Source: Salipiger profundus
GTDB lineage: Bacteria; Pseudomonadota; Alphaproteobacteria; Rhodobacterales; Rhodobacteraceae
Direction: 5' to 3'
DNA: 64,000 bases
Assembly (NCBI RefSeq): GCF_001969385.1
Contig: NZ_CP014796.1
Location: 4,419,501-4,483,500, forward strand
Shown: piece after piece, positions 1-64,000 of the stretch
Layout: each line of letters begins with the position of its first letter
Numbering within the stretch: the first letter of the stretch is position 1
Notes under the pieces: generated by a model
What the model was told of the DNA's origin: nothing
Database searches by the model: none
Seen by the model: the letters and a program-made list of their open reading frames with translations, nothing else
Program-made: the position numbers and the translations under genes

Positions 1-8
1 CCCTTTCT

Positions 9-44
9 GCAACGCGGCGCGCGCCGTACGGCGCGCCGCGTTGC
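9..44 (-). terminator. Strong hairpin downstream of rnj, possible terminator
   Basis: Fourteen-base arms (9-22 and 31-44) are perfect inverted repeats around an 8-base loop, 10 bases past the rnj stop codon. No T-run follows on the minus strand, so it may instead be an RNA-stabilising 3' hairpin. Confidence 0.4.
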
Positions 45-54
45 GCATCAGGGG

Positions 55-1722
55 TCAGCTCAGTCGGCTGATGACAACGGTCACCTCGGGCTTCTTGCCG
101 ATCTCGTTCTGCGAGGTGTTGCGCACGATCCGGCGCAGCCCCTCCTCGAGCTTGTCGTCGTCGGTCAGGGTCTTGTCGCCGGCCCGGCCCATGAACTGGT
201 TGAGATCCTCCTCGAGCACCTCGACCAGCGCCGCGTTGCTGCGCCCGGTCTCGGGCAGGCCCCGCAGCTCGCACCAGGGCTCGCCCAGCGGCTCGTCGTC
301 CTCGTCGAGAATGACCGTCACCAGCACGTGGCCGTTCAGCGCCATCCGGATGCGGTCGCGCACGATGCCATCCAGCGCGCCGATCTGCACGCTGCCGTCG
401 AGGTAGGTGCGCCCCGCCTCGATCCACTCGGCCACCGTGGGAACGTTGCCGCTGAGGTCGATCATCATGCCGTTGACCGCAAGGACACCGGTGCGGCCCT
501 TCTGCTCGGCAAGCTTCACGTGCTGGCGCAGGTGGCGGTGCTCGCCGTGCATCGGCACGACGATCTGCGGCTGAACGATGTCCTGCAGCCGCGCGAGATC
601 CGGTCCGTTGGCGTGCCCCGAGACGTGATACTTGCCGCCCGCGTCATCGACCACGTCGACCCCGCGCTCGGAGAAGTTGTTCATGATCCGGATGACCTCC
701 TTCTCGTTGCCGGGAATGGTCTTGGACGAGAACAGGAAGAGATCGCCCTCCTTCAGCTCGATGCCGTTGTACTTGCCGCGCGACAGCTGCGCGCTCGCGG
801 CACGGCGTTCGCCCTGGCTGCCGGTGACGATCAGCATGAGGTTCTCGCGCGGGATCTCGACGGCCTCTTCCGGGCTCACGACGCGCGGGAAATCGACGAG
901 CACGCCGGTCTCGATCGCGGCCTCGATCATCCGCCGCATGGCGCGGCCCAGCAGGCAGATCGACCGCCCGGCCTTGACGCCCGCGTCGGCCAGCGTCTTC
1001 ACCCGTGCCACGTTCGAGGCAAAGGTCGTGGCCACCACCATCTGCGGCGCTGCCGAAATCAGTTCCTCGATGTTCGGGCCCAGCTCGGATTCCGAGCGGC
1101 CCTCGTGCTCGTTGAAGACGTTGGTGGAGTCGCAGATCATCGCCTTGACGCCCGAAGCCGAGACCTCGGCCCAGAGTTCGGGGTCGAAGGCCTCGCCCAC
1201 CAGCGGCTCGTGGTCGAGCTTGAAATCGCCGGTGTGCACGAGCCGCCCGGCGGGCGTGTCGATGACCAGTGCCGAGCTTTCCGGGATCGAATGCGAGATC
1301 GGCAGGAACCCGACCGTGAACGGCCCCGCGGTCACCGTCTCGGGCCACTTCGAACAGGTCTGCACCGTGTCCTCGGAATAGCCGTATTCCGCGAGCTTCT
1401 GCCGCGCGAGGTTCGCCGTGAAGGCGCGGGCGTAGACCTTGACCCCGAGCCGCTCGAAGCAGTGGCCAACCGCGCCGACGTGGTCCTCGTGGGCGTGGGT
1501 GATGAACACCGCCTCGATCCGGTCGCGGTTCTTCTCCAGCCAGGAGATGTCCGCGAAGATGATGTCGACGCCCGGCGACGTGTCCATGTCCGGAAAGGCC
1601 ACGCCGAGGTCGACGACGATCAGCCGCTCCTCGCCCGGGGCGCCGTAGCCGTAGACATAGCAGTTCATGCCGATCTCGCCGGCCCCCCCGAGGGGGAGAT
1701 AGATGATGCGTTCGTTGCTCAT
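55..1722 (-). CDS. rnj: Ribonuclease J
   Basis: This is a metallo-beta-lactamase/beta-CASP ribonuclease that acts in mRNA decay and rRNA 5'-end processing in the cytoplasm. The zinc-binding motif HAHEDH lies near residue 76, and the beta-CASP and C-terminal RNase J regions follow. The length of 555 aa is normal for the family. The start ATG overlaps the coaX stop by 4 bases (1719-1722), so the two are translationally coupled. It is the last gene of a birA-coaX-rnj series downstream of nuoN, an order I recognise from other Rhodobacterales. Function is confident from the motifs. Confidence 0.95.
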   Translation of the reverse strand: MSNERIIYLPLGGAGEIGMNCYVYGYGAPGEERLIVVDLGVAFPDMDTSPGVDIIFADISWLEKNRDRIEAVFITHAHEDHVGAVGHCFERLGVKVYARAFTANLARQKLAEYGYSEDTVQTCSKWPETVTAGPFTVGFLPISHSIPESSALVIDTPAGRLVHTGDFKLDHEPLVGEAFDPELWAEVSASGVKAMICDSTNVFNEHEGRSESELGPNIEELISAAPQMVVATTFASNVARVKTLADAGVKAGRSICLLGRAMRRMIEAAIETGVLVDFPRVVSPEEAVEIPRENLMLIVTGSQGERRAASAQLSRGKYNGIELKEGDLFLFSSKTIPGNEKEVIRIMNNFSERGVDVVDDAGGKYHVSGHANGPDLARLQDIVQPQIVVPMHGEHRHLRQHVKLAEQKGRTGVLAVNGMMIDLSGNVPTVAEWIEAGRTYLDGSVQIGALDGIVRDRIRMALNGHVLVTVILDEDDEPLGEPWCELRGLPETGRSNAALVEVLEEDLNQFMGRAGDKTLTDDDKLEEGLRRIVRNTSQNEIGKKPEVTVVISRLS

Positions 1723-2498
1723 GCAGCCTCCTGCCGCTTGTTATGTTCGTGGATGACCGTGAGGCCGTGCATGGTCAGCTCATCCACCCATTCGTCGAAC
1801 AGGTCCTCTGCCTGCTGGAAGAGCGGCGCAAGCCCCCCGGTGGAAATAACGCGCATCGGGACGTCCCGTTCAGCCTTGATCCGCGCGCAGATCTCGCGGA
1901 CGAGCCCGACATAGCCCCAGAACACCCCCGACTGCATGCAGGCGACGGTGTTGGTGCCCACCACCTTCTGCGGTTTGGTGATGTCCACATGCGGCAGTGC
2001 AGCGGCGGCGAGGTGCAAAGCCTCGAGGCTCAGGTTCACCCCCGGCGCGATCACGCCACCGACGTAGGCGCCGTCGCTCGCGACCACGTCGAAGGTCGTG
2101 GCGGTGCCGAAGTCGACGACGATCAGGTCGCCGCCATACAGGTCATATCCGGCAACCGTGTTGACCAGCCGGTCGGGCCCGACCTGCGTGCCCGCATCGA
2201 CGCGCACGTCGACCGGCAGCACGCAATCGGGCTTGCCCACCACGTAGGGCCGCGTGCCAAAATAACGGTCCGCCAGCACCCTCAGGTTGAAGACCACTCG
2301 TGGCACCGTCGACGAGATGATCATGTCGGTGATGTCGGCCTCGATCTTGCGGAACTCCATCAGCGTCGAAAGCCAGACGTAATACTGGTCCGCCGTGCGC
2401 TGGTGCTCGGTCGAGGTCCGCCAGGTCGCAAGGAACTTCTCTCCGTCCCAGATCGAAAAGACGGTATTGGTGTTGCCGCAGTCGATCGCCAGAAGCAT
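1719..2498 (-). CDS. coaX: Type III pantothenate kinase
   Basis: CoaX phosphorylates pantothenate, the first step of coenzyme A synthesis. It has the ASKHA-fold signature of the type III enzyme: an N-terminal phosphate loop DCGNTNTVFS at about residues 6-15 and the DFGTATTFD motif in the middle. The 259 aa length is typical. It lies 13 bases downstream of birA on the same strand and overlaps rnj by 4 bases, so these three genes probably share a transcript. Confidence 0.95.
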   Translation of the reverse strand: MLLAIDCGNTNTVFSIWDGEKFLATWRTSTEHQRTADQYYVWLSTLMEFRKIEADITDMIISSTVPRVVFNLRVLADRYFGTRPYVVGKPDCVLPVDVRVDAGTQVGPDRLVNTVAGYDLYGGDLIVVDFGTATTFDVVASDGAYVGGVIAPGVNLSLEALHLAAAALPHVDITKPQKVVGTNTVACMQSGVFWGYVGLVREICARIKAERDVPMRVISTGGLAPLFQQAEDLFDEWVDELTMHGLTVIHEHNKRQEAA

Positions 2499-2511
2499 CG
2501 CCGCCCTCCCC

Positions 2512-3258
2512 TCAGAAAAATACGTCCGCCGCGGCGACGGCCTGCCGGCCCGCCCGGGTCTGCAGCACGAGGTTCCCCGCCTCGTCCACGGTTTCGAAGG
2601 TGCCGGTGATCTCGGCGTTGCCCGTCCGGGCGGTGATCACCTCGCCTAGCCGCGCCGCGCGCGCCAGCCAGGCCTCGCGCAGCGGCGCGAAGCCGTAGGT
2701 GACGAACCGCGCCTCATGCCCCGCGTAGGCCTCGGCCAGCAGGCCCAGAAAACTCTCGGGATCGACATGCACCCCGGTCTCCGAGAGCAGCGACACCGGC
2801 CGCAACGCGCCGGGCTCCACCGTCTCCGCAGCGGGCGCCGACGCGAGGTTCACCCCGATGCCGATTGCCAGATGCGCCACCCCTCGCCGCTGGCCGAGGC
2901 TCTCGAGCAGGATACCCGCCACCTTGCCGCCGTTCAGCAGCACGTCGTTCGGCCACTTGAGAGACAGCCCGTCCACCCGGCCGGTGGCCGCTGCAAAGGC
3001 ATCGTAAAGCGCGAGCGACGCCACGAAGCTGCGCAGCGCCACCACCTGCGGCGCCTCGCGCGGCATCAGCAGCAATGTCGCCGCGAAATTCCCCTGCGGA
3101 TCCGCCCAGGGCCGCCCCCGCCGGCCCCGCCCCGCGATCTGCCGCAGCGCGCAGATCCACTCGGGCCCCGCAAGCGTCCCCGCGAGCCGCGCGGCCTCGG
3201 CGTTGGTGCTGTCCACCTCCGGCAGCACCCGCCGCCCGTATCCTGCCGGCCATCTCAT
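2512..3258 (-). CDS. birA: Biotin--[acetyl-CoA-carboxylase] ligase, no DNA-binding domain
   Basis: This enzyme activates biotin to biotinyl-AMP and attaches it to carboxylases such as AccB and LiuD, which is encoded in this same window. The nucleotide-binding motif GRGRRGRPW lies near residue 42, followed by a central KWPNDVLL motif that belongs to the active site. At 248 aa it lacks the N-terminal helix-turn-helix of E. coli BirA, so it is a monofunctional ligase and not a repressor. It follows a terminator after nuoN and probably starts its own transcript. Confidence 0.93.
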   Translation of the reverse strand: MRWPAGYGRRVLPEVDSTNAEAARLAGTLAGPEWICALRQIAGRGRRGRPWADPQGNFAATLLLMPREAPQVVALRSFVASLALYDAFAAATGRVDGLSLKWPNDVLLNGGKVAGILLESLGQRRGVAHLAIGIGVNLASAPAAETVEPGALRPVSLLSETGVHVDPESFLGLLAEAYAGHEARFVTYGFAPLREAWLARAARLGEVITARTGNAEITGTFETVDEAGNLVLQTRAGRQAVAAADVFF

Positions 3259-3275
3259 TCGATCACGCGCCCTGG

Positions 3276-3326
3276 CATCTTCTGGCCAAAAATATCCCCG
3301 CCGGAGGCCCCGGCGCCGCAGGCGCC
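3276..3326 (-). repeat. Dispersed intergenic repeat, copy 1
   Basis: Read on the minus strand, a short GC hairpin (arms GGCGCC) is followed by CCTCCGGCGGGGATATTTTT and then GGCCAGAAGATG. Five further copies of this layout occur in the window. It lies between nuoN and birA, in the direction of transcription. Confidence 0.75.
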
Positions 3327-3331
3327 GACAC

Positions 3332-3361
3332 GAAAAAAGGCGACGCGCCGGCGGCGCGTCA
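3332..3361 (-). terminator. Intrinsic terminator of the nuo operon
   Basis: On the minus strand GACGCGCC and GGCGCGTC form a perfect 8-bp stem with a 3-base loop, followed after three bases by TTTTTT. It begins about 28 bases after the nuoN stop codon, so it should separate the nuo transcript from birA-coaX-rnj. Confidence 0.8.
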
Positions 3362-3388
3362 CCATCAGATGTTGTCCTGCGGAAAGGA

Positions 3389-4831
3389 TCAGTTGACCAG
3401 CGTCGCGGCCGCCGCCGACGCGGCGCCCTCGACCCCGAAGAGGTTCACCACCCCGGCCACCATGATGATCGCCGAGACCATCAGGAAGCCCCAGAGCACC
3501 GGCGAGCCGCCGGCGTCCAGCGCATCCTCGCGGTCCTCGCCGAAATACATGAAGTAGACGATCCGCAGGTAGTAGTAGGCGCTGATGACAGAAGCGATCA
3601 CGCCGCCCACCGCGAGCCAGACCAGCCCGGCCCCGTAGGCCGCCTGAAGCACGTAGAACTTGCCGAAGAAGCCGACCAGCGGCGGCACGCCCGCGAGCGA
3701 GAACAGCAGCACCAGCATCGCCAGCGCCCGGCCCGGTTCCTTCCTGGAGTACATGCCAAGCGACGCGATGTCGGTCACCGGCTCGCCGTCGCGGCTCATC
3801 GAAAGGATGAAGGCGAAGGTGCCGACGTTCATCGTCACGTAGATCGCCATGTAGACCAGCATCGCCTGCACGCCGAACTGGGTGCCCGCCGCGAGCCCCA
3901 TGAGCGCGTAGCCCATGTGGGTGATCGAGGAGTATGCCATCAGGCGCTTGATGTCGCGCTGGCCGATCGCGGCGATCGAGCCGAGGAACATGGACAGCAG
4001 CGACAGCAGCGCCACGACCTGGCTCCAGTCGGCGACGGCGCCGCCGAAGGCGTCGAACAGCAGCCGCGCGAGCAGGCCCATGGCCGCGACCTTGGGCGCG
4101 GTGGCGAAGAAGGCGGTGACCGGCGTCGGCGAGCCCTCGTAGACGTCCGGCGTCCACATGTGGAACGGTACGGCCGACACCTTGAAGGCAAGGCCCGACA
4201 TCATCATCACGAGACCGATCAGCAGCCCCACCGAGAGGTGCTCTTCGGTGGCCGCGGTGATGATCCCCGAGAACAGCGTGGTCCCCGAGAAGCCGTAGGT
4301 CAGCGAGGCGCCGTAGAGCAGCAGGCCGGACGACAGCGCGCCGAGCACGAAATACTTCAGGCCCGCCTCGGTCGAGCGCTCGTGGTCCCGGCGCAGCGAC
4401 GCCACGACGTAGAGCGCCAGCGACTGCAGCTCGAGCCCCATGTAGAGCGCGATCAGGTCGCCTGCCGACACCATCATCATCATGCCGACGGTGCCCAGCG
4501 TCACAAGGACCGGGTACTCGAAGCGCAGCATGTTGTGGCGGCTCATGTAGCCTTCGGACATCAGCAGCACCGCCGCCGCCGACAGCAGGATCGCCACCTT
4601 GGCGAACCGCGAGAAGGCGTCGTCGATGAACATGCCGTGGAAGGCGACGCGGTCGCCCCCGCCCGAGGCCCCGATCCAGATCGCGACGGCGAAGAACAGG
4701 CCGGCGGTGACCCACACGAGGAGCGACGCCAGCTTGTCCTTGCCGGTGTAGACCGCGCCGACCAGCGCCAGCATGGCGTAGACCGCCAGCACGATCTCCG
4801 GAAGGATGGTGTTCAGATCAGCCGAGATCAT
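3389..4831 (-). CDS. nuoN: NADH-quinone oxidoreductase subunit N
   Basis: NuoN is an antiporter-like proton-pumping subunit of the complex I membrane arm. The 480-aa product is almost entirely hydrophobic, with about 14 predicted membrane helices, and carries the conserved stretch [19 protein letters not shown], whose lysine lies in the proton channel. It is the last nuo gene, 11 bases after nuoM, and is followed by an intrinsic terminator. Confidence 0.96.
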
Positions 4832-4842
4832 GTCCCGCCCCC

Positions 4843-6393
4843 TTAATGGTTCGCTTCGGCCACGGTGGGTCCGCCGAGGTCGGCGGCCGCGACGGCCGTG
4901 TCATAGTTTTCCACGAGCGCCTCGACCGAGGGCCCGATGATGTCCAGCGCCGCCGCCGGGTAGACCCCGAGCCAGAGCGTCATCACCACGAGCGGTGCAA
5001 AGATCCACTTTTCGCGCGCGGTCATGTCCTGGATCGTGCGCAGGCTTTCCTTGATGAGGTCGCCCAGCACCACGCGGCGGTAGAGCCACAGCGCGTAGGC
5101 CGCCGAGAAGATCACGCCCGAGGCAGCCACGAAGGCCACCCAGGTGTTGACCTGGAAGATGCCCATGAGCGTCAGGAATTCGCCGATGAACCCGGAGGTG
5201 CCCGGCAGGCCGACGTTCGCCATGGTGAACAGCATGAAGATCAGCGCGTAGGCCGGCATCCGGTTCACGAGGCCGCCGTAGGCGTCGATCTCGCGGGTGT
5301 GCATCCGGTCGTAGATCACGCCGACGCAGAGGAACAGCGCGCCCGAGATGAAGCCGTGGCTCAGCATCTGGAAGATCGCGCCGTCGACGCCCTGCTGGTT
5401 GGCGGCGAAGATGCCCATGGTGACATAGCCCATGTGCGCGACCGACGAGTAGGCGATGAGCTTCTTCATGTCCTCCTGCACCAGCGCGACGAGGCTGGTG
5501 TAGACGATGGCGATGGCCGACAGCCAGAACACCAGCGGCGCCATGATCTCGGAGCCCACCGGGAACATCGGCAGCGAGAAGCGCAGGAAGCCGTAGCCGC
5601 CCATCTTCAGCAGGATCGCCGCCAGCACGACCGAGCCTGCGGTCGGTGCCTGAACGTGGGCGTCGGGCAGCCAGGTGTGCACCGGCCACATCGGCATCTT
5701 GACCGCGAAGCTCGCGAAGAAGGCGAGCCAGAGCATGGTCTGCAGGCCGCCGACGATGTGCACGCCAAGCACCGAGAAGCCGTCGGTGGCGAACTCGTGG
5801 GTCAGCAGCGTCGGGATGTCGGTGGTGCCCGCGTCGGTGTACATCGCGACCATCGCGACCAGCATCAGCACCGAGCCGAGGAAGGTGTAGAGGAAGAACT
5901 TGAAGCTCGCGTAGATCCGGTTCTTGCCGCCCCAGATGCCGATGATCAGGAACATCGGGATCAGGCCGCCCTCGAAGAACAGGTAGAACAGCACGAGGTC
6001 GAGCGCCATGAACACGCCGAGCATCAGCGTTTCAAGCAGCAGAAAGGCGATCATGTATTCCTTCACGCGCGTCTTGACCTGCCAGCTGGCAAGGATCGTG
6101 AGCGGCATCATGAAGGTGGTGAGCATGACGAACAGCACCGAGATGCCGTCGACGCCCATCTTGTAGTTCAGCCCCATGATCCAGCTGCCCTCTTCCACCA
6201 TCTGGAAGCCGGTGTTCGAGCTGTCGAACTGGAAGAGGATGAACAGCGAGATGAGGAAGGTCGCCGAGGTGGCGATCATCGCCAGCCACTTGGCGTTCCG
6301 GTCCGCCGCCGCGTCGCCGCCGCGCAGGAACACCGCGAGGATCAGCGCCGCGAGCGCGGGCAGGAAGGTGACGATGGAGAGCAGGTTGTCCAT
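4843..6393 (-). CDS. nuoM: NADH-quinone oxidoreductase subunit M
   Basis: This is an antiporter-like subunit of complex I, 516 aa with about 14 membrane helices. The conserved segment [19 protein letters not shown] and the following helix with the channel lysine ([10 protein letters not shown]) are present. Its start codon overlaps the nuoL stop codon (TAATG), which indicates translational coupling and matched synthesis of the L and M subunits. Confidence 0.97.
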
Positions 6394-8615
6394 TAGTGGG
6401 CCCCTCCGAGGATCGACATCCAGGTCACCAGGATCGCGATCCCGATCACCATGGCGAAGGCGTAGGTGAAGATGTAGCCGGACTGCGCACGTCCCGCGAG
6501 CTTGGTGAAGAAGGGGATGATCCCCATGGCGACACCGTTGATGCTGCCGTCGATGACGTTGCCGTCACCGCGCTTCCAGAAGAAACGGCCCACCGCCTTG
6601 GCGGGACGCACGAACAGGAAGTCGTAGGCCTCGTCGAAGTACCACTTGTTGAGCAGGAACAGGTACAGCGGACGCTGCTGCTCGGCCAGCTTGCGCGGCA
6701 GAACCGGGTTCACGATGTAGAACCAGTAGGCGACCGCGAAACCGAGAACCATCGCGACGAAGGGCGAGAGCTTCACCCAGATCGGTGCATGGTGCGCGTC
6801 GTCCATGACGGTGTTGTCGGGCGCCATGTAGATCGCGCCGTACTCGAGCCCGGTGGCGGCGTCTGCACCGGCGTGCTGCGCTGCGGCGGTCTCGCCGTGC
6901 TCGCCGCCCATAGCCGACGCCTCGCCGGCGTCCTCCGTGGCGGTGTCGGCCGCGGGGACCTCTTCCGTTGCGGTGTCGGCAGCAGCGGTTTCTTCGCCTT
7001 GGCTTTCTTCGGTCGCAGCCGCGTCGCCATGGTCTTCGGCCGCCGCGGTTTCGGTGCCGTGCCCCTCTTCGCTGGCCTCGGCGTGATGCGCGGGCATTCC
7101 GAAGAAGCTCAGGACCTTGTCGTGGTTCCCGAAGAAGACGCTGTAGAAGACCATCCCCGAGAACACCGCGCCGATGGCAAGCACGCCGAGCGGAATGGTC
7201 ATGACCTTGGGGCTCTCATGCGCGTGTTCGTGAGTGTGCTTGTCGCCGCGCGGCTTGCCGTAGAAAGTGAGGAACATCAGGCGCCAGCTGTAGAAGCTGG
7301 TGAACAGCGCCGCGATGACCAGCATCCAGAAGGCGTAGCCCCCTTGTGTGCCTGCCCAGGCGCTCTCGATGATCGCGTCCTTGGACACGAAGCCCGCGAA
7401 GCCGAACCAGCCGGTGAGCGGAATGCCGACGCCGGTGATGGCAAGCGTGCCGATCATCATCGCCCAGAAGGTGTAGGGCACCTTTTTCCGCAGGCCGCCG
7501 TAGTTCCGCATGTCCTGCTCGTGGTGCATCGCGTGGATGACCGAGCCCGCGCCGAGGAACAGCATGGCCTTGAAGAAGGCGTGCGTCAGCAGGTGGAACA
7601 TCGCCACCGGATAGACGCCGACACCCGCGGCCACGAACATGTAGCCGAGCTGCGAACAGGTCGAGTAGGCGATGACGCGCTTGATGTCGTTCTGCACGAG
7701 ACCGACGGTGGCGGCGAAGAACGCCGTGGTGGCGCCGAGGAAGGTGATGAAGGCGGTCGCCTGCGGCGCGAATTCCATCAGCGGCGACATGCGGCACACG
7801 AGGAAGACCCCGGCGGTGACCATGGTCGCGGCGTGGATCAGCGCGGAGACAGGCGTCGGGCCTTCCATCGCGTCCGGCAGCCAGGTGTGCAGGAAAAGCT
7901 GCGCCGATTTGCCCATCGCGCCGATGAACAGCAGGAAGGCAATCAGGTTCGCGGCATTCCACTCGGTCCACAGGAAGGTAAGCTGGGTCTCGGCCAGGCG
8001 CGGGATCTCGTTGAAGATCTGGTCGAACTGGATGCTGTCGGTCAGGTAGAACAGCGCGAAGATCCCGAGTGCGAAGCCGAAGTCGCCGACCCGGTTGACC
8101 ACGAAGGCCTTGATCGCGGCGGCGTTGGCCGAGGGCTTCTTGTAGTAGAAACCGATCAGCAGGTAGGACGCGAGGCCCACGCCCTCCCAGCCGAAGAACA
8201 TCTGCACGAGGTTGTCCGAGGTCACCAGCGCGAGCATCGCGAAGGTGAAGAGCGACAGGTAGGCGAAGAAGCGCGCGCGGTAGGGCGTGTGCTCGAACTG
8301 CGGATCATGCGCCATGTAGCCGAAGCTGTAGAGGTGCACGAGCGCCGACACCGTGGTGACCACGATCAGCATGATCGAGGTCAGCCGGTCGACCCGGATT
8401 GCCCATTCGGTCGAAAGCGTGCCGCTTTCGATGAAGCGGAACAGCGACACGGTGTGCGCGTCGCCCAGCGTCAGGAACACGATCCACGACAGCAGCGCGG
8501 CAAGGAAAAGCAGACCCGTGGTGGTCCATTGCGCGCCCTTCTCGCCCATGAGCTTCCATCCGAAGCCCGCGAGGATGGCGCCCACCAGCGGCGCGAAAAG
8601 AATGATCGTCACCAT
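6393..8615 (-). CDS. nuoL: NADH-quinone oxidoreductase subunit L with long acidic insert
   Basis: NuoL is the distal proton-pumping subunit, with the long lateral helix that runs along the membrane arm. The antiporter motif with [20 protein letters not shown] is present near residue 240. At 740 aa it is longer than the usual 610-700 aa. The extra length is a low-complexity loop at about residues 510-595 rich in Ala, Glu, Asp, Thr and His, with several ATEE/ATED repeats. It sits just before the C-terminal helices that begin around [10 protein letters not shown]. The insert is probably an exposed soluble loop of unknown role. Confidence 0.95.
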
Positions 8616-8620
8616 CGGGT

Positions 8621-8926
8621 TCAGCCTTTCATCACGTTGATGTCTTCCACGGCGATGGTGCCGCGGTTGCGGAAGAAGCAGACGAGGATCGCGAGGCCGA
8701 TGGCGGCCTCGGCCGCCGCGACGGTGAGGATGAAGAGTGTGAAGACCTGGCCCGCCAGATCGCCCAGGTAGGACGAGAAGGCGACCATGTTGATGTTCAC
8801 CGACAGCAGGATGAGCTCGAGGCTCATGAGCAGGATGATCACGTTCTTCCGGTTCAGGAAGAGCCCGAAGATGCCGATGACGAACAGCACCGCCGCCACG
8901 GTAAGGTAATGTTCAAGCCCGATCAT
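8621..8926 (-). CDS. nuoK: NADH-quinone oxidoreductase subunit K
   Basis: NuoK is a small three-helix membrane subunit of complex I (homologue of ND4L). The 101-aa product starts [10 protein letters not shown] and carries the conserved membrane glutamates in the second and third helices ([11 protein letters not shown] and [10 protein letters not shown]). The reading frame is open further upstream, but the start at 8926 matches family length and lies at an ATGA overlap with an upstream 33-codon ORF, so I reject the longer 153-aa version. Confidence 0.96.
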
Positions 8927-9024
8927 TCGCGGTCTCCTTTCCGGCACCCGTGTTGCCGCATCCCGAGGACCACGGGCACGAAGACGCCCGCGAAAAAGAT
9001 GGCTATCCAGCTGGCTATGCTCAT
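8923..9024 (-). CDS. 33-aa single-span membrane peptide between nuoJ and nuoK
   Basis: This short ORF begins [20 protein letters not shown], a single hydrophobic helix, and ends in a charged tail ([11 protein letters not shown]). A good Shine-Dalgarno (AGAGGGA) precedes its ATG, and its TGA overlaps the nuoK ATG (ATGA), so ribosomes finishing it would start nuoK. The position, ribosome site and composition look like a genuine small membrane protein. I know no named family for it. It could be a complex I accessory peptide or only a coupling device for nuoK. Confidence 0.6.
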
Positions 9025-9154
9025 CGCTGTCCCTCTTACTGCCCCTGCGGGGCCTCGTTCTTGGTTCGGGCGCGCGTAGCACGCCCTCTGTCTTGTCACC
9101 CGCGCGCAGCCGGCGGGCCGTCGGGAGCGCCGTGGCGCCCCCGGGAGGAGAGGC

Positions 9155-9757
9155 TCAGAGCCCCTGCCCCGGTTTCACGTCGCGCAGCTCCAGCGCCTTG
9201 GCCGGATCGCGATACATCTGTGCCAGCACGTTCTGGCGCTTGACGTCCGAGCGGTGGCGCAGCGTCAGGACGATCGCCCCGATCATCGCGACCAGCAGGA
9301 TCAGGCCGGCAAGCTGGAACAGAAGGAAGTAACGGTCGTAGAGCAGCACCCCGAGCGCGGCGGTGTTCTGCAGGTCCGACGGCGTCGGTGCGGTCATCAG
9401 CTCGGGCGCCATCTCCGACGTTTCCCACGCGCCAAAGGCCATGCCGAGCTGCATCAGCAGCACGATCCCGATCAGCAGCGCCAGCGGCATGTATTTCGCC
9501 ATGCCCGACTTCAGCGCGGCGAAGTCGACGTCGAGCATCATCACCACGAAGAGGAAGAGCACCGCGACGGCACCGACGTAGACGATCACCAGCAGCATCG
9601 CGACGAACTCGGCGCCGAGCAGCACGAAGAGCCCCGCGGAACTGAGGAAGGCGAGGATCAGCCAGAGCACCGAGTGCACCGGGTTGCGGCTGATCACCGT
9701 GAAAAGCCCGCCGATGATGGCGCAAAGAGCGAAGAGGTAGAAGGCGAACACGGTCAT
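9155..9757 (-). CDS. nuoJ: NADH-quinone oxidoreductase subunit J
   Basis: NuoJ is a five-helix membrane subunit of complex I (ND6 homologue) near the quinone channel. The 200-aa product starts [20 protein letters not shown]. It contains the conserved third helix with [17 protein letters not shown], which carries the pi-bulge region and the hinge glycine. Its start overlaps the stop of the upstream CMD-fold gene (ATGA at 9754-9757). Confidence 0.96.
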
Positions 9758-10164
9758 TCTTCGTCATCCTTGTTGTCTTCCATGACGTCGCGCGCAAGCT
9801 CCATGGCGCGGGTCATGGCGGGTATGCCGGCGAAGACCGACATCTGTGCGATCGTCTCGGCGATCTCGTCTTTCGATGCGCCGGCCTCGAGGGCGTGGCG
9901 CACGGTCATGCGCACCGCCGTATCGGCCTGCGCGCCCTGCATCGTCAAGCCCGCGAGCGTCAGCAGCAGACGGGTCTTGGAGTCGAGCCCTTCCTTCGAC
10001 AGCCCCTTGCCGAACCAGAACTCCATGGCGTCCTTCGGCATGGTGGGCCAGAGCTTTTCGAACTCGCGGGGCGAGAAGCTCTCGAGCGCGGGGTTGAACG
10101 CCCGCGCCATCTCCTGGGCCTGCTGCATCATCAGCTCGAACGGGTTCTTGCCGGTGTCGCTCAT
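9754..10164 (-). CDS. Carboxymuconolactone decarboxylase (CMD)-fold protein in nuo operon
   Basis: The 136-aa product has an N-terminal helical segment ([19 protein letters not shown]) and a C-terminal CMD-like domain with [17 protein letters not shown] and [12 protein letters not shown]. It has no cysteines, so it lacks the CxxC of AhpD-type peroxidases and is unlikely to be one. The start at 10164 is chosen because GGGAGACC sits at the right distance, giving [11 protein letters not shown]. It ends in an ATGA overlap with nuoJ, so it is made together with complex I. Its role is unknown. Confidence 0.85.
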
Positions 10165-10253
10165 GCGCGGTCTCCCTGCTGCCACGACAGCCCCGGCGCC
10201 CGCGCGGCGGCGCGGCGCTCTGCAAGGGGGGCTGTGTGGCGGGTGGCTGTCAT
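10161..10253 (-). CDS. Possible 30-aa ORF upstream of the CMD gene
   Basis: An ATG at 10253 with AAGGA about six bases upstream opens a 30-codon frame (MTATRHTAPLAERR...), whose TGA overlaps the ATG of the CMD-fold gene. The peptide is basic and has no membrane segment. Position and coupling suggest it may be translated, but composition gives no support, so this is a weak call. Confidence 0.3.
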   Translation of the reverse strand: MTATRHTAPLAERRAAARAPGLSWQQGDRA

Positions 10254-10269
10254 GGCGATCCTTGCAGGC

Positions 10270-10764
10270 TCAGCGGTAGGGTGCATCGAGTTCCAGGTTG
10301 CGGGCGATCTCCGCTTCCCAGCGCTCGCCGTTCTCGAGCAGCTTCTCCTTGTCGTAGAAGAGCTCTTCACGGGTCTCGGTCGAAAACTCGAAGTTCGGTC
10401 CCTCGACGATGGCGTCCACCGGGCAGGCTTCCTGGCAGAAGCCGCAGTAGATGCACTTGGTCATGTCGATGTCGTAGCGCGTGGTGCGGCGCGAGCCGTC
10501 GTCGCGGGGTTCCGCATCGATGGTGATGGCCTGCGCCGGACAGATCGCCTCGCAGAGCTTGCAGGCGATGCAGCGCTCTTCCCCGTTGGGGTAGCGGCGC
10601 AGCGCATGCTCGCCGCGGAAGCGGGGCGACAGGTAGCCCTTTTCATGCGGGTAGTTCAGCGTGGGTTTCGGCGCGAAGAAGTAGCGCAGCCCCAGCTGGA
10701 ACCCCTTGATGAAGTCGAACAGCAGGAAATATTTCGCGGCGCGGCCGTAGTCGATCTGAGTCAT
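10270..10764 (-). CDS. nuoI: NADH-quinone oxidoreductase subunit I
   Basis: NuoI is the 8Fe ferredoxin-like subunit that carries clusters N6a and N6b in the peripheral arm of complex I. Both motifs are present: [12 protein letters not shown] and [20 protein letters not shown]. The 164-aa length fits the family. It lies 3 bases after nuoH. Confidence 0.97.
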
Positions 10765-10767
10765 TGG

Positions 10768-11805
10768 TTACACTCCCGTGGTCCAGCGGGCGAAGAGGCC
10801 CCAGAACCAGCCGAATTTCGCGGCGAAGGCGGTGAAGACCACCCAGACGAGGCTGAACGGAAGGAAGACCTTCCAGCCAAGGCGCATCAGCTGGTCGTAG
10901 CGGTAGCGCGGGGTGATCGCCTTCACCATGGCGAAGATGAAGAAGAAGAAGGCCATCTTGCCGACCATCCACAGGGCACCGTCGGGCAGGCCCGGGATCG
11001 GCGACAGCCAGCCGCCGAAGAACAGCAGCGAGGTCAGCGCACACATCAGGAAGATGGCGATGTATTCACCGGCCATGAACAGCAGGAACGGCGTGGCCGA
11101 GTATTCCACCTGGTAGCCGGCGACCAGTTCGGATTCCGCTTCCGGAAGGTCGAACGGCGGGCGGTTGGTCTCGGCCAGCGCCGAGATGAAGAACAGGAAG
11201 ACCATCGGGAAGTGCGGCAGCCAGTACCAGCCGAAGAAGCCCCAGCCGGTGTCCTGCGCATGCACGATGTGGCCGAAGTTCATCGAGCCCGTCGAGATGA
11301 TCACGCCGATGATGATGAGGCCGATCGACACCTCGTAGGAAATCATCTGCGCGGCAGAGCGCAGCGAGCCGAGGAACGGGTATTTCGAGTTCGACGCCCA
11401 GCCGCCCATGATCACGCCGTAGACCTCGAGCGAGGAGATCGCGAAGACGTAGAGGATGGCGACGTTGATGTCCGACAGCACCCAACCCTCGGAGAAGGGA
11501 ATCACCGACCAGGCCACCACGGCCGTCACGAAGGAGATCATGGGTGCGAGGATGAACACCGCCTTGTCGGAGCCGGCGGGAATCACCACTTCCTTGAGGA
11601 TGTATTTCAGCGCGTCCGCGACCGACTGGAGGATACCGAAGACCCCCACCACGTTCGGCCCGCGGCGCATCTGGACGGCGGCCCAGATCTTTCGGTCGCC
11701 GTAGACGAGGAACAGCAGCGAGATCATCACGAAGCCCAGTACCGCTAGGCACTGCGCGAGGATGATCACGAAGGTTCCGATCGGGGTTGAGAAGAAGTCT
11801 GCCAT
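10768..11805 (-). CDS. nuoH: NADH-quinone oxidoreductase subunit H
   Basis: NuoH (ND1 homologue) forms the quinone-access chamber at the junction of the arms of complex I. The 345-aa product has eight membrane helices and the signature loop [20 protein letters not shown], whose acidic residues are part of the proton/quinone coupling site. The frame is open further upstream, but the start [11 protein letters not shown] at 11805 gives the family length and avoids overlap with the preceding lipoprotein gene. Confidence 0.96.
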
Positions 11806-11815
11806 CAAGTGTCCC

Positions 11816-12211
11816 TCACACCATCGGTATTCCGTTCTCGGCACAGGCCATGGCGACGACTTCCGCGTCGATGGTCTTGAGCCCTCGGGGCAGCGCCGCC
11901 GAGATCGTGTAAACAGCATCTCCGCGCCAGAGGCCACCCTCCTGCGCGACATTCGTGCGCAGATGACGCGCAAATCCGTAGCCACGGATCAGCGCATACT
12001 GCGCCGCGGCGCACCGCGCATAATCTTCCACGTCGCCCGCATCCCGGGCGCCGCGCATCTCGACGAAGAAATTCACCAGGTCTCCGTCGAGCAGCGCCGT
12101 CTCGATCCCCTCGTATCGCGGCTCGAAGGGCACATCCTCCGGTGCCGCCGATTCGGCGCAGCCGCCCAGGGCGGCCGTCGCCAGAAGTGGTATCGCGAGA
12201 CGCAGCCACAT
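11816..12211 (-). CDS. Lipoprotein between nuoG and nuoH
   Basis: The 131-aa product starts with a lipoprotein signal ([18 protein letters not shown], lipobox LGGC at residues 15-18). The mature part has two further cysteines ([10 protein letters not shown] and AMACAENG) that could form a disulfide in the periplasm. It sits 3 bases after nuoG and 10 before nuoH, clearly in the operon. No known function. It is one of several exported proteins in this complex I locus and may help assemble or anchor the membrane arm. Confidence 0.8.
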
Positions 12212-12214
12212 GGA

Positions 12215-14236
12215 TCACTCGGCGGCGATCGGCTGTTCGCGGCGCGCCTTGGCGTTGGCCGAGAGCTCGGCCATCAGCACCGATGCGCGCGCGATCGGGT
12301 TGGTCAGGTAGTGATCGCGGATCGCGTAGCGGAAGCTCGCGTCGCCGAGGCTCGAGGTCGTCTCCGCCGACCACGTGTTGCCCGGCACCTGGTCGACCTG
12401 CGCGAGATGCGGCACGTCGGCCACGAGCGCCTGGCGCAGCTGCGGCAGGCTGTCCCACGGCAGCGTCTCGTTCAGCTCGGACGAGAGCGCGCGCATGATC
12501 GCCCAATTCTCCTTGGCCTCGCCCGGCGGGAAGCAGGCCCGCAGCGCCAGCTGCGGCCGCCCCTCGGTGTTCACGAAGAGTCCGTTTTCCTCGGTGTAGG
12601 CCGCGCCCGGCAGGATCACGTCGGCGCGATGTGCGCCGCGGTCGCCGTGGCTGCCCTGGTAGATCACGAAGGGACCATCGGCGATCTCGACCTCGTCCGC
12701 ACCGAGGCTGTAGACCACGTCGGCACCGTCGATGGCAGCATCGAGGCCGCCGTCGGTCACCGCGTTCACGTCCATCGCGCCGACACGGCCGGCGGCGGTG
12801 TGCAGCACCATGAGCTTCGAGCGGGTGTCCTCGGCAAGCTTCATCGCGGCGGCCAGAACGGCGGTGCCGTCGGCCTCCTGCAGCGCGCCCTGCCCCACGA
12901 TCACCACCGACGGCTGATCGAGCACGTCGCCGTAATCCTTGTCGAGCAGAGATTGCAGTGCCGCGCGGTCGTTGCCGACATGGGCGTAGTCATAGGTCAG
13001 GTCGACCGCTTCACCGACGACGCCCACATGCGCGCCGTTCAGCCATGCCTTGCGGATGCGCGCGTTCAGCACCGGCGCCTCGTCGCGCGGGTTGGTGCCG
13101 ATGAGCTGCACGAACTTCGCGGTGTCGAGATCCTCGATGGAGGCGTTGCCGACATAGCCCGACCGGTTGCCGGCGGGCAGCTTGGCACCGTCCGTGCGGC
13201 ACTCGACCGCGCCGCCCAGGCCCTCGATCATGCGCTTGAGCGAGAACGCCGCTTCCACCGGGGCGAGATCGCCCACGAGGCCTGCGACCTTCTTGGCCCC
13301 CTTCATCGCCTCGGCGGCCTTGGTCAGCGCCTCGGGCCAGGTGGCCGGGCGCAGCTTGCCGTTCTCGCGGATGTAGGGCTTGTCGAGACGCTGGCGGCGC
13401 AGGCCGTCCCAGACGAAGCGCGACTTGTCGGAAAGCCATTCCTCGTTCACGCCATCGTTGTTGCGCGGCAGGAAGCGCATCACTTCGCGGCCCTTGGTGT
13501 CGACGCGGATGTTCGAGCCGAGCGCATCCATCACGTCGATGGATTCGGTCTTGGTCAGTTCCCACGGACGCGCGGTGAAGGCGTAGGGCTTCGAGACCAG
13601 CGCGCCCACCGGGCACAGGTCGATGATGTTGCCCTGCAGGTTCGAGTCGAGCGTCTCGTTGAGATACGAGGTGATCTCGGCATCCTCGCCCCGTCCGGTC
13701 TGGCCCATCTGGCTGATGCCGGCGACCTCGGTGGTGAAGCGCACGCAGCGGGTGCAGGAAATGCAGCGCGTCATGTGCGTGCCGACGAGCGGGCCGAGGT
13801 CCAGGTCGTCCACGGCACGCTTCGGCTCGCGATAGCGCGAGAAGTCGACACCGTAGGCCATCGCCTGGTCCTGCAGGTCGCATTCGCCGCCCTGGTCGCA
13901 GATCGGGCAGTCGAGCGGGTGGTTGATGAGCAGGAACTCCATCACCCCCTCGCGGGCCTTCTTGACCATGGGCGAGTTCGTCTTGACCACCGGCGGCTGG
14001 CCGTCCGGTCCCGGGCGCATGTCCTTGACCTGCATCGCGCAGGAGGCGGCGGGCTTCGGCGGACCGCCCACCACTTCGACAAGGCACATGCGGCAGTTGC
14101 CGGCGATCGACAGGCGCTCATGGTAGCAGAACCGCGGCACCTCGATCCCGGCCTCCTCGCAGGCCTGCAGAAGCGTCATGGCCGGATCGACCTCCAGCTC
14201 TTTTCCGTCGATGATGATCTTGCGCAGGTCAGTCAT
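12215..14236 (-). CDS. nuoG: NADH-quinone oxidoreductase subunit G
   Basis: NuoG is the large iron-sulfur subunit of the peripheral arm. The N-terminal 2Fe-2S domain has [15 protein letters not shown], the His-ligated 4Fe-4S motif is in [20 protein letters not shown], and the third site is [11 protein letters not shown] molybdopterin-like domain follows. The start at 14236 ([10 protein letters not shown]) is preferred over the ATG two codons upstream because GGGAAG then lies six bases away. The 673-aa length is normal for the alphaproteobacterial/mitochondrial type, which lacks cluster N7. Confidence 0.96.
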
Positions 14237-14324
14237 TGGCATCTTCCCAGACAGAATTTCCTCGCGGCCGGCTCACGCGCCGGCCCGGACATGGTGCGGG
14301 CAATTTCCGAAGCGGCGCGCCGCA

Positions 14325-14738
14325 TCACCACGCCCTCAGGAGCGCGCCGATCTGCGAGCCCCTCTCGATTTCCTCGCGCCCGACGCGGCAGTAACCGGCT
14401 TCCTCGCCCAGCGTCACGCCGCGCGCCTGAAGCCAGGCCTCGCCCTCGGCACGGTATTTCTTCTTCTCGTCCTTCGAGGTCACGTAGTCCTCGATCTCGT
14501 CGTCGCTGTAGCCGAGCGCGCGCGCCTTGCCCTTCAGATCCCCGAGGAAGCTGTAGGCGGCGATCATGCGCGCACCGATGTTGCCGCAGGTCTTGCGGAT
14601 CTCGTCGGCGATTCCCACGGCGAGCAGCCCGTCGTGCACCGCCTTGACCTCGCCCAGTGGCGGCTTCGCGGTTGCAGCGGCCGGCAGGGCCGTGGTGCCG
14701 ATCATGGCGGCCAGCAGAAGCGGTTTGATCCCTTGCAT
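14325..14738 (-). CDS. DUF5333 exported protein in nuo operon
   Basis: The 137-aa product begins with a signal peptide (MQGIKPLLLAAMIGTTALPAA) and continues with the pattern seen in DUF5333 proteins of Rhodobacteraceae. Two mature cysteines (RKTCGNIGA and GYCRVGREE) are well placed for a disulfide. GGGAGACA precedes the ATG at 14738; a longer open frame upstream has no support. The C-terminal part matches the product at 15238-15681 (CRVGREEIERGSQIGALL compared with CPVGEAEIAQGSDVGQLL), so they are paralogues. Function unknown; probably periplasmic. Confidence 0.8.
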   Translation of the reverse strand: MQGIKPLLLAAMIGTTALPAAATAKPPLGEVKAVHDGLLAVGIADEIRKTCGNIGARMIAAYSFLGDLKGKARALGYSDDEIEDYVTSKDEKKKYRAEGEAWLQARGVTLGEEAGYCRVGREEIERGSQIGALLRAW

Positions 14739-14866
14739 CGCGTGTCTCCCGTTCGCGGTGTTACGAGGCGCGGTTCTGCGCCTCCCTACTCCCGAAGACA
14801 TGGGAAGACCATGCACGGTCATGCAATAACCGCGATCGTGACCGCCGGATATGACGGTTCGCTCGC

Positions 14867-15220
14867 TCATTCGAGGCAGGTCCCCGAAAGCCGCACCTCG
14901 TCGTCCTGCACCGGGATCTGCGCGGCCGGGGTGTCGGGCCCCACCGTCCACGCGATGTCGGACGTGCCGAGATAGTCGATGCAGTATTTGGTGCCCTCGA
15001 AACGGGCGCCGCCGATGGCCCCCTCGAGCGACGCGCTGGCCGGGCCCGCGGTGGACACGAAGCTGGCCCTGTCCCCGCTCAGGGCCTTCGCGTCGCCGGC
15101 GAAGGTCACGCCCTGGTAGACGTAGCTGTTGTCGTCGCCGCCAAAGATGCCGCAGCCCGCAAGGCCGGCGCCCGCGAAGGCCAGCAGCGCCATGGTCCTG
15201 ATGCCGATCCCTGTTTTCAC
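14867..15220 (-). CDS. Lipoprotein in nuo operon
   Basis: The product has a lipobox (LAGC) after a hydrophobic stretch and a short beta-rich mature domain ending in cysteine (RLSGTCLE), with another cysteine in GTKYCIDYLG. I prefer the GTG start at 15220 because it supplies a basic N-region (VKTGIGIRTMALLAFA...), as lipoprotein signals need; the ATG at 15193 would leave none. The product has 117 aa. It matches no family I recognise. Confidence 0.65.
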   Translation of the reverse strand: MKTGIGIRTMALLAFAGAGLAGCGIFGGDDNSYVYQGVTFAGDAKALSGDRASFVSTAGPASASLEGAIGGARFEGTKYCIDYLGTSDIAWTVGPDTPAAQIPVQDDEVRLSGTCLE

Positions 15221-15237
15221 GTCACCCACCGCTTCCG

Positions 15238-15681
15238 TCACAGTTTCTGCAGGAGTTGCCCCACGTCGGAGCCCTGCGCAATTTCCGCCTCGCCCACCGG
15301 GCAAAGGGTTTCCGGCTGGCCCGGAACCGCCCCGCGTGCGGCGAGATAGGCCTCGGCCTGCGCGCTGGAGTTGTTGAAGTCATGCGCGGTATAGACCGCG
15401 TTCAGCGCGGCGCGGTCGGCGCCGCCTGCCGCCAGCTCTTCGGTGGCGCGGTTGACCGCGCCGGTCCAGGGCGACGGCGCCATCGAGATGCCCTGCCCGT
15501 AGCAGGCATCGGCGATGCGTTCGGCAACGCCGATGGTCACAACGCGATATTCCCACCGCTCGGCCAGCGGCGCCGAGGCGCCCGGCGCGCGGCCAGCCTG
15601 CGGGGCGCTGCCGTTGCCGTTCGACGCCGGCGCGCCGCAGGCCGCCAGCAGAACGCAGGCCACCAGCGCGCCGCCGCGCAT
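15238..15681 (-). CDS. DUF5333 lipoprotein immediately after nuoF
   Basis: The 147-aa product starts MRGGALVACVLLAACGAPAS, a lipoprotein signal with lipobox LAAC, and its C-terminal half is the DUF5333 pattern ending in CPVGEAEIAQGSDVGQLL. It is a paralogue of the product at 14325-14738. A GTG at 15714 in the same frame overlaps the nuoF stop (GTGA) and would add 11 residues. Neither start has a clear ribosome site, so the N-terminus is uncertain. Probably anchored in the periplasm; role unknown. Confidence 0.75.
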   Translation of the reverse strand: MRGGALVACVLLAACGAPASNGNGSAPQAGRAPGASAPLAERWEYRVVTIGVAERIADACYGQGISMAPSPWTGAVNRATEELAAGGADRAALNAVYTAHDFNNSSAQAEAYLAARGAVPGQPETLCPVGEAEIAQGSDVGQLLQKL

Positions 15682-15710
15682 CAGGGGATATGTTGCCGCC
15701 CGCGCCACGA

Positions 15711-17006
15711 TCACTCGGCCGCCATCGCGCCCATGCGGCCAGTCTTCTTGGCCTTGATGCGGTCCTCGATCTCTTCGCGGAAGTGCCGGATGAGACCCTG
15801 GATCGGCCAGGCCGCCGCGTCGCCAAGCGCGCAGATGGTGTGGCCCTCGACCTGCTTGGTCACGTCGAGCAGCATGTCGATTTCCTCGACCTCGGCCTCG
15901 CCGGTGGCGAGACGCTGCAGCACGCGCATCATCCAGCCGGTGCCCTCGCGGCACGGAGTGCACTGGCCGCAGCTCTCGTGCTTGAAGAAGCTCGACAGGC
16001 GCCAGACCGCCTTGATCACGTCGGTGGAGTTGTCCATCACGATCATGCAGCCGGTGCCGAAGCTCGACTTGTTCTCGCGCATCCAGTCGAAGTCGAAGAT
16101 CGCGTCCTCGAGGCTGGCCTTCGGCAGGATCGGGCAGGACGCACCGCCGGGGATGATCGCCTTGAGATTGTCCCAGCCGCCGCGGATGCCGCCACCGTGC
16201 TTCTCGATGATCTCGCGCACCGAGAGCGACATTTCCTCTTCGAAGACGCAGGGCGTGTTCACGTGGCCGGTGAGGCCCATGAGCTTGGTGCCCGAGTTGT
16301 TCTTGCGCCCGAAGCCCGAGAACCAGCTGGCGCCACGGCGCAGGATCGTCGGTACCACCGCGATGGATTCGACGTTGTTCACCGTGGTCGGGCAGCCGTA
16401 GAGACCCGCGCCCGCCGGGAACGGCGGCTTCATGCGCGGCATGCCCTTCTTGCCCTCGAGGCTCTCGATCAGCGCGGTTTCCTCGCCGCAGATGTAGGCG
16501 CCGGCGCCGTGGTGCAGGTAGAGGTCGAAGTCCCAGCCGGTGCCACAGGCGTTCTTGCCGATCATGCCGGCGTCGTAGGCCTCGTCGATGGCGGCCTGCA
16601 GCGCTTCCTTCTCGCGGATGTATTCGCCGCGGATGTAGATGTAGGAGGCATGCGCGCCCATCGCGAACGACGCGATCAGCGCACCCTCGATCAGCGTATG
16701 CGGATCGTGCCGCATGATCTCGCGGTCCTTGCAGGTCGCGGGCTCGGATTCGTCGGCGTTGATGACCAGGTAGTGCGGCCGGCCGTCGTTCTCCTTGGGC
16801 ATGAAGGACCACTTGAGGCCCGTCGGGAAGCCCGCGCCGCCACGGCCACGCAGCCCGCTGGCCTTCATCTCCTCGATGATCCAGTCACGGCCCTTGTCGA
16901 TGAGCCCGGCGGTCCCGTCCCAGTGTCCACGCTTCTTCGCTCCCTGCAGCGTGCGGTCGTGCATGCCGTAGAGATTGGTGAAAATGCGGTCCTCGTCCTT
17001 CAGCAT
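15711..17006 (-). CDS. nuoF: NADH-quinone oxidoreductase subunit F
   Basis: NuoF is the NADH-oxidising flavoprotein subunit. It shows the NADH-binding glycine-rich stretch [13 protein letters not shown] (about residue 54), the FMN segment [15 protein letters not shown], and the N3 4Fe-4S ligands in [11 protein letters not shown] with the fourth cysteine in [10 protein letters not shown]. The 431-aa length is standard. It ends next to a DUF5333 lipoprotein gene. Confidence 0.97.
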
Positions 17007-17010
17007 CGCA

Positions 17011-17229
17011 TCAGTCCTTGTCCTTCTGGCGCGCGCGCCAGAGCCCGTAGATCATCCAAATCGCCGTCCCGAACCCGGCGAGTGCCGCCAGGTCGAAGAA
17101 AGCCCGTGTGCGCTGGCTCCAGTCCAGCGCGTTGCCCGCCGCCATGGCGGCGACCCAGGCCAGCCCGGTCCCGGCGATCACGAGCGCGATGATGCGCCCT
17201 TGCCGGTCGTGGCGGTCTCGGTCGTTCAT
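17011..17229 (-). CDS. DUF5337 two-helix membrane protein
   Basis: The 72-aa product has a charged N-terminus ([12 protein letters not shown]), two hydrophobic helices ([20 protein letters not shown] and [20 protein letters not shown]) and a basic tail. This is the pattern of DUF5337, a family I associate with Rhodobacteraceae nuo operons. It lies 4 bases before nuoF on the same strand. It may be a supernumerary membrane subunit or assembly factor of complex I; no function is established from sequence. Confidence 0.8.
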
Positions 17230-17362
17230 GCCTTCGGCCTCCGTGGGTCCCGGGGCGTAGAAACGGCGCCTGTCACGGCACCGGTCGGGCCCCTGCCCGT
17301 TTGCCTGTCATCGTCCTGCCCCACACGGGCCAGCCGCCCGGAGCGCTTGTGCTGTCGAGGTC

Positions 17363-18127
17363 TCAGTAGACCTCGCCGTCGTCGACGCGCTGCGAGAACT
17401 CGGTCTCGCTACCCGCCGCCAGAATCTTTGCCTGCCCGACCCAGTCGTCGCGGGACACGCGGCCCCGGAAGCCCTGCAGGTTGGCATCCATCCAGGCCAC
17501 CTCCTCGGCGCCCCAGCCGGCGATCTGCTCGAAGTGGAAGATGCCATGCTCGTGCAGCAGCGTCTCCAGCTTCGGGCCCACGCCCTTGATTTCCTTCAGG
17601 TCGTCGGCGCCGCCCTCGCGGGGGGCCGAGAGGGCCTCGGGCTTGCTGCCCTCGGCCTCGACCGTGTCATCGCCCGTCGTCGCGTCGGGCTCGTATCGCC
17701 AGCTGCCCTTGCGGCTGTCGAGATCGGCCTCGCCCGGCAGCGGCTTCGACGGCTTCACCACCGATGCGCTTTCGCCGGTTTCGGGCGCCGGTGCGCTGTC
17801 CGGCGCGACCTCATCTGCCGTCTTCGGCGCGGAGGCTTCGGCGGCGGGCTCGGGCGCGGCTTGTGCCAGGGGTGCAGCGGCAGCGGCGTTCGAGGACGGT
17901 GCGGCCTCCGGGGCGGACGGCTTGCGCGGCGCAAGTTTCGGAACCGGGGCGCAGACCATCCAGACCAGCAGCGCGCCAAGCAGCGCCGCCGTCAGGACAC
18001 CCAGCAGGATCGCCGCGACGATCCCCTTGTGTGCTCCAAGCGCGAACAATGCCACGACCAGCCCGACCACACCGGCCCCGATCCAGCAGTTGCGCTTGCA
18101 GGCTCCGTCCATCACCGTGTCCGTCAT
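17363..18127 (-). CDS. Membrane-anchored helix-hairpin-helix protein, NuoE C-domain paralogue
   Basis: The 254-aa product has two membrane helices at about residues 14-34 and 36-58, a long Ala/Pro/Glu linker (about 65-160), and a C-terminal domain at about 166-241 with the helix-hairpin-helix motif [17 protein letters not shown]. That domain is nearly the same as the C-terminal extension of NuoE encoded just upstream: about 56 of 76 aligned positions are identical by eye. It could tether NuoE or the N-module to the membrane by shared binding partners, which is inference. It lacks iron-sulfur ligands. Confidence 0.8.
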   Translation of the reverse strand: MTDTVMDGACKRNCWIGAGVVGLVVALFALGAHKGIVAAILLGVLTAALLGALLVWMVCAPVPKLAPRKPSAPEAAPSSNAAAAAPLAQAAPEPAAEASAPKTADEVAPDSAPAPETGESASVVKPSKPLPGEADLDSRKGSWRYEPDATTGDDTVEAEGSKPEALSAPREGGADDLKEIKGVGPKLETLLHEHGIFHFEQIAGWGAEEVAWMDANLQGFRGRVSRDDWVGQAKILAAGSETEFSQRVDDGEVY

Positions 18128-18174
18128 CCCCTTAGTCCCCCCTCAGCAACAGGTGCAGGAGGGATCCGTCCTCG

Positions 18175-19344
18175 TCATTCGGCGCCTCCCGCGTTCTCCG
18201 ACGAGTCATCCGGCTCGCCCCCGGCGGCCAGCTTCCTGGCCTGCTCCACCCAGTTGTCGCGCGTCACCCGGCCCTTGAACCCTTGCAGGTTGTCATCGAC
18301 CCAGGCGACCTCCTCTGCGCTCCAGTTGGCAATCTGATCGTAGTGGAAGATCCCGAGCTCGTGGCAGGTTTCCTCGAGCTTCGGCCCCACGCCCTTGAGC
18401 ATCTTGAGATCGTCCGCCCCGCCCTCGCGCGGAGCGTCGAGCAGCGCGGGCTTCGTGCCGACGGTTGCGTCTTCTGCGGCCCGTGCCTCGGTCGTGGCGT
18501 CTTCGACCGGAGACTCGACCTTGCCCGAGGGTTCCACCGGGGCTTCGCGCTTGTCGACGCCGGTCTCGCCTGCCGTCGCCCCTTCCGAGAGCTTCGGAGC
18601 GTGGGTGTCGGGGGTCACATCACCCTTTTCATCCGACCGGTCATGCCACGGCGTGCGCAGTGGCACCTCGGAGCCGTCGATCCGCTTGATCGTGTCCTGA
18701 AGCTCGACCGCGAGCGCGACCGAGGCGTTGTGCTCGGGCCGGCCCTCGACATGCGCGGTCAGCACCACCGGGCCACCCGCCGGTTCCGAGGAATAACGGC
18801 CGGTCTGCGAGCCGGGCTGCGGCACCTTGCCGGCGGCCAGTTCGTCGATGATCTCGCCGAGACGATCGGCGGTCAGATCCTCGTAGTAATCCTTGCCGAT
18901 CTGGGCCATCGGCGCGTTGGCGCAGGCGCCGAGGCACTCGACCTCTTCCCAGGAGAACTTGCCGTCGTCCGAGACCATGTGGGCCTTGGGCGCGATCTTT
19001 TCCTTGCAGACCGCCATCAGGTCCTCGGCACCGCAGATCATGCAGGTGGTGGTGCCACAGATCTGGATATGCGCGACCGAACCCACCGGCTTGAGCTGGA
19101 ACATGAAGTAGAAGGTCGCGACCTCGAGCACGCGGATATAGGCGAGATCGAGCATCTCGGCGACCGTCTCGATCGCCGGCCGCGACAGCCAGCCTTCCTG
19201 CTCCTGGGCGCGCCACAGCAGCGGGATCACCGCGCTTGCCTGGCGGCCTTCGGGATATTTGGTCAGCTGCGCTTCGGCCCATTCCAGATTGGCAGGGGTG
19301 AAAGCGAAGCTCTCGGGCTGTTCGGGATGAAGACGGCGAAGCAT
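18175..19344 (-). CDS. nuoE: NADH-quinone oxidoreductase subunit E with helix-hairpin-helix extension
   Basis: NuoE carries the 2Fe-2S cluster N1a. Ligands are visible as C-x4-C in [10 protein letters not shown] and C-x3-C in [10 protein letters not shown]. At 389 aa it is much longer than the classical 160-240 aa subunit. After residue ~200 comes a linker rich in acidic and proline residues, then at about 302-377 a helix-hairpin-helix domain ([17 protein letters not shown]). The same domain is repeated in the membrane protein encoded 47 bases downstream. Such extended NuoE proteins are known in Rhodobacteraceae annotation; the role of the extension is not. Confidence 0.95.
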
Positions 19345-19439
19345 CAGTCGGATGGCCTCTGTTTATGTTGTCGGGTCCGCGCCGGGCGCGGGGGCCTCTC
19401 GGCCCGTGTCATAGGGACGGCTCCGCCCCGGCGGGCCGG

Positions 19440-19796
19440 TCAGCCCGCGCTGTCGGCAGTGTCGGTCTCGGCGACGATGTCGGTCTCGGGCGCCGCGGCG
19501 GGCGTGGTCGCCGCGGGATCGCAGGCGCCGGAGGTCAGCCGGAAGCCGCCCGTCTCGGTGCTGATGCCGTCCCCGGCGTTGATGCGATACTGCGCGATCT
19601 TCTGGATCGTCGGGCGATCCAGACCGGTCTGCAGCTCGACCGGCAGGTAATCGGACTCGCGCTCGAGCGAACACCCGACCGAGGTCACGGCCTCGTCGAA
19701 TGCCGCGAGATCGGCGTCGTCGGTGCCCTGCGGCGGAATCGCCAGGCAGCCGGCGGTTGCGATGAACGGCAGAAGCGCCAGGCTTTTCTTGAGCAT
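19440..19796 (-). CDS. Lipoprotein between nuoD and nuoE
   Basis: The 118-aa product starts MLKKSLALLPFIATAGCLA, a clear lipoprotein signal with lipobox TAGC. The mature domain has two cysteines (SVGCSLERES and LTSGACDPA), followed by an Ala/Thr/Asp tail. The ATG at 19796 follows GGGGACCG. It lies within the nuo operon in the same direction. No recognised family; an exported accessory factor is a reasonable guess. Confidence 0.75.
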   Translation of the reverse strand: MLKKSLALLPFIATAGCLAIPPQGTDDADLAAFDEAVTSVGCSLERESDYLPVELQTGLDRPTIQKIAQYRINAGDGISTETGGFRLTSGACDPAATTPAAAPETDIVAETDTADSAG

Positions 19797-19887
19797 CACG
19801 GTCCCCAAATGCTTTTCCTTGTTGCGGCGCGGGCGCCGGTCGGCACGCGGCGCCCCTGCGCCACACGCCGCATGTTTCAGAGCCGCC

Positions 19888-21120
19888 TCAGCGGTCGACC
19901 TCGCCGAACACGATGTCGAGCGAGCCGAGGATGGCCGCCACGTCGGCAAGCTGGTGGTTCTTGCAGACATGGTCCATCGACTGCAGGTGCAGGAAGCCCG
20001 GCGCCCGCAGCTTTGCCCGGTAGGGCTTGTTGGTGCCGTCGGACACGAGGTAGACGCCGAACTCGCCCTTGGGCGCCTCGACGGCGGCGTAGACCTCGCC
20101 CGCCGGAACGTGGAAACCCTCGGTGTAGAGCTTGAAGTGGTGGATGAGCGCCTCCATCGAGGTCTTCATCTCGGACCGCTTCGGCGCCGTCAGCTTCCCG
20201 CGTGCCAGCACGTCGCCCTGGTTCTCGGGCATCTTCAGCTTCTCGAGCGCCTGCACCATGATCTTTACGCTCTCGCGCATCTCGGCCATGCGGACGAGGT
20301 AGCGGTCATAGCAGTCGCCGTTCTTGCCGACGGGGATCTGGAATTCGAACTCGTCGTAGCATTCGTAGGGCTGCGCGCGGCGCAGGTCCCATGCGAAGCC
20401 CGAGCCGCGCACCATGATGCCGGAGTAACCGTGCATCTGGATCTCTTCCTCGGACACGATGCCGATGTCGGCGTTCCGCTGCTTGAAGATCCGGTTCTCG
20501 GTCAGCAGGTCGTCGATGTCCTTGAGCCGCGCGGGGAACTCTTCGCACCAGGTGAGGAGATCGTCGATCAGCGCCGGCGGCAGGTCCTGGTGAACGCCAC
20601 CGGGGCGGAAGTAGGCCGCGTGCAGGCGCGCCCCGCAGGCGCGCTCGTAGAAGGTCATCAGCTTCTCGCGCTCCTCGAACCCCCAGAGCGGCGGCGTCAG
20701 GGCGCCGACGTCCATGGCCTGCGTGGTCACGTTCAGCAGGTGGTTCAGGATGCGGCCGATCTCGCAATAGAGCACGCGGATCAGCTGCGCGCGGCGCGGC
20801 ACCTCGGTGCCGGTAAGCTTCTCGATCGCAAGACACCAGGCGTGTTCCTGGTTCATCGTGCCGACGTAGTCGAGCCGGTCGAAATACGGCAGGTTCTGCA
20901 GGTAGGTGCGGCTTTCCATCAGCTTCTCGGTGCCGCGGTGCAGCAGGCCGATGTGCGGGTCGCAACGCTCGACGATCTCGCCGTCGAGCTCCAGCACGAG
21001 GCGCAGCACGCCGTGCGCCGCAGGGTGCTGCGGGCCGAAGTTGATGTTGAAGTTGCGGATCTTCTGCTCGCCGGAGAGCGCGTCCACGCTACCGTCGTCG
21101 AATTTGGAGCCGTCCATCAT
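19888..21120 (-). CDS. nuoD: NADH-quinone oxidoreductase subunit D
   Basis: NuoD (49-kDa homologue) forms the quinone-binding pocket with NuoB. Conserved [13 protein letters not shown] near residue 30 contains the quinone-site histidine, and the C-terminus ends [10 protein letters not shown] as in homologues. Length 410 aa is standard. CAGGAGGTC lies about seven bases before the ATG, inside a 23-codon ORF that bridges nuoC and nuoD. Confidence 0.97.
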
Positions 21121-21121
21121 C

Positions 21122-21193
21122 TCAGACCTCCTGTCTCGCGGGGCCGAAATTCTCCACGCGGAAAATCACGGCATCTGTGGGCTGGCGGCTCAT
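21122..21193 (-). CDS. 23-codon mini-ORF bridging nuoC and nuoD
   Basis: Its ATG overlaps the nuoC stop (ATGA), and its TGA lies one base before the nuoD start codon, with the nuoD ribosome site inside it. The peptide would be [20 protein letters not shown] plus three residues. This fits a translational relay that keeps ribosomes moving from nuoC to nuoD; the peptide itself may have no function. The call rests only on position. Confidence 0.35.
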
Positions 21194-21795
21194 TTCGTCT
21201 CCGCCTTCTCGTCGCCGGGAAGAATGTAGTCTGCGCCTTCCCAGGGCGACATGAAATCGAACTGCCGATATTCCTGCACGAGGTTCACCGGCTCGTAGAC
21301 GACGCGCTTGAGCTCTTCGTCGTAGCGCACCTCGACATAGCCCGTGGTCGGGAAGTCCTTGCGCAGCGGATGGCCGCGGAAGCCGTAGTCGGTCAGGATG
21401 CGCCGCAGGTCCGGGTGGCCCGAGAAGACGATGCCGAACATGTCGAAGACCTCGCGCTCGAACCAGTTGGCCGAGGGATGGATCGAGGTGATCGACGGCA
21501 CGACCTCGTCCTCGCGCACCGCGAGGCGCAGCCGGATGCGGTGGTTCTGATACATCGACAGGAAGTGGTAGACCATGTCGAAGCGCTTGGGCCGCTCCGG
21601 GTAGTCGACCGCCGTGATGTCCACGAGGGTCGAGAACCGGCAGGACGGGTCGGTCTTGAGGAATTCCACGAATCCGGGAAGGTTCGCGGGCGCCACGTCG
21701 ATGGTCAGTTCGCCGAAGGTCACGGTCCAGCCGAGCACGCAGTCCGGCCGCTTGAGCTCGAGGTGACCGCCGAGTTCGTCGAGTGCTTGCGTCAT
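21190..21795 (-). CDS. nuoC: NADH-quinone oxidoreductase subunit C
   Basis: NuoC (30-kDa homologue) is a cofactor-free subunit of the peripheral arm. The family signature at [20 protein letters not shown], followed by [20 protein letters not shown], is intact. Length is 201 aa. It is a separate gene and not fused to nuoD as in E. coli. It lies 16 bases after nuoB. Confidence 0.96.
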
Positions 21796-21811
21796 CTGTT
21801 TCCTCCCCGCC

Positions 21812-22345
21812 TCAGCGCACGATCGTGCCGGTGCGGCGGATCTTTTTCTGCAGGGCCATCAGGCCGTAAAGCAGCGCCTCTGCCGTCGGCGGGCACCCCG
21901 GAACGTAGATGTCGACCGGCACGACGCGGTCGCAGCCGCGCACCACGGAATAGCTGTAGTGGTAATAGCCACCGCCATTTGCGCAGGAGCCCATCGAGAT
22001 CACGTAACGCGGCTCGGGCATCTGGTCGTAGACCTTGCGCAGGGCCGGAGCCATCTTGTTGGTCAGCGTGCCCGCGACGATCATCAGGTCCGACTGGCGC
22101 GGCGAAGCGCGCGGCGCGGTGCCGAAGCGCTCGAGGTCGTAACGCGGCATCGAGGACTGCATCATCTCGATCGCGCAACAGGCCAGACCGAAGGTCATCC
22201 AGTGCAGCGAGCCGGTGCGCGCCCAGTTGATGACATCGTCGACCGAGGTCAGCAGGAACCCCTTGTCGCTGAGTTCGCGGTTCAGCGCCTGGGTCGCGAC
22301 CTCGCGGTCACCTCCGGCGGTGTTCGCCCCGGTCATCACTCCCAT
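21812..22345 (-). CDS. nuoB: NADH-quinone oxidoreductase subunit B
   Basis: NuoB carries cluster N2, the electron donor to quinone. The ligands are seen in [10 protein letters not shown] (two adjacent cysteines), [17 protein letters not shown] and [12 protein letters not shown]. Two starts are plausible: 22345 ([11 protein letters not shown], chosen, 177 aa) or 22336 (MTGANTAG), which overlaps the nuoA stop as TGATG. Either way nuoA and nuoB are coupled. Confidence 0.95.
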
Positions 22346-22701
22346 TCCAGCGCCCCTTTCTTCCATTCGTAGGCAAAGCCGATGGTCAGCACCGCCAGGA
22401 ACACCATCATCGACCAGAACCCGACCATGCTCACGTCCTTGAAGGCGGTGGCCCAGGGGAACAGGAAGGCGATCTCGAGATCGAAGATGATGAAGAGGAT
22501 CGACACCAGGTAGAACCGGACGTCGAATTTCATCCTTGCGTCATCGAAGGCGTTGAAACCGCATTCGTAGGCCGAGACCTTTTCGGGGTCGGGATGGCGC
22601 ACGGCGAGGACGACGGCAGCGAGGATGAGAATGGCACCGAGCGCGATGGCTACGGCAAGGAATACGAGGATCGGGAGGTACTCCCGCAGCATCTCTTCCA
22701 C
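22336..22701 (-). CDS. nuoA: NADH-quinone oxidoreductase subunit A
   Basis: NuoA (ND3 homologue) is a three-helix membrane subunit. The conserved loop [20 protein letters not shown], with the reactive-loop cysteine, follows the first helix. The start is GTG at 22699-22701, chosen because AAAGGAG lies seven bases upstream; the next ATG would be three codons in. It is the first gene of the nuo operon, 121 aa. Confidence 0.96.
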
Positions 22702-22775
22702 TTGCTGGCTCCTTTAGCGAGGCGCGCCGTCCGACCGGCGCGGAGACCTTGGCGATGTTGCCTTGCTCTCCGTGA

Positions 22776-22802
22776 CTTATCGCCAGCACGGGACGGGGTC
22801 AA
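22776..22802 (-). promoter_or_regulatory. Candidate promoter of the nuo operon
   Basis: On the minus strand TTGACC (-35-like) and GATAAG (-10-like) are separated by 15 bases, about 75 bases upstream of the nuoA start. The spacing is short of the ideal 17, so this is a weak prediction. I see nothing else in the 235-base gap 22702-22936. Confidence 0.3.
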
Positions 22803-22936
22803 CAAGCTCACGGGATATTCAGCAGCGGCAAAACTGGTGAATTTTGAACAGCTTGTCGGGAAATGAACGGTGACTGCCTGACAATTCGGCATTTTTTTCG
22901 TCGACGTTTGCATACCGTCGCACGAAAGCCCGCTGC

Positions 22937-23305
22937 TCAGCCCGTCATCACCACGAGCGCCATCGCCGTCATCACGAGGCCCAGCGGCCCCCAGAGACGG
23001 CGTTCGGCGGTTGAGCGCGCGAACAGACTCACCCCGGCCGAGGCGCCCTGCCCCGCGAGCGCGGCCCATCCGGTCCACCGGGGCCAGCCCAGCGGAAAGC
23101 CCGCGGCCGAAACGATGGCAAGTGCCATTAAAAGCAGCACCGGCACCGAAAGCGCCGCCGCCATGCGCGCGCCGGCGGACAGCGCGCCGTCCGAGTGGCC
23201 GACCAGAGCCCAGTTCCCCCAAGGCGCCCCGAAGATCAGCGCCAGATGGAAGAAGACGATGCCAAGGCAGAGCGTCGCATGGAGATGTGCGATCTGGATG
23301 GTCAT
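22937..23305 (-). CDS. Four-helix membrane protein, unknown function
   Basis: The 122-aa product has about four hydrophobic helices with small residues and few charges (MTIQIAHLHATLCLGIVFFH at the N-terminus, GLVMTAMALVVMTG at the C-terminus). I do not recognise a family. It lies between the liu cluster and nuoA on the same strand, about 235 bases upstream of nuoA, with its own upstream gap, and is probably transcribed separately. Confidence 0.65.
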   Translation of the reverse strand: MTIQIAHLHATLCLGIVFFHLALIFGAPWGNWALVGHSDGALSAGARMAAALSVPVLLLMALAIVSAAGFPLGWPRWTGWAALAGQGASAGVSLFARSTAERRLWGPLGLVMTAMALVVMTG

Positions 23306-23505
23306 GCCGGCCCTCGTTGCGCCACGTCGAGCCTACTGCCCTGCCGCGCGCGGAACAATCGCGCCACGGTGACGCGGCATCTGTGCCAGCAGGCCTCGAC
23401 CGGCTGGGCGCAGCCGTGGTCGTCCCGCCTGCCGGCAGTCCCTGTTCACCGGCAGATCGCCCGGCGGTCCGGCCCGGGCTGTCCCCCATGTCCGGGCCGG
23501 CTCAC

Positions 23506-24282
23506 TCAGACCCAGGGCGCCTTGCGCTTCTCGAAGAAGGCCGCGATCCCATCGCGCGCCTCGTCGCTTTCCCAGCGGTCTGCGAGCGCGTCGATCGAGA
23601 GGTCCACCTGCGCCGGCGTGACCGTCCCGGCCAGCGTGTTCAGCAGTGCCTTGGCCTCGCGCACGGCGAGGGGCGCACAGGAGAGATAGGGCCGCACCTC
23701 CGCCTCGACCGCGTCGTCAAGCTCTTCCGGCGCCACGGCGCGCGCCAGAAGGTCGAGCCTCACCGCCTCCTCGGCGTCGAAGATCCGCGCCGACATGAAG
23801 ACCCGCCGCGCCCGCGCCGCCCCCATGCGGGCGATGACGTAGGGCCCGATGTTCGCCGGGATTAGCCCCAGCCGGGTCTCGGTAAAGCCGAGCTTCAGAC
23901 CGGTCACGCCGATTACCACGTCGCAGACCGCGATCAGCCCCAGACCGCCGCCGAAGGCGTTGCCCTGCACCCGCCCGATGAGCGGCTGCGGCAGCGCGGC
24001 CAGCGCATCGAGCGCGGTGGCGATGCGCCGCGACTCGCGCTTGCGCGTCTCCGCGTCCATGCCGAACTGCTCGCGCATCCAGGCAAGATCTCCGCCCGCG
24101 CAGAAGGTCGGCCCGTCGGCGGCCAGCACCACGACCCGGACGTCATCGTCTTCGGCCAGCGCCCTGGCCGCTGCCTCGAGCTCGGTCATCATCTGCGCCG
24201 ACAGCGCGTTGTGCTTCTCCGCCCGCGCCAGCCGCAGCGTCGCCACCCCGCGCGCGTCGCGCGCCACCTCGATCAGCTCCAT
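23506..24282 (-). CDS. liuC: Enoyl-CoA hydratase family, probable 3-methylglutaconyl-CoA hydratase
   Basis: This crotonase-fold enzyme probably hydrates 3-methylglutaconyl-CoA to HMG-CoA in leucine breakdown; the specific substrate is inferred from the liu cluster. The oxyanion-hole and CoA-binding segments are seen in EKHNALSAQMM, GPTFCAGGDL and GNAFGGGLGLIAVCDV. Start 24282 (MELIEVARDA) is preferred because GGAGGG then lies six bases away; an ATG two codons upstream touches the ribosome site. Length 258 aa. Confidence 0.88.
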   Translation of the reverse strand: MELIEVARDARGVATLRLARAEKHNALSAQMMTELEAAARALAEDDDVRVVVLAADGPTFCAGGDLAWMREQFGMDAETRKRESRRIATALDALAALPQPLIGRVQGNAFGGGLGLIAVCDVVIGVTGLKLGFTETRLGLIPANIGPYVIARMGAARARRVFMSARIFDAEEAVRLDLLARAVAPEELDDAVEAEVRPYLSCAPLAVREAKALLNTLAGTVTPAQVDLSIDALADRWESDEARDGIAAFFEKRKAPWV

Positions 24283-24421
24283 GCTCATCCCTCCGTTCAT
24301 TCCTCGATCCGCTCCGCCGCATGGCGGGACGGCACAACCTTCTGAGGCCGCAACATATCCCCGGCCGCAGGCACGCATTCCCCTGCGCAGTCCGCGTCCC
24401 GCCCCGGCACCGGCCGCACGC

Positions 24422-25273
24422 TCACCCGCGCATCGCCCGGGCCAACGCGGCGGCCTCCTCGAGAACCGCCATGTCGAGCCCGGTTTCGTATCCGAGCACC
24501 TCGAGCCGCGCCGCCACCGCCTCGGTCGCCACGTTGCCGGCCGCGCCGGGGGCATAGGGGCATCCGCCCAGGCCGCCCACCGCCGCGTCGAAGACCCGAA
24601 GCCCGCGCTCAAGCGCCACCTCGATGTTCTCGAGCGCCCGCCCGGCGGTGTCGTGGAAATGGCCCGCGAGCCGCGCAGCCGGCACGGCGCCCAGCACCGC
24701 CGCAAGCATCGCGTCCACCGCCTCCGGTGTGCCCCGCCCGATGGTGTCGCCAAGCGAGATCTCGTAGCAGCCCATCTCTCGCAGGGCCCCCACGACCCGT
24801 GCCACCTCCTCCGGCGCAACCGCGCCGTCGTAGGGGCATTCGACCACGCAGGAAACATACCCCCTGACCGGCACCCCGCGCGCCGTCGCGGCCTCGGCCA
24901 CGGGGCGGAAGCGCTCGAGGCTCTCGGCGATGCTGGCGTTGATGTTGGCGCGGCTGAAGCCCTCCGAGGCCGAGCCGAAGATCGCCACCTCGTCGGCGCC
25001 CGCCGCCATTGCCGCCTCGAAGCCCTTCATGTTGGGCGTGAGCGCCGCATACGAGACGCCGGGCACCCGGGTGATCCCGGCCAGCACGTCGCCCGAGTCT
25101 GCCATCTGCGGAACCCACTTCGGGCTCACGAAGCTCGCGCACTCGATGCGCCGGAAGCCCGCGCGGCCAAGGCAATCGACCAACGCGATCTTCTCCGCCA
25201 CCGGGATCTGCCGTGCTTCGTTCTGCAGGCCGTCGCGCGGACCCACCTCGAAGATCTCGACCCGTTCGCTCAT
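24422..25273 (-). CDS. liuE: Hydroxymethylglutaryl-CoA lyase
   Basis: This TIM-barrel lyase cleaves HMG-CoA to acetyl-CoA and acetoacetate, the last step of leucine catabolism. The N-terminal GPRDGLQNE motif carries the metal-binding Asp, and the C-terminal signature VGGLGGCPYAPGAAGN carries the catalytic cysteine. Length 283 aa is normal. It lies between gst and liuC, and the substrate order of the pathway matches the cluster. Confidence 0.94.
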   Translation of the reverse strand: MSERVEIFEVGPRDGLQNEARQIPVAEKIALVDCLGRAGFRRIECASFVSPKWVPQMADSGDVLAGITRVPGVSYAALTPNMKGFEAAMAAGADEVAIFGSASEGFSRANINASIAESLERFRPVAEAATARGVPVRGYVSCVVECPYDGAVAPEEVARVVGALREMGCYEISLGDTIGRGTPEAVDAMLAAVLGAVPAARLAGHFHDTAGRALENIEVALERGLRVFDAAVGGLGGCPYAPGAAGNVATEAVAARLEVLGYETGLDMAVLEEAAALARAMRG

Positions 25274-25386
25274 ATCCTAACCGCTCCTTTCCGCTCTGCC
25301 GCACACCCGCGCCACGCCGCCCCCGGCACACCGCCCTTACCACCGGCGCCCACCCGAGCCGTCCGCCACAGGCGCGCGCCGCCGGA

Positions 25387-26052
25387 TCACGCCTCCCACG
25401 GGGCGTAGAAGTCGCGGGCGTAGAGCCGCTCGTCCGCGTCCGGCAGGCTCCGCCGGAACCCCGGGCGTTCGGTGATCCGATCGTACCAGGCGGACACCTC
25501 CGGGAACGCCTCGATCCGGGCGAAATGCCGCGCCATGTAGACCGCCTGCCCCAGCGCGATGTCACAGGCCGTGAAACCCGAGGTCAGCACGTAATCCCGC
25601 CGCTCCACGGGGGCCGAAAGCCGCGCCTCGAGCGCCGCGTAGCATTTCTCCAGCCGCTTCGCCTCGAGTTGCATGATGATCGGCGACCGCATGTGATCCT
25701 CGCGCAGCATGATGTGCTGTTGCGTCAGCGCCGCCGCATGCTGGCTGATGGTCTCGGCGAAATGCAGCCAGCTCAGCCAGCCCATGCGGTCCGGCGCCCC
25801 GGGTGCGCGCCCCAACCCGGCGTCGGGGTAGCACTCGCAGAGATACTCCATCATCGCGAGGCTCTCGAACATCCGCTCGCCCTCGATCTCCAGCGCCGGC
25901 ACCCGACCCGCCGGTGACAGGCTCAGGTAGTCCGGTGACCGCAGCGACTTGTCGAAAGGCCGCAGCACCAGCTCGAATGGCACGTCCAGTTCGTGGAGCA
26001 GCCAGAGCACCCGCATCGAGCGCGACTCCGGCACATGGTGCAGCCGGATCAT
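25387..26052 (-). CDS. Glutathione S-transferase family protein
   Basis: The 221-aa product has the two-domain GST layout: an N-terminal thioredoxin-like part (MIRLHHVPESRSMRVLWLLH, with a serine at the active-site position) with a GRVPALEIEG-like cis-proline segment, and an all-helical C-terminal domain. Its start codon overlaps the liuD stop (ATGA at 26049-26052), so it is made with the leucine pathway. A role in thioester or aldehyde detoxification is possible but not shown. Confidence 0.88.
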   Translation of the reverse strand: MIRLHHVPESRSMRVLWLLHELDVPFELVLRPFDKSLRSPDYLSLSPAGRVPALEIEGERMFESLAMMEYLCECYPDAGLGRAPGAPDRMGWLSWLHFAETISQHAAALTQQHIMLREDHMRSPIIMQLEAKRLEKCYAALEARLSAPVERRDYVLTSGFTACDIALGQAVYMARHFARIEAFPEVSAWYDRITERPGFRRSLPDADERLYARDFYAPWEA

Positions 26053-28001
26053 GCCGCCGTCTCCCCTGCATCCTCTTCCAGCCGGATGAGCGGCGCCCCC
26101 GCCTCGACCTGGGCCCCGGCCTGCACCAGCACCTCGGCGACCACGCCGTCACGAGCGGCGGTGAGCGTGTGCTCCATCTTCATCGCCTCGAGCACCGCGA
26201 GCCGGTCGCCGGCGCTCACGGCCTGCCCCGCCTCGGCCATCACCGAGACGACCTTGCCCGGCATCGGCGCCTCGATCACGTCGCTGCCCGCGCCGGCGGC
26301 CGCGGCCCCCTCCAGCGGGTCGGTCACGCGGAAGCTGCGCCCGACCCGACCGAAGAGCGTGATCTCGCGCCCCTGTTGCACCATCGGCACCGCCGGATGG
26401 CCGTCGAAACGCCAGGCGCCGTCGATGCGCTCGGCCGCGACTTCGGTCCCGGCCACGACCAGCGTCGCGCGATCCGGGCCGTCTGCCCGCAACACCACCG
26501 AATGGATGTCGTCGCCCTCGGTGAGCAGCAACGTCCGGGACAGCGGCGCCCACAGGGCGAAGCCGGTCTGCGCCCCGGCTTCCCCGACGAGCCCCGCCGC
26601 CACCAGCGCCGCCTGCGCCACCGCGCGCGGGGGCAGCTCCGGCACCTCGGTCAGCGCGTCGAGATCCCGGGCGATGAGCCCCGTGTCGACCTCGCCGGCC
26701 GCGAACCCGTCGTGCCGGGCCAGCGCGCCGAGAAACGCGAGGTTTGTGACCGTGCCGGCCACCTGCGTCTCCTCGAGCCCGCGCGCAAGCCGGCGCAGCG
26801 CGATCTCGCGCGTGGCCCCGTGCACGATCAGCTTCGCGATCATCGGGTCGTAATGCGGCGAGATCACGTCGCCGGCGCGCACCCCGCTGTCCGAGCGCAG
26901 CCCCGGCGGAAAGGCCAGATGCCCCAGCCGCCCCGTCGCCGGCAGGAAACCCGCCGGCACGTCCTCGGCATAGAGCCGTGCCTCGAAGGCATGGCCGGTG
27001 ATCGTCAGGTCCGCCTGCGCCGCCGGTAGCGGCTCGCCCGCCGCCACCCGCAGCTGCCATTCCACCAGGTCGACACCGGTGATCGCCTCGGTCACCGGAT
27101 GCTCCACCTGCAGCCGCGTGTTCATCTCCATGAACCAGAAGCCGTCCGGCCGCAGTCCCCGGCTGCCGTCGACGATGAACTCCACCGTGCCGGCGCCGCT
27201 GTAGCCGATGGCCTCGGCCGCGCGCACCGCCGCCGCCCCCATCGCCTGCCGCATCTCGTCGGTCATGCCCGGCGCGGGCGCCTCCTCGATCACCTTCTGG
27301 TGGCGCCGCTGCAACGAGCAATCCCGCTCGAAGAGATGCACCGCCCGGGTGCCGTCGCCAAAGACCTGCACCTCGATGTGGCGCGGCTTCTGCACGAATT
27401 TCTCGATGAGCACTGCGGGGTTGCCGAAGGCGCCGCGCGCCTCCGACTGCGCGCTCTTCAGCGCCTCGGCGAAATCCTCCGGCCGCTCGACCAGCCGCAT
27501 CCCCTTGCCGCCGCCGCCGGCGACCGCCTTGATCAGCACCGGGTAGCCGATGGCCTCGGCCTCGCCGGCAAGGAACGCCGGTTCCTGCCGGTCGCCGTGG
27601 TAGCCCGGCACCACGGGAACGCCGGCCTCCGCCATCAGCCGCTTGGCCGCGTCCTTCAGCCCCATCGCCCGGATCGCGGAGGCCGGCGGACCGACGAAGA
27701 CCAGCCCCGCCGCCTCAACCGCCTCGACGAAATCGGGGTTCTCCGACAGGAAGCCGTAGCCCGGGTGGATCGCCCCTGCGCCGGTCTCAAGCGCGGCCTC
27801 GATGATGCGGTCGCCGCGCAGGTAGCTCTCGGAGGGCGCCGCGCCCCCGATGCAGACCGCCTCGTCAGCCATCGCCACATGTTTCGCCCCCGCGTCGGCC
27901 TCGGAATGGACCGCGATGCAGCGCAGTCCCATGGCCCGCGCCGTCTCCGTCACCCGGCAGGCGATCTCGCCCCGGTTGGCAATCAGCACCGTGTCAAACA
28001 T
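26049..28001 (-). CDS. liuD: Methylcrotonyl-CoA carboxylase biotin-containing subunit
   Basis: This subunit has biotin carboxylase (MFDTVLIANRGEIACRV; ATP-grasp GGGGKGMRLV; EMNTRLQVEHPVTE) followed by a biotinyl domain with the EAMKMEHT motif near the C-terminus. The biotin lysine would be modified by the BirA encoded at 2512-3258. The start at 28001 follows AGGAGGTC; the open frame upstream is not supported. The 650-aa length and pairing with liuB identify it as the 3-methylcrotonyl-CoA enzyme rather than acetyl- or propionyl-CoA carboxylase. Confidence 0.93.
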   Translation of the reverse strand: MFDTVLIANRGEIACRVTETARAMGLRCIAVHSEADAGAKHVAMADEAVCIGGAAPSESYLRGDRIIEAALETGAGAIHPGYGFLSENPDFVEAVEAAGLVFVGPPASAIRAMGLKDAAKRLMAEAGVPVVPGYHGDRQEPAFLAGEAEAIGYPVLIKAVAGGGGKGMRLVERPEDFAEALKSAQSEARGAFGNPAVLIEKFVQKPRHIEVQVFGDGTRAVHLFERDCSLQRRHQKVIEEAPAPGMTDEMRQAMGAAAVRAAEAIGYSGAGTVEFIVDGSRGLRPDGFWFMEMNTRLQVEHPVTEAITGVDLVEWQLRVAAGEPLPAAQADLTITGHAFEARLYAEDVPAGFLPATGRLGHLAFPPGLRSDSGVRAGDVISPHYDPMIAKLIVHGATREIALRRLARGLEETQVAGTVTNLAFLGALARHDGFAAGEVDTGLIARDLDALTEVPELPPRAVAQAALVAAGLVGEAGAQTGFALWAPLSRTLLLTEGDDIHSVVLRADGPDRATLVVAGTEVAAERIDGAWRFDGHPAVPMVQQGREITLFGRVGRSFRVTDPLEGAAAAGAGSDVIEAPMPGKVVSVMAEAGQAVSAGDRLAVLEAMKMEHTLTAARDGVVAEVLVQAGAQVEAGAPLIRLEEDAGETAA

Positions 28002-28025
28002 CTCCGACCTCCTCGGTCCCAGTCT

Positions 28026-28088
28026 CTTCATCTTGCCCGGAAAACTCCGGGGCGAGCGCGCCCTGGCGCGCGGGGGGCAGCAGCCCCC
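28026..28088 (-). repeat. Dispersed intergenic repeat, copy 2
   Basis: Read on the minus strand: a GGGGGCTGCTGCCCCCC hairpin, then GCGCGCCAGGGCGCGC, then CCCCGGAGTTTTCCGGGCAA and GATGAAG. It lies between the ASCH gene and liuD, in the direction of transcription. Confidence 0.65.
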
Positions 28089-28100
28089 ATGCAACATCCG

Positions 28101-28520
28101 TCATCGCGCCAGATCCTCCACCACCTCGAAGCGCTCCAGCATCATCGCCACGTCCGGCGCGAACCGCCCCGAGCGGGTGAGATACGCCTCGTAGCCGCGC
28201 CGCCAGTGGGCGAGATCGGTGAACTCGCCCTGCTCCGCCGCCATCTCCTTGGTCATCTCCGCAAACGGCACCCGCAGCACCTCGAGCGTCCGCGTCGCCA
28301 GCGCAGGCGCACCGCCCCAGTCGAGCACGATGTCCACGCACCCCACCACGGGCAGCGCCTCTTGGCCCTCGTCGAACACCGCCCAGGCCTCGCAGCTCGC
28401 CCGCTTCCGCCCCGACCGCATCAGCGCAAGGATCTCCGCGTTGAGCTCGGCCGAATCCCCGGGCCGGTAGCTCTGCGCCCCCGGCCAGCGGGCCAGCGCC
28501 GCCTGCAGCGCCGCGGTCAT
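28101..28520 (-). CDS. ASCH domain protein
   Basis: The 139-aa product fits the ASCH family (PUA-like fold, RNA or nucleotide binding). Features include a central MRSGRKRASCEAW stretch, beta-strands around ALPVVGCVDIVL, and the family-like VPFAEMTKEMAAEQGE with a WRRGYEAYL helix. It sits between liuB and liuD in the same direction, but nothing about it points to leucine degradation, so it may be a passenger. Function unknown. Confidence 0.8.
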   Translation of the reverse strand: MTAALQAALARWPGAQSYRPGDSAELNAEILALMRSGRKRASCEAWAVFDEGQEALPVVGCVDIVLDWGGAPALATRTLEVLRVPFAEMTKEMAAEQGEFTDLAHWRRGYEAYLTRSGRFAPDVAMMLERFEVVEDLAR

Positions 28521-28541
28521 CGCCCCGCCTCGACGCCATGA

Positions 28542-30146
<1,605 letters not shown>

Positions 30147-30234
30147 CGCATGACCTCCGGTCGCACCGGTCGCCCGGTCGTATTCGATTGCTTGTGGGGG
30201 CGCGGCAGCGGCGCCGCGCCCGTCGGGGTGGCCC

Positions 30235-31827
30235 TCATGTCGCGACCTCGCATTCCGCCGCCGCGCGGGCCTTCAGCTCCTTGCGGATCACCTTGCCGGT
30301 CACCGTCATCGGCAGCGCCTCCACGAAGGCGATTTCCCTTGGATACGAATATCCTGCGAGCCTTTCCTTGACCCATTTCTGAAGCTCCTCGGCAGAGGCT
30401 GCGCTGCCCGTCTTGCGGACCACGTAGGCCTTGACGATCTCGGTGCGCAGCGGGTCGGGCTTGCCGACCACGCCCACCGTCGCGACACCCGGGTGGGTGA
30501 GCAGACAGTCCTCGATCTCGGCGGGGCCGATGCGGTAGCCGGCCGAGGTGATGACGTCATCCTCGCGACCCACGAAGCGCAGGTAGCCGTCCTCCCAGGT
30601 GCCGCGGTCGCCGGTGACCAGCCAGTCGCCCCGGAACTTCGCCGCGGTCTCATCCGGGCGCTGCCAGTATTCCAGCAGCATCGAGCCCGCGCCCCGGCGC
30701 ACCGCCACGTCGCCCTCTCCGTCGGTCTCGCGGCCCTCGGCGTCGATCACCGCGACCTCGAAACCCGGCGCGGGTTTCCCGATACAGCCAGGACGCGCCG
30801 GGAAAAGCGCCGCGCAGGAGCTCGCGACCATGTTGCACTCGGTCTGGCCGTAGAACTCGTTGATCTCGACGCCAAAGGCTTCTCGGCCCCAGGCGAGCAT
30901 CTCGGCGCCCAGCGGCTCGCCGCCCGAGGCGACCGAGCGCAGCCCCGGCAGCCCGGCGCCCTCGGCCTTCAGCATCCGCAGCGCCGTAGGCGGGAAAAAG
31001 ACATTTCGGACAGAGGCATCCCGGCAGATCTTCAGGCAGTTGTCGACATCGAAACGCGGCATCCGCGCCGCCACCACCGGCACGCCGAGCGCAAGCCCCG
31101 GCATCAGCACGTCGAAAAGGCCGCCGATCCAGGCCCAGTCCGCCGGAGTCCAGAGCACGTCGCCCTCCTGCCCGAGCAGGTCGTGGCTCATCTCGACCCC
31201 CGGGAGGTGGCCGGTCAGCACCCGGTGTCCGTGCAGCGCGCCCTTGGGGGTGCCGGTCGTTCCGCTGGTGTAGATGATCACCGCAGGGTCCTCGGGGCCG
31301 GTGTCGGCGGCGGCCTCGACCGCCCCATCGGCGGGCAGCCCCGCCTCGGTCACGGTCTCGAGCCCGAAGGGCGCAAGCATCTCGACGCCCTCCGCGTCGG
31401 TCACCACCACCCGCGCGCCGCTGTCGCCGAGCCGCGAGGCCAGCGCGTCGTGCTTGAAGAGCTTGAACAGCGGCACCGAAATCGCGCCCATCCGCCACGC
31501 CGCCACATGCGACGCCGCGCAGAGCGGCGACTGCGACAGCAGCACGCCCACCCTGTCGCCCCGGGTCACGCCCTGCGCGCGCAGCCATGCCTCGACCCGC
31601 CGCGACAGCGCCTGCAGCGCGCCGTAGGTCACCACCTCGAGCGTGCCGCTGCGCATGTCCAGGATGGCGGGCCGGTCGGGGTACTCAGCCGCCCAGGCGT
31701 CGCAGGCCTGCTCCGCCATGTTCAGCCGCGCGGGCACCGGCCAGCGGAACCCGTCCCGCAGCGCCGCGTGATCGCGGCCATCGCGCAGCATCCGCCGCGC
31801 CGCCGTTGGTGTCATGTCGAGCATCAT
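30235..31827 (-). CDS. AMP-binding acyl-CoA synthetase
   Basis: The enzyme activates a carboxylic acid to an acyl-CoA through an acyl-AMP. Adenylate-forming motifs are seen: [19 protein letters not shown] (P-loop), [19 protein letters not shown] and the C-terminal lysine region [12 protein letters not shown]. Length 530 aa. Placed in the liu cluster it may activate isovalerate or another short or branched acid, but the substrate cannot be read from sequence. The start at 31827 overlaps the stop of the next gene upstream (31824-31827); other ATGs lie 1 and 4 codons in. Confidence 0.9.
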
Positions 31828-32120
31828 GTCTCGGGCCCTCTCTCCTCCTTGCGGGCGACCAGCCCTCCGAGCCGGTCTGCCTCGTAGCGTATGCGCCCGG
31901 GCGCACCGTCGCAGGTCACCACGACCCAGACCGCCCCCTCGCCCGGCCGCCCGACGCAATCGCCGCGCGCACCGCCCTCGTCGGCGTAGCGCTCGGCATA
32001 GAGCGCGATCACGTCCGTCTCCGTCAGCTCCGCTGCCTCCCGGCCGTTACGCAGGGCCAGAACCGCCAGCAGGGCCGCAAGCGCCACGAGCGGCAGAACC
32101 ATCGCGACACGCCCGGTCAC
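31824..32120 (-). CDS. Small membrane-anchored protein coupled to acyl-CoA synthetase
   Basis: The 98-aa product begins with one hydrophobic segment (VAMVLPLVALAALLAVLALR), then a soluble domain with two cysteines (GDCVGRPGEG and VVTCDGAPG), probably exported. The start is GTG at 32120; an ATG at 32102 is also possible and neither has a strong ribosome site. Its TGA overlaps the ATG of the acyl-CoA synthetase. No family recognised. Confidence 0.6.
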   Translation of the reverse strand: MTGRVAMVLPLVALAALLAVLALRNGREAAELTETDVIALYAERYADEGGARGDCVGRPGEGAVWVVVTCDGAPGRIRYEADRLGGLVARKEERGPET

Positions 32121-32204
32121 GCCCCGGCCCGGGGTCGCTCAAAGATGCGCACAGGACTACGCATATGATCCATCTGCAACACCACAACCGCCTGAAACCA
32201 CGGC

Positions 32205-32218
32205 TTGATTCAGATCAA
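32205..32218 (+). promoter_or_regulatory. FNR/FnrL box upstream of ompW
   Basis: TTGATTCAGATCAA is a perfect match to the FNR consensus TTGAT-N4-ATCAA. Its centre is about 65 bases upstream of the ompW ATG, which would suit activation near -41.5 of a transcript with a ~25-base leader. OmpW induction by low oxygen through FNR is known in E. coli. Confidence 0.75.
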
Positions 32219-32276
32219 CCCGCACCCGGGGCAGACGCGCCAAATGGCGGCACGCGCGACCTGGAAAGGGAACAAG

Positions 32277-32885
32277 ATGAACAAGACGACACTCCTCTCC
32301 GCAGTGGCCCTCGTGGCCCTCACCGCGACCGGCGCCATGGCCCAGTCGAAGGGAGACATGACCCTCGGTTTCGGCATTGCGACGGTCAATCCCGCCGATG
32401 ACAACGGCTCGCTCGCGAGCGGCGCGTTCGATGTCGATGTCGACAACGATACCCAGCTGTCGCTGACCTTCGAGTATTTCTTCGCCGACAACTTCGGTAT
32501 CGAGGTGCTGGCCGCGACCCCCTTCACCCACCAGGTCGCGCTGAACGGCGGCGACGTGGTCAAGGTGAAGCACCTGCCGCCCACCGTGACGCTGAACTAC
32601 CACGTGCCCACCGGCACCGCCTGGACGCCCTTTGCCGGCATCGGGGTGAACTATACCACCGTTCTCGACCTCGAAGACCAGCAGATCTCGGGTCTCGACG
32701 TCAAGGACAGCTGGGGGCTCGCCGGCCATCTCGGCGTCGACTACGCCCTGAACGAGCGCAGCGCCCTGCGGGTCGATGCGCGCTACATGGACATCGACCT
32801 CGACGTCGACCTCAACGGCTCGGACATCGGCACGGTCGAGGTCGACCCCTGGGTGTTCGGCGTGTCCTACATCCTGAAGTTCTGA
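32277..32885 (+). CDS. ompW: OmpW family outer membrane protein
   Basis: OmpW is an eight-stranded outer membrane beta-barrel. The 202-aa product has a signal peptide cut after AMA (TATGAMAQSK), the OmpW-like LTFEYFFADNFGIEVLAATP and LPPTVTLNYHV segments, and ends in phenylalanine (SYILKF), as required for barrel insertion. GGAAAGGGAACAAG precedes the ATG. It is on the opposite strand between ivd and the rest of the liu cluster. A perfect FNR box lies upstream and a terminator downstream, so it is a single-gene, probably oxygen-controlled unit. Confidence 0.93.
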   Translation: MNKTTLLSAVALVALTATGAMAQSKGDMTLGFGIATVNPADDNGSLASGAFDVDVDNDTQLSLTFEYFFADNFGIEVLAATPFTHQVALNGGDVVKVKHLPPTVTLNYHVPTGTAWTPFAGIGVNYTTVLDLEDQQISGLDVKDSWGLAGHLGVDYALNERSALRVDARYMDIDLDVDLNGSDIGTVEVDPWVFGVSYILKF

Positions 32886-32910
32886 ACCGCCCGCAAAGCG
32901 GATCGTGTCG

Positions 32911-32937
32911 GGGGGCACCGTCGCGTGCCCCCTTTTT
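32911..32937 (+). terminator. Intrinsic terminator of ompW
   Basis: GGGGGCAC and GTGCCCCC form a perfect 8-bp stem with a 6-base loop, followed directly by TTTTT, 25 bases after the ompW stop codon. Confidence 0.9.
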
Positions 32938-32990
32938 GCGTCTGGCGCAGCAACAACCGGCTGCGCGCATGGCCCGACGAGCTGCATCGC

Positions 32991-34154
32991 TCAGTCCATC
33001 GCCGCCATGAGCTCGCGCCCGACGAGCATCCGGCGGATCTCCGAGGTGCCGGCCCCGATCTCCATGAGCTTGGCATCGCGGAAGAGCCGCGCGACCGGTG
33101 CATCGGCAAGAAATCCCGCGCCGCCCATCGCCTGCACCGCCTGATGCGCCTGCACCATCGCCTGCTCCGACGCGTAGAGACAGCAGGCCGCCGCGTCCTG
33201 GCGCGTGACATCGCCGCGGTCGCAGGCCTTGGCCACCTCGTAGACATAGGCGCGGGCCGAGTTCATCGCCGTGTACATGTCGGCGATCTTGCCCTGCATG
33301 AGCTGGAAGCTGCCAATCGGCTTGCCGAACTGCTGACGCTCGGCGAGATAGGGCATCACCTCGTCGAGGCAGGCGGCCATGATGCCGGTGCCGATCCCCG
33401 CGAGCACCACGCGCTCGTAGTCGAGGCCCGACATCAGCACCCGCACGCCCTTGCCCTCTTCGCCGAGGATGTTCTCGAAGGGCACCTCGACATCCTCGAA
33501 GATCAGCTCGGCAGTGTTCGAACCGCGCATCCCGAGCTTGTCGAAATGCGGGCTGGTCGAGAAGCCCGTCATCGACTTCTCGATCAGGAAGGCGGTGATC
33601 CCCTTCGATCCCGCATCCGGGTCGGTCTTGGCATAGACCACCAGCGTGTCGGCGTCGGGGCCGTTGGTGATCCAGTACTTGTTGCCGTTGAGAACGAAGC
33701 GGTCGTTCTTCTTCTCGGCCCGGAGCTTCATGCCGACCACGTCCGACCCGGCGCCTGCCTCGGACATCGCGAGCGCGCCGACGTGCTCTCCGGACACCAG
33801 ACCGGGCAGGTATTTCCGCTTCTGCTCCTCGGAGCCGTTCAGCTTGATCTGGTTCACGCAGAGGTTCGAATGCGCGCCGTAGGACAGCGACACCGAGGCC
33901 GAGGCCCGCGCGATCTCTTCCACCGCGACGACGTGGGCGAGATAGCCCATGCCGGCGCCGCCGAAGTCCTCGGGCACCGTGATGCCCAGCAGGCCCAGTT
34001 CGCCCATCTCGGTCCAGAGGTCGTTGGGGAAGCTGTTGGAGCTGTCCACCTCGGCCGCGATCGGCTTCACGCGCTCCTGTGCCCAGCGATGCACCATCTC
34101 GCGCAGCGCGTTCACATCCTCCCCAAGGTCGTACGTCATGACCGCGTTGAACAT
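32991..34154 (-). CDS. ivd: Isovaleryl-CoA dehydrogenase
   Basis: This acyl-CoA dehydrogenase oxidises isovaleryl-CoA to 3-methylcrotonyl-CoA with FAD and passes electrons to ETF. It has the N-terminal helical domain, the FAD-binding segment [16 protein letters not shown] and [19 protein letters not shown], and a C-terminal helical domain ending near [10 protein letters not shown]. Length 387 aa. The start at 34154 follows a purine-rich GGAGGAGGGCG site. It is the pathway's first enzyme in this cluster and is separated from liuB-D by the opposing ompW gene. Confidence 0.93.
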
Positions 34155-34178
34155 CCCTCGCCCTCCTCCGGCGGTTAT

Positions 34179-34192
34179 TGAACGCTTGTTCA
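34179..34192 (-). promoter_or_regulatory. Candidate operator upstream of ivd
   Basis: TGAACGCTTGTTCA is an inverted repeat with 5-base arms and a 4-base spacer, 25 bases before the ivd start codon. The shape suits a TetR-type dimer, but no regulator gene is visible nearby and the arms are short. Confidence 0.4.
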
Positions 34193-34283
34193 TATCTATG
34201 CCCCGGATCACGGCTGCGTCAAGCAAAAGGAACGCAGACGTCGGGTCCGCGTTGGACCGGTGAAGCAAGGAAAGGAGGACGTC

Positions 34284-34754
34284 ATGTCCAAGGATCTCAA
34301 GGACGAATTCTGGAGCCAGCTCAAGTCGGTGCGCGCAGGTCTGCTGTCGGCGGACAGCGAGCGGCCCGTCCCGATGTCGCCCTATGCCGACAAGGACGAA
34401 AAGGCGATCTGGTTCATCACCGCACGCGGCTCGGCGGCCGACCGGGCCTCGAAGAGCGGCGGCGAAGCGGCCTTCTACGTCGCCGATTCGAAGGCGCATC
34501 TTTACGCCAACGTCTTCGGCAAGCTGACCGAGGTGAACGACAGCAAGAAGCTCGACGAGATCTGGAGCGCCGTCGCCTCCGCCTGGTTCGAGGACGGCCG
34601 TGACGACAGCGCCGTGCAGCTGGTGAAGTTCACCCCCCATGAGGCCGAGGTCTGGTCCGGTGACGGCGGCGCAAGCTTCCTCTACGAGATCGCCAAGGCC
34701 AATTTGAAGGGTGACACGCCGGACACAGGCGATCATGGTCGGGTGGTCTTCTAA
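34284..34754 (+). CDS. Pyridoxamine 5'-phosphate oxidase-like FMN-binding split-barrel protein
   Basis: The 156-aa product matches the general-stress FMN-binding split-barrel family: [20 protein letters not shown] and [18 protein letters not shown] near the middle are characteristic beta-strands. AAAGGAGGAC sits just before the ATG at 34284. Such proteins bind flavin and are often stress-induced; the substrate is unknown. It is followed 24 bases later by creA and may share a transcript. Confidence 0.85.
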
Positions 34755-34778
34755 AGCCGGCCGACAAGGATTATCACG

Positions 34779-35240
34779 ATGAAACCGCGCCACCTCGCCG
34801 CCCTGCTCTGCTTGGCTCCCCTCATGTCCACCGCGGAACAGGTCGGCGAGGTGGGCGTGGACTGGACCGGCAACGACATCGTCATCGAGGCCGTTGCCGA
34901 CCCCGAGGTCGAAGGCGTGACCTGTCACCTCGCCTATTTCGACCGCGGGCTGATCGACCGGCTGTCCAAGGGCAACTGGTTCGAGGACCCCTCGAACGCC
35001 TCCATCGCCTGCCGCCAGACCGGGCCCATTACCTTGGGCGACATCGACCGCAGCGAGGAAGGTGAGGACGTGTTCCGCACCTCGCGCTCGATCGTTCTCA
35101 AGAGCCTGCGCGTGAAGCGGATCTACGACGAGGCGAACCAGACGCTGATCTACCTCGTGCACGCGCGCGAGCTTGCGGACGGGTCGGCGAAACTCGCGAT
35201 CTCGACGGTCCCGCTTTACGGGACGAATGCGGTCGAGTGA
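34779..35240 (+). CDS. creA: CreA family protein
   Basis: The 153-aa product begins with a cleavable signal ([20 protein letters not shown]) and contains CreA family stretches such as [25 protein letters not shown] and [20 protein letters not shown]. Two conserved cysteines may form a disulfide. CreA is a periplasmic protein of unknown biochemical role. Confidence 0.88.
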
Positions 35241-35255
35241 TTTCTGGCGGCAGTT

Positions 35256-35322
35256 GGGGGCTCTGCCCCCTCTGCGGCTGCGCCGCATTCACCCCCGAGG
35301 GTATTTTCAAAGAGAAGAAGCT
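35256..35322 (+). repeat. Dispersed intergenic repeat, copy 3
   Basis: GGGGGCTCTGCCCCC is followed by a GCGGCTGCGCCGC hairpin, then CCCCCGAGGGTATTTTCAAA and GAGAAGAAGC. It starts 15 bases after the creA stop codon in the direction of creA transcription and could also act as its 3' end. Confidence 0.75.
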
Positions 35323-35376
35323 GGGGCGTCGCGCCTGACCGAGGTCGGTGCGCGCTTGCGCGACGCGTGACGTTGG

Positions 35377-36551
35377 TCAGGCAGTCGCGGTCACGTCGTG
35401 GCCGTAAATCCAGTCGAACTGGTGCAGCATCCTGTCCGGTGCGAGACGCCCTGCGATTTTCAGACCGGAATGCGCGACGCCGCGGATCAGCGGGTTGCGC
35501 AGGTGGTACTTCCACGCGTTGCCGTTGGCGGCCGCCACGATCCGGGCGCATCGGTCGCGTCGCCGCAGCTGGTAGGCTTCGAGGGCCGCCGACTGGTCGG
35601 CCTGCTCGTCGAGGCAGCGCGCAAGCGTCCACGCGTCCTCGAGCGCCATGTTGGCGCCCTGTGCCATGAACGGAAGAGTGGGATGCGCCGCGTCCCCGAG
35701 CAGCGCAACACCTTCGCCATGCCATTGGCGCGCGACGGGATGCCGGAAGAGGCCCCAGAGTCCCGTGCGCCGCACCCGTGCCAACATGTCCGGCACCTTG
35801 CCGCCGAAGCCGGCGAAGGCTGCGCGGAGATTGTCCGGGTCATCCTCGTGCGACCAGCTTTCCTCGACCCAGTAGCGCCGTTCCTCGGCGGCGACGATGT
35901 TGACACAGTCGCCCCCGCGCAGCGGGTAGCTCACCATGTGGCGGCCGGGGCCCATGTGCACATGCGCCTCGGCGGGATGGCCGAAATCGTTGGGCACGAC
36001 GGCGCGCCACGCCACCTGACCGGTGAAGACCGGCGCAGTCGTCGCGTTCAGCGCAGGGCGAAGCGCGGAGTGGAGTCCGTCCGCTCCGACGATCAGTTCT
36101 CCGCAGAGCCTGTCGCCGTTGCAGAGCGTGATCTCGGGGCGGGGCCGGGGGTGACCGCCCTTACCTTCTGGAGGAGCCGGATCTCGACCCCGGCAGCGCG
36201 TGCTGCCGTTGCAAGAAGCTCGACGAGATCGGCGCGATGAACGAAGTGATAGCCCTGCCCCTCCGGCAGCCGCGCCAGGTCGAGCCGCAGCACCTGCGCT
36301 CCGCTCGGCCCGTCGCGCAGCACGACCGCGCGGCCGCGGCTCGCGCGCGAGACCAGTGGCTGCACGAGACCCAGAGCCTCGATCACGCGCAGGCCGTTCG
36401 GGCTGACCTGAATGCCGGCACCGACCTCGGTGATCGCCTCGGCCTGCTCCAGCACCCGCACCTCGGCGCCCCGCTGGCGTAGCGCCAGTGCCGCCGCCAG
36501 CCCGCCGATGCCGCCCCCTGCGACGACGATCCGCCTGCCTGTCAGGCTCAT
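35377..36551 (-). pseudogene. FAD-dependent aromatic monooxygenase, frameshifted
   Basis: The two halves of a salicylate-hydroxylase-like flavoprotein lie in different frames. The N-terminal frame (36551 to about 36140) has the dinucleotide motif GGGIGGLAAALALRQRG. The C-terminal frame (about 36140 to 35377) has the FAD motif GDAAHPTLPFMAQGANMALE. The switch falls in G-runs at 36136-36151, consistent with loss of one base there. It may be a true pseudogene or a homopolymer error in the sequence. Intact homologues hydroxylate aromatic acids with NAD(P)H; about 390 codons are otherwise preserved. Confidence 0.8.
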
Positions 36552-36609
36552 GTCCGTTCCTCGTTCGCCTGTCTTCGCCCGGATCGCTCACGGCGCCCCG
36601 CGCGGTCCG

Positions 36610-36647
36610 AAAACCGAAGCGCCGGAGCTTGCCGCCCCGGCGCTTCG
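36610..36647 (-). terminator. Intrinsic terminator of dksA
   Basis: Perfect 11-bp arms (36615-36625 and 36637-36647, CGAAGCGCCGG and its complement) surround an 11-base loop; on the minus strand GTTTTC follows. It lies about 65 bases after the dksA stop codon. Confidence 0.75.
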
Positions 36648-36711
36648 CTGATGATCCATGCTGCCGAAAGCCGCCCGGCGCCCGTTTCACGAACACCGGG
36701 GCGGGCCGGTA

Positions 36712-37134
36712 TCAGTCGTCGCGATGCACCTTCTCGCGGCGCTCGTGACGCTCCTGCGCCTCGAGGCTCATGGTCGCGATCGGACGCGCATCGAGCCGCT
36801 TGAGCGAGATCGGTTCGCCGGTCACCTCACAGTAGCCGTATTCGCCCTCGTCGATGCGGCGCAGGGCCGCGTCGATCTTGGCCACGAGCTTGCGCTGGCG
36901 GTCCCGGGTCCGCAGCTCGAGCGCGCGGTCGGTTTCCTCGCTCGCGCGGTCGGTGACGTCCGGGATGTTGCGGGTGGCTTCCTGCAGCGCCTCGATCGTG
37001 TCGCGGCTTTCGGCAAGAAGGTCGTTCTTCCATGCAAGCAACTTGCGGCGGAAATACTCGAGCTGACGCTCGTTCATGAACGGCTCGTCCTCGGCGGGAC
37101 GATAATCGTCGGGAAGGAAGGTTTCGGGCTTCAT
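36712..37134 (-). CDS. dksA: RNA polymerase-binding protein DksA, zinc-finger cysteines mostly lost
   Basis: DksA binds the RNA polymerase secondary channel and, with ppGpp, controls rRNA and amino-acid promoters. The coiled-coil and the C-terminal helix (MSLEAQERHERREKV) are conserved. In the zinc-finger position only one cysteine is left (EYGYCEVTGEP; the next pair reads LDARPIATMS), as in the cysteine-poor DksA known from Rhodobacter sphaeroides. The start at 37134 (MKPETFLPDDYR) follows GGGAGCAG; an upstream ATG would add four residues without a ribosome site. Length 140 aa. Confidence 0.92.
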   Translation of the reverse strand: MKPETFLPDDYRPAEDEPFMNERQLEYFRRKLLAWKNDLLAESRDTIEALQEATRNIPDVTDRASEETDRALELRTRDRQRKLVAKIDAALRRIDEGEYGYCEVTGEPISLKRLDARPIATMSLEAQERHERREKVHRDD

Positions 37135-37597
37135 TTCTGCTCCCATAAAATGGCCGATCCCCGCCCAGTCTGGCCCTGAACGCTACCGGCACCCCTTGCG
37201 ACGCCGGGATTATCCCAAGCTCGAGAGGTTGTCACTACACAATCAGGGGCTCGACCCTTGAAAGCGGCAAAAGCAGACCAAATGGCGCCAGGGGCGCGAA
37301 AGACAATGAAAAAACTGCAAGACAATGCGCAATTTTCGGCGTGCAAATTGGCACACACACGACATTTCTCAAAAACTCCACCGCGCGTTGTGCACTGCCC
37401 GCGAATTCATCACTTCGCGGCCCGGGCGAACGTCGCCCGGACCACGGCCTGCGGGTGCGGTCGCTGGCACCGCCCGAAATATGACAATCGGCTCCATATC
37501 GAGCACCGAGAGGCGGCAACACGTCACAGGGGCTCAGGCGCTTGCAAAGCCCGGCTGCGCTCATTACCCCTCAAAGCGGACTGCAACAGGGGGCACC
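37135..37597. other. Divergent intergenic region dksA / moxR-like gene
   Basis: This 463-base gap holds the promoters of dksA (minus) and the ATPase gene (plus). A GATAAT hexamer on the minus strand near 37205 is a possible dksA -10 element. I see no gene, RNA or strong repeat here, and an AT-richer stretch lies at about 37255-37385. Confidence 0.5.
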
Positions 37598-38437
37598 ATG
37601 CACTTCGACGGCACCGACAGCTACGTCGCCACGGACGACCTGACCATGGCGGTCAACGCCGCCATCACCCTCGAACGGCCCCTGCTGGTCAAGGGCGAGC
37701 CCGGCACCGGCAAGACCGAGCTGGCCCGGCAGGTGGCGCAGTCGCTCGGGCTGCCGATGATCGAGTGGAACATCAAGTCCACCACCCGCGCCCAGCAGGG
37801 CCTTTACGAATACGACGCGGTCAGCCGCCTGCGCGACAGCCAGCTTGGCGATGAGCGGGTGCATGACGTCGCCAACTACATCCGCAAGGGCAAGCTCTGG
37901 CAGGCCTTCGACGCCGATGAGAAGGTGGTTCTGCTGATCGACGAGGTCGACAAGGCCGACATCGAGTTTCCCAACGACCTGCTGCAGGAACTCGACCGGA
38001 TGGAGTTCCACGTCTACGAGACCGGCGAGACGGTGCGGGCGCGCCAGCGGCCCATCGTCATCATCACGTCGAACAACGAGAAGGAGCTGCCCGACGCCTT
38101 CCTGCGGCGGTGTTTCTTCCACTACATCAAGTTTCCCGACCACGACACACTGCGCCGCATCGTCGAGGTGCACCATCCCGGCATCAAGCCGGCGCTGCTC
38201 ACCACCGCGCTGACGCAGTTCTACGAACTGCGCGAGCAGCCGGGGCTGAAGAAGAAGCCCTCGACCTCCGAGGTGCTCGACTGGCTCAAGCTGCTGCTGG
38301 CCGAGGACATGGACCCCGAGGATCTCAAGCGCGAGGGCGCGAGCGCGCTGCCGAAGCTGCACGGCGCGCTGCTCAAGAACGAGCAGGACGTGCACCTCTT
38401 CGAGCGGCTCGCCTTCATGGCGCGGCGCGGGCGCTGA
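37598..38437 (+). CDS. MoxR family AAA+ ATPase
   Basis: The 279-aa ATPase has Walker A GEPGTGKTELA near residue 36, Walker B VVLLIDEVDKAD near 110 and a sensor region IVIITSNNEKELPDAFLRR. MoxR ATPases act as chaperones that activate or insert cofactors into partner complexes, usually with a von Willebrand factor A protein encoded next door. Here the next gene is an opposing GNAT, so the usual partner is not adjacent. The start at 37598 (MHFDGTDSYVATDD) follows AGGGGGC; upstream open frame is unsupported. Confidence 0.9.
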   Translation: MHFDGTDSYVATDDLTMAVNAAITLERPLLVKGEPGTGKTELARQVAQSLGLPMIEWNIKSTTRAQQGLYEYDAVSRLRDSQLGDERVHDVANYIRKGKLWQAFDADEKVVLLIDEVDKADIEFPNDLLQELDRMEFHVYETGETVRARQRPIVIITSNNEKELPDAFLRRCFFHYIKFPDHDTLRRIVEVHHPGIKPALLTTALTQFYELREQPGLKKKPSTSEVLDWLKLLLAEDMDPEDLKREGASALPKLHGALLKNEQDVHLFERLAFMARRGR

Positions 38438-38476
38438 GCCCGCGGCCCCGGCTTGGTGCCCGTCCCGGTCCCACTC

Positions 38477-38935
38477 TCAGTCTAGATCGCGCCGCATGGT
38501 CGCCATGCCGCCCTTTTCGCTCAGCACCTCGTAGCCCGCGGCCTCGTAGATGCGCATCGCGGGTGCGTTGTCGGTCTCGCATTTCAGCGTGATGGTCAGC
38601 GCGCCGAGATCCCGGGCCGCCTGTTCGATCCAGCTGGCCATCAGGTGGCCGGTGCCGCCGCGCATCTCCTCGGCCACGAAGACGTAGGTGAGATGCCGCA
38701 CCTCGGGGCCGATGCCGACCCGCAGCGCGAAAAAGCCGACCTCGGTGCCGTCGTCGTCCACGAGGTAGAAGGACTCGTCGTCCATCTCGCCCAGCCACTT
38801 TTCCTGCCACTCGGCCGGATCGAAGGGCTGCTTGGCGTTGGGGTTCACCAGCGTGAGCGCCTCGGGCTCATGGAGCAGCCGCGCCAGCGGCGCGAGATCG
38901 CGTTCGACGTTCCGGCGTATCGTCAGCTCGGTCAT
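38477..38935 (-). CDS. GNAT family N-acetyltransferase
   Basis: The 152-aa product has the GNAT fold with the acetyl-CoA pyrophosphate loop in VAEEMRGGTGHLMASW and the C-terminal NAPAMRIYEAAGYEVLSEKG. AAGGAAG precedes the ATG at 38935. It is convergent with the MoxR-type gene. Substrate unknown. Confidence 0.87.
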   Translation of the reverse strand: MTELTIRRNVERDLAPLARLLHEPEALTLVNPNAKQPFDPAEWQEKWLGEMDDESFYLVDDDGTEVGFFALRVGIGPEVRHLTYVFVAEEMRGGTGHLMASWIEQAARDLGALTITLKCETDNAPAMRIYEAAGYEVLSEKGGMATMRRDLD

Positions 38936-39091
38936 GCGCTTCCTTTCGGAGTGTCTGTCGGTCCTGGCCCGCCCTGCGAACATATCGCGCGGATCGGATC
39001 AACCCCTGCCCCCGACATAGCGCGGGCGCGGCGGGTGCCACCCCTGACAGGACCCGGAGGCGCCATGACGCTGCGGGCCACGGCGCGGCGC

Positions 39092-40171
39092 TCAGTCGCT
39101 GGCGGGGAAGACGAAGCAGCGGTCGCGGCGGACCGTGAGCCACATCGGCGTGCCGGGCCGCGGCAGGAAGACGTTCGGCACCGTCGCCTTCAGCACGCCG
39201 CCGTCGAAATCCATGCGGAATTCCACGAGGCTTTCCGACCCCATGAAGCGCGCCCGCTCGACGACACCGCGCGCCGGGGTGCCGGCCATCTCGGTCGGGT
39301 TCGGACCGCGCCCGCCCCGGTCGAAGTCGATCCCCACGTGCTGCGGACGGAACACGATGTCCACCTCTTCGCCATCCGGCACGCCGGGCGCGAGGAAGAC
39401 ACCGAAGGGCGTCTCGGTCAGCGCGCCCCGCACGGTGCCGCGCAGCACGTTGATGTCGCTGAAGAAGGCGACCGCCGCCTTGTCGGCCGGGGCGTTGTAG
39501 ATGTTGTAGGGCGCGCCGCGCTGCACGATGTGACCGTCGCGCATCAGCGCGATCTCGTCGGCCATGCGCATCGCCTCCTCGGGCTCATGCGTCACCAGCA
39601 GCACCGAGGCGCCCTCTTCCTTGAGCAGCGCCAGCGTCTCGTCGCGGATGCCGTCGCGCAGCCGGTTGTCGAGCCCGGAAAACGGCTCGTCCATCAGCAT
39701 GATCTTGGGCCGTGGCGCCAGCGCCCGGGCAAGCGCCACCCGCTGCTGCTCGCCGCCCGACAGCTGGTGCGGATACTCGTCGATGAAATGCCCGAGCCCG
39801 ACCCGGTCGAGCAGCTCGACCGCCCGGGCCCGCTTTTCCGACTTCGCGCCCTTGAGACCGAAGGCCACGTTCTCGCCCACCGAGAGATGCGGGAACAGCG
39901 CGAAATCCTGGAACATCAGGCCGATCTGGCGGCGCTCCGGCGGCACCCGGAAGACCGTGTCGCAGATGAGCTGGCCATCGACGTGGATCTCGCCCGCATC
40001 CTGCATGTCGACACCGGCGATCATCCGCAGAGTCGTCGACTTGCCGCAGCCCGAGGGCCCGAGCAGGCAGGTCACGTGGCCCGGCTGGATCGACAGCGAC
40101 ACGTCGTCGACCACGGCCCGGCCCTCGAAACGGCGCAAAAGGTTGCGGATCTCCAGCCGGGGTGTGGTCAC
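39092..40171 (-). CDS. ABC transporter ATP-binding protein, iron/polyamine importer type
   Basis: The 359-aa ATPase has Walker A GPSGCGKSTT, Q-loop QDFALFPHLSVGENV, signature LSGGEQQRVALARAL, Walker B IMLMDEPFSGLD and H-loop VTHEPEEA, followed by a C-terminal TOBE domain. It resembles the FbpC/PotA class that energises uptake of ferric iron or polyamines. No permease or binding-protein gene is adjacent, so it is an orphan in this window. The start is GTG at 40169-40171 with only a weak ribosome site. Confidence 0.9.
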   Translation of the reverse strand: MTTPRLEIRNLLRRFEGRAVVDDVSLSIQPGHVTCLLGPSGCGKSTTLRMIAGVDMQDAGEIHVDGQLICDTVFRVPPERRQIGLMFQDFALFPHLSVGENVAFGLKGAKSEKRARAVELLDRVGLGHFIDEYPHQLSGGEQQRVALARALAPRPKIMLMDEPFSGLDNRLRDGIRDETLALLKEEGASVLLVTHEPEEAMRMADEIALMRDGHIVQRGAPYNIYNAPADKAAVAFFSDINVLRGTVRGALTETPFGVFLAPGVPDGEEVDIVFRPQHVGIDFDRGGRGPNPTEMAGTPARGVVERARFMGSESLVEFRMDFDGGVLKATVPNVFLPRPGTPMWLTVRRDRCFVFPASD

Positions 40172-40255
40172 GGGGGAACGCTGCCTCTTCTTTCCCGATG
40201 AAATGTCTCGGATTTGCCCTTCGGACTACCAGCCCCGCCCCGCGCCCGCAAGCCA

Positions 40256-40316
40256 GCTTCTTCTGGCCGGAAATATCCCGGGGGAGTCGCCGCAGGCGAC
40301 GGGGGCAGCGCCCCCG
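40256..40316 (-). repeat. Dispersed intergenic repeat, copy 4 (best preserved)
   Basis: Read on the minus strand: GGGGGCGCTGCCCCC, then the hairpin GTCGCCTGCGGCGAC, then TCCCCCGGGATATTTCCGGC and CAGAAGAAGC. It begins 10 bases after the PIN-domain gene stop, in its direction of transcription. Confidence 0.85.
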
Positions 40317-40325
40317 GCTCCGCCG

Positions 40326-40886
40326 TCAATCGCCGGCGCGGCCCGCCGCCTCCAGTGCCTTGCCGAGCCGCGGCAGCCGCGCCTTCTTCAGCAGGCGGCG
40401 CATGGTCCAATCCTCGCCCGAGAGCCTGCGGGCCTCCTCAAGGACGGCGGCGCAGGCGTCGGCCACCGGTCCCGGCTGCGCCTCGAAGAGCCCGCGCAGG
40501 AAGCCGTCCGCGTCGACCCGGCTCAGGCCTTCCTCGGCGAGGATGCCGCGCGGGAAATCCTTGGCGTTCTCGGTGACGATCACGTCGGCGCTGCCGTCGA
40601 TGGCGGCGGCGAGAACGTGCAGGTCGGCGGGGTCCGGCAGCCACAGCCGGCTTTCCAGCGACGGCCGCCATGTCACCTCGGCCCGGGGCCAGGCGGCCCG
40701 CAGCTGCGCGATCTCGCCGCGCGCCTGCGCCTCGCCCATCGGTCCGAGCTTGCGCGCCGCCAGCGCCCATTCCTCGAGGATGCGTGCCGACCAGAGCGGC
40801 TCGTAGAGCCCCTTGGTGGCGACCCCGAGCAGCACCTCGCGCATCACCGTGGGATACATCACGCAGGTGTCGAGCAGCACCTTCAC
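40326..40886 (-). CDS. PIN domain protein
   Basis: The 186-aa product starts VKVLLDTCVMYPTVMREVLL, with the first catalytic Asp at residue 6, and has later acidic positions in LPDPADLHVLAAAIDG and VTENAKDFP, the PIN_3 pattern. PIN proteins are metal-dependent RNases, often toxins. The start is GTG at 40884-40886, overlapping the rlmI stop (GTGA), so it is translated with rlmI. No antitoxin-like gene is next to it, so it may serve RNA processing rather than a toxin system. Confidence 0.85.
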   Translation of the reverse strand: MKVLLDTCVMYPTVMREVLLGVATKGLYEPLWSARILEEWALAARKLGPMGEAQARGEIAQLRAAWPRAEVTWRPSLESRLWLPDPADLHVLAAAIDGSADVIVTENAKDFPRGILAEEGLSRVDADGFLRGLFEAQPGPVADACAAVLEEARRLSGEDWTMRRLLKKARLPRLGKALEAAGRAGD

Positions 40887-42079
40887 AAGCGGAACACCAG
40901 CGCCTTCAGGTAGCCCGATTCCGCCAGCTGCGGCAGCAGCGGATGATCGGGGCCGGCAAACCCGGTGTGGACGAGCTGCGCCCGGCGCCCGGCCCGGCCG
41001 ATGCCGCGCAGGCAGGCGCCGGTGAAGCTCGACAGGTCGGCGGCGTGGCTGCACGAGCAGAGCACGAGATAGCCCCCTTCCTCGACCAGGGGCGCCGACA
41101 GGCGCGCCACCTTCTCGTAGGCCCGCAGACCGGCCTCGAGCGCCGGCTTCGCGGGGGCAAAGGCCGGCGGATCGCAGATCACCAGCCCGAAGCGCGCGCC
41201 TTCTTCGCCCAACGCGGTCAGCGTGTCGAAGGCATCGCCCTGGCGCGTCGAAAAGCGCTCGGCCGCGCCCATCCGGCGCGCGCCCTCCTCGGCCAGTGCC
41301 AGCGCCGGGGCCGAACCGTCGACCGCCAGCGCCGAAGCGGCACCGCCCGCCAGCGCCGCGAGCGCGAAGCCGCCGACGTGGCTGAAGACGTCGAGCACCG
41401 CCTCTCCGCGCGCCAGCCGCGCGGCGAAGCCGTGGTTCGGGCGCTGGTCGTAGAACAACCCGGTCTTCTGCCCCCCGGTGAGGTCGGCCATGTAGGTCGC
41501 GCCGTTCATTTCGACCGGCACCGGCGCGTCGGGCGCCTCCCCCAGCAGCACGGCGTCCACGTCGTCGAGCCCTTCGAGCGCGCGTCCGCGCGAACCCGCG
41601 TTCTTGAGGATCGTCGTCACCCCGGTCACCTCGGCCAGCGCCTCGGCCAGCTCGGGAAGCAGCGCCTCCGCCCAGGCGGCGTTGGGCTGCACCACGCAGG
41701 TGTCGCCGAAGCGGTCGATGATGACCCCCGGAAAGCCGTCGGCCTCGGCATGCACCAGCCGGTAGTAGGGCGTGTCGAACACGCGCTCGCGCAGCGACAG
41801 CGCCTTGCCGAGCCTTGCAGCGAGCCAGTCGCGGCCGATCTCGGCCTCGGGGTCGCGGTCGAGCATCCGGCCGGCGATCTTCGAGGCGGGCGTCACGCCC
41901 ACCAGCCCGACCGGCTTGCGGGCGTTGTCCTCGAGCAGCGCGACCGTGCCGGGGGCGAGCCCCTTCGTGCGGCGATCGAGCACCAGCTCGTTGGCATAGA
42001 TCCATGGGAACCCCCGGCGGATGGCGCGGGCGTTGGCTTTGGGCGTCAGTCGGACGACAGGCAGGGATGCGGCACACAT
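40883..42079 (-). CDS. rlmI: Class I SAM-dependent rRNA methyltransferase, RlmI family
   Basis: The 398-aa product has an N-terminal PUA domain (RLTPKANARAIRRGFPWIYA) and a Rossmann methyltransferase domain with VLDVFSHVGGFALAAL and the catalytic CDPPAFAPAK motif; a CSCSH stretch follows. In E. coli RlmI makes 5-methylcytosine in 23S rRNA; exact target here is inferred by family. The start at 42079 gives MCAASLPVVRL. It overlaps the downstream PIN gene by 4 bases. Confidence 0.88.
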   Translation of the reverse strand: MCAASLPVVRLTPKANARAIRRGFPWIYANELVLDRRTKGLAPGTVALLEDNARKPVGLVGVTPASKIAGRMLDRDPEAEIGRDWLAARLGKALSLRERVFDTPYYRLVHAEADGFPGVIIDRFGDTCVVQPNAAWAEALLPELAEALAEVTGVTTILKNAGSRGRALEGLDDVDAVLLGEAPDAPVPVEMNGATYMADLTGGQKTGLFYDQRPNHGFAARLARGEAVLDVFSHVGGFALAALAGGAASALAVDGSAPALALAEEGARRMGAAERFSTRQGDAFDTLTALGEEGARFGLVICDPPAFAPAKPALEAGLRAYEKVARLSAPLVEEGGYLVLCSCSHAADLSSFTGACLRGIGRAGRRAQLVHTGFAGPDHPLLPQLAESGYLKALVFRL

Positions 42080-42482
42080 GGCGCCCCTATAGCGCGGCCC
42101 CCGGTGCGAGGGAAAGCGTCGAAATCGGATCCGGATGGACCGCCCCTTGCGGGTGCCGGTGGTCCGGTCACGGAGGACTGCGCCCGGGGGCCGCAGCAAC
42201 AAGGCCGTCGAGGTCCTGTCGCCCAGTGCGGGCCCGCCACGTCCCTTGGCAGTTGCCAGCGCCCTGCTCTGGCGTTCCCGAGAACGGCACCGACGCAAGC
42301 GTCCGGCGTTGATTGGAATTGCAGCAGATGCGGTCAGATTCGTCCCGTCCGCGACGCGTCCCCGTGGCACTCGGCAAGACACAGGGTGCGAGGCGCTTTA
42401 CTGGTAGCGCTAACTGGATTAAATGCGGAGACGTAGCGAGGTTCCGCCATCCGGCGGAACGGCCAGGGAAAGGGAGACGCCC
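42080..42482. other. Divergent region rlmI / edd
   Basis: This 403-base gap separates the rlmI and edd start codons. Apart from the TAGCGCTA palindrome at 42402-42415, I see no gene or RNA in it. Confidence 0.5.
42402..42415 (+). promoter_or_regulatory. Candidate LacI-type operator upstream of edd
   Basis: TGGTAGCGCTAACT contains the palindrome TAGCGCTA and is one mismatch from GTTAGCGCTAAC, the kind of site bound by LacI-family sugar regulators in alphaproteobacteria. It lies 68 bases before the edd ATG. No regulator is encoded nearby. Confidence 0.45.
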
Positions 42483-44288
42483 ATGCCGCTCGACGCCACC
42501 ATCGCCCGCGTGACCGAAGCCATCGAGGCCCGCTCGGAAGGCCGCCGCGCCACCTATCTCGACCGGATGCGCCGCGCCGCCGACGAGGGCCCGCGCCGCG
42601 CCCATCTGACCTGCGGCAACCAGGCCCACGCCTATGCCGCAATGGGTCAGGACCAGTCGGCGCTGGCCGAGGGCCGCGCGCCCAACCTCGGCATCGTCAC
42701 CGCCTACAACGACATGCTCTCGGCGCATCAGCCGTTCGAGCGCTTCCCGCAGCTCATCCGCGACGCCGCGCGCAGCGCCGGCGGCACCGCGCAGGTGGCA
42801 GGCGGCGTGCCGGCCATGTGCGACGGCGTCACCCAGGGCCAGGTCGGCATGGAGCTGTCGCTGTTCTCGCGCGACGTGATCGCGCTGGCCACCGGCGTCT
42901 CGCTCTCGCACAACACCTTCGACGCCGCCGTCTATCTCGGGGTCTGCGACAAGATCGTGCCGGGCCTCGTCATCGGCGCGGCCACCTTCGGCTACATTCC
43001 GGGCATCTTCCTGCCCGCCGGTCCGATGACCAGCGGCCTGCCCAACGACGAGAAGTCCAAGGTGCGCCAGCGCTTCGCCGCCGGCGAGATCGGCCGTGAC
43101 GAGCTGATGAAGGCCGAGATGCAAAGCTACCACGGCCCGGGCACCTGCACCTTCTACGGCACCGCGAACTCGAACCAGATGCTGATGGAGATCATGGGCC
43201 TGCACCTTCCGGGTGCGAGTTTCGTGAACCCCAACACGCCGCTGCGCGACGCGCTGACCGAGACCGGCGCCAAGCGCGCGCTCGAGATCACCAGGCTGGG
43301 CAATGACTACCGCCCGGTGTGCGACATCCTCGACGCCAAGGCCTTCGTGAACGGCATCGTCGGGCTGATGGCCACCGGCGGCTCGACCAACCTAGTGCTG
43401 CACCTGCCCGCCATGGCCCGCGCCGCCGGGATCGAGCTGGAACTCGAGGATTTCGAGGCGATCTCCTCGGTCACGCCGCTGATGGCCAAGGTCTACCCCA
43501 ACGGGCTTGCCGACGTGAACCACTTCCACGCGGCGGGCGGGTTGCAGTATCTCATCGGCGAGCTGCTCGACGCAGGCCTGCTGCACGAGGACGTGCACAC
43601 CGTCGCCGGCGACGGGCTGTCGCTCTACCGGCAGGAACCGAAGCTCAAGGACGGCGCCGTCACCTACCAGCCGGCGGCGCGCGACAGCCAGAACGACAAG
43701 ATCCTGCGCCCGGCCTCGGACCCATTCCAGAAGACCGGCGGGCTCAAGCAGCTCGAGGGCAACCTCGGCCACGGCATGATGAAGACCTCGGCGGTCGATC
43801 CCTCGCGCCACGTGATCGAGGCCAAGGCACGGGTCTTCCAGGACCAGGCCGAGGTCAAGGAGGCCTTCAAGGCCGGCGAATTCACCGAGGACACGATCGT
43901 CGTGGTGCGGTTCCAGGGCCCCTCGGCCAACGGCATGCCCGAGCTGCACTCGCTGACGCCGACGCTGGCGGTGCTGCAGGACCGTGGCCTCAAGGTGGCG
44001 CTGGTGACCGACGGACGCATGTCCGGCGCGTCGGGCAAGGTGCCCTCGGCGATCCACGTCTCGCCCGAGGCCGCCAAGGGCGGCCCCCTCGCCCGCCTGC
44101 GCGACGGCGACGTGGTTCGCGTCGACGCGGTCGCCGGCACGCTGACCTGCCTGGCCGAGGACTTCGAGACGCGCGAGCCGGTCACGGCCGATCTCAGCGG
44201 CAACGGCCACGGCGTCGGCCGCGAGCTCTTCGAGGCGTTCCGGCAGAACGTTGGCCTCGCGTCGAACGGAGCTGCCGTGGTGGTCTGA
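42483..44288 (+). CDS. edd: Phosphogluconate dehydratase
   Basis: Edd converts 6-phosphogluconate to 2-keto-3-deoxy-6-phosphogluconate in the Entner-Doudoroff pathway, the main glycolytic route of roseobacters. The 601-aa IlvD/Edd family protein carries the iron-sulfur cysteines in [22 protein letters not shown] and [14 protein letters not shown]. Its length and C-terminus ([16 protein letters not shown]) favour Edd over dihydroxyacid dehydratase. The start at 42483 follows AAAGGGAGACG. eda is not adjacent in this window. Confidence 0.95.
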
Positions 44289-44312
44289 GCCACGCCAGCT
44301 TGCGCAAATCAC

Positions 44313-44341
44313 AAGGCGTGCCGCATCGGCGCGCCTTTTCT
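44313..44341 (+). terminator. Intrinsic terminator of edd
   Basis: AAGGCGTGCC and GGCGCGCCTT form a 10-bp stem (one G-T pair) with a 5-base loop, followed by TTCTTTT, 25 bases after the edd stop codon. Confidence 0.85.
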
Positions 44342-44393
44342 TTTGGGCGGGTGTGGCGCGCTCCCCCAGCGACTTTCACTGGTCCGGTCTTCG

Positions 44394-44430
44394 GGAGGCC
44401 TCCGGCGGGGATATTTTCGGGCCAGAAGAA
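44394..44430 (+). repeat. Dispersed intergenic repeat, copy 5
   Basis: AGGCCTCCGGCGGGGATATT continues as TTCGGGCCAGAAGAA, downstream of edd and in its direction. The 5' hairpin is shorter than in copy 4. Confidence 0.65.
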
Positions 44431-44767
44431 ACCCGCGCGAGCGCCCGTCCACCGCATGGCCGGCCAGCCGACAGGGCGTTGCGGACTCGGGGCTCTGGGG
44501 TGGGCTCATGACCTGTTGGAGGGACGCCATTCAAACGGCCAGAGGCAGTTGCCTTGGCCATCAAGGCCGTGCCGGATCGTATCTCAAAAACCAGGGGCAC
44601 GTGCTCGGCGCCGTCAATCCGGAGCATCCTTTCCCGAAGAGAAGAAGTGACGTTATCATGGTATGTTAGGTGTGATGCCAAGCCAAGATTGGAATCTCTG
44701 CGCTATTTCGCCCCAAAGCCACTGCCACTGTGGCCCAGATCACAGTCTTGCCCGAATAACGCTGGCC
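44431..44767. other. Non-coding stretch before IS3 remnant
   Basis: No gene-like frame, RNA or repeat is recognised in these ~340 bases. Composition becomes more AT-rich towards 44650-44770, in keeping with acquired DNA. Confidence 0.4.
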
Positions 44768-44877
44768 GGGTGTAAACGTGTACGGACATGTCAGACCGAT
44801 ACCATATAAAAAGGGCGCTTCGAGTATGTATATCGCCCCAGTGAAACCCTCCTCATGCTACAAGGCAGAATGTAGCA

Positions 44878-45195
44878 ATGAGTATGACGATGCACGACGG
44901 CATCAAGCGTTGGACGGCGAAAAGGAAGACGGCCCTGGTGATCGAGATCATCCAGGGCAAGACGACCGAGTCGGAGGCGAGCCGGTCCTTTGACCTGACG
45001 CCCTCCGAGATCGAGGGCTGGGTCGAAGACGCCAAGCGGGGGATGGAGAACTCGCTGCGCGCCAACCCGCTCGACATCCGGGAGCAATACGGGAAGCAGC
45101 TCCGGGACCTGCAGGAAGCCTATGGCGAGGCCATGCTGGAGCTACGGGCCCGAAAAAAGCGTCAGGCCCTGCTGGATGCGCAGGACGGGAATTGA
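44878..45195 (+). CDS. IS3 family transposase OrfA
   Basis: The 105-aa product (MSMTMHDGIKRWTAKRKTAL) has the helix-turn-helix of IS3 OrfA proteins (EASRSFDLTPSEIEGWVEDA) and a C-terminal coiled segment (QYGKQLRDLQEAYGEAMLEL). It appears intact. Its stop overlaps the start of orfB (TTGA), in the usual IS3 arrangement for frameshift or coupled expression. Without an intact orfB it cannot support transposition. Confidence 0.85.
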   Translation: MSMTMHDGIKRWTAKRKTALVIEIIQGKTTESEASRSFDLTPSEIEGWVEDAKRGMENSLRANPLDIREQYGKQLRDLQEAYGEAMLELRARKKRQALLDAQDGN

Positions 45196-45590
45196 TCCGT
45201 CGCATCCGGCAGGGCCTCCTAGCGGAGGGCGTGGCGGTGTCGATCGCCAAGCTCTGCACGTGGTTCGGCATTCCCCGGCGCACGGTCTGCTACAAGCCGG
45301 TCAAAGCCGCTCCCAAGGTCGATCCCCGCTTCTCTGAACCGATCAGGAAGATCCCTCTCACACATGCTGCGCATGTGTTGCCGGGCAGTGGATCGAGGAG
45401 GAGCCGTCCTTTGGCTATCGGACCGTGGCCTGGCTCCTGGGCTTCAACAAGAACACCGTGCAGCGGATATTCCAGATTAAGGGCTGGCAGGTGCGCAAGC
45501 GTGCCGTGGGCATGCGGCCCCGCATCCAGGCTGTGCCGTCGGTTGCAGCTGCGCCGGACGACAGGCGTGGTCGGCGCGAATGCACCTCTC
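45192..45590 (+). pseudogene. IS3 transposase OrfB, interrupted and truncated
   Basis: The N-terminal part (IRRIRQGLLAEGVAVSIAKL, then GIPRRTVCYKPVKAAPKVDP) reads to 45352. A 38-bp hairpin insertion then breaks the frame, and the protein resumes in another frame as IEEEPSFGYRTVAWLLGFNK and KGWQVRKRAVGMRPRIQAVP. It degrades after PDD near 45560, before the catalytic domain. Removing exactly the 38 bp restores the frame as RKMIEEEPS, as expected for this family. Confidence 0.8.
45353..45390 (+). repeat. 38-bp hairpin insertion in IS3 orfB
   Basis: It begins CCCTCTC, has a perfect 7-bp hairpin ACACATG-CTGCG-CATGTGT, and ends TGCCGGGCAGTG just before GAT. Its ends are identical to those of the 41-bp insertion at 47785-47825 in the IS5 transposase, while the hairpin differs. 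There is no target duplication needed to restore the gene. Confidence 0.8.
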
Positions 45591-45716
45591 GGCTCGGCGG
45601 GTTCGTGTCAAAGCGTGGAGCGCAGATCCAGACCTTAGACGCATCCCTTTCCAACATCGCCCGCTCGATCCTGCTGAGCCTCTCGCCGGCCGCTTTGGTG
45701 TCCCCGTCGTAGTCTC

Positions 45717-45857
45717 TCAGCGCGCGCTGCCAAGCGCGCCGTGCCGCGCGGGGAGACCAAGGTGCGCCGCCTCGGCCAAACAGGCGCGGAGTTCCGGAGG
45801 AAACCTGTCATGGGCCGCCATCGGATCGCCGATGCGGGTGCGGTCACGAAGGCTGCT
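45717..45857 (-). pseudogene. Fragment of a DUF6525-like gene
   Basis: The minus-strand frame reads RIGDPMAAHDRFPPELRACL and then AEAAHLG before losing similarity and stopping. This resembles the core of DUF6525 proteins of Rhodobacteraceae from memory. No start codon or full-length frame is left. It is debris between the IS3 remnant and the COG0523 remnant. Confidence 0.3.
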
Positions 45858-46227
45858 GCATGCGTTTCCGCGCTGTGTGATCCGCGCCATTAGCCGGGCT
45901 CGACTGCGTCGATGACAGCAGTTGATATGTTTTGCCGCGTCGGGCGATAGGCGGCGAACGGTGGACCTCAGGCAGCAGGTCGTCGCGCAGAGTGCAGAAA
46001 ATGCAGCCGATGGTCATCTCGACCAGCTTTTCCTCGGTCTGGCTCAGCTCGGCGCCGCCGTCGCGGAGGAGGTCCGTGTCGATGTTCACCTCGGACATGT
46101 CGTTGACGATGACCGCAACGTGACGGCCCTCGCGGTTGTTGAACACCCAGTTGAGAAGCGTCGTTTGTCTGGCGCCCAGAAAGCCAGAGAGGACTGTGAC
46201 AGGGATGCGGGTGTCCGTTGATTGCAT
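45844..46227 (-). pseudogene. COG0523 (CobW/zinc metallochaperone-type) GTPase, decayed
   Basis: Only about 100 recognisable residues are left of a ~400-aa GTPase: [20 protein letters not shown], then [15 protein letters not shown] and [16 protein letters not shown]. The Walker A lysine is lost (GARQTT in place of GAGKTT) and the metal motif GCxCC reads GCIFC, so it cannot be active. It lies 67 bases downstream of zinT on the same strand, which suits the zinc-responsive COG0523 proteins often found with zinT. Confidence 0.8.
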
Positions 46228-46294
46228 GCCGTGTCTCTTCGTGCCGGTAGTGTGGATCACGGACGGCCCCGCAGAGCCGCCCGCGAATGTCGGA

Positions 46295-46978
46295 TCAGTG
46301 GGCCGTCATCTCCTGGGCGACCTCTTCGCCGCTCAGCTCGGCGGGATAGTAGGTCGGCCAGTTGGTCACTTCCTCGAGCAGCGCCGCCCGGTCGTCGCCC
46401 CAGTAGAGGTGGAAGTGCCCGGCGTCGGTGGGCGCGATCGCGTGGTCGCTGAACTGGATGAAGCCCGGCGCCTCGGCATCGCCGCCCGCCTTCTCGAAGA
46501 TGTAGCGGACGCCGCGGTTGCCGGCCTCGTAGGTCAGCACCTCGTGGCCGTCATCCTCGTAGCGGCCCTGCACCGGCTCTCCGTCACGGAAGAAGATGAC
46601 GCTATCGCCCTTGATCAGGATGCGGTCCACGTCGGTCGCATAGCCGGTCAGGTAGTAGCCCGTATATTCGGCCGCGGTCATGTCGCCGTGCTCGGCCTTG
46701 TGGGCCATGACCTCCTCAAGGGTGCCGTCCTGCAGCAGCGGGTAGACGGATTGCCAGTCGCCCTCCCAGTCAGAGAGGTCGCGAGCCTTGATCTGATCGT
46801 CGTCGAAGTAGCCGTTGTAGATGTCGTCGTCGCCGTGATCGTGGGCGTGTTCTTCGGAATGCTCGTGATCGTGGCCCGTCGCGCCGTCGCTGCCGCTTGC
46901 CGCGAAGGCCTGCGCGGAAAGGGCGAACAGTGCGCCGGCGGCGAGGATGCTGACGTGCTTGGCGAATGCCTGTTGCAT
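46295..46978 (-). CDS. zinT: Zinc-binding periplasmic protein ZinT
   Basis: ZinT binds zinc in the periplasm and hands it to the ZnuABC importer under zinc starvation. The 227-aa product has a signal peptide ([15 protein letters not shown]), a His/Asp-rich N-terminal stretch ([18 protein letters not shown]) and the lipocalin-like ZinT domain ([29 protein letters not shown]). CAGGAGACAC precedes the ATG. A perfect inverted repeat of Zur type lies 49 bases upstream of the start. Confidence 0.93.
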
Positions 46979-47022
46979 GAGTGTCTCCTGTCATTACCGG
47001 GGATCGACGATCCCTACGATTC

Positions 47023-47041
47023 GTTATGTTATCACATAACA
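47023..47041 (-). promoter_or_regulatory. Zur-like box upstream of zinT
   Basis: The sequence GTTATGTTATCACATAACA holds TGTTAT-CAC-ATAACA, a perfect inverted repeat 49-63 bases before the zinT ATG. It fits the alphaproteobacterial Zur box, so zinT and the downstream GTPase remnant were probably repressed by Zur when zinc is plentiful. Confidence 0.7.
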
Positions 47042-47271
47042 TTTTGCTGGTAGCCTCAATCGACGGTGCAGACAACCGCATGATCAGGGATGCGCTCTGC
47101 ACGAGCGGACAAGGGTCTGAGGAGAACGGCCTCGGGCCGACGTGTCAGGGCAGGCTCAGCCGCACCCTCCGACCGCCATGCACGGCATAGACTTGTCCGG
47201 TGATACGGCTTTGTTGCGCAAAGGCGGATGTAGGATTCATCTCGTGAATCCAGAGTGGTAGCTGGGGCGCC

Positions 47272-48245
47272 ATGAGCAGACCTCTCCCGCCGAACTACAA
47301 GACCAAGAACTGGCCGGCCTACAACGAAGCGCTGAAGCAGCGTGGCTCCCTGACGATCTGGTTCGATCCGGACATGGTCTGGGTGCCGCGGCCCACAGGC
47401 AAGCAAGGCCGGCAGCGGCTATATAGCGACGCCGCGATCCAGACGTGCCTGACGATGAAGGTCCTCTTCGGCATGGCGCTCCGGCAGACGACCGGTTTCG
47501 TTGAAAGCCTCCTGCGCCTGGTCGGCCTCGACTGGGCGGTGCCGGATTTCAGCACGTTGAGCCGGCGCCAGAAGGCCTTGGTGGTGACCGTTCCCTACCG
47601 CGGCTCCGAGGGGCCGCTGAACCTGCTGATCGACAGCACCGGCATCAAGGCGGAAGGCGAAGGCGAATGGCACGCCCGCAAGCATGGTGGCGCGAAACGC
47701 CGCCTGTGGCGCAAGATTCACATAGGCGTCGATGAACAGACGCTGGAAATTCGGGCCATCGAGGTCACAGGGAGTAGGGTCGGCCCCTCTCGGCAGCATC
47801 CTGCGGATGCGCCTGCCGGGCAGTGGATGCGCCGATGCTGCCCGAGTTGCTGGATCAGATCCCGGCAGATGAGGAAGTCGCGTCAGTCACCGCGGACGGA
47901 GCATACGACACGCGCAAGTGCCACAACGCGGTCGCAGATCGAGGCGCACACGCCGTCATTCCGCCGCGCAAAAACGCCAAGCCGTGGAAGCCTTCGACCG
48001 CCGGCGCCATTGCCAGGAACGAGGCACTGCGCGCATCGAAATACCTCGGCCGCGCCATTTGGCGAAAGTGGAGCGGATACCACCGCCGAAGCCGCGCCGA
48101 GACGAAGATGCACTGCGTGAAGCTCTTGGGGCAGAGCCTCATGGCGCGCGACTTCGATCGCCAGGTCGCAGAACTCCAAGTCCGCGCCGCCGTGTTGAAT
48201 GGCTACACTGCGCTCGGAATACCTGTCACCGAGCCCATGGGATAA
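47272..48245 (+). pseudogene. IS5 family transposase, frame broken by hairpin insertion
   Basis: The N-terminal frame (MSRPLPPNYKTKNWPAYNEA to EIRAIEVTGSRVG) holds the first catalytic Asp in LLIDSTGIK. After a 41-bp insertion at 47785-47825 the frame shifts and continues DAPMLPELLDQIPADEEVAS, with TADGAYDTRKCH (second Asp) and WSGYHRRSRAETKMH (catalytic Glu), to LGIPVTEPMG. Deleting the 41 bp gives one uninterrupted ~310-aa protein reading SRVGDAPMLP, so the insertion is the only damage visible. Confidence 0.85.
47785..47825 (+). repeat. 41-bp hairpin insertion in IS5 transposase
   Basis: It begins CCCTCTC and ends TGCCGGGCAGTG before GAT, exactly as the insertion at 45353-45390. The middle is a different hairpin: GGC-A-GCATCC, loop TGC, GGATGC-GCC (9 pairs, one bulged A). 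It points in the same direction relative to the host transposase. Confidence 0.8.
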
Positions 48246-48439
48246 GTGCGTCCGGGGAAAGGGGAAGTGCAGTCTTCAGCCTCTTTGCGCAACAAAGCCG
48301 AGCTACGCTCACGAAATAACCGCATGACCGAAGCCAGGCGGCACTTTCGAGGTCAATGCAAAATGAGTTGGCGATCCCCCGACACCTGCATCGACTTACC
48401 GACGTAGGATCGGGTGCCCTTGATCATCAGGGCCGGCAT

Positions 48440-49051
48440 TCAGAACTCGACACCCTGCTGCGCCTTGATGCCGTCGCGGAACGGGTGCTTGATCAGGCTC
48501 ATCTCGGTCACGAGGTCCGCCGCCTCGATCAGCTCGGGTTTGGCATTGCGCCCGGTGAGACAGACATGGGTCATCTCGGGCTTCGAGGTCAGAAGGAAAT
48601 CGACCACCTCGTCGATATCGAGATAATCGTAGCGCAGCGCGATGTTGATCTCGTCGAGCAGCACGAAGCGGATCTCGGGATCAAGGATCTGCTCCTTTGC
48701 AATCTCCCAGCCCCTGCGGGCGGCGGCGATGTCGCGGTCGCGGTCCTGCGTCTCCCAGGTGAAGCCCTCGCCGGAGACGAAGAACCGGCATTCCTCAGAG
48801 AACCGCGAACGGATCATCTCGGCCTCGCCGGTGATCCAGGTGCCCTTGATGAACTGCACCACGGCGCAGGGCATCCCGTGCCCGATGCAGCGCAGGATCA
48901 TCCCGAAACCCGACGAGGACTTGCCCTTGCCGTTGCCGGTATGCACGAGGATGAGCCCCTTCTCTCCGGTCTTGCCTTCCATCATGCGATCGCGCACCAC
49001 CTTGATCTTCTTCATCTTTTCGTTGTGGCGGGCGGCGGTCTCGTCTGTCAT
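48440..49051 (-). CDS. cobO: Cob(I)yrinic acid a,c-diamide adenosyltransferase
   Basis: CobO attaches the adenosyl group to the reduced cobalt of corrinoids. The 203-aa protein has the P-loop HTGNGKGKSSSGFG near residue 38, EVVDFLLTSKPEMTHVCLTG in the middle and the family C-terminus LIKHPFRDGIKAQQGVEF. Start 49051 follows CGGAGATTGCA. It is transcribed away from the rest of the cob cluster; the divergent gap holds a cobalamin riboswitch for the plus-strand genes only. Confidence 0.95.
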   Translation of the reverse strand: MTDETAARHNEKMKKIKVVRDRMMEGKTGEKGLILVHTGNGKGKSSSGFGMILRCIGHGMPCAVVQFIKGTWITGEAEMIRSRFSEECRFFVSGEGFTWETQDRDRDIAAARRGWEIAKEQILDPEIRFVLLDEINIALRYDYLDIDEVVDFLLTSKPEMTHVCLTGRNAKPELIEAADLVTEMSLIKHPFRDGIKAQQGVEF

Positions 49052-49103
49052 TGCAATCTCCGGGCTTGACCTGTCTTTGAATTTCGCGCCATGTGGCCCG
49101 GTG

Positions 49104-49296
49104 TTGGTGCCTGTGTAAACAGGTGAAAAGGGAATGGTCAGCCTGCGATGCCTGTCGGCATTTCGGGTCAAGACAGCCGCCCCCGCGACCGTGAACGGAG
49201 AAGGTGCTTCGATGCCACTGGCCCAAGGGCCGGGAAGGTGGAGCACCGCAGGGCCATGTGCCCGGGATGCCGTGAGCCGGGAGACCTGCCAGCCCG
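49104..49296 (+). ncRNA. Cobalamin riboswitch 1, upstream of DUF1636-cobW-cobN
   Basis: Conserved pieces of the B12 aptamer appear in order: GTGAAAAGGGAATGGT near 49123, GCCGCCCCCGCGACCGTGAA (49171 region), GCCACTGG at 49214, GGGAAGGTGGAGC near 49235 and the B12 box CCGGGAGACCTGCC at 49277-49290. It lies about 110 bases before the DUF1636 ATG, so adenosylcobalamin should repress the cobW-cobN operon. Ends are approximate. Confidence 0.88.
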
Positions 49297-49406
49297 AATG
49301 ATGACCGACCGGACGGGGTGTGCCGGTGTCGGAGTGCGCCCGGCTGCCTGTTCTCGTGCGCGTTTCCGCCTGTGCCCCCGTTTGCCAAGCCGATGGGGCC
49401 GCGAGA

Positions 49407-49796
49407 ATGAAAGACCTGCTTACGACCGAGACCGAGCTGCTGGTCTGCGTGACCTGCCGCCGCAAGGGTGCGCCGCCAGAAGACGCGCGGCGTCCGGGCC
49501 GCGTGCTGTTCGATGCCATCGCGGCTCAGGACAGGCCCGAGGGGCTGCGGGTGACCCCGGTCGAATGCCTGCAGAACTGTTCGCAATCCTGCACCGTCGC
49601 GCTGCGCGGGGGCGATGCGAAATGGACCTATGTCTTTTCCAACGTCGACGAGACCGAGCATGCCGCGATGATCGTCGCCGGCGCCGCGCAATATCACGCC
49701 GCGCCCGACGGGGTGATCCCGTGGCGCGAGCGCCCCGAGCATTTCAAGCGCAATTGCCTTGCGCGCATCCCTCCCCTCCGCCCCAAGGAGTCCTGA
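49407..49796 (+). CDS. DUF1636 cysteine-rich protein
   Basis: The 129-aa product belongs to DUF1636, found with cobW and other cobalamin genes. It has cysteine clusters LVCVTCRRKG near the N-terminus and CLQNCSQSC in the middle, which could bind metal or a 2Fe-2S cluster in a thioredoxin-like ferredoxin fold. It follows the cobalamin riboswitch and is 3 bases before cobW. Role in cobalt handling is inferred from context. Confidence 0.85.
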   Translation: MKDLLTTETELLVCVTCRRKGAPPEDARRPGRVLFDAIAAQDRPEGLRVTPVECLQNCSQSCTVALRGGDAKWTYVFSNVDETEHAAMIVAGAAQYHAAPDGVIPWRERPEHFKRNCLARIPPLRPKES

Positions 49797-49799
49797 TCC

Positions 49800-50849
49800 A
49801 TGAGCGATCTGTCCAAGCTTCCCGTCACCGTGATCACCGGCTTTCTCGGCTCGGGAAAGACCACGCTGATTTCCCATCTGATGCGCAAGCCCGAGGGGCG
49901 GCGGCTTGCAGTGGTGGTGAACGAGTTCGGTGATGTCGGTGTCGACGGCGAGATCCTGCGCGGCTGCGCGATCCCCGACTGCCCCGCCGAGAACATCGTC
50001 GAACTGGCCAACGGCTGCATCTGCTGCACCGTGGCCGATGATTTCATTCCCACCATCGAGGCACTGATGGCGCTTGATCCGCGCCCCGATCACATCCTGA
50101 TCGAGACCTCGGGCCTGGCGCTGCCGAAACCGCTGCTCAAGGCCTTCGACTGGCCGGACATCCGCGCGAAGATCACGGTCGACGGCGTGATCGCCCTTGC
50201 GGATGCCGAGGCGGTGGCGGCGGGCCGGTTTGCGCCCGACGTGGCGGCGGTGGATGCGCAGCGCGCCGCCGATGACAGCATCGACCACGAAACGCCGCTG
50301 TCCGAGGTATTCGAGGACCAGCTCTCCTGCGCCGACATCGTGCTGCTCACCAAGCCCGACCTCGCCGGGCCGGAAGGCGTCGCCAGGGCGCGCGAGATCG
50401 TCGCAGCGGAAGCCCCCCGCCCGCTGCCGGTGGTCGAGGTCGCGGAGGGCGTGGTGGATGCACGGGTGATCCTCGGGCTCGGGGCCGCCGCCGAGGCTGA
50501 CCTCGACGCGCGTCCCAGCCACCACGATGGCGCCCCCGAGCATGACCACGACGATTTCGAGAGCATCGTGCTGTCGCTGGCCGAGGTGCCGGACGCGGCG
50601 GGTCTGGCCGCGCGGCTGGAACGTCTGGCGCGTGAGCACGACATCCTGCGGATCAAGGGCTACGCCGCCGTCTCGGGCAAGCCGATGCGGCTGCTGGTGC
50701 AGGCGGTGGGCGCGCGGGTGCGTCACCAGTACGACCGCATGTGGGGCACGGACGAGGCGCGCAACGGTCAGCTGGTGATCATCGCCGAGCATGACCGGCT
50801 CGACGCCGCGGCGCTGCGCGCGGCACTGGCCCCCGCGACGGCGGGCTGA
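49800..50849 (+). CDS. cobW: CobW, cobalt metallochaperone GTPase
   Basis: CobW is a COG0523 GTPase thought to deliver cobalt to the chelatase. Walker A is GFLGSGKTTLIS, the metal motif is GCICC in ANGCICCTVADDF, and a His/Asp stretch SHHDGAPEHDHDD could hold metal. Length is 349 aa. It lies directly before cobN, its probable client. It is intact, unlike the second COG0523 copy at 45844-46227. Confidence 0.95.
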   Translation: MSDLSKLPVTVITGFLGSGKTTLISHLMRKPEGRRLAVVVNEFGDVGVDGEILRGCAIPDCPAENIVELANGCICCTVADDFIPTIEALMALDPRPDHILIETSGLALPKPLLKAFDWPDIRAKITVDGVIALADAEAVAAGRFAPDVAAVDAQRAADDSIDHETPLSEVFEDQLSCADIVLLTKPDLAGPEGVARAREIVAAEAPRPLPVVEVAEGVVDARVILGLGAAAEADLDARPSHHDGAPEHDHDDFESIVLSLAEVPDAAGLAARLERLAREHDILRIKGYAAVSGKPMRLLVQAVGARVRHQYDRMWGTDEARNGQLVIIAEHDRLDAAALRAALAPATAG

Positions 50850-50853
50850 GCCG

Positions 50854-53800
50854 ATGCACGTCGTCTTCCGCGAAAGCCACGGGCTCGAGGACAGCGCGGT
50901 TCCGACCGACCTCGCGCAGGATCCGGCGGATCTGGTGGTTCTGTCCTTTTCGGACAGCGATCTGGGGGCCTTTGCGGAAGGCTGGCACCGGGCGGCCGGC
51001 GGCCTGCCCTCGCTGCGGCTTGCGAACCTGTCGGCGCTGCGGCACCCGCTGTCGGTCGACACCTATGTCGAGCGGACGCTGGCGGGGGCGAAGGGCATCC
51101 TCGTGCGGCTGATCGGTGGGATGCCCTACTGGGACTACGGGCTGCGGCAGGTGCAGGCGCTGGCCCGGGCGCGCGGCATCGCGCTGGCGGTGCTGCCCGC
51201 CGATGGGCGGGAAGATGCGCGGCTGGATTCGGTCTCGACCCTGCCGATCTCGACCCTGCGCCGGCTGGCGGAGCTGTGCGACACCGGCGGCGCCGTGGCC
51301 GCGCAGGCGGCGCTGGCGCAGATGGCGCTGGCCTCGGGGCTTTACGCCGCGCCGGTGCCGGGATCGAAGGCGCTGCCGGTGGTCGGGTTCTGGACGCCGG
51401 AGTGTGGCGCGATGTCGCCTTCGGCGGCGAGAGGCGCTGCCCCTCGCGCTCCCCGGCGTATTTCTGGAAAGATGAAAGGGCGACGGGTGCTGGTGGTGTT
51501 CTACCGCTCCTACATCGTGTCCGCCGACGTGGCCCCTGTGGAAGCTCTGTTCAGCGCCTTTCGTGCAGAGGGGGCAGAGGTGACCGGGCTTTATGCCCCA
51601 TCGCTGAAGGGGGCGAGTGCCGGGCCGCTGGCGGAGGCGATCCGGGAGGCCGCGCCCGATGTCATCGTCAATCTCACCGCATTTTCCGCCGCCTCGGGCG
51701 AGTCCGCGCCGGTGCTGGACGCGGCGGGCGTACCGGTGTTCCAGGCGGTGATGGCGACCTCGTCGCGCGAGGCGTGGGCAGGGGCGGAGCGCGGTCTTTC
51801 GCCTGCCGACCTCGCGATGCACGTGGTGTTGCCCGAGGTCGATGGGCGGCTGATGGGCGGGGTGATCTCGTTCAAGCAGGCGGGCCGGCGCGACCCGGCG
51901 CTGCAACATGCGCTGACGCGGCATTGCCCCGAACCCGCGCGCATTGCTGCGCTGGTGGCGCGAGTCGGCGGCTGGATGGCGCTCGCGGGACAGGCGCCCG
52001 CGGAACGCCGGGTGGCGCTGATGCTCTCGACCTATCCCGGCAAGGACTGGAACCTTGGCCATGCGGTGGGGCTCGACGCGCTCGCCTCCGCCGAGGCGAT
52101 CCTGTCGGACCTGCGCGACGCCGGCCATGACGTGCCGCCCTTTGCCGCGCTCGAGGCCGGCCTGCAGGCCGAGGAGATCCGCCTGCCGCTGGAGCGCTAC
52201 CGCGCTGCGCTGGAGGCCCTGTCGCCGCAGTTGCGCGCGGGTCTGGCCGAGGCCTGGGGGGCGCCGGAAGAGGATGCTCTCTGCCGCGACGGCGCCTTCC
52301 ACATCACCGGACTGCGCCTTGGCAAGGCGCTGGTGCTGCTGCAACCGGAGCGCGGCACCCCGGCACGGCGTGCGGAGGAGTACCACGATCTCTCGCGCCT
52401 GCCCTGCCACGCCTATGTCGCGCTTTACCTCTGGCTGCGCGAAGAGGCAGACGCGCTGGTCCACATCGGCGCCCATGGCACGCTGGAATGGCTGCCGGGC
52501 AAGTCGGTCGCCCTTTCGGATGACTGCTGGCCCGAGGTACTGACCGGCGCGCTGCCGGTGCTCTACCCGTTCATCGTCAACGATCCCGGCGAGGCGGCAC
52601 AGGCCAAGCGGCGCATCGGGGCGCTGACCCTCGGGCATCTGCCGCCGCCCCTGCGCGAGACCGGAACGCCCGACAGGCTCGGCCCGCTGGAGGCGCTGCT
52701 GGACGAGTTTTCCACCGCCGACGGCCTCGACCCGCGCCGCCGCGACAGGCTCATGCAGGACATCCGGGCCGAGGCGCAGGCGCGGGGTCTCGGGGCCGAT
52801 CTGGGGCTGGGCGAGGTCTGCGGCGCCGAGGCGATCACCCGCATCGACCGCTTCGTCTGTGATATCAAGGACAGCCGCTTTCCCGAAGGATTGCATGTGT
52901 GGGGCCGCAGCGGTGCCTGCGCGGAGCAGGAGCGCGATGCGCTGCTTGCCGCGCTCGACGGGCGGCGGATCGCGGCGGGGCCGTCAGGCTCGCCCTACCG
53001 TGGGCGCAGCGATGTGCTGCCCACCGGGCGCAACCTCTTCACCACCGACCCCCGCGCCGTTCCGACCCGTGCCGCCCATGCGCAGGGCGTGGCGCTGGCC
53101 GGAGAGTTGGTACGCCGCCACCTGCAGGACGAGGGCGACTGGCCGCACGGGCTGGTGGTCGATCTCTGGGGCTCGGCCACGATGCGCACGGCAGGCGAGG
53201 AATTCGCCATGGCGCTGCATCTTCTCGGCGTGCGTCCGCGCTGGGACGAAGGCTCGGGCCGGGTGAGCGGCTTCGAGATCCTGCCCGTGGCAGAGCTCGA
53301 CCGTCCGCGCATCGACGTGACGCTGCGGGTCTCCGGCCTCTTTCGCGACGTGTTCGCGCCGCTCACGGCACTGTTCTCGCAAGCGGTGCGCGCGCTGTCG
53401 CAACGTGACGAGGCCCCGGACTGGAACCCCTATGCCGGCAGCGATGCCGGCGCGCGGGTCTTCGGGCCGGAGCCGGGGCGCTACGGGCTCGGGATGGGGA
53501 ACCTTTCGGAGCAGGACCGCCATGCCGCCGGACAGGCCTGGCTTGCCGGGTCGTCCTGGGCGCTCGACGGCGAGACCGCTCGGCACGACCCCGAGGCGCT
53601 GCGTGCGCAGGTCGCAGCGGCGGATGCCTTCGTGCACCTTCAGGACCTGCCCGAAACCGACCTCTTGATGGCGGCCGATTACGCCGCGCACGAAGCCGGA
53701 TTTGCCGCCGCGCAGACGGTAACGGGGGGCGAAGCGCGGCTGTGGCATCTGGATGGGACCGATCCGGCACGGCCCCGCGCCCGTGCGCTGCCCGAGGAAA

Positions 53801-54108
53801 TCGCCCGCACCGTGCATGCCCGCGCCGCGAACCCCGCATGGATCGCCTCGATGCGCGCCCACGGCTTTCGGGGCGCCGCCGAGATCGCGGCGACGCTCGA
53901 GCATATGGCCGCCTTTGCGCAGCTTGCCGGAGTGGTGTCTCCGAAGCTCTTCGATCTCTTCCATGAAGAAACGCTTGGCGATCCCGAAACCGACGCCTTC
54001 CTGCGCGAGACGAACCCCGGCGCCCATGCGGCGATGCTGGACCGCTTTGCGGCGCTGCAGGCCGCGGGGCTCTGGATGTCGCGGCGCAATGCGCGGGTGA
54101 TGGCATGA
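50854..54108 (+). CDS. cobN: Cobaltochelatase subunit CobN, with an in-frame intergenic repeat
   Basis: CobN is the large subunit of the ATP-dependent chelatase that inserts cobalt into hydrogenobyrinic acid a,c-diamide; CobS and CobT are not in this window. Family stretches include HIGAHGTLEWLPGKSVALSD near residue 535 and VLYPFIVNDPGEAAQAKRR. Start 50854 gives MHVVFRESHGL and 1084 aa. Residues about 187-209 ([20 protein letters not shown]...) are encoded by a copy of the dispersed intergenic repeat and look like an inserted linker. It overlaps cobG by 4 bases. Confidence 0.95.
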   Translation: MHVVFRESHGLEDSAVPTDLAQDPADLVVLSFSDSDLGAFAEGWHRAAGGLPSLRLANLSALRHPLSVDTYVERTLAGAKGILVRLIGGMPYWDYGLRQVQALARARGIALAVLPADGREDARLDSVSTLPISTLRRLAELCDTGGAVAAQAALAQMALASGLYAAPVPGSKALPVVGFWTPECGAMSPSAARGAAPRAPRRISGKMKGRRVLVVFYRSYIVSADVAPVEALFSAFRAEGAEVTGLYAPSLKGASAGPLAEAIREAAPDVIVNLTAFSAASGESAPVLDAAGVPVFQAVMATSSREAWAGAERGLSPADLAMHVVLPEVDGRLMGGVISFKQAGRRDPALQHALTRHCPEPARIAALVARVGGWMALAGQAPAERRVALMLSTYPGKDWNLGHAVGLDALASAEAILSDLRDAGHDVPPFAALEAGLQAEEIRLPLERYRAALEALSPQLRAGLAEAWGAPEEDALCRDGAFHITGLRLGKALVLLQPERGTPARRAEEYHDLSRLPCHAYVALYLWLREEADALVHIGAHGTLEWLPGKSVALSDDCWPEVLTGALPVLYPFIVNDPGEAAQAKRRIGALTLGHLPPPLRETGTPDRLGPLEALLDEFSTADGLDPRRRDRLMQDIRAEAQARGLGADLGLGEVCGAEAITRIDRFVCDIKDSRFPEGLHVWGRSGACAEQERDALLAALDGRRIAAGPSGSPYRGRSDVLPTGRNLFTTDPRAVPTRAAHAQGVALAGELVRRHLQDEGDWPHGLVVDLWGSATMRTAGEEFAMALHLLGVRPRWDEGSGRVSGFEILPVAELDRPRIDVTLRVSGLFRDVFAPLTALFSQAVRALSQRDEAPDWNPYAGSDAGARVFGPEPGRYGLGMGNLSEQDRHAAGQAWLAGSSWALDGETARHDPEALRAQVAAADAFVHLQDLPETDLLMAADYAAHEAGFAAAQTVTGGEARLWHLDGTDPARPRARALPEEIARTVHARAANPAWIASMRAHGFRGAAEIAATLEHMAAFAQLAGVVSPKLFDLFHEETLGDPETDAFLRETNPGAHAAMLDRFAALQAAGLWMSRRNARVMA
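51425..51478 (+). repeat. Dispersed intergenic repeat inside cobN, copy 6
   Basis: Within the cobN frame, GAGAGGCGCTGCCCCTCGCG is followed by CTCCCCGGCGTATTTCTGGA and AAGATGAAAG. This is the same order of hairpin, C-run, TATTT and GATGAAG-like tail as the intergenic copies, in the sense orientation. Confidence 0.7.
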
Positions 54109-55256
54109 GCGTGGTCAAGGGATGGTGTCCGGGGGCCCACCGCCCGATGCTGTCCGGGGACGGGCTCGTCGTCCGGGTCCGCCCCTTTCGCGGCGAGCTG
54201 AACCGGGCGCAGGTTCTTGGGCTGTGCGATCTTGCCGAGCGGTTCGGCAACGGGCTGATCGAGCTGACATCGCGCGCCAACCTGCAACTGCGGGGCATCG
54301 CGCAGGAGGATCACCTCGCGCTTCTTGCCGCGCTGGAAGGGCTGGGCCTGCTCGACCTCGATCCATCGTTCGAGGCGCGGCGCAACATGCTTGTCGCCCC
54401 GGACCGGTCCCCGGGCGATCTCACGGACCGTCTTTGCACCGGGTTGCTCGAGGCGCTGCCGCGGCTTCCCAACCTGCCCGAAAAGATGGGCTACGTGATC
54501 GACACCGGTGCCCGGGCCTGGCTTGGCGAGGCGATCGGCGACTTCCGGCTGGAACTGGCCGAGAACGGCGCGCTGCTGCTGCGCGCCGACGGTGTGGCCC
54601 TCGGGCGGCCCGTCTCCGAGGCCGGGGCGATCCCCGCGATCATCGAGCTTGCGGACTGGTTCGTCGGCACCGGAGGTCGCGACAACGGGCGCATGGCGCG
54701 CCATGTCGCAAAGGCCATGCTTCCCGAGATGTGGCAGCGAGCCGCCCCGCGCGCGCAAGGCTGGCCGGAGCCGGGCATCGATCCCGAGCTTGGCGCGGTG
54801 CTTGGCGTGCCCTTCGGCGCACTTGAGCCGGAGGCGCTGCGCGGCCTCGTCGCGCAAAGCGGTGCCTCGGCGCTGCGCCCCCTGCCGGGCCGGATGCTGC
54901 GCATTCTCTGCCCGCAGCCCGAGGCCGCGTTGCACCCCGGCTTTGTCAGCGCCCCGGGCGCGCCCGAGATGCGTGCCTCGGCCTGCCCCGGCGCCCCCTT
55001 CTGCCCAGCCGCCAGCGTCGAGACCCGGTCGCTTGCCCGCACGCTTGCGCGGCGCGCCAGTGCCGACACCGATGCCGGGGGCAGCCTGCATGTGTCGGGC
55101 TGCGCCAAGGGCTGCGCCCATCCGCGCCGTGCAGACCTCACGCTGGTGGGGCGGGACGGCCGTTTCGATCTTGTCCGGGGCGGCGCGCCCTGGGACCCGC
55201 CGAGCCTGACGGGCCTTGACCCGTCGCACATTCCCGACGCCATCCGGAGCGCCTGA
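54105..55256 (+). CDS. cobG: Precorrin-3B synthase
   Basis: CobG uses oxygen to make precorrin-3B, the step that defines the aerobic pathway. The 383-aa protein resembles sulfite/nitrite reductases: SRANLQLRGI near residue 57 and cluster cysteines in ASACPGAPFCPAAS and SGCAKGCAHP. Start overlaps cobN stop (ATGA). cobH follows with no gap. Confidence 0.95.
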   Translation: MSVVKGWCPGAHRPMLSGDGLVVRVRPFRGELNRAQVLGLCDLAERFGNGLIELTSRANLQLRGIAQEDHLALLAALEGLGLLDLDPSFEARRNMLVAPDRSPGDLTDRLCTGLLEALPRLPNLPEKMGYVIDTGARAWLGEAIGDFRLELAENGALLLRADGVALGRPVSEAGAIPAIIELADWFVGTGGRDNGRMARHVAKAMLPEMWQRAAPRAQGWPEPGIDPELGAVLGVPFGALEPEALRGLVAQSGASALRPLPGRMLRILCPQPEAALHPGFVSAPGAPEMRASACPGAPFCPAASVETRSLARTLARRASADTDAGGSLHVSGCAKGCAHPRRADLTLVGRDGRFDLVRGGAPWDPPSLTGLDPSHIPDAIRSA

Positions 55257-55886
55257 ATGCCCTACGATTACCAGAAGGATGGCGCCGCCATCTACACCGA
55301 GAGCTTCGCGACAATCCGCGCCGAGGCCGATCTTGGCCATTTTAACGCGGATGAAGAGCCGATCGCCGTACGCATGATCCATGCCGCGGGCATGGTCGGG
55401 CTGGAACGTCATGTGCGCTTTTCGGACGGCTTTGCCCGCGTCGCCCGCGCCGCGCTGGCCAATGGCGCGCCGATCCTTTGCGATGCGCGCATGGTCTCGG
55501 AAGGCGTCACCCGCAAGCGCCTGCCGGCGGACAATGATGTCATCTGCACCCTGCATGATCCCTCCGTGCCCGCGTTGGCGCAGGAGATGGGCAACACCCG
55601 CTCGGCGGCGGCGCTGGAACTCTGGCGGCCGCATCTGGACGGCGCGCTGGTGGCCATCGGCAACGCGCCGACCGCGCTGTTCCATCTGCTGAACATGCTC
55701 GAGGATCCCGCCTGGCCGCGCCCGGCGGCGATCATCGGCTGCCCCGTCGGCTTTGTCGGCGCGCGGGAAAGCAAGGATGCCCTCTGGGCCGACCAGCCGG
55801 TGCCCTGCTGCATCGTCGAGGGCCGCCTCGGCGGCAGCGCGATCACCGTCGCGGCGATCAACGCCATCGCGAGCCGGGCGGAATGA
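55257..55886 (+). CDS. cobH: Precorrin-8X methylmutase
   Basis: CobH moves the C11 methyl group to C12 to form hydrogenobyrinic acid. The 209-aa product has the catalytic His in AVRMIHAAGM and the family stretches CDARMVSEGVTRKR and AIIGCPVGFVGARESK. Its ATG follows the cobG stop without a gap, and its stop overlaps cobI (ATGA). Confidence 0.96.
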   Translation: MPYDYQKDGAAIYTESFATIRAEADLGHFNADEEPIAVRMIHAAGMVGLERHVRFSDGFARVARAALANGAPILCDARMVSEGVTRKRLPADNDVICTLHDPSVPALAQEMGNTRSAAALELWRPHLDGALVAIGNAPTALFHLLNMLEDPAWPRPAAIIGCPVGFVGARESKDALWADQPVPCCIVEGRLGGSAITVAAINAIASRAE

Positions 55887-56650
55887 GCTTGCAGGAGGAC
55901 CTGGCCAGTACCCGGGCGAACTCCGTCCGCGGCACCATCCGCGGCGTGGGGCTCGGCCCCGGCGATCCCGAGTTGATGTCGGTCCGGGCGGACCGGCTGC
56001 TGCGCAGCGCGCGCCACGTCGCCTATTTCCGCAAGGCCGGCCGCGCGGGTCAGGCGCGCCGCATCGTCGAGGGGATGCTTCCCGAGGGCGTCGTCGAGAT
56101 CGCCATGGAATATCCGGTCACCACCGAGATCCCGCTGGACGATCCGCGCTACAACGGGATCCTGTCGGCGTTCTATGCAGAGTGCACCGCGCGGCTCAAG
56201 GCGCTGTCGGACGCGGGTCATGACGTGCTGGTGCTCGCCGAGGGCGATCCCTTCTTCTACGGCTCGTTCATGCATCTCCACACCCGGCTGACCGGGCTGG
56301 TCCCGCTCGAGATCGTGCCCGCGATCACCGGCATGTCCGCCGCCTGGGCGGCGACCGGCGCGCCGATCACCTGGGGCGACGACATTCTCAGCACCCTGAT
56401 GGGCACGCTGCCCGAAGAGATGCTGGCCCAGCAGATGCGGAACGCCGATGCGCTGGTGATCATGAAGATCGGGCGCAATATCGAGAAGGTGCGCCGCGCC
56501 CTGCGCCGCGCGGGCCGCTACGAGGACGCCTGGCTGGTGGAATACGCCGCCATGCCGAACCAGACGGTGCAGCGCCTCGCCGAGGCCGAGGGCCGCGTGA
56601 CCCCGTATTTCTCCATCGTCATCGTGCACGGACAGGGGCGCAGGCCATGA
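55883..56650 (+). CDS. cobI: Precorrin-2 C20-methyltransferase
   Basis: CobI methylates precorrin-2 at C20 with SAM. The 255-aa protein shows the corrin methyltransferase opening GVGLGPGDPELMSVRADRLL and the second motif LAEGDPFFYGSFMHLH. Overlaps cobH and cobJ by 4 bases each. Confidence 0.95.
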   Translation: MSLQEDLASTRANSVRGTIRGVGLGPGDPELMSVRADRLLRSARHVAYFRKAGRAGQARRIVEGMLPEGVVEIAMEYPVTTEIPLDDPRYNGILSAFYAECTARLKALSDAGHDVLVLAEGDPFFYGSFMHLHTRLTGLVPLEIVPAITGMSAAWAATGAPITWGDDILSTLMGTLPEEMLAQQMRNADALVIMKIGRNIEKVRRALRRAGRYEDAWLVEYAAMPNQTVQRLAEAEGRVTPYFSIVIVHGQGRRP

Positions 56651-57399
56651 GCGGCAGCATCACCATCGCGGGGCTCGGGCCCGGCGCCGAGGCGCTCGTC
56701 ACCCCCGAGGTCACCGCCGCGGTGGCCGCGGCCACCGACGTGATCGGCTACATCCCCTATGTCGCCCGCGTTGCGCCCCGCCCCGGCCTGACGCTGCACC
56801 CGTCCGACAACCGCGTCGAACTCGACCGCTCGCGCCATGCGCTGGAGCTGGCAACACAAGGGCGGCGCGTCGTGGTCGTCTCATCGGGGGATCCGGGTGT
56901 CTTCGCCATGGCCTCGGCGGTGTTCGAGGCGGTGGAGGCGGGACCGACCGCCTGGCGTGACCTGGATATCCGCGTGCTGCCCGGCATCACCGCGATGCTG
57001 GCGGCGGCGGCGCGGGCCGGTGCTCCGCTCGGGCATGATTTCTGCACCATCAACCTTTCGGACAACCTCAAGCCCTGGTCGCTGATCGAGCGCCGGCTGA
57101 AGCTCGCCGCCCAGGCGGATTTCGCCATGGCGTTCTACAACCCGCGCTCGAAGGCCCGCCCCGAGGGGTTCGCCCGCACGCTGGAGGTTCTCAGGGAGGC
57201 ATGCGGCGACGCGCGCCCGGTGATCTTTGCCCGTGCCGTCTCGACCCCAGAGGAACAGATCCGCGTGGTGCCGCTTCCGCAGTGCACGCCCGAGATGGCG
57301 GACATGCGGACAATGGTGATCGTCGGCAACTCTGCCACGCGGATCATCGAGCGCGCGGGCGCGCCCATCGTCTACACCCCGAGGTCGGTCCCCGCATGA
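56647..57399 (+). CDS. cobJ: Precorrin-3B C17-methyltransferase
   Basis: CobJ methylates C17 and contracts the ring. The 250-aa protein starts with IAGLGPGAEALVTPEV, has VVSSGDPGVFAMASAVFE and the family-specific GHDFCTINLSDNLKPWSLIE. Its 3' end overlaps the 3' end of the opposing cobK by 28 bases. Confidence 0.96.
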   Translation: MSGSITIAGLGPGAEALVTPEVTAAVAAATDVIGYIPYVARVAPRPGLTLHPSDNRVELDRSRHALELATQGRRVVVVSSGDPGVFAMASAVFEAVEAGPTAWRDLDIRVLPGITAMLAAAARAGAPLGHDFCTINLSDNLKPWSLIERRLKLAAQADFAMAFYNPRSKARPEGFARTLEVLREACGDARPVIFARAVSTPEEQIRVVPLPQCTPEMADMRTMVIVGNSATRIIERAGAPIVYTPRSVPA

Positions 57400-58121
57400 G
57401 CCAACCACTCCATCACCTGCGCGATCTCGTGTGTCTCGTGCCGGGGCGGCATCTGCGGCCGGTCGATCATCAGGACCGGCAGGCCGAGACGGCGCGCCGC
57501 CTCGATCTTGGCATAGGCCCCCGCGCCGCCGGAATTCTTCGAGACGACAAGCTCGATGCCGTGCTGCTGCATGAGGGCGATGTCGCCGTCGAGGGCAAAT
57601 GGGCCGCGGTCCACCACGACGGTGCAATCAGGCAGCGGCAGCGCCTCTGGCGGATCGACGAGCCGGAGCAGGTAATGGTGCTGCGGCTGCTCCGCGAAAT
57701 CCATAAGATGCATGCGGCCCACGGCGAGCATCACGCGGCGGCGCGGGCCTGCGAGGGCGCGGCCCGCCCTGGCGATGTCCGGCACATGGGTCCAGCGGTC
57801 GCCCTCTTCCGCCTGCCAAGGCGCGCGGGTGAGCGCGATCAGCGGCACACCGGTCTGCGCGCAAGCGGCCACGGCGTTGCCGCTCATCCGGGCGGCAAAG
57901 GGGTGGGTGGCGTCGATGACATGGGTGATGCGGTTTTCCGCGATGTAACGCGCCAGCCCCTCCGCCCCGCCGAATCCCCCGACCCGCAGCGGCAAAGCCT
58001 GTGCCGCCGGGCTCGCCACGCGCCCTGCCATGGAGATCGTGCCGTTCACCCCGGCCTCGGCAAGGGCGCGGCCAAGGCGGGTGCCCTCGGTGGTGCCGCC
58101 CAGCACGAGAAGGTTGGTCAT
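57372..58121 (-). CDS. cobK: Precorrin-6A reductase, antisense within the cob operon
   Basis: CobK reduces precorrin-6A to 6B with NADPH. The 249-aa product starts NLLVLGGTTEGTRLGRALAE, has HVIDATHPFAARMSGNA and ends with VSKNSGGAGAYAKIEAARRL. It is the only pathway gene on the minus strand, sitting exactly between cobJ and cobL. Its ATG shares the palindrome CATG (58119-58122) with the cobL ATG on the other strand, so its promoter must lie inside cobL. Confidence 0.95.
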   Translation of the reverse strand: MTNLLVLGGTTEGTRLGRALAEAGVNGTISMAGRVASPAAQALPLRVGGFGGAEGLARYIAENRITHVIDATHPFAARMSGNAVAACAQTGVPLIALTRAPWQAEEGDRWTHVPDIARAGRALAGPRRRVMLAVGRMHLMDFAEQPQHHYLLRLVDPPEALPLPDCTVVVDRGPFALDGDIALMQQHGIELVVSKNSGGAGAYAKIEAARRLGLPVLMIDRPQMPPRHETHEIAQVMEWLAHAGTDLGV

Positions 58122-59316
58122 GTCTGAGGCTCCGTGGCTGACCATCGTCGGTGTCGGAGAGGATGGCCCGGACGGGCTGTGCGCTGCAAGCCGAAGCGCG
58201 CTGGATGCCGCAGAGGTGGTCATGGGACCGCCCCGCCATCTTGCGCTGCTGCCCGAGGGCGGCGCGGAACGCATCGCATGGCCTGTGCCCTTTGCCGACG
58301 GGGTGGAGCAGTTGCTTGGCCTGCGCGGCCGGCAGGTTGTGGCGCTGGCCTCGGGCGATCCGTTCTGGTTCGGCGCGGGCGCGGTGCTGGCGCGCAGGCT
58401 GTCGCCCGGAGACTGGCGCGCTCTGCCCGGGCGATCCTGTTTCGCGCTGGCCGCCGCCCGGCTGGGCTGGCCGCTCGAGGACACCGTCTGTCTCGGGCTG
58501 CACGCCGCACCGCTGGCACGGATGCGCCCGGTCCTGGCGCCGGGGCGCAGGATGCTGGTGCTGCTGCGCGACGGCGCCGCGGTGGCGCAGCTTGCGGGAT
58601 ACCTCGCGCAGGAAGGGTTCGGCGCGTCGGACCTGCACATCATGGAACGCCTCGGCGGTCCGTCCGAGCGTCTTACACGCCAGCGCGCCGATGCGGGTGC
58701 CGGATCGCACGAGGCGCCGGTCTGTGTCGGCGTCGAGGTGGCCGGCAAGGGCCGGGTGCTGCCGCTCGCCTCGGGACGGGCGGATGACTGGTTCGACAAT
58801 GACGGCCAGATCACCAGGCGCCCGGTGCGCGCGCTGACCCTTTCGGCGCTGGCGCCCCGGCCCTTCGAGCATCTGTGGGACATCGGCGGTGGCTCGGGGT
58901 CCATCGCCATCGAATGGCTGCTGTCCGATGTCTCGCTGACGGCCACCACCATCGAGCCGCGCCCCGACAGGGCTGCGCGCATCACCGCCAACGCCGCGAG
59001 GCTTGGAGTCGAACGGCTGCGCGTGGTGCCCGGCTCGGCGCCCGAGGCGCTAAAGGGGCTGGAGACGCCGCAGGCGGTCTTCGTCGGCGGCGGGCTGGAT
59101 GCGGCCCTGCTCGGCTGGCTGACCACCCACCTCCCACGCGGCACGCGGATCGTTGCCAACGCGGTGACGCTGGAAACCGAAGCGCTGCTGATCGCGGCCC
59201 AGGCGGCGCATGGCGGTGATCTGCTGCGGGTGCAGCTGTCGGAAACGCGCGCGCTCGGCTCGAAACGTGGTTGGCAGACCGCCTTCCCGATCCTGCAATG
59301 GAGCGCCGTGCCATGA
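58120..59316 (+). CDS. cobL: Precorrin-6Y C5,15-methyltransferase (decarboxylating)
   Basis: CobL methylates C5 and C15 and removes the C12 acetate carboxyl. The 398-aa protein fuses the CbiE domain ([15 protein letters not shown] at the N-terminus) with a CbiT Rossmann domain ([16 protein letters not shown] near residue 252). The start at 58120 gives [12 protein letters not shown]; a longer frame upstream would run into cobK. Overlaps cobE by 4 bases. Confidence 0.95.
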
Positions 59317-59687
59317 TCGTCGCGGGGTTCGGATTTCGCACCAGCGCGGGACCGGAGAGCCTGCGCGACGCCCTCGCCCGCGCGGGCCAGCGTCCGCAGC
59401 GGATCGCCACCGCCGAGGACAAGGCCACATCCCGCGCCTTCATCGACTTTGCCCAAGCCGAGGCGCTGCCCGCCCAGGCGATCCCCCCCGACGCGTTGAC
59501 GGCCCAGGTCACGCTGACCGCCTCGTCCCGCGTGCTGGCAGAACGCGGCACCGGCTCGGTGGCCGAGGCCGCCGCCCTGGCTGCCGCAGGCCCCGGTGCG
59601 CGGCTCCTGGGGCCGCGGGTCTTTTCATCCGACCGCATGGCGAGCTGCGCGCTCGCCCTGCAAGATCTCGAAGGACAGGACACATGA
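59313..59687 (+). CDS. cobE: Cobalamin biosynthesis protein CobE
   Basis: The 124-aa product starts [20 protein letters not shown] and resembles the C-terminal domain of CbiG, as CobE does. CobE is required in the aerobic pathway but its exact reaction is unsettled. ATGA overlaps with cobL and cobM place it firmly in the operon. Confidence 0.88.
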
Positions 59688-60484
59688 CCGTTCACTTCAT
59701 CGGCGCCGGTCCCGGCGCGCCCGACCTGCTGACCCTGCGCGGCCGCGACATCATCGCCTCGTGTCCGGTCTGCCTCTACGCCGGGTCGCTGGTGCCCGAG
59801 GCGATCCTTGCCCATTGCCCGCCCGGTGCGCGCATCGTCAACACCGCGCCGCTGAGCCTCGACGAGATCATCGACGAGATCCGCGCGGCCCATGACGGGG
59901 GTCAGGACGTGGCCCGGCTGCATTCAGGCGATCTTTCGGTCTGGTCCGCCATGGGCGAGCAGATGCGTCGCCTGAAGGCCGAAGGAATCCCTGTGTCGGT
60001 GACGCCGGGCGTTCCGTCCTTTGCCGCCGCCGCCGCCGCTCTGGGGGCCGAGCTTACGCTGCCTGGCCTCGCCCAATCGCTGGTGCTGACCCGCACGCCG
60101 GGGCGGGCCTCTTCGATGCCCGAGGGCGAGACGCTGACCAATTTCGCCGCCACCGGTGCGACGCTGGCGATTCACCTGTCGATCCAGAACATCGCCGCAG
60201 TGGTGCGTGACCTCGCACCCGCTTATGGCGCGGACTGCCCTGTTGCCGTGGTCTTTCGCGCCAGCTGGCCGGACGAGCGTATCATTCGCGGCAAGCTCGC
60301 GGACATCGAAACCCGTCTCGACGCCGGCATCACCCGCACCGCGCTGATCCTCGTCGGCCCGGCGCTCGGCGGCGAGGGGTTTGCCGAGAGCTGCCTCTAT
60401 GCCGCCGACTACGACCGGCGCTACAGGCCGCAAACTGCAGACAGCCCGTGGCAGGACTGGACCCCGGAGCCGCAGGATGGCTGA
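59684..60484 (+). CDS. cobM: Precorrin-4 C11-methyltransferase
   Basis: CobM methylates C11 of precorrin-4. The 266-aa protein has [28 protein letters not shown] and the second motif [18 protein letters not shown], all characteristic of this methyltransferase. It overlaps cobE by 4 bases and cobB by 8. Confidence 0.96.
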
Positions 60485-61787
60485 CGGGCTGATGATCTCG
60501 GCCCCCGCCTCGGGGACCGGCAAGACCACGGTGATGCTGGGCCTGCTCCGGGCGCTGACCGAGGACGGCGTCAAGGTGCAGCCCTTCAAGTCCGGGCCCG
60601 ACTACATCGACCCGGCCTTCCACCTTGCGGCGGCGGGGCGGCACAGCTTCAACCTCGACGGCTGGGCGATGGGCGACCGGCTCTGGCACGCCATCGCGGC
60701 GCAGGCGGCGGGGGCAGATATCTGCGTCGCGGAAGGGTCGATGGGGCTCTATGACGGGGTCGCCACCAAGGGCCTGCGCGGCTTCGGCAGCAGCGCCGAG
60801 ACGGCGGTTTCGATGGGCTGGCCGGTGGTGCTGGTGATCGACGTCAGCGGACAGGCGCAGAGCGCCGCCGCCACCGCGCTGGGATTCCGGCAATACATGC
60901 CCGAGCTGCCCTTTGCGGGCGTGATCCTCAACCGCTGCGCCTCGCCCCGGCACGAGCGGCTGGCCCGGGCCGGGATGGACCGCGCCGGGCTGCCGGTGTT
61001 GGGCGTGCTGCCCCGGCGCGGCGATCTGGCGCTGCCCGAGCGGCATCTGGGGCTGATCCAGGCGGTCGAGCATCCCGACCTCGACAAGGCCATCGCAGGC
61101 TATGCCGCCTTTCTGCGCGAACACGTGGACATTGGCGCGATCCGGGCGGCGGCGCGCGGCCATGCGCTGCCGGCTCCAGGCGCCCTGCCCCGCCCCCCGG
61201 CGCAGCGCATCGCGATTGCCCGCGATGCGGCATTCTCCTTCACCTATCCGCACCTGCTGGAAGGCTGGCACGCGGCGGGCGCCGAGATCCTGCCCTTCTC
61301 GCCACTGGCCGACGAGTCCCCTGCCGCCGATGCCGATCTGGTCTGGCTGCCCGGCGGCTACCCCGAGCTGCATGCCGGGCAGCTTTCTGCAGCCGGGAGT
61401 TTCCGCGCGGGGCTGCGGGCCTTCGCAGAGACCCGCCCCGTTCATGGCGAGTGCGGCGGCTACATGGCGCTTGGCGCCGGGCTGATCGACAAGGAGGGCA
61501 CGCGGCACGAGATGGCCGGGCTGCTCGGTCTCGTGACCAGCTACGAAAAGCGAAAGTTCCACCTCGGCTATCGCCGCGCGGTGCTGAGCGCGCCGATGCC
61601 CGGAAGCGCCCCCGGCGCGGCGCTGCGCGGGCACGAGTTCCACTACTCGACCATTCTCGAACAGCCCGACGCACCACTGGCAAGCGTCAGCGACGCCGAC
61701 GGCGCGCCCGTGCCCGAGACGGGTTCGGTGCGCGGCAACGTCACCGGCACCTTCTTTCACCTCATTTCCCGGGAGACCCCGTCATGA
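60477..61787 (+). CDS. cobB: Hydrogenobyrinic acid a,c-diamide synthase (glutamine-hydrolysing)
   Basis: CobB amidates the a and c carboxyls of hydrogenobyrinic acid with ATP and glutamine, just before cobalt insertion. The 436-aa protein has the P-loop [15 protein letters not shown] and a C-terminal glutaminase with the nucleophile in [12 protein letters not shown]. The start at 60477 overlaps the end of cobM by 8 bases; the reading frame is open further upstream but cobM occupies it. Confidence 0.95.
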
Positions 61788-62503
61788 GCGGTTTCGTCAG
61801 TTTCGTCAGCTCCGGCCCCGGCGATCCCGAGTTGCTGACACTCAAGGCCGTGGACCGCCTGGGCCGCGCCGATGCGGTTCTCTACGACGATCTCTCGGCC
61901 GGTCCGATCCTCGAACACGCGCGTGAGGGGGCGGACCTCGTCGGCGTCGGAAAACGTGCCGGGCGGCCCTCGCCCCGGCAGGATCACGTCAGCCGCCTGC
62001 TGGTGGAGTATGCCGGGGTCGGTCAGCGCGTGGTGCGGCTGAAATCCGGCGACGGCGGCATCTTCGGCCGGCTCGAGGAAGAGCTGACCGCGCTCAGGGA
62101 GGCCGGGATCGACTACGAGATCATCCCCGGTGTGCCCTCGGCCTGTGCGGCGGCGGCAGCGGCGGGCATCCCTCTGACCCGGCGGCTGACCGCGCGGCGG
62201 GTGCAATTCGCCACCGGCCACGACCTGACCGGCGCGCTGCCCGAGGATGCCAATATCGCGGCTCTGGCCGACCCGATGGCGACCACGGCGATCTTCATGG
62301 GCAAACGCACCTTCCCCGGCCTTGCCGCGCGCCTGATCGCAGAGGGGCTGCCCCCCGAGACGCCCGCGATGCTGGCGGAATCCGTCAGCCGCCCCGACCA
62401 GCAGATCTCGCGCCATACCGTCGCGAGCCTGGCCGCGCGGCTTGCGAACGAGCCCGGCGACAAGGCCGGGCTCATCCTGTTCGGACCTTTGGCAGAGGAG
62501 TGA
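61784..62503 (+). CDS. cobA: Uroporphyrinogen-III C-methyltransferase
   Basis: CobA makes precorrin-2 from uroporphyrinogen III by two methylations, the entry to the corrin pathway. The 239-aa protein has GPGDPELLTLKAVDRLGRAD, LYDDLSAG and RLKSGDGGIFGRLEEE. There is no siroheme (CysG) fusion. Its ATG overlaps the cobB stop. A cobalamin riboswitch follows about 30 bases downstream. Confidence 0.95.
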   Translation: MSGFVSFVSSGPGDPELLTLKAVDRLGRADAVLYDDLSAGPILEHAREGADLVGVGKRAGRPSPRQDHVSRLLVEYAGVGQRVVRLKSGDGGIFGRLEEELTALREAGIDYEIIPGVPSACAAAAAAGIPLTRRLTARRVQFATGHDLTGALPEDANIAALADPMATTAIFMGKRTFPGLAARLIAEGLPPETPAMLAESVSRPDQQISRHTVASLAARLANEPGDKAGLILFGPLAEE

Positions 62504-62535
62504 AACGACCCGGCCCCGCAAGGGGCCACCGCCGA

Positions 62536-62690
62536 GAGGGTGCGCCGCCATGCGCGGCCGCAGGGAACCGGGTGAAAGGCCCGGACTGCCCCCGCAACTG
62601 TAAGCGAAGAGCGCCGAGGATCATCCCACTGGCAACCCTGCCGGGAAGGGCCGAGGCGCGGTGAGACGCGAGTCAGGAGACCTGCCCTTC
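62536..62690 (+). ncRNA. Cobalamin riboswitch 2, upstream of cbiM
   Basis: Ordered aptamer elements: GAGAGGGTGCGCCGCC, AGGGAACCGGGTGAAA (62562), GGACTGCCCCCGCAACTGTA (62583), CCCACTGG (62625), CCGGGAAGGGCCGAGGCG (62641) and the B12 box TCAGGAGACCTGCCC (62673). It ends about 70 bases before the cbiM ATG. A hairpin GGCCCC-GCAA-GGGGCC (62512-62527) sits before it and a near copy (62703-62717) after it, the latter a possible expression platform. Confidence 0.93.
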
Positions 62691-62759
62691 GGCACCTCAA
62701 CCGCCCCGCAAAGGGGCCAGCGCTGCCGGTGGGGCAGCATAACGAGAAAGGACATATCA

Positions 62760-63434
62760 ATGCATATCGAACCCGGCGTCGTCGACGGCGCCAAGATGAT
62801 GTTCGCGGTTGCCACGGCGGCGGGCGCGGCGGGCCATACCGCAAAGGAGGTCGTCCAGGACGTCAAGGCGGGCGGTGCACTGTCGCTGCTGCCGCGCACT
62901 GTTCTCGCGGCCATCGGCACCTTTGTCTTCTTCGAGCTGCTGCCGCATTTCGCGGTGGGCATCTCGGAGGTGCACTTCATCCTCGGCTCGACCCTGTTCC
63001 TGTTGCTGGGCACCGCCCCTGCGGCGCTGGGGCTGGCGCTCGGCCTGCTGATCCAGGGGATGTTCTTTGCGCCGACCGACCTGCCGATGTATTTCGTCAA
63101 CGTCACCACGCTTCTGGTGCCGCTGTTCGCAGCCTCCGCTCTGGCCCGCCGCGTCGTCGCACCGGGCACCGCTTATGTCGATCTGCGCTATGCGGACGTG
63201 CTGAAACTCTCGGCGATCTACCAGGGCGGCGTTGTCGCCTGGGTCGCGTTCTGGGCCTTCTACGGCCAGGGCGTTTCGGTTGGCACGCTGGCGTCGGTCG
63301 GCACCTTCGGCGCGGCCTACATGATGGTGATCCTGATCGAGCCGCTGGCCGATCTGGCAGCCCTCGCTGCGGCCAAGTCCGCCCGTGACAGCGGTATCGC
63401 CCGCCTGTTCACCCCGCGTCTCTACGCGGCCTGA
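62760..63434 (+). CDS. cbiM: CbiM-like cobalt transport membrane protein
   Basis: CbiM is the core substrate-binding membrane subunit of cobalt ECF importers. The 224-aa product starts MHIEPGVVDGAKM, with the N-terminal Met-His that coordinates cobalt, and has about six membrane helices. The start at 62760 follows GAAAGGACA; the open frame upstream covers the riboswitch. No cbiN, cbiQ or cbiO follows. A cobalamin riboswitch controls it, and a terminator closes it as a single-gene unit. Confidence 0.88.
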   Translation: MHIEPGVVDGAKMMFAVATAAGAAGHTAKEVVQDVKAGGALSLLPRTVLAAIGTFVFFELLPHFAVGISEVHFILGSTLFLLLGTAPAALGLALGLLIQGMFFAPTDLPMYFVNVTTLLVPLFAASALARRVVAPGTAYVDLRYADVLKLSAIYQGGVVAWVAFWAFYGQGVSVGTLASVGTFGAAYMMVILIEPLADLAALAAAKSARDSGIARLFTPRLYAA

Positions 63435-63444
63435 AGCCATTGCC

Positions 63445-63477
63445 GCCGGAGCCCCCTCAATCGGGGCTCCGGCTTTT
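63445..63477 (+). terminator. Intrinsic terminator of cbiM
   Basis: GCCGGAGCCCC and GGGGCTCCGGC form a perfect 11-bp stem with a 7-base loop, followed by TTTT, 10 bases after the cbiM stop codon. Confidence 0.92.
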
Positions 63478-63496
63478 GCATGCAGGAATGACACGG

Positions 63497-64000
63497 ATGG
63501 ACGATCTCTGGCTCATCGGCATCGGCACCGGAAGCCCGGCGCATGTCACGCTCGAAGGACTGCAGGCGCTGCGCGATGCAACGGTGATCCTCGTGCCCCA
63601 CAAGGGCGAGGGAAAGGACGCGCTTGCCGCGTTGCGATACGGGATCATCGAGGCCTCGGGGGCGCAGGCCGAAGTCCGAAGCTTTGATTACCCGGTGCGC
63701 GATCCCGCCCTGCCTTATAATCGACGGGTCATCGAATGGCACGACGAGATTGCCCGGCGCTGGGTCGCCGCGATGCAGAGCGCACCGCCGGGGCCGGTGG
63801 CGCTGCTGGTCTGGGGAGATCCCGCGCTCTACGACAGCACGCTACGGATCGCCGAACGGATGGTGCCCCGTCCCCGTCTGAGGGTGGTGCCCGGGATCAC
63901 CGCGATACAGGCGCTGACGGCGGCCCACGCGATCCCGCTCAACACGGTGAACGGACCGGTCAAGATCACCACCGGACGGCAGCTGCGCGACCATGGCTGG
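63497..64000 (+). CDS. cobF: Precorrin-6A synthase (deacetylating), 5' part
   Basis: CobF methylates precorrin-5 at C1 and removes the acetyl group to give precorrin-6A. The first 168 codons lie in the window; the gene runs off its end. MDDLWLIGIGTGSPAHVTLE, LVPHKGEGKDALAALR and LVWGDPALYDSTLRIAER are typical of CobF. The start at 63497 is preferred because AGGA lies about eight bases upstream; an ATG at 63488 in the same frame touches it. Confidence 0.93.
   Translation, partial: MDDLWLIGIGTGSPAHVTLEGLQALRDATVILVPHKGEGKDALAALRYGIIEASGAQAEVRSFDYPVRDPALPYNRRVIEWHDEIARRWVAAMQSAPPGPVALLVWGDPALYDSTLRIAERMVPRPRLRVVPGITAIQALTAAHAIPLNTVNGPVKITTGRQLRDHGW

What the first reader, a model, noticed from the sequence alone, without database searches (positions are those of the whole stretch)
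45353..47825. Two related hairpin cassettes (38 and 41 bp) inserted in two unrelated transposase genes
The insertion at 45353-45390 (IS3 orfB) and that at 47785-47825 (IS5 transposase) share the exact ends CCCTCTC and TGCCGGGCAGTG and both stop just before GAT. Between these ends each has a different hairpin (7-bp stem, loop CTGCG; 9-pair stem, loop TGC), so sequence varies while folding is kept. Removing exactly 38 or 41 bp restores RKMIEEEPS and SRVGDAPMLP, the expected family sequences, with no target duplication. They fall in different codon phases, so this is insertion and not a coding feature. Precise entry without duplication next to a fixed trinucleotide recalls single-strand (IS200/IS605 or REP-type) mobility, but no such transposase is in the window. 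Both hosts being transposase genes, in the same orientation, suggests a hairpin element that targets or silences IS elements.
Basis: partly seen in the sequence, partly recalled or inferred. Interest (0 to 1): 0.85.

Follow-up and report, generated by a model that had tools for sequence, protein, structure and literature searches.

The report
Hairpin mini-elements inserted in transposase genes
Marine Roseobacter-group bacteria carry a family of about 40-base DNA hairpins whose shape is kept while much of the sequence varies, and most copies found sit cleanly inserted inside other jumping genes; what moves them is unknown.

Summary
Both cassettes are exact, duplication-free insertions relative to uninterrupted IS3 and IS5 relatives. 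They belong to a large, mainly Rhodobacteraceae family: 38 of 198 genomes by exact pattern, reversed-pattern control 0. I collected 279 non-redundant insertions at 164 sites; 135 of 164 sites lie inside transposase ORFs of many IS families.

All share one fold: a 3-bp outer stem, a 4x4 internal loop, a variable hairpin often with a bulged A, then CARYG. In 73 distinct 41-mers 97% of pair cells are paired, with strong compensatory change. Stem wobble asymmetry and the flanking consensus (YYRTC) point to the minus strand; the outer stem does not show that asymmetry.

Best reading: a non-autonomous single-strand hairpin element moved in trans by an unidentified, perhaps HUH-type, enzyme. No Y1 transposase was found in this genome. 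Equal orientation in host genes and further lesions in most IS5 hosts argue against RNA removal or translational bypass. Whether ISs are targeted, or are merely long-lived neutral DNA, is open.

The parts
45353..45390 (+). Hairpin cassette 1 (38 bp) inside IS3 orfB: left end 45353-45359, hairpin 45360-45378, right end 45379-45390; the active strand is inferred to be minus
47785..47825 (+). Hairpin cassette 2 (41 bp) inside the IS5 transposase gene: left end 47785-47791, hairpin with bulged A 47792-47813, right end 47814-47825
44878..45195 (+). IS3-type orfA (DUF1153 in relatives)
   Evidence: ORF; annotation of relatives
45192..45573 (+). IS3 orfB, interrupted by cassette 1 and apparently truncated (similarity to relatives ends near 45573, while the relative's orfB is 822 bases)
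47207..48299 (+). IS5-family element of the ISRusp1 kind; terminal repeats GGCTTTGTTGCGCAAAG at 47207-47223 and inverted at 48283-48299
   Evidence: repeats read by eye; relatives
47272..48245 (+). IS5 transposase gene, interrupted by cassette 2 and otherwise open
   Evidence: ORFs; L003

Best explanation
A family of non-autonomous mobile hairpins, mostly 37-43 bp. Plus-strand anatomy: NNN-TCTC-[hairpin]-TGCC-N'N'N'-CARYG, where NNN pairs with N'N'N'. Steps shown: precise insertion between Y and GAYRR without duplication, and conservation of the fold by compensatory change. Steps inferred: the minus strand folds when single-stranded and is recognised mainly by shape (outer stem, internal loop, bulge) by an enzyme acting in trans, perhaps of the HUH type, which joins it 3' of YYRTC in the target strand. 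The enzyme has not been found. The copies found persist mostly in insertion sequences, which carry them between genomes, and they accumulate several per element.
For: Exact empty sites: of 96 sites with a spanning homologue of at least 75% identity, 71 show no length change within 8 bases of the junction; window copies. Fold: 97.0% of 876 pair cells paired, covariation score 0.432 against 0.100 in shuffles and at most 0.090 in slid controls, 10 of 12 pairs with changes on both sides. Strand: in hairpin stems of 216 distinct cassettes, mispairs that would be G-U on the minus strand outnumber G-T on the plus strand 80 to 10, and 32 to 10 without the first pair; the conserved flank YYRTC lies 5' of the element on the minus strand, the side that HUH enzymes read (recalled). 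A at hairpin position 4, unpaired in the fold, in 110 of 118 insertions with 22-nt hairpins. TnpA-REP needs the unpaired state of a bulge rather than its sequence (PMC8266576, passages).
Against: No mobiliser found. Y1_Tnp occurs in 8 of 38 cassette-positive and 10 of 160 negative genomes (my count), so there is an excess in carriers, but it is not found in the window's genome nor in G067, which has ten exact copies. At different sites cassettes of one genome are not more alike than those of different genomes at 90% identity or more (2.9% against 2.5% of pairs; permutation mean 2.5%); at 85% and 80% they are (7.5 against 4.0%, 10.9 against 6.1%; not tested), so clear local spread is not seen. 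All 36 Pseudosulfitobacter records keep one copy. In the outer stem the wobble asymmetry is absent (G-T 5, A-C 2). 14 of 96 sites lost one base and 7 gained one, which a pure HUH reaction would not give, though later slippage could. Folding energies of single copies are modest.
Confidence: 0.5

Rival explanations
1. Survivorship (about the IS preference, compatible with the best explanation): the element inserts widely, but insertions are seen mostly in ISs because non-autonomous IS lineages are the neutral DNA that persists and spreads in these genomes. No targeting of ISs exists.
For: Weak target consensus. Carrier IS5a copies mostly have further lesions: 6 of 29 intact apart from cassettes, against 5 of 8 empty copies. 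Decayed carriers have multiplied: a four-copy carrier in G055 and a three-copy carrier in G035, with no full-length cassette-free copy above 75% identity in either genome (one 125-base piece at 86% in G035). Little within-genome similarity of cassettes.
Against: 135 of 164 distinct sites in transposase ORFs; of 19 insertions without a transposase label, seven loci were read and only two looked intergenic, although intergenic DNA is also largely neutral.
Confidence: 0.5
2. The element is directed to transposase genes or transposing DNA and thereby silences or parasitises ISs.
For: In loci L041-L160, 129 of 154 insertions are in transposase ORFs, against 13.1% of 821,782 bases; up to five cassettes with neighbours less than 1200 bases apart (loci not deduplicated); some sites hit by different hairpins in related ISs, for example an IS481-type site with three hairpins in hosts 89-93% identical.
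Against: No strong target motif; no clear association of hairpin type with flanking bases; carriers still spread; some copies lie beside, not in, the ORF (17 of 279 within 250 bases), or in a prophage toxin-antitoxin-like gene.
Confidence: 0.15
3. A folded single-strand site used by a tyrosine recombinase, as integron attC is: outer stem, unpaired spacer, inner stem with extrahelical base, variable tip.
For: Same order of structural features (attC recalled); many different hairpins with constant ends in one genome.
Against: No RYYYAAC/GTTRRRY pair at the ends of the cassettes of alignment A3 (by eye; motif recalled); target Y^GAYRR does not fit. Integron integrase was not searched for.
Confidence: 0.1
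4. A translational bypass or self-removing RNA insert that leaves the transposase functional.
For: Hairpin inserts in coding genes whose carriers multiply; some insertions next to Asp codons of conserved transposase motifs such as LLI^DSTGIK (catalytic role recalled).
Against: Sites with and against the labelled ORF equal, 70:65; codon phases vary; additional lesions in 23 of 29 IS5a carriers; the hairpin wobble points to the minus strand.
Confidence: 0.03
5. Footprints or targets of an IS110-family element.
For: An IS110-family element (PF02371) abuts the right half of cassettes at four sites of this genome (five copies) and its end GGGACATT matches one hairpin arm. The left half of those cassettes was not found.
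Against: Only 16 of 247 cassette-bearing loci hold an IS110-like hit; the same IS110 also sits at non-cassette sites. REPs are known IS110 targets (PMC1525189, passages), so target is the simpler reading.
Confidence: 0.05

Closest known systems
REP sequences mobilised by TnpA-REP/RAYT
   Same: 20-40 bp, one hairpin, sometimes with a required bulge, constant tag with variable palindrome, no own gene, targets of IS110 elements (PMC8266576, PMC1525189 and PMC3733652, passages)
   Different: No GTAG tag; mostly inside transposase ORFs rather than between genes; outer 3-bp stem; Y1 transposase in only 8 of 38 carrier genomes
CGTC-tagged palindromic repeats of alphaproteobacteria
   Same: Alphaproteobacterial, 8-9 bp stems, no dedicated transposase (PMC3733652, passages)
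   Different: Tag, AT-initiated stem and CCA tail differ
IS200/IS605 family and its non-autonomous derivatives
   Same: Precise insertion without duplication 3' of a short sequence on the active strand (recalled)
   Different: One hairpin, not two; ends unrelated to the Rhodobacteraceae IS200 compared; no Y1 transposase found in this genome
Rickettsia palindromic elements
   Same: Small palindromes inserted in genes, alphaproteobacteria (recalled)
   Different: Lengths here shift the reading frame; hosts are mostly transposases
Integron attC sites
   Same: Folded strand with outer stem, unpaired spacer, extrahelical base (recalled)
   Different: No core motif seen; inserted unit holds no gene

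Membership tests
REP/RAYT | GTAG (or GGAG) tetranucleotide 5' of the hairpin | tested here: not met
   The four bases 5' of the hairpin are TCTC on plus and GGCA on minus in the consensus of alignment A3
REP/RAYT | Cognate Y1 transposase gene in the genome, flanked by the repeat | tested here: not met
   No PF01797 match in G000; 8 of 38 positive genomes have any; a full enumeration over 30 Y1 loci found one cassette, in L332, on one side of that gene only (which replaces a leaky search)
REP/RAYT | Hairpin recognised with unpaired bases in the stem | tested here: inconclusive
   A at position 4 in 110 of 118 22-nt hairpins but no bulge in the best pairing of 18-21-nt hairpins; recognition itself not testable here
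IS200/IS605 | Insertion without target duplication next to a short 5' target | tested here: met
   71 of 96 sites exact; YYRTC on minus
IS200/IS605 | Ends shared with an autonomous family member | tested here: not met
   Ends of nine IS200-like loci compared by eye
MITE of a DDE transposon | Terminal inverted repeats | tested here: not met
   CCCTCTC and CACTGCCCGGCA are not inverted repeats; the hairpin is internal
MITE of a DDE transposon | Target-site duplication | tested here: not met
Integron attC | RYYYAAC / GTTRRRY core | tested here: not met
   Not seen at the ends in alignment A3 (by eye); motif recalled
Integron attC | Integron integrase in the genome | not tested
   No search made
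RPE | In-frame insertion kept in the protein | tested here: not met
   Both window cassettes are 2 mod 3; family lengths vary, most often 41, 37, 39, 40, 43 and 38; feature recalled
Any Rfam family | Match to a covariance model | tested here: not met
   16 loci up to E 10: none of the matches checked overlaps a cassette

The most novel reading that the evidence does not exclude
Roseobacter-group bacteria host an undescribed single-strand hairpin mobile system, recognised largely by shape, that preferentially enters the transposase genes of other mobile elements and behaves as a parasite or brake of insertion sequences.
Probability: 0.25. Interest if true: 0.85.

Novelty: new variant of a known kind. 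Interest (0 to 1): 0.62.

Why it matters
It adds a mobile hairpin family whose structure, mapped at pair resolution, is conserved while sequence drifts, with dozens of base-exact empty sites and no known mobiliser. It makes two questions testable in culturable Roseobacters: what enzyme moves tag-less hairpins (a question also left open for the CGTC repeats of alphaproteobacteria, PMC3733652, passages), and whether mobile elements are attacked by still smaller mobile elements. It would also account for some broken transposase genes in these genomes.

Tried and rejected
Y1/IS200 as mobiliser: ends of nine loci compared by eye and unrelated, distribution does not fit well. A longer autonomous element with the same ends: the 12-base right end was sought in ten genomes; the hits without a nearby CCCTCTC whose flanks I read were degenerate copies, an IS110 junction, or lacked a hairpin; not every hit was read. 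Rfam: nothing on a cassette. Hairpin-directed targeting: type against flank, no position passed the max-statistic (0.252 against 0.269), although three positions have uncorrected p of 0.013 or less; cassette column against flank, none. Within-genome spread: see the Against line. RNA removal or bypass: see rivals. Literature: searches; among the papers listed I saw none that describes this family. In one search, 5,866 papers matched one of the two end strings and the 20 listed have none for the right end. Outside the family, 20 of 380 class-wide genomes matched a relaxed pattern; only G391 (three matches, two with a clear hairpin by eye) looked real.

Unresolved: same-site carriers with hosts about 80% identical but identical hairpins. 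Trees of four sites show one well-supported clade of four carriers (site 60, a fifth carrier outside it) and mixed patterns at the others. Either cassettes are held more constant than their hosts, or the same types enter the same sites again. The ends are conserved partly by how loci were fetched (exact pattern), so only hairpins and secondarily found copies are free of that bias. Site grouping used 60-base flanks and merged some neighbouring sites (for example sites 2 and 14). A full enumeration of the relaxed pattern gave 377 places against 378 in the earlier search.
Full report
Observation. The two cassettes are present as described and are the only two exact matches in the window. Against uninterrupted relatives the IS3 copy is a clean 38-bp insertion AAGAT^GATCG and the IS5 copy a clean 41-bp insertion TCGGC^GATGC. 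The borders cannot be shifted.

Family. The exact pattern occurs 4 times in the window's own genome, a relaxed one 5 times. It occurs in 38 of 198 Rhodobacteraceae genomes with up to 17 exact copies, and the reversed pattern in none. In 385 class-wide genomes 24 had a match to a relaxed pattern; of the 380 outside the family 20 did, and only those of G391 looked real by eye. One common 41-mer found 95 plasmid records, by the names shown mostly of the Roseobacter group, and no phage record; six stretches came from the viral-contig collection. Some exact-pattern hits without a hairpin are chance (for example L007, L113, L160); the hairpin filter was meant to drop such hits.

Anatomy. Relaxed copies show that the first three bases pair with bases 5-7 of the right end: CCC/GGG, and also ACC/GGT, CGC/GCG, GCC/GGC, CAC/GTG. 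Because loci were fetched with CCC/GGG this set is small: 31 of 255 copies are not CCC/GGG, 11 of them complementary, shuffle mean 4.9, highest 12, so on its own this is suggestive only. On 73 distinct 41-mers, chosen for diversity from 88, the full fold is paired in 97.0% of 876 cells; 121 cells carry two-sided changes against 28 in shuffles; every slid control falls to 43.4% or less. The structure was derived from these sequences, which favours it over the slid versions. In 110 of 118 insertions with 22-nt hairpins position 4 is A, unpaired in the fold; hairpins of 18-21 nt have no bulge in my best pairing. Mispairs in the hairpin stems are A-C on the plus strand 80 times and G-T 10 times (32 and 10 without the first pair), so wobble pairs are tolerated on the minus strand and that strand is the likely folded one; in the outer stem the numbers are 2 and 5, against that reading. 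DNA folding of single copies is only moderately better than shuffles and often prefers another local fold (z -1.3 to -2.2, five sequences); the case rests on covariation.

Insertion. Over 164 distinct sites the flank is Y^GAYRR with little beyond. For 96 sites with a homologue of at least 75% identity, 71 show no length change within 8 bases of the junction, 14 one base lost, 7 one base gained, 4 other. Losses may reflect shortening of the C run formed by target C plus CCC; in some sites the gap is a few bases away from the junction.

Hosts. Seeds were transposases recognised by reading or checked in Pfam (families of IS110, IS91, IS630, IS256, IS66, IS481-like, IS1182, IS5, IS21 and a tyrosine recombinase; IS3 and IS5 of the window kind by annotation of relatives). 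By a labelled-ORF search from these, 239 of 279 insertions lie in transposase ORFs, 17 within 250 bases, 4 farther, 19 in none. Of the unlabelled ones seven loci were read: four look like ISs or IS remnants (IS6-like, IS1182, IS5), one is a prophage toxin-antitoxin-like gene, two look intergenic. By distinct sites 135 of 164 are in ORFs and 146 within 250 bases; in loci L041-L160 129 of 154 insertions are in ORFs against 13.1% of bases. The background comes from loci centred on cassettes, not from whole genomes; labels rest on two rounds of similarity search and were not individually checked. Orientation is 70 with and 65 against the labelled ORF. Six sites carry the IS110 label; in the cases listed the cassette lies 63-192 bases from that ORF, one other (L215) 440.

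Behaviour. ISs with cassettes have multiplied: three identical 919-bp copies with two cassettes on an 86-kb replicon of G035 (same length and cassette place as D. shibae pDSHI04), four copies of 99% or more in G055, four in G075. In G035 and G055 no full-length cassette-free copy above 75% identity was found, but by reading the transposases of these carriers have further lesions, so mobilisation in trans by relatives is likely. In the IS5a group 6 of 29 carriers and 5 of 8 empty copies are otherwise intact. Cassettes at different sites of one genome are not more alike than between genomes at 90% identity or more, though they are at looser limits. All 36 Pseudosulfitobacter records cover the query with its cassette in full; a Paracoccus relative matches in two pieces (alignment not inspected). 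Same-site carriers: of 62 pairs, the 12 with hosts at least 97% identical have hairpins differing by at most one base; of 24 with hosts 80-88% identical, 16 differ by four or fewer bases and 6 have hairpins of another length; of 21 with hosts 70-80% identical, 7 and 12.

Mechanism. Shown: exact entry, conserved fold, presence mostly in mobile DNA. Inferred: single-strand recognition by shape and joining 3' of YYRTC by an enzyme supplied in trans. HUH enzymes work this way (recalled; TnpA-REP passages), but the Y1 family does not account for the distribution and the Rhodobacteraceae IS200 ends compared are different. Preference for ISs is either targeting or survival in neutral DNA that lasts; I cannot separate them.

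Known relatives. Closest in build are REP sequences, which are also targets for IS110 elements (PMC1525189, passages); here an IS110-family element abuts cassettes at four sites. The GTAG tag and a RAYT are lacking, so it is not filed as REP. CGTC repeats (PMC3733652, passages) also lack a transposase but differ in tag and stem. No described family was seen in the listings of six searches of the held open-access library; subscription papers and preprints are outside it.

Noticed in passing
Window 49088-49307 (L003 2804-3023): Strong cobalamin riboswitch match (RF00174, 83.9 bits) downstream of the IS5 copy.
   Followed up: no
G000, for example L199 1455-2640, L244, L245, L247-L250: An IS110-family element in nine copies of over 1 kb whose end GGGACATT equals a cassette hairpin arm; five copies at four sites abut the right half of a cassette.
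   Followed up: partly
G000, L199-L200, L246-L250, L264-L272: The IS110 is joined to an element with tyrosine-recombinase-like reading frames and ends TCCTCCGCATTA, in both orientations, resembling a recombinase-in-trio element (name recalled, not searched); structure not resolved.
   Followed up: partly
L054, L142, L147: A roughly 400-bp internally deleted IS5-like remnant with two or three cassettes, shared by three loci.
   Followed up: partly
Sites 30, 59, 90, 96, 100: Five of the seven sites with one gained base gained an A directly before a pyrimidine, two bases into the right flank; unexplained.
   Followed up: no
G055, L301 651-1579: A four-copy IS5-type element with two opposed cassettes, a nonsense codon and Ala where relatives have Asp in the IDATYLK motif, i.e. 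a probably dead transposase gene that still multiplied.
   Followed up: partly
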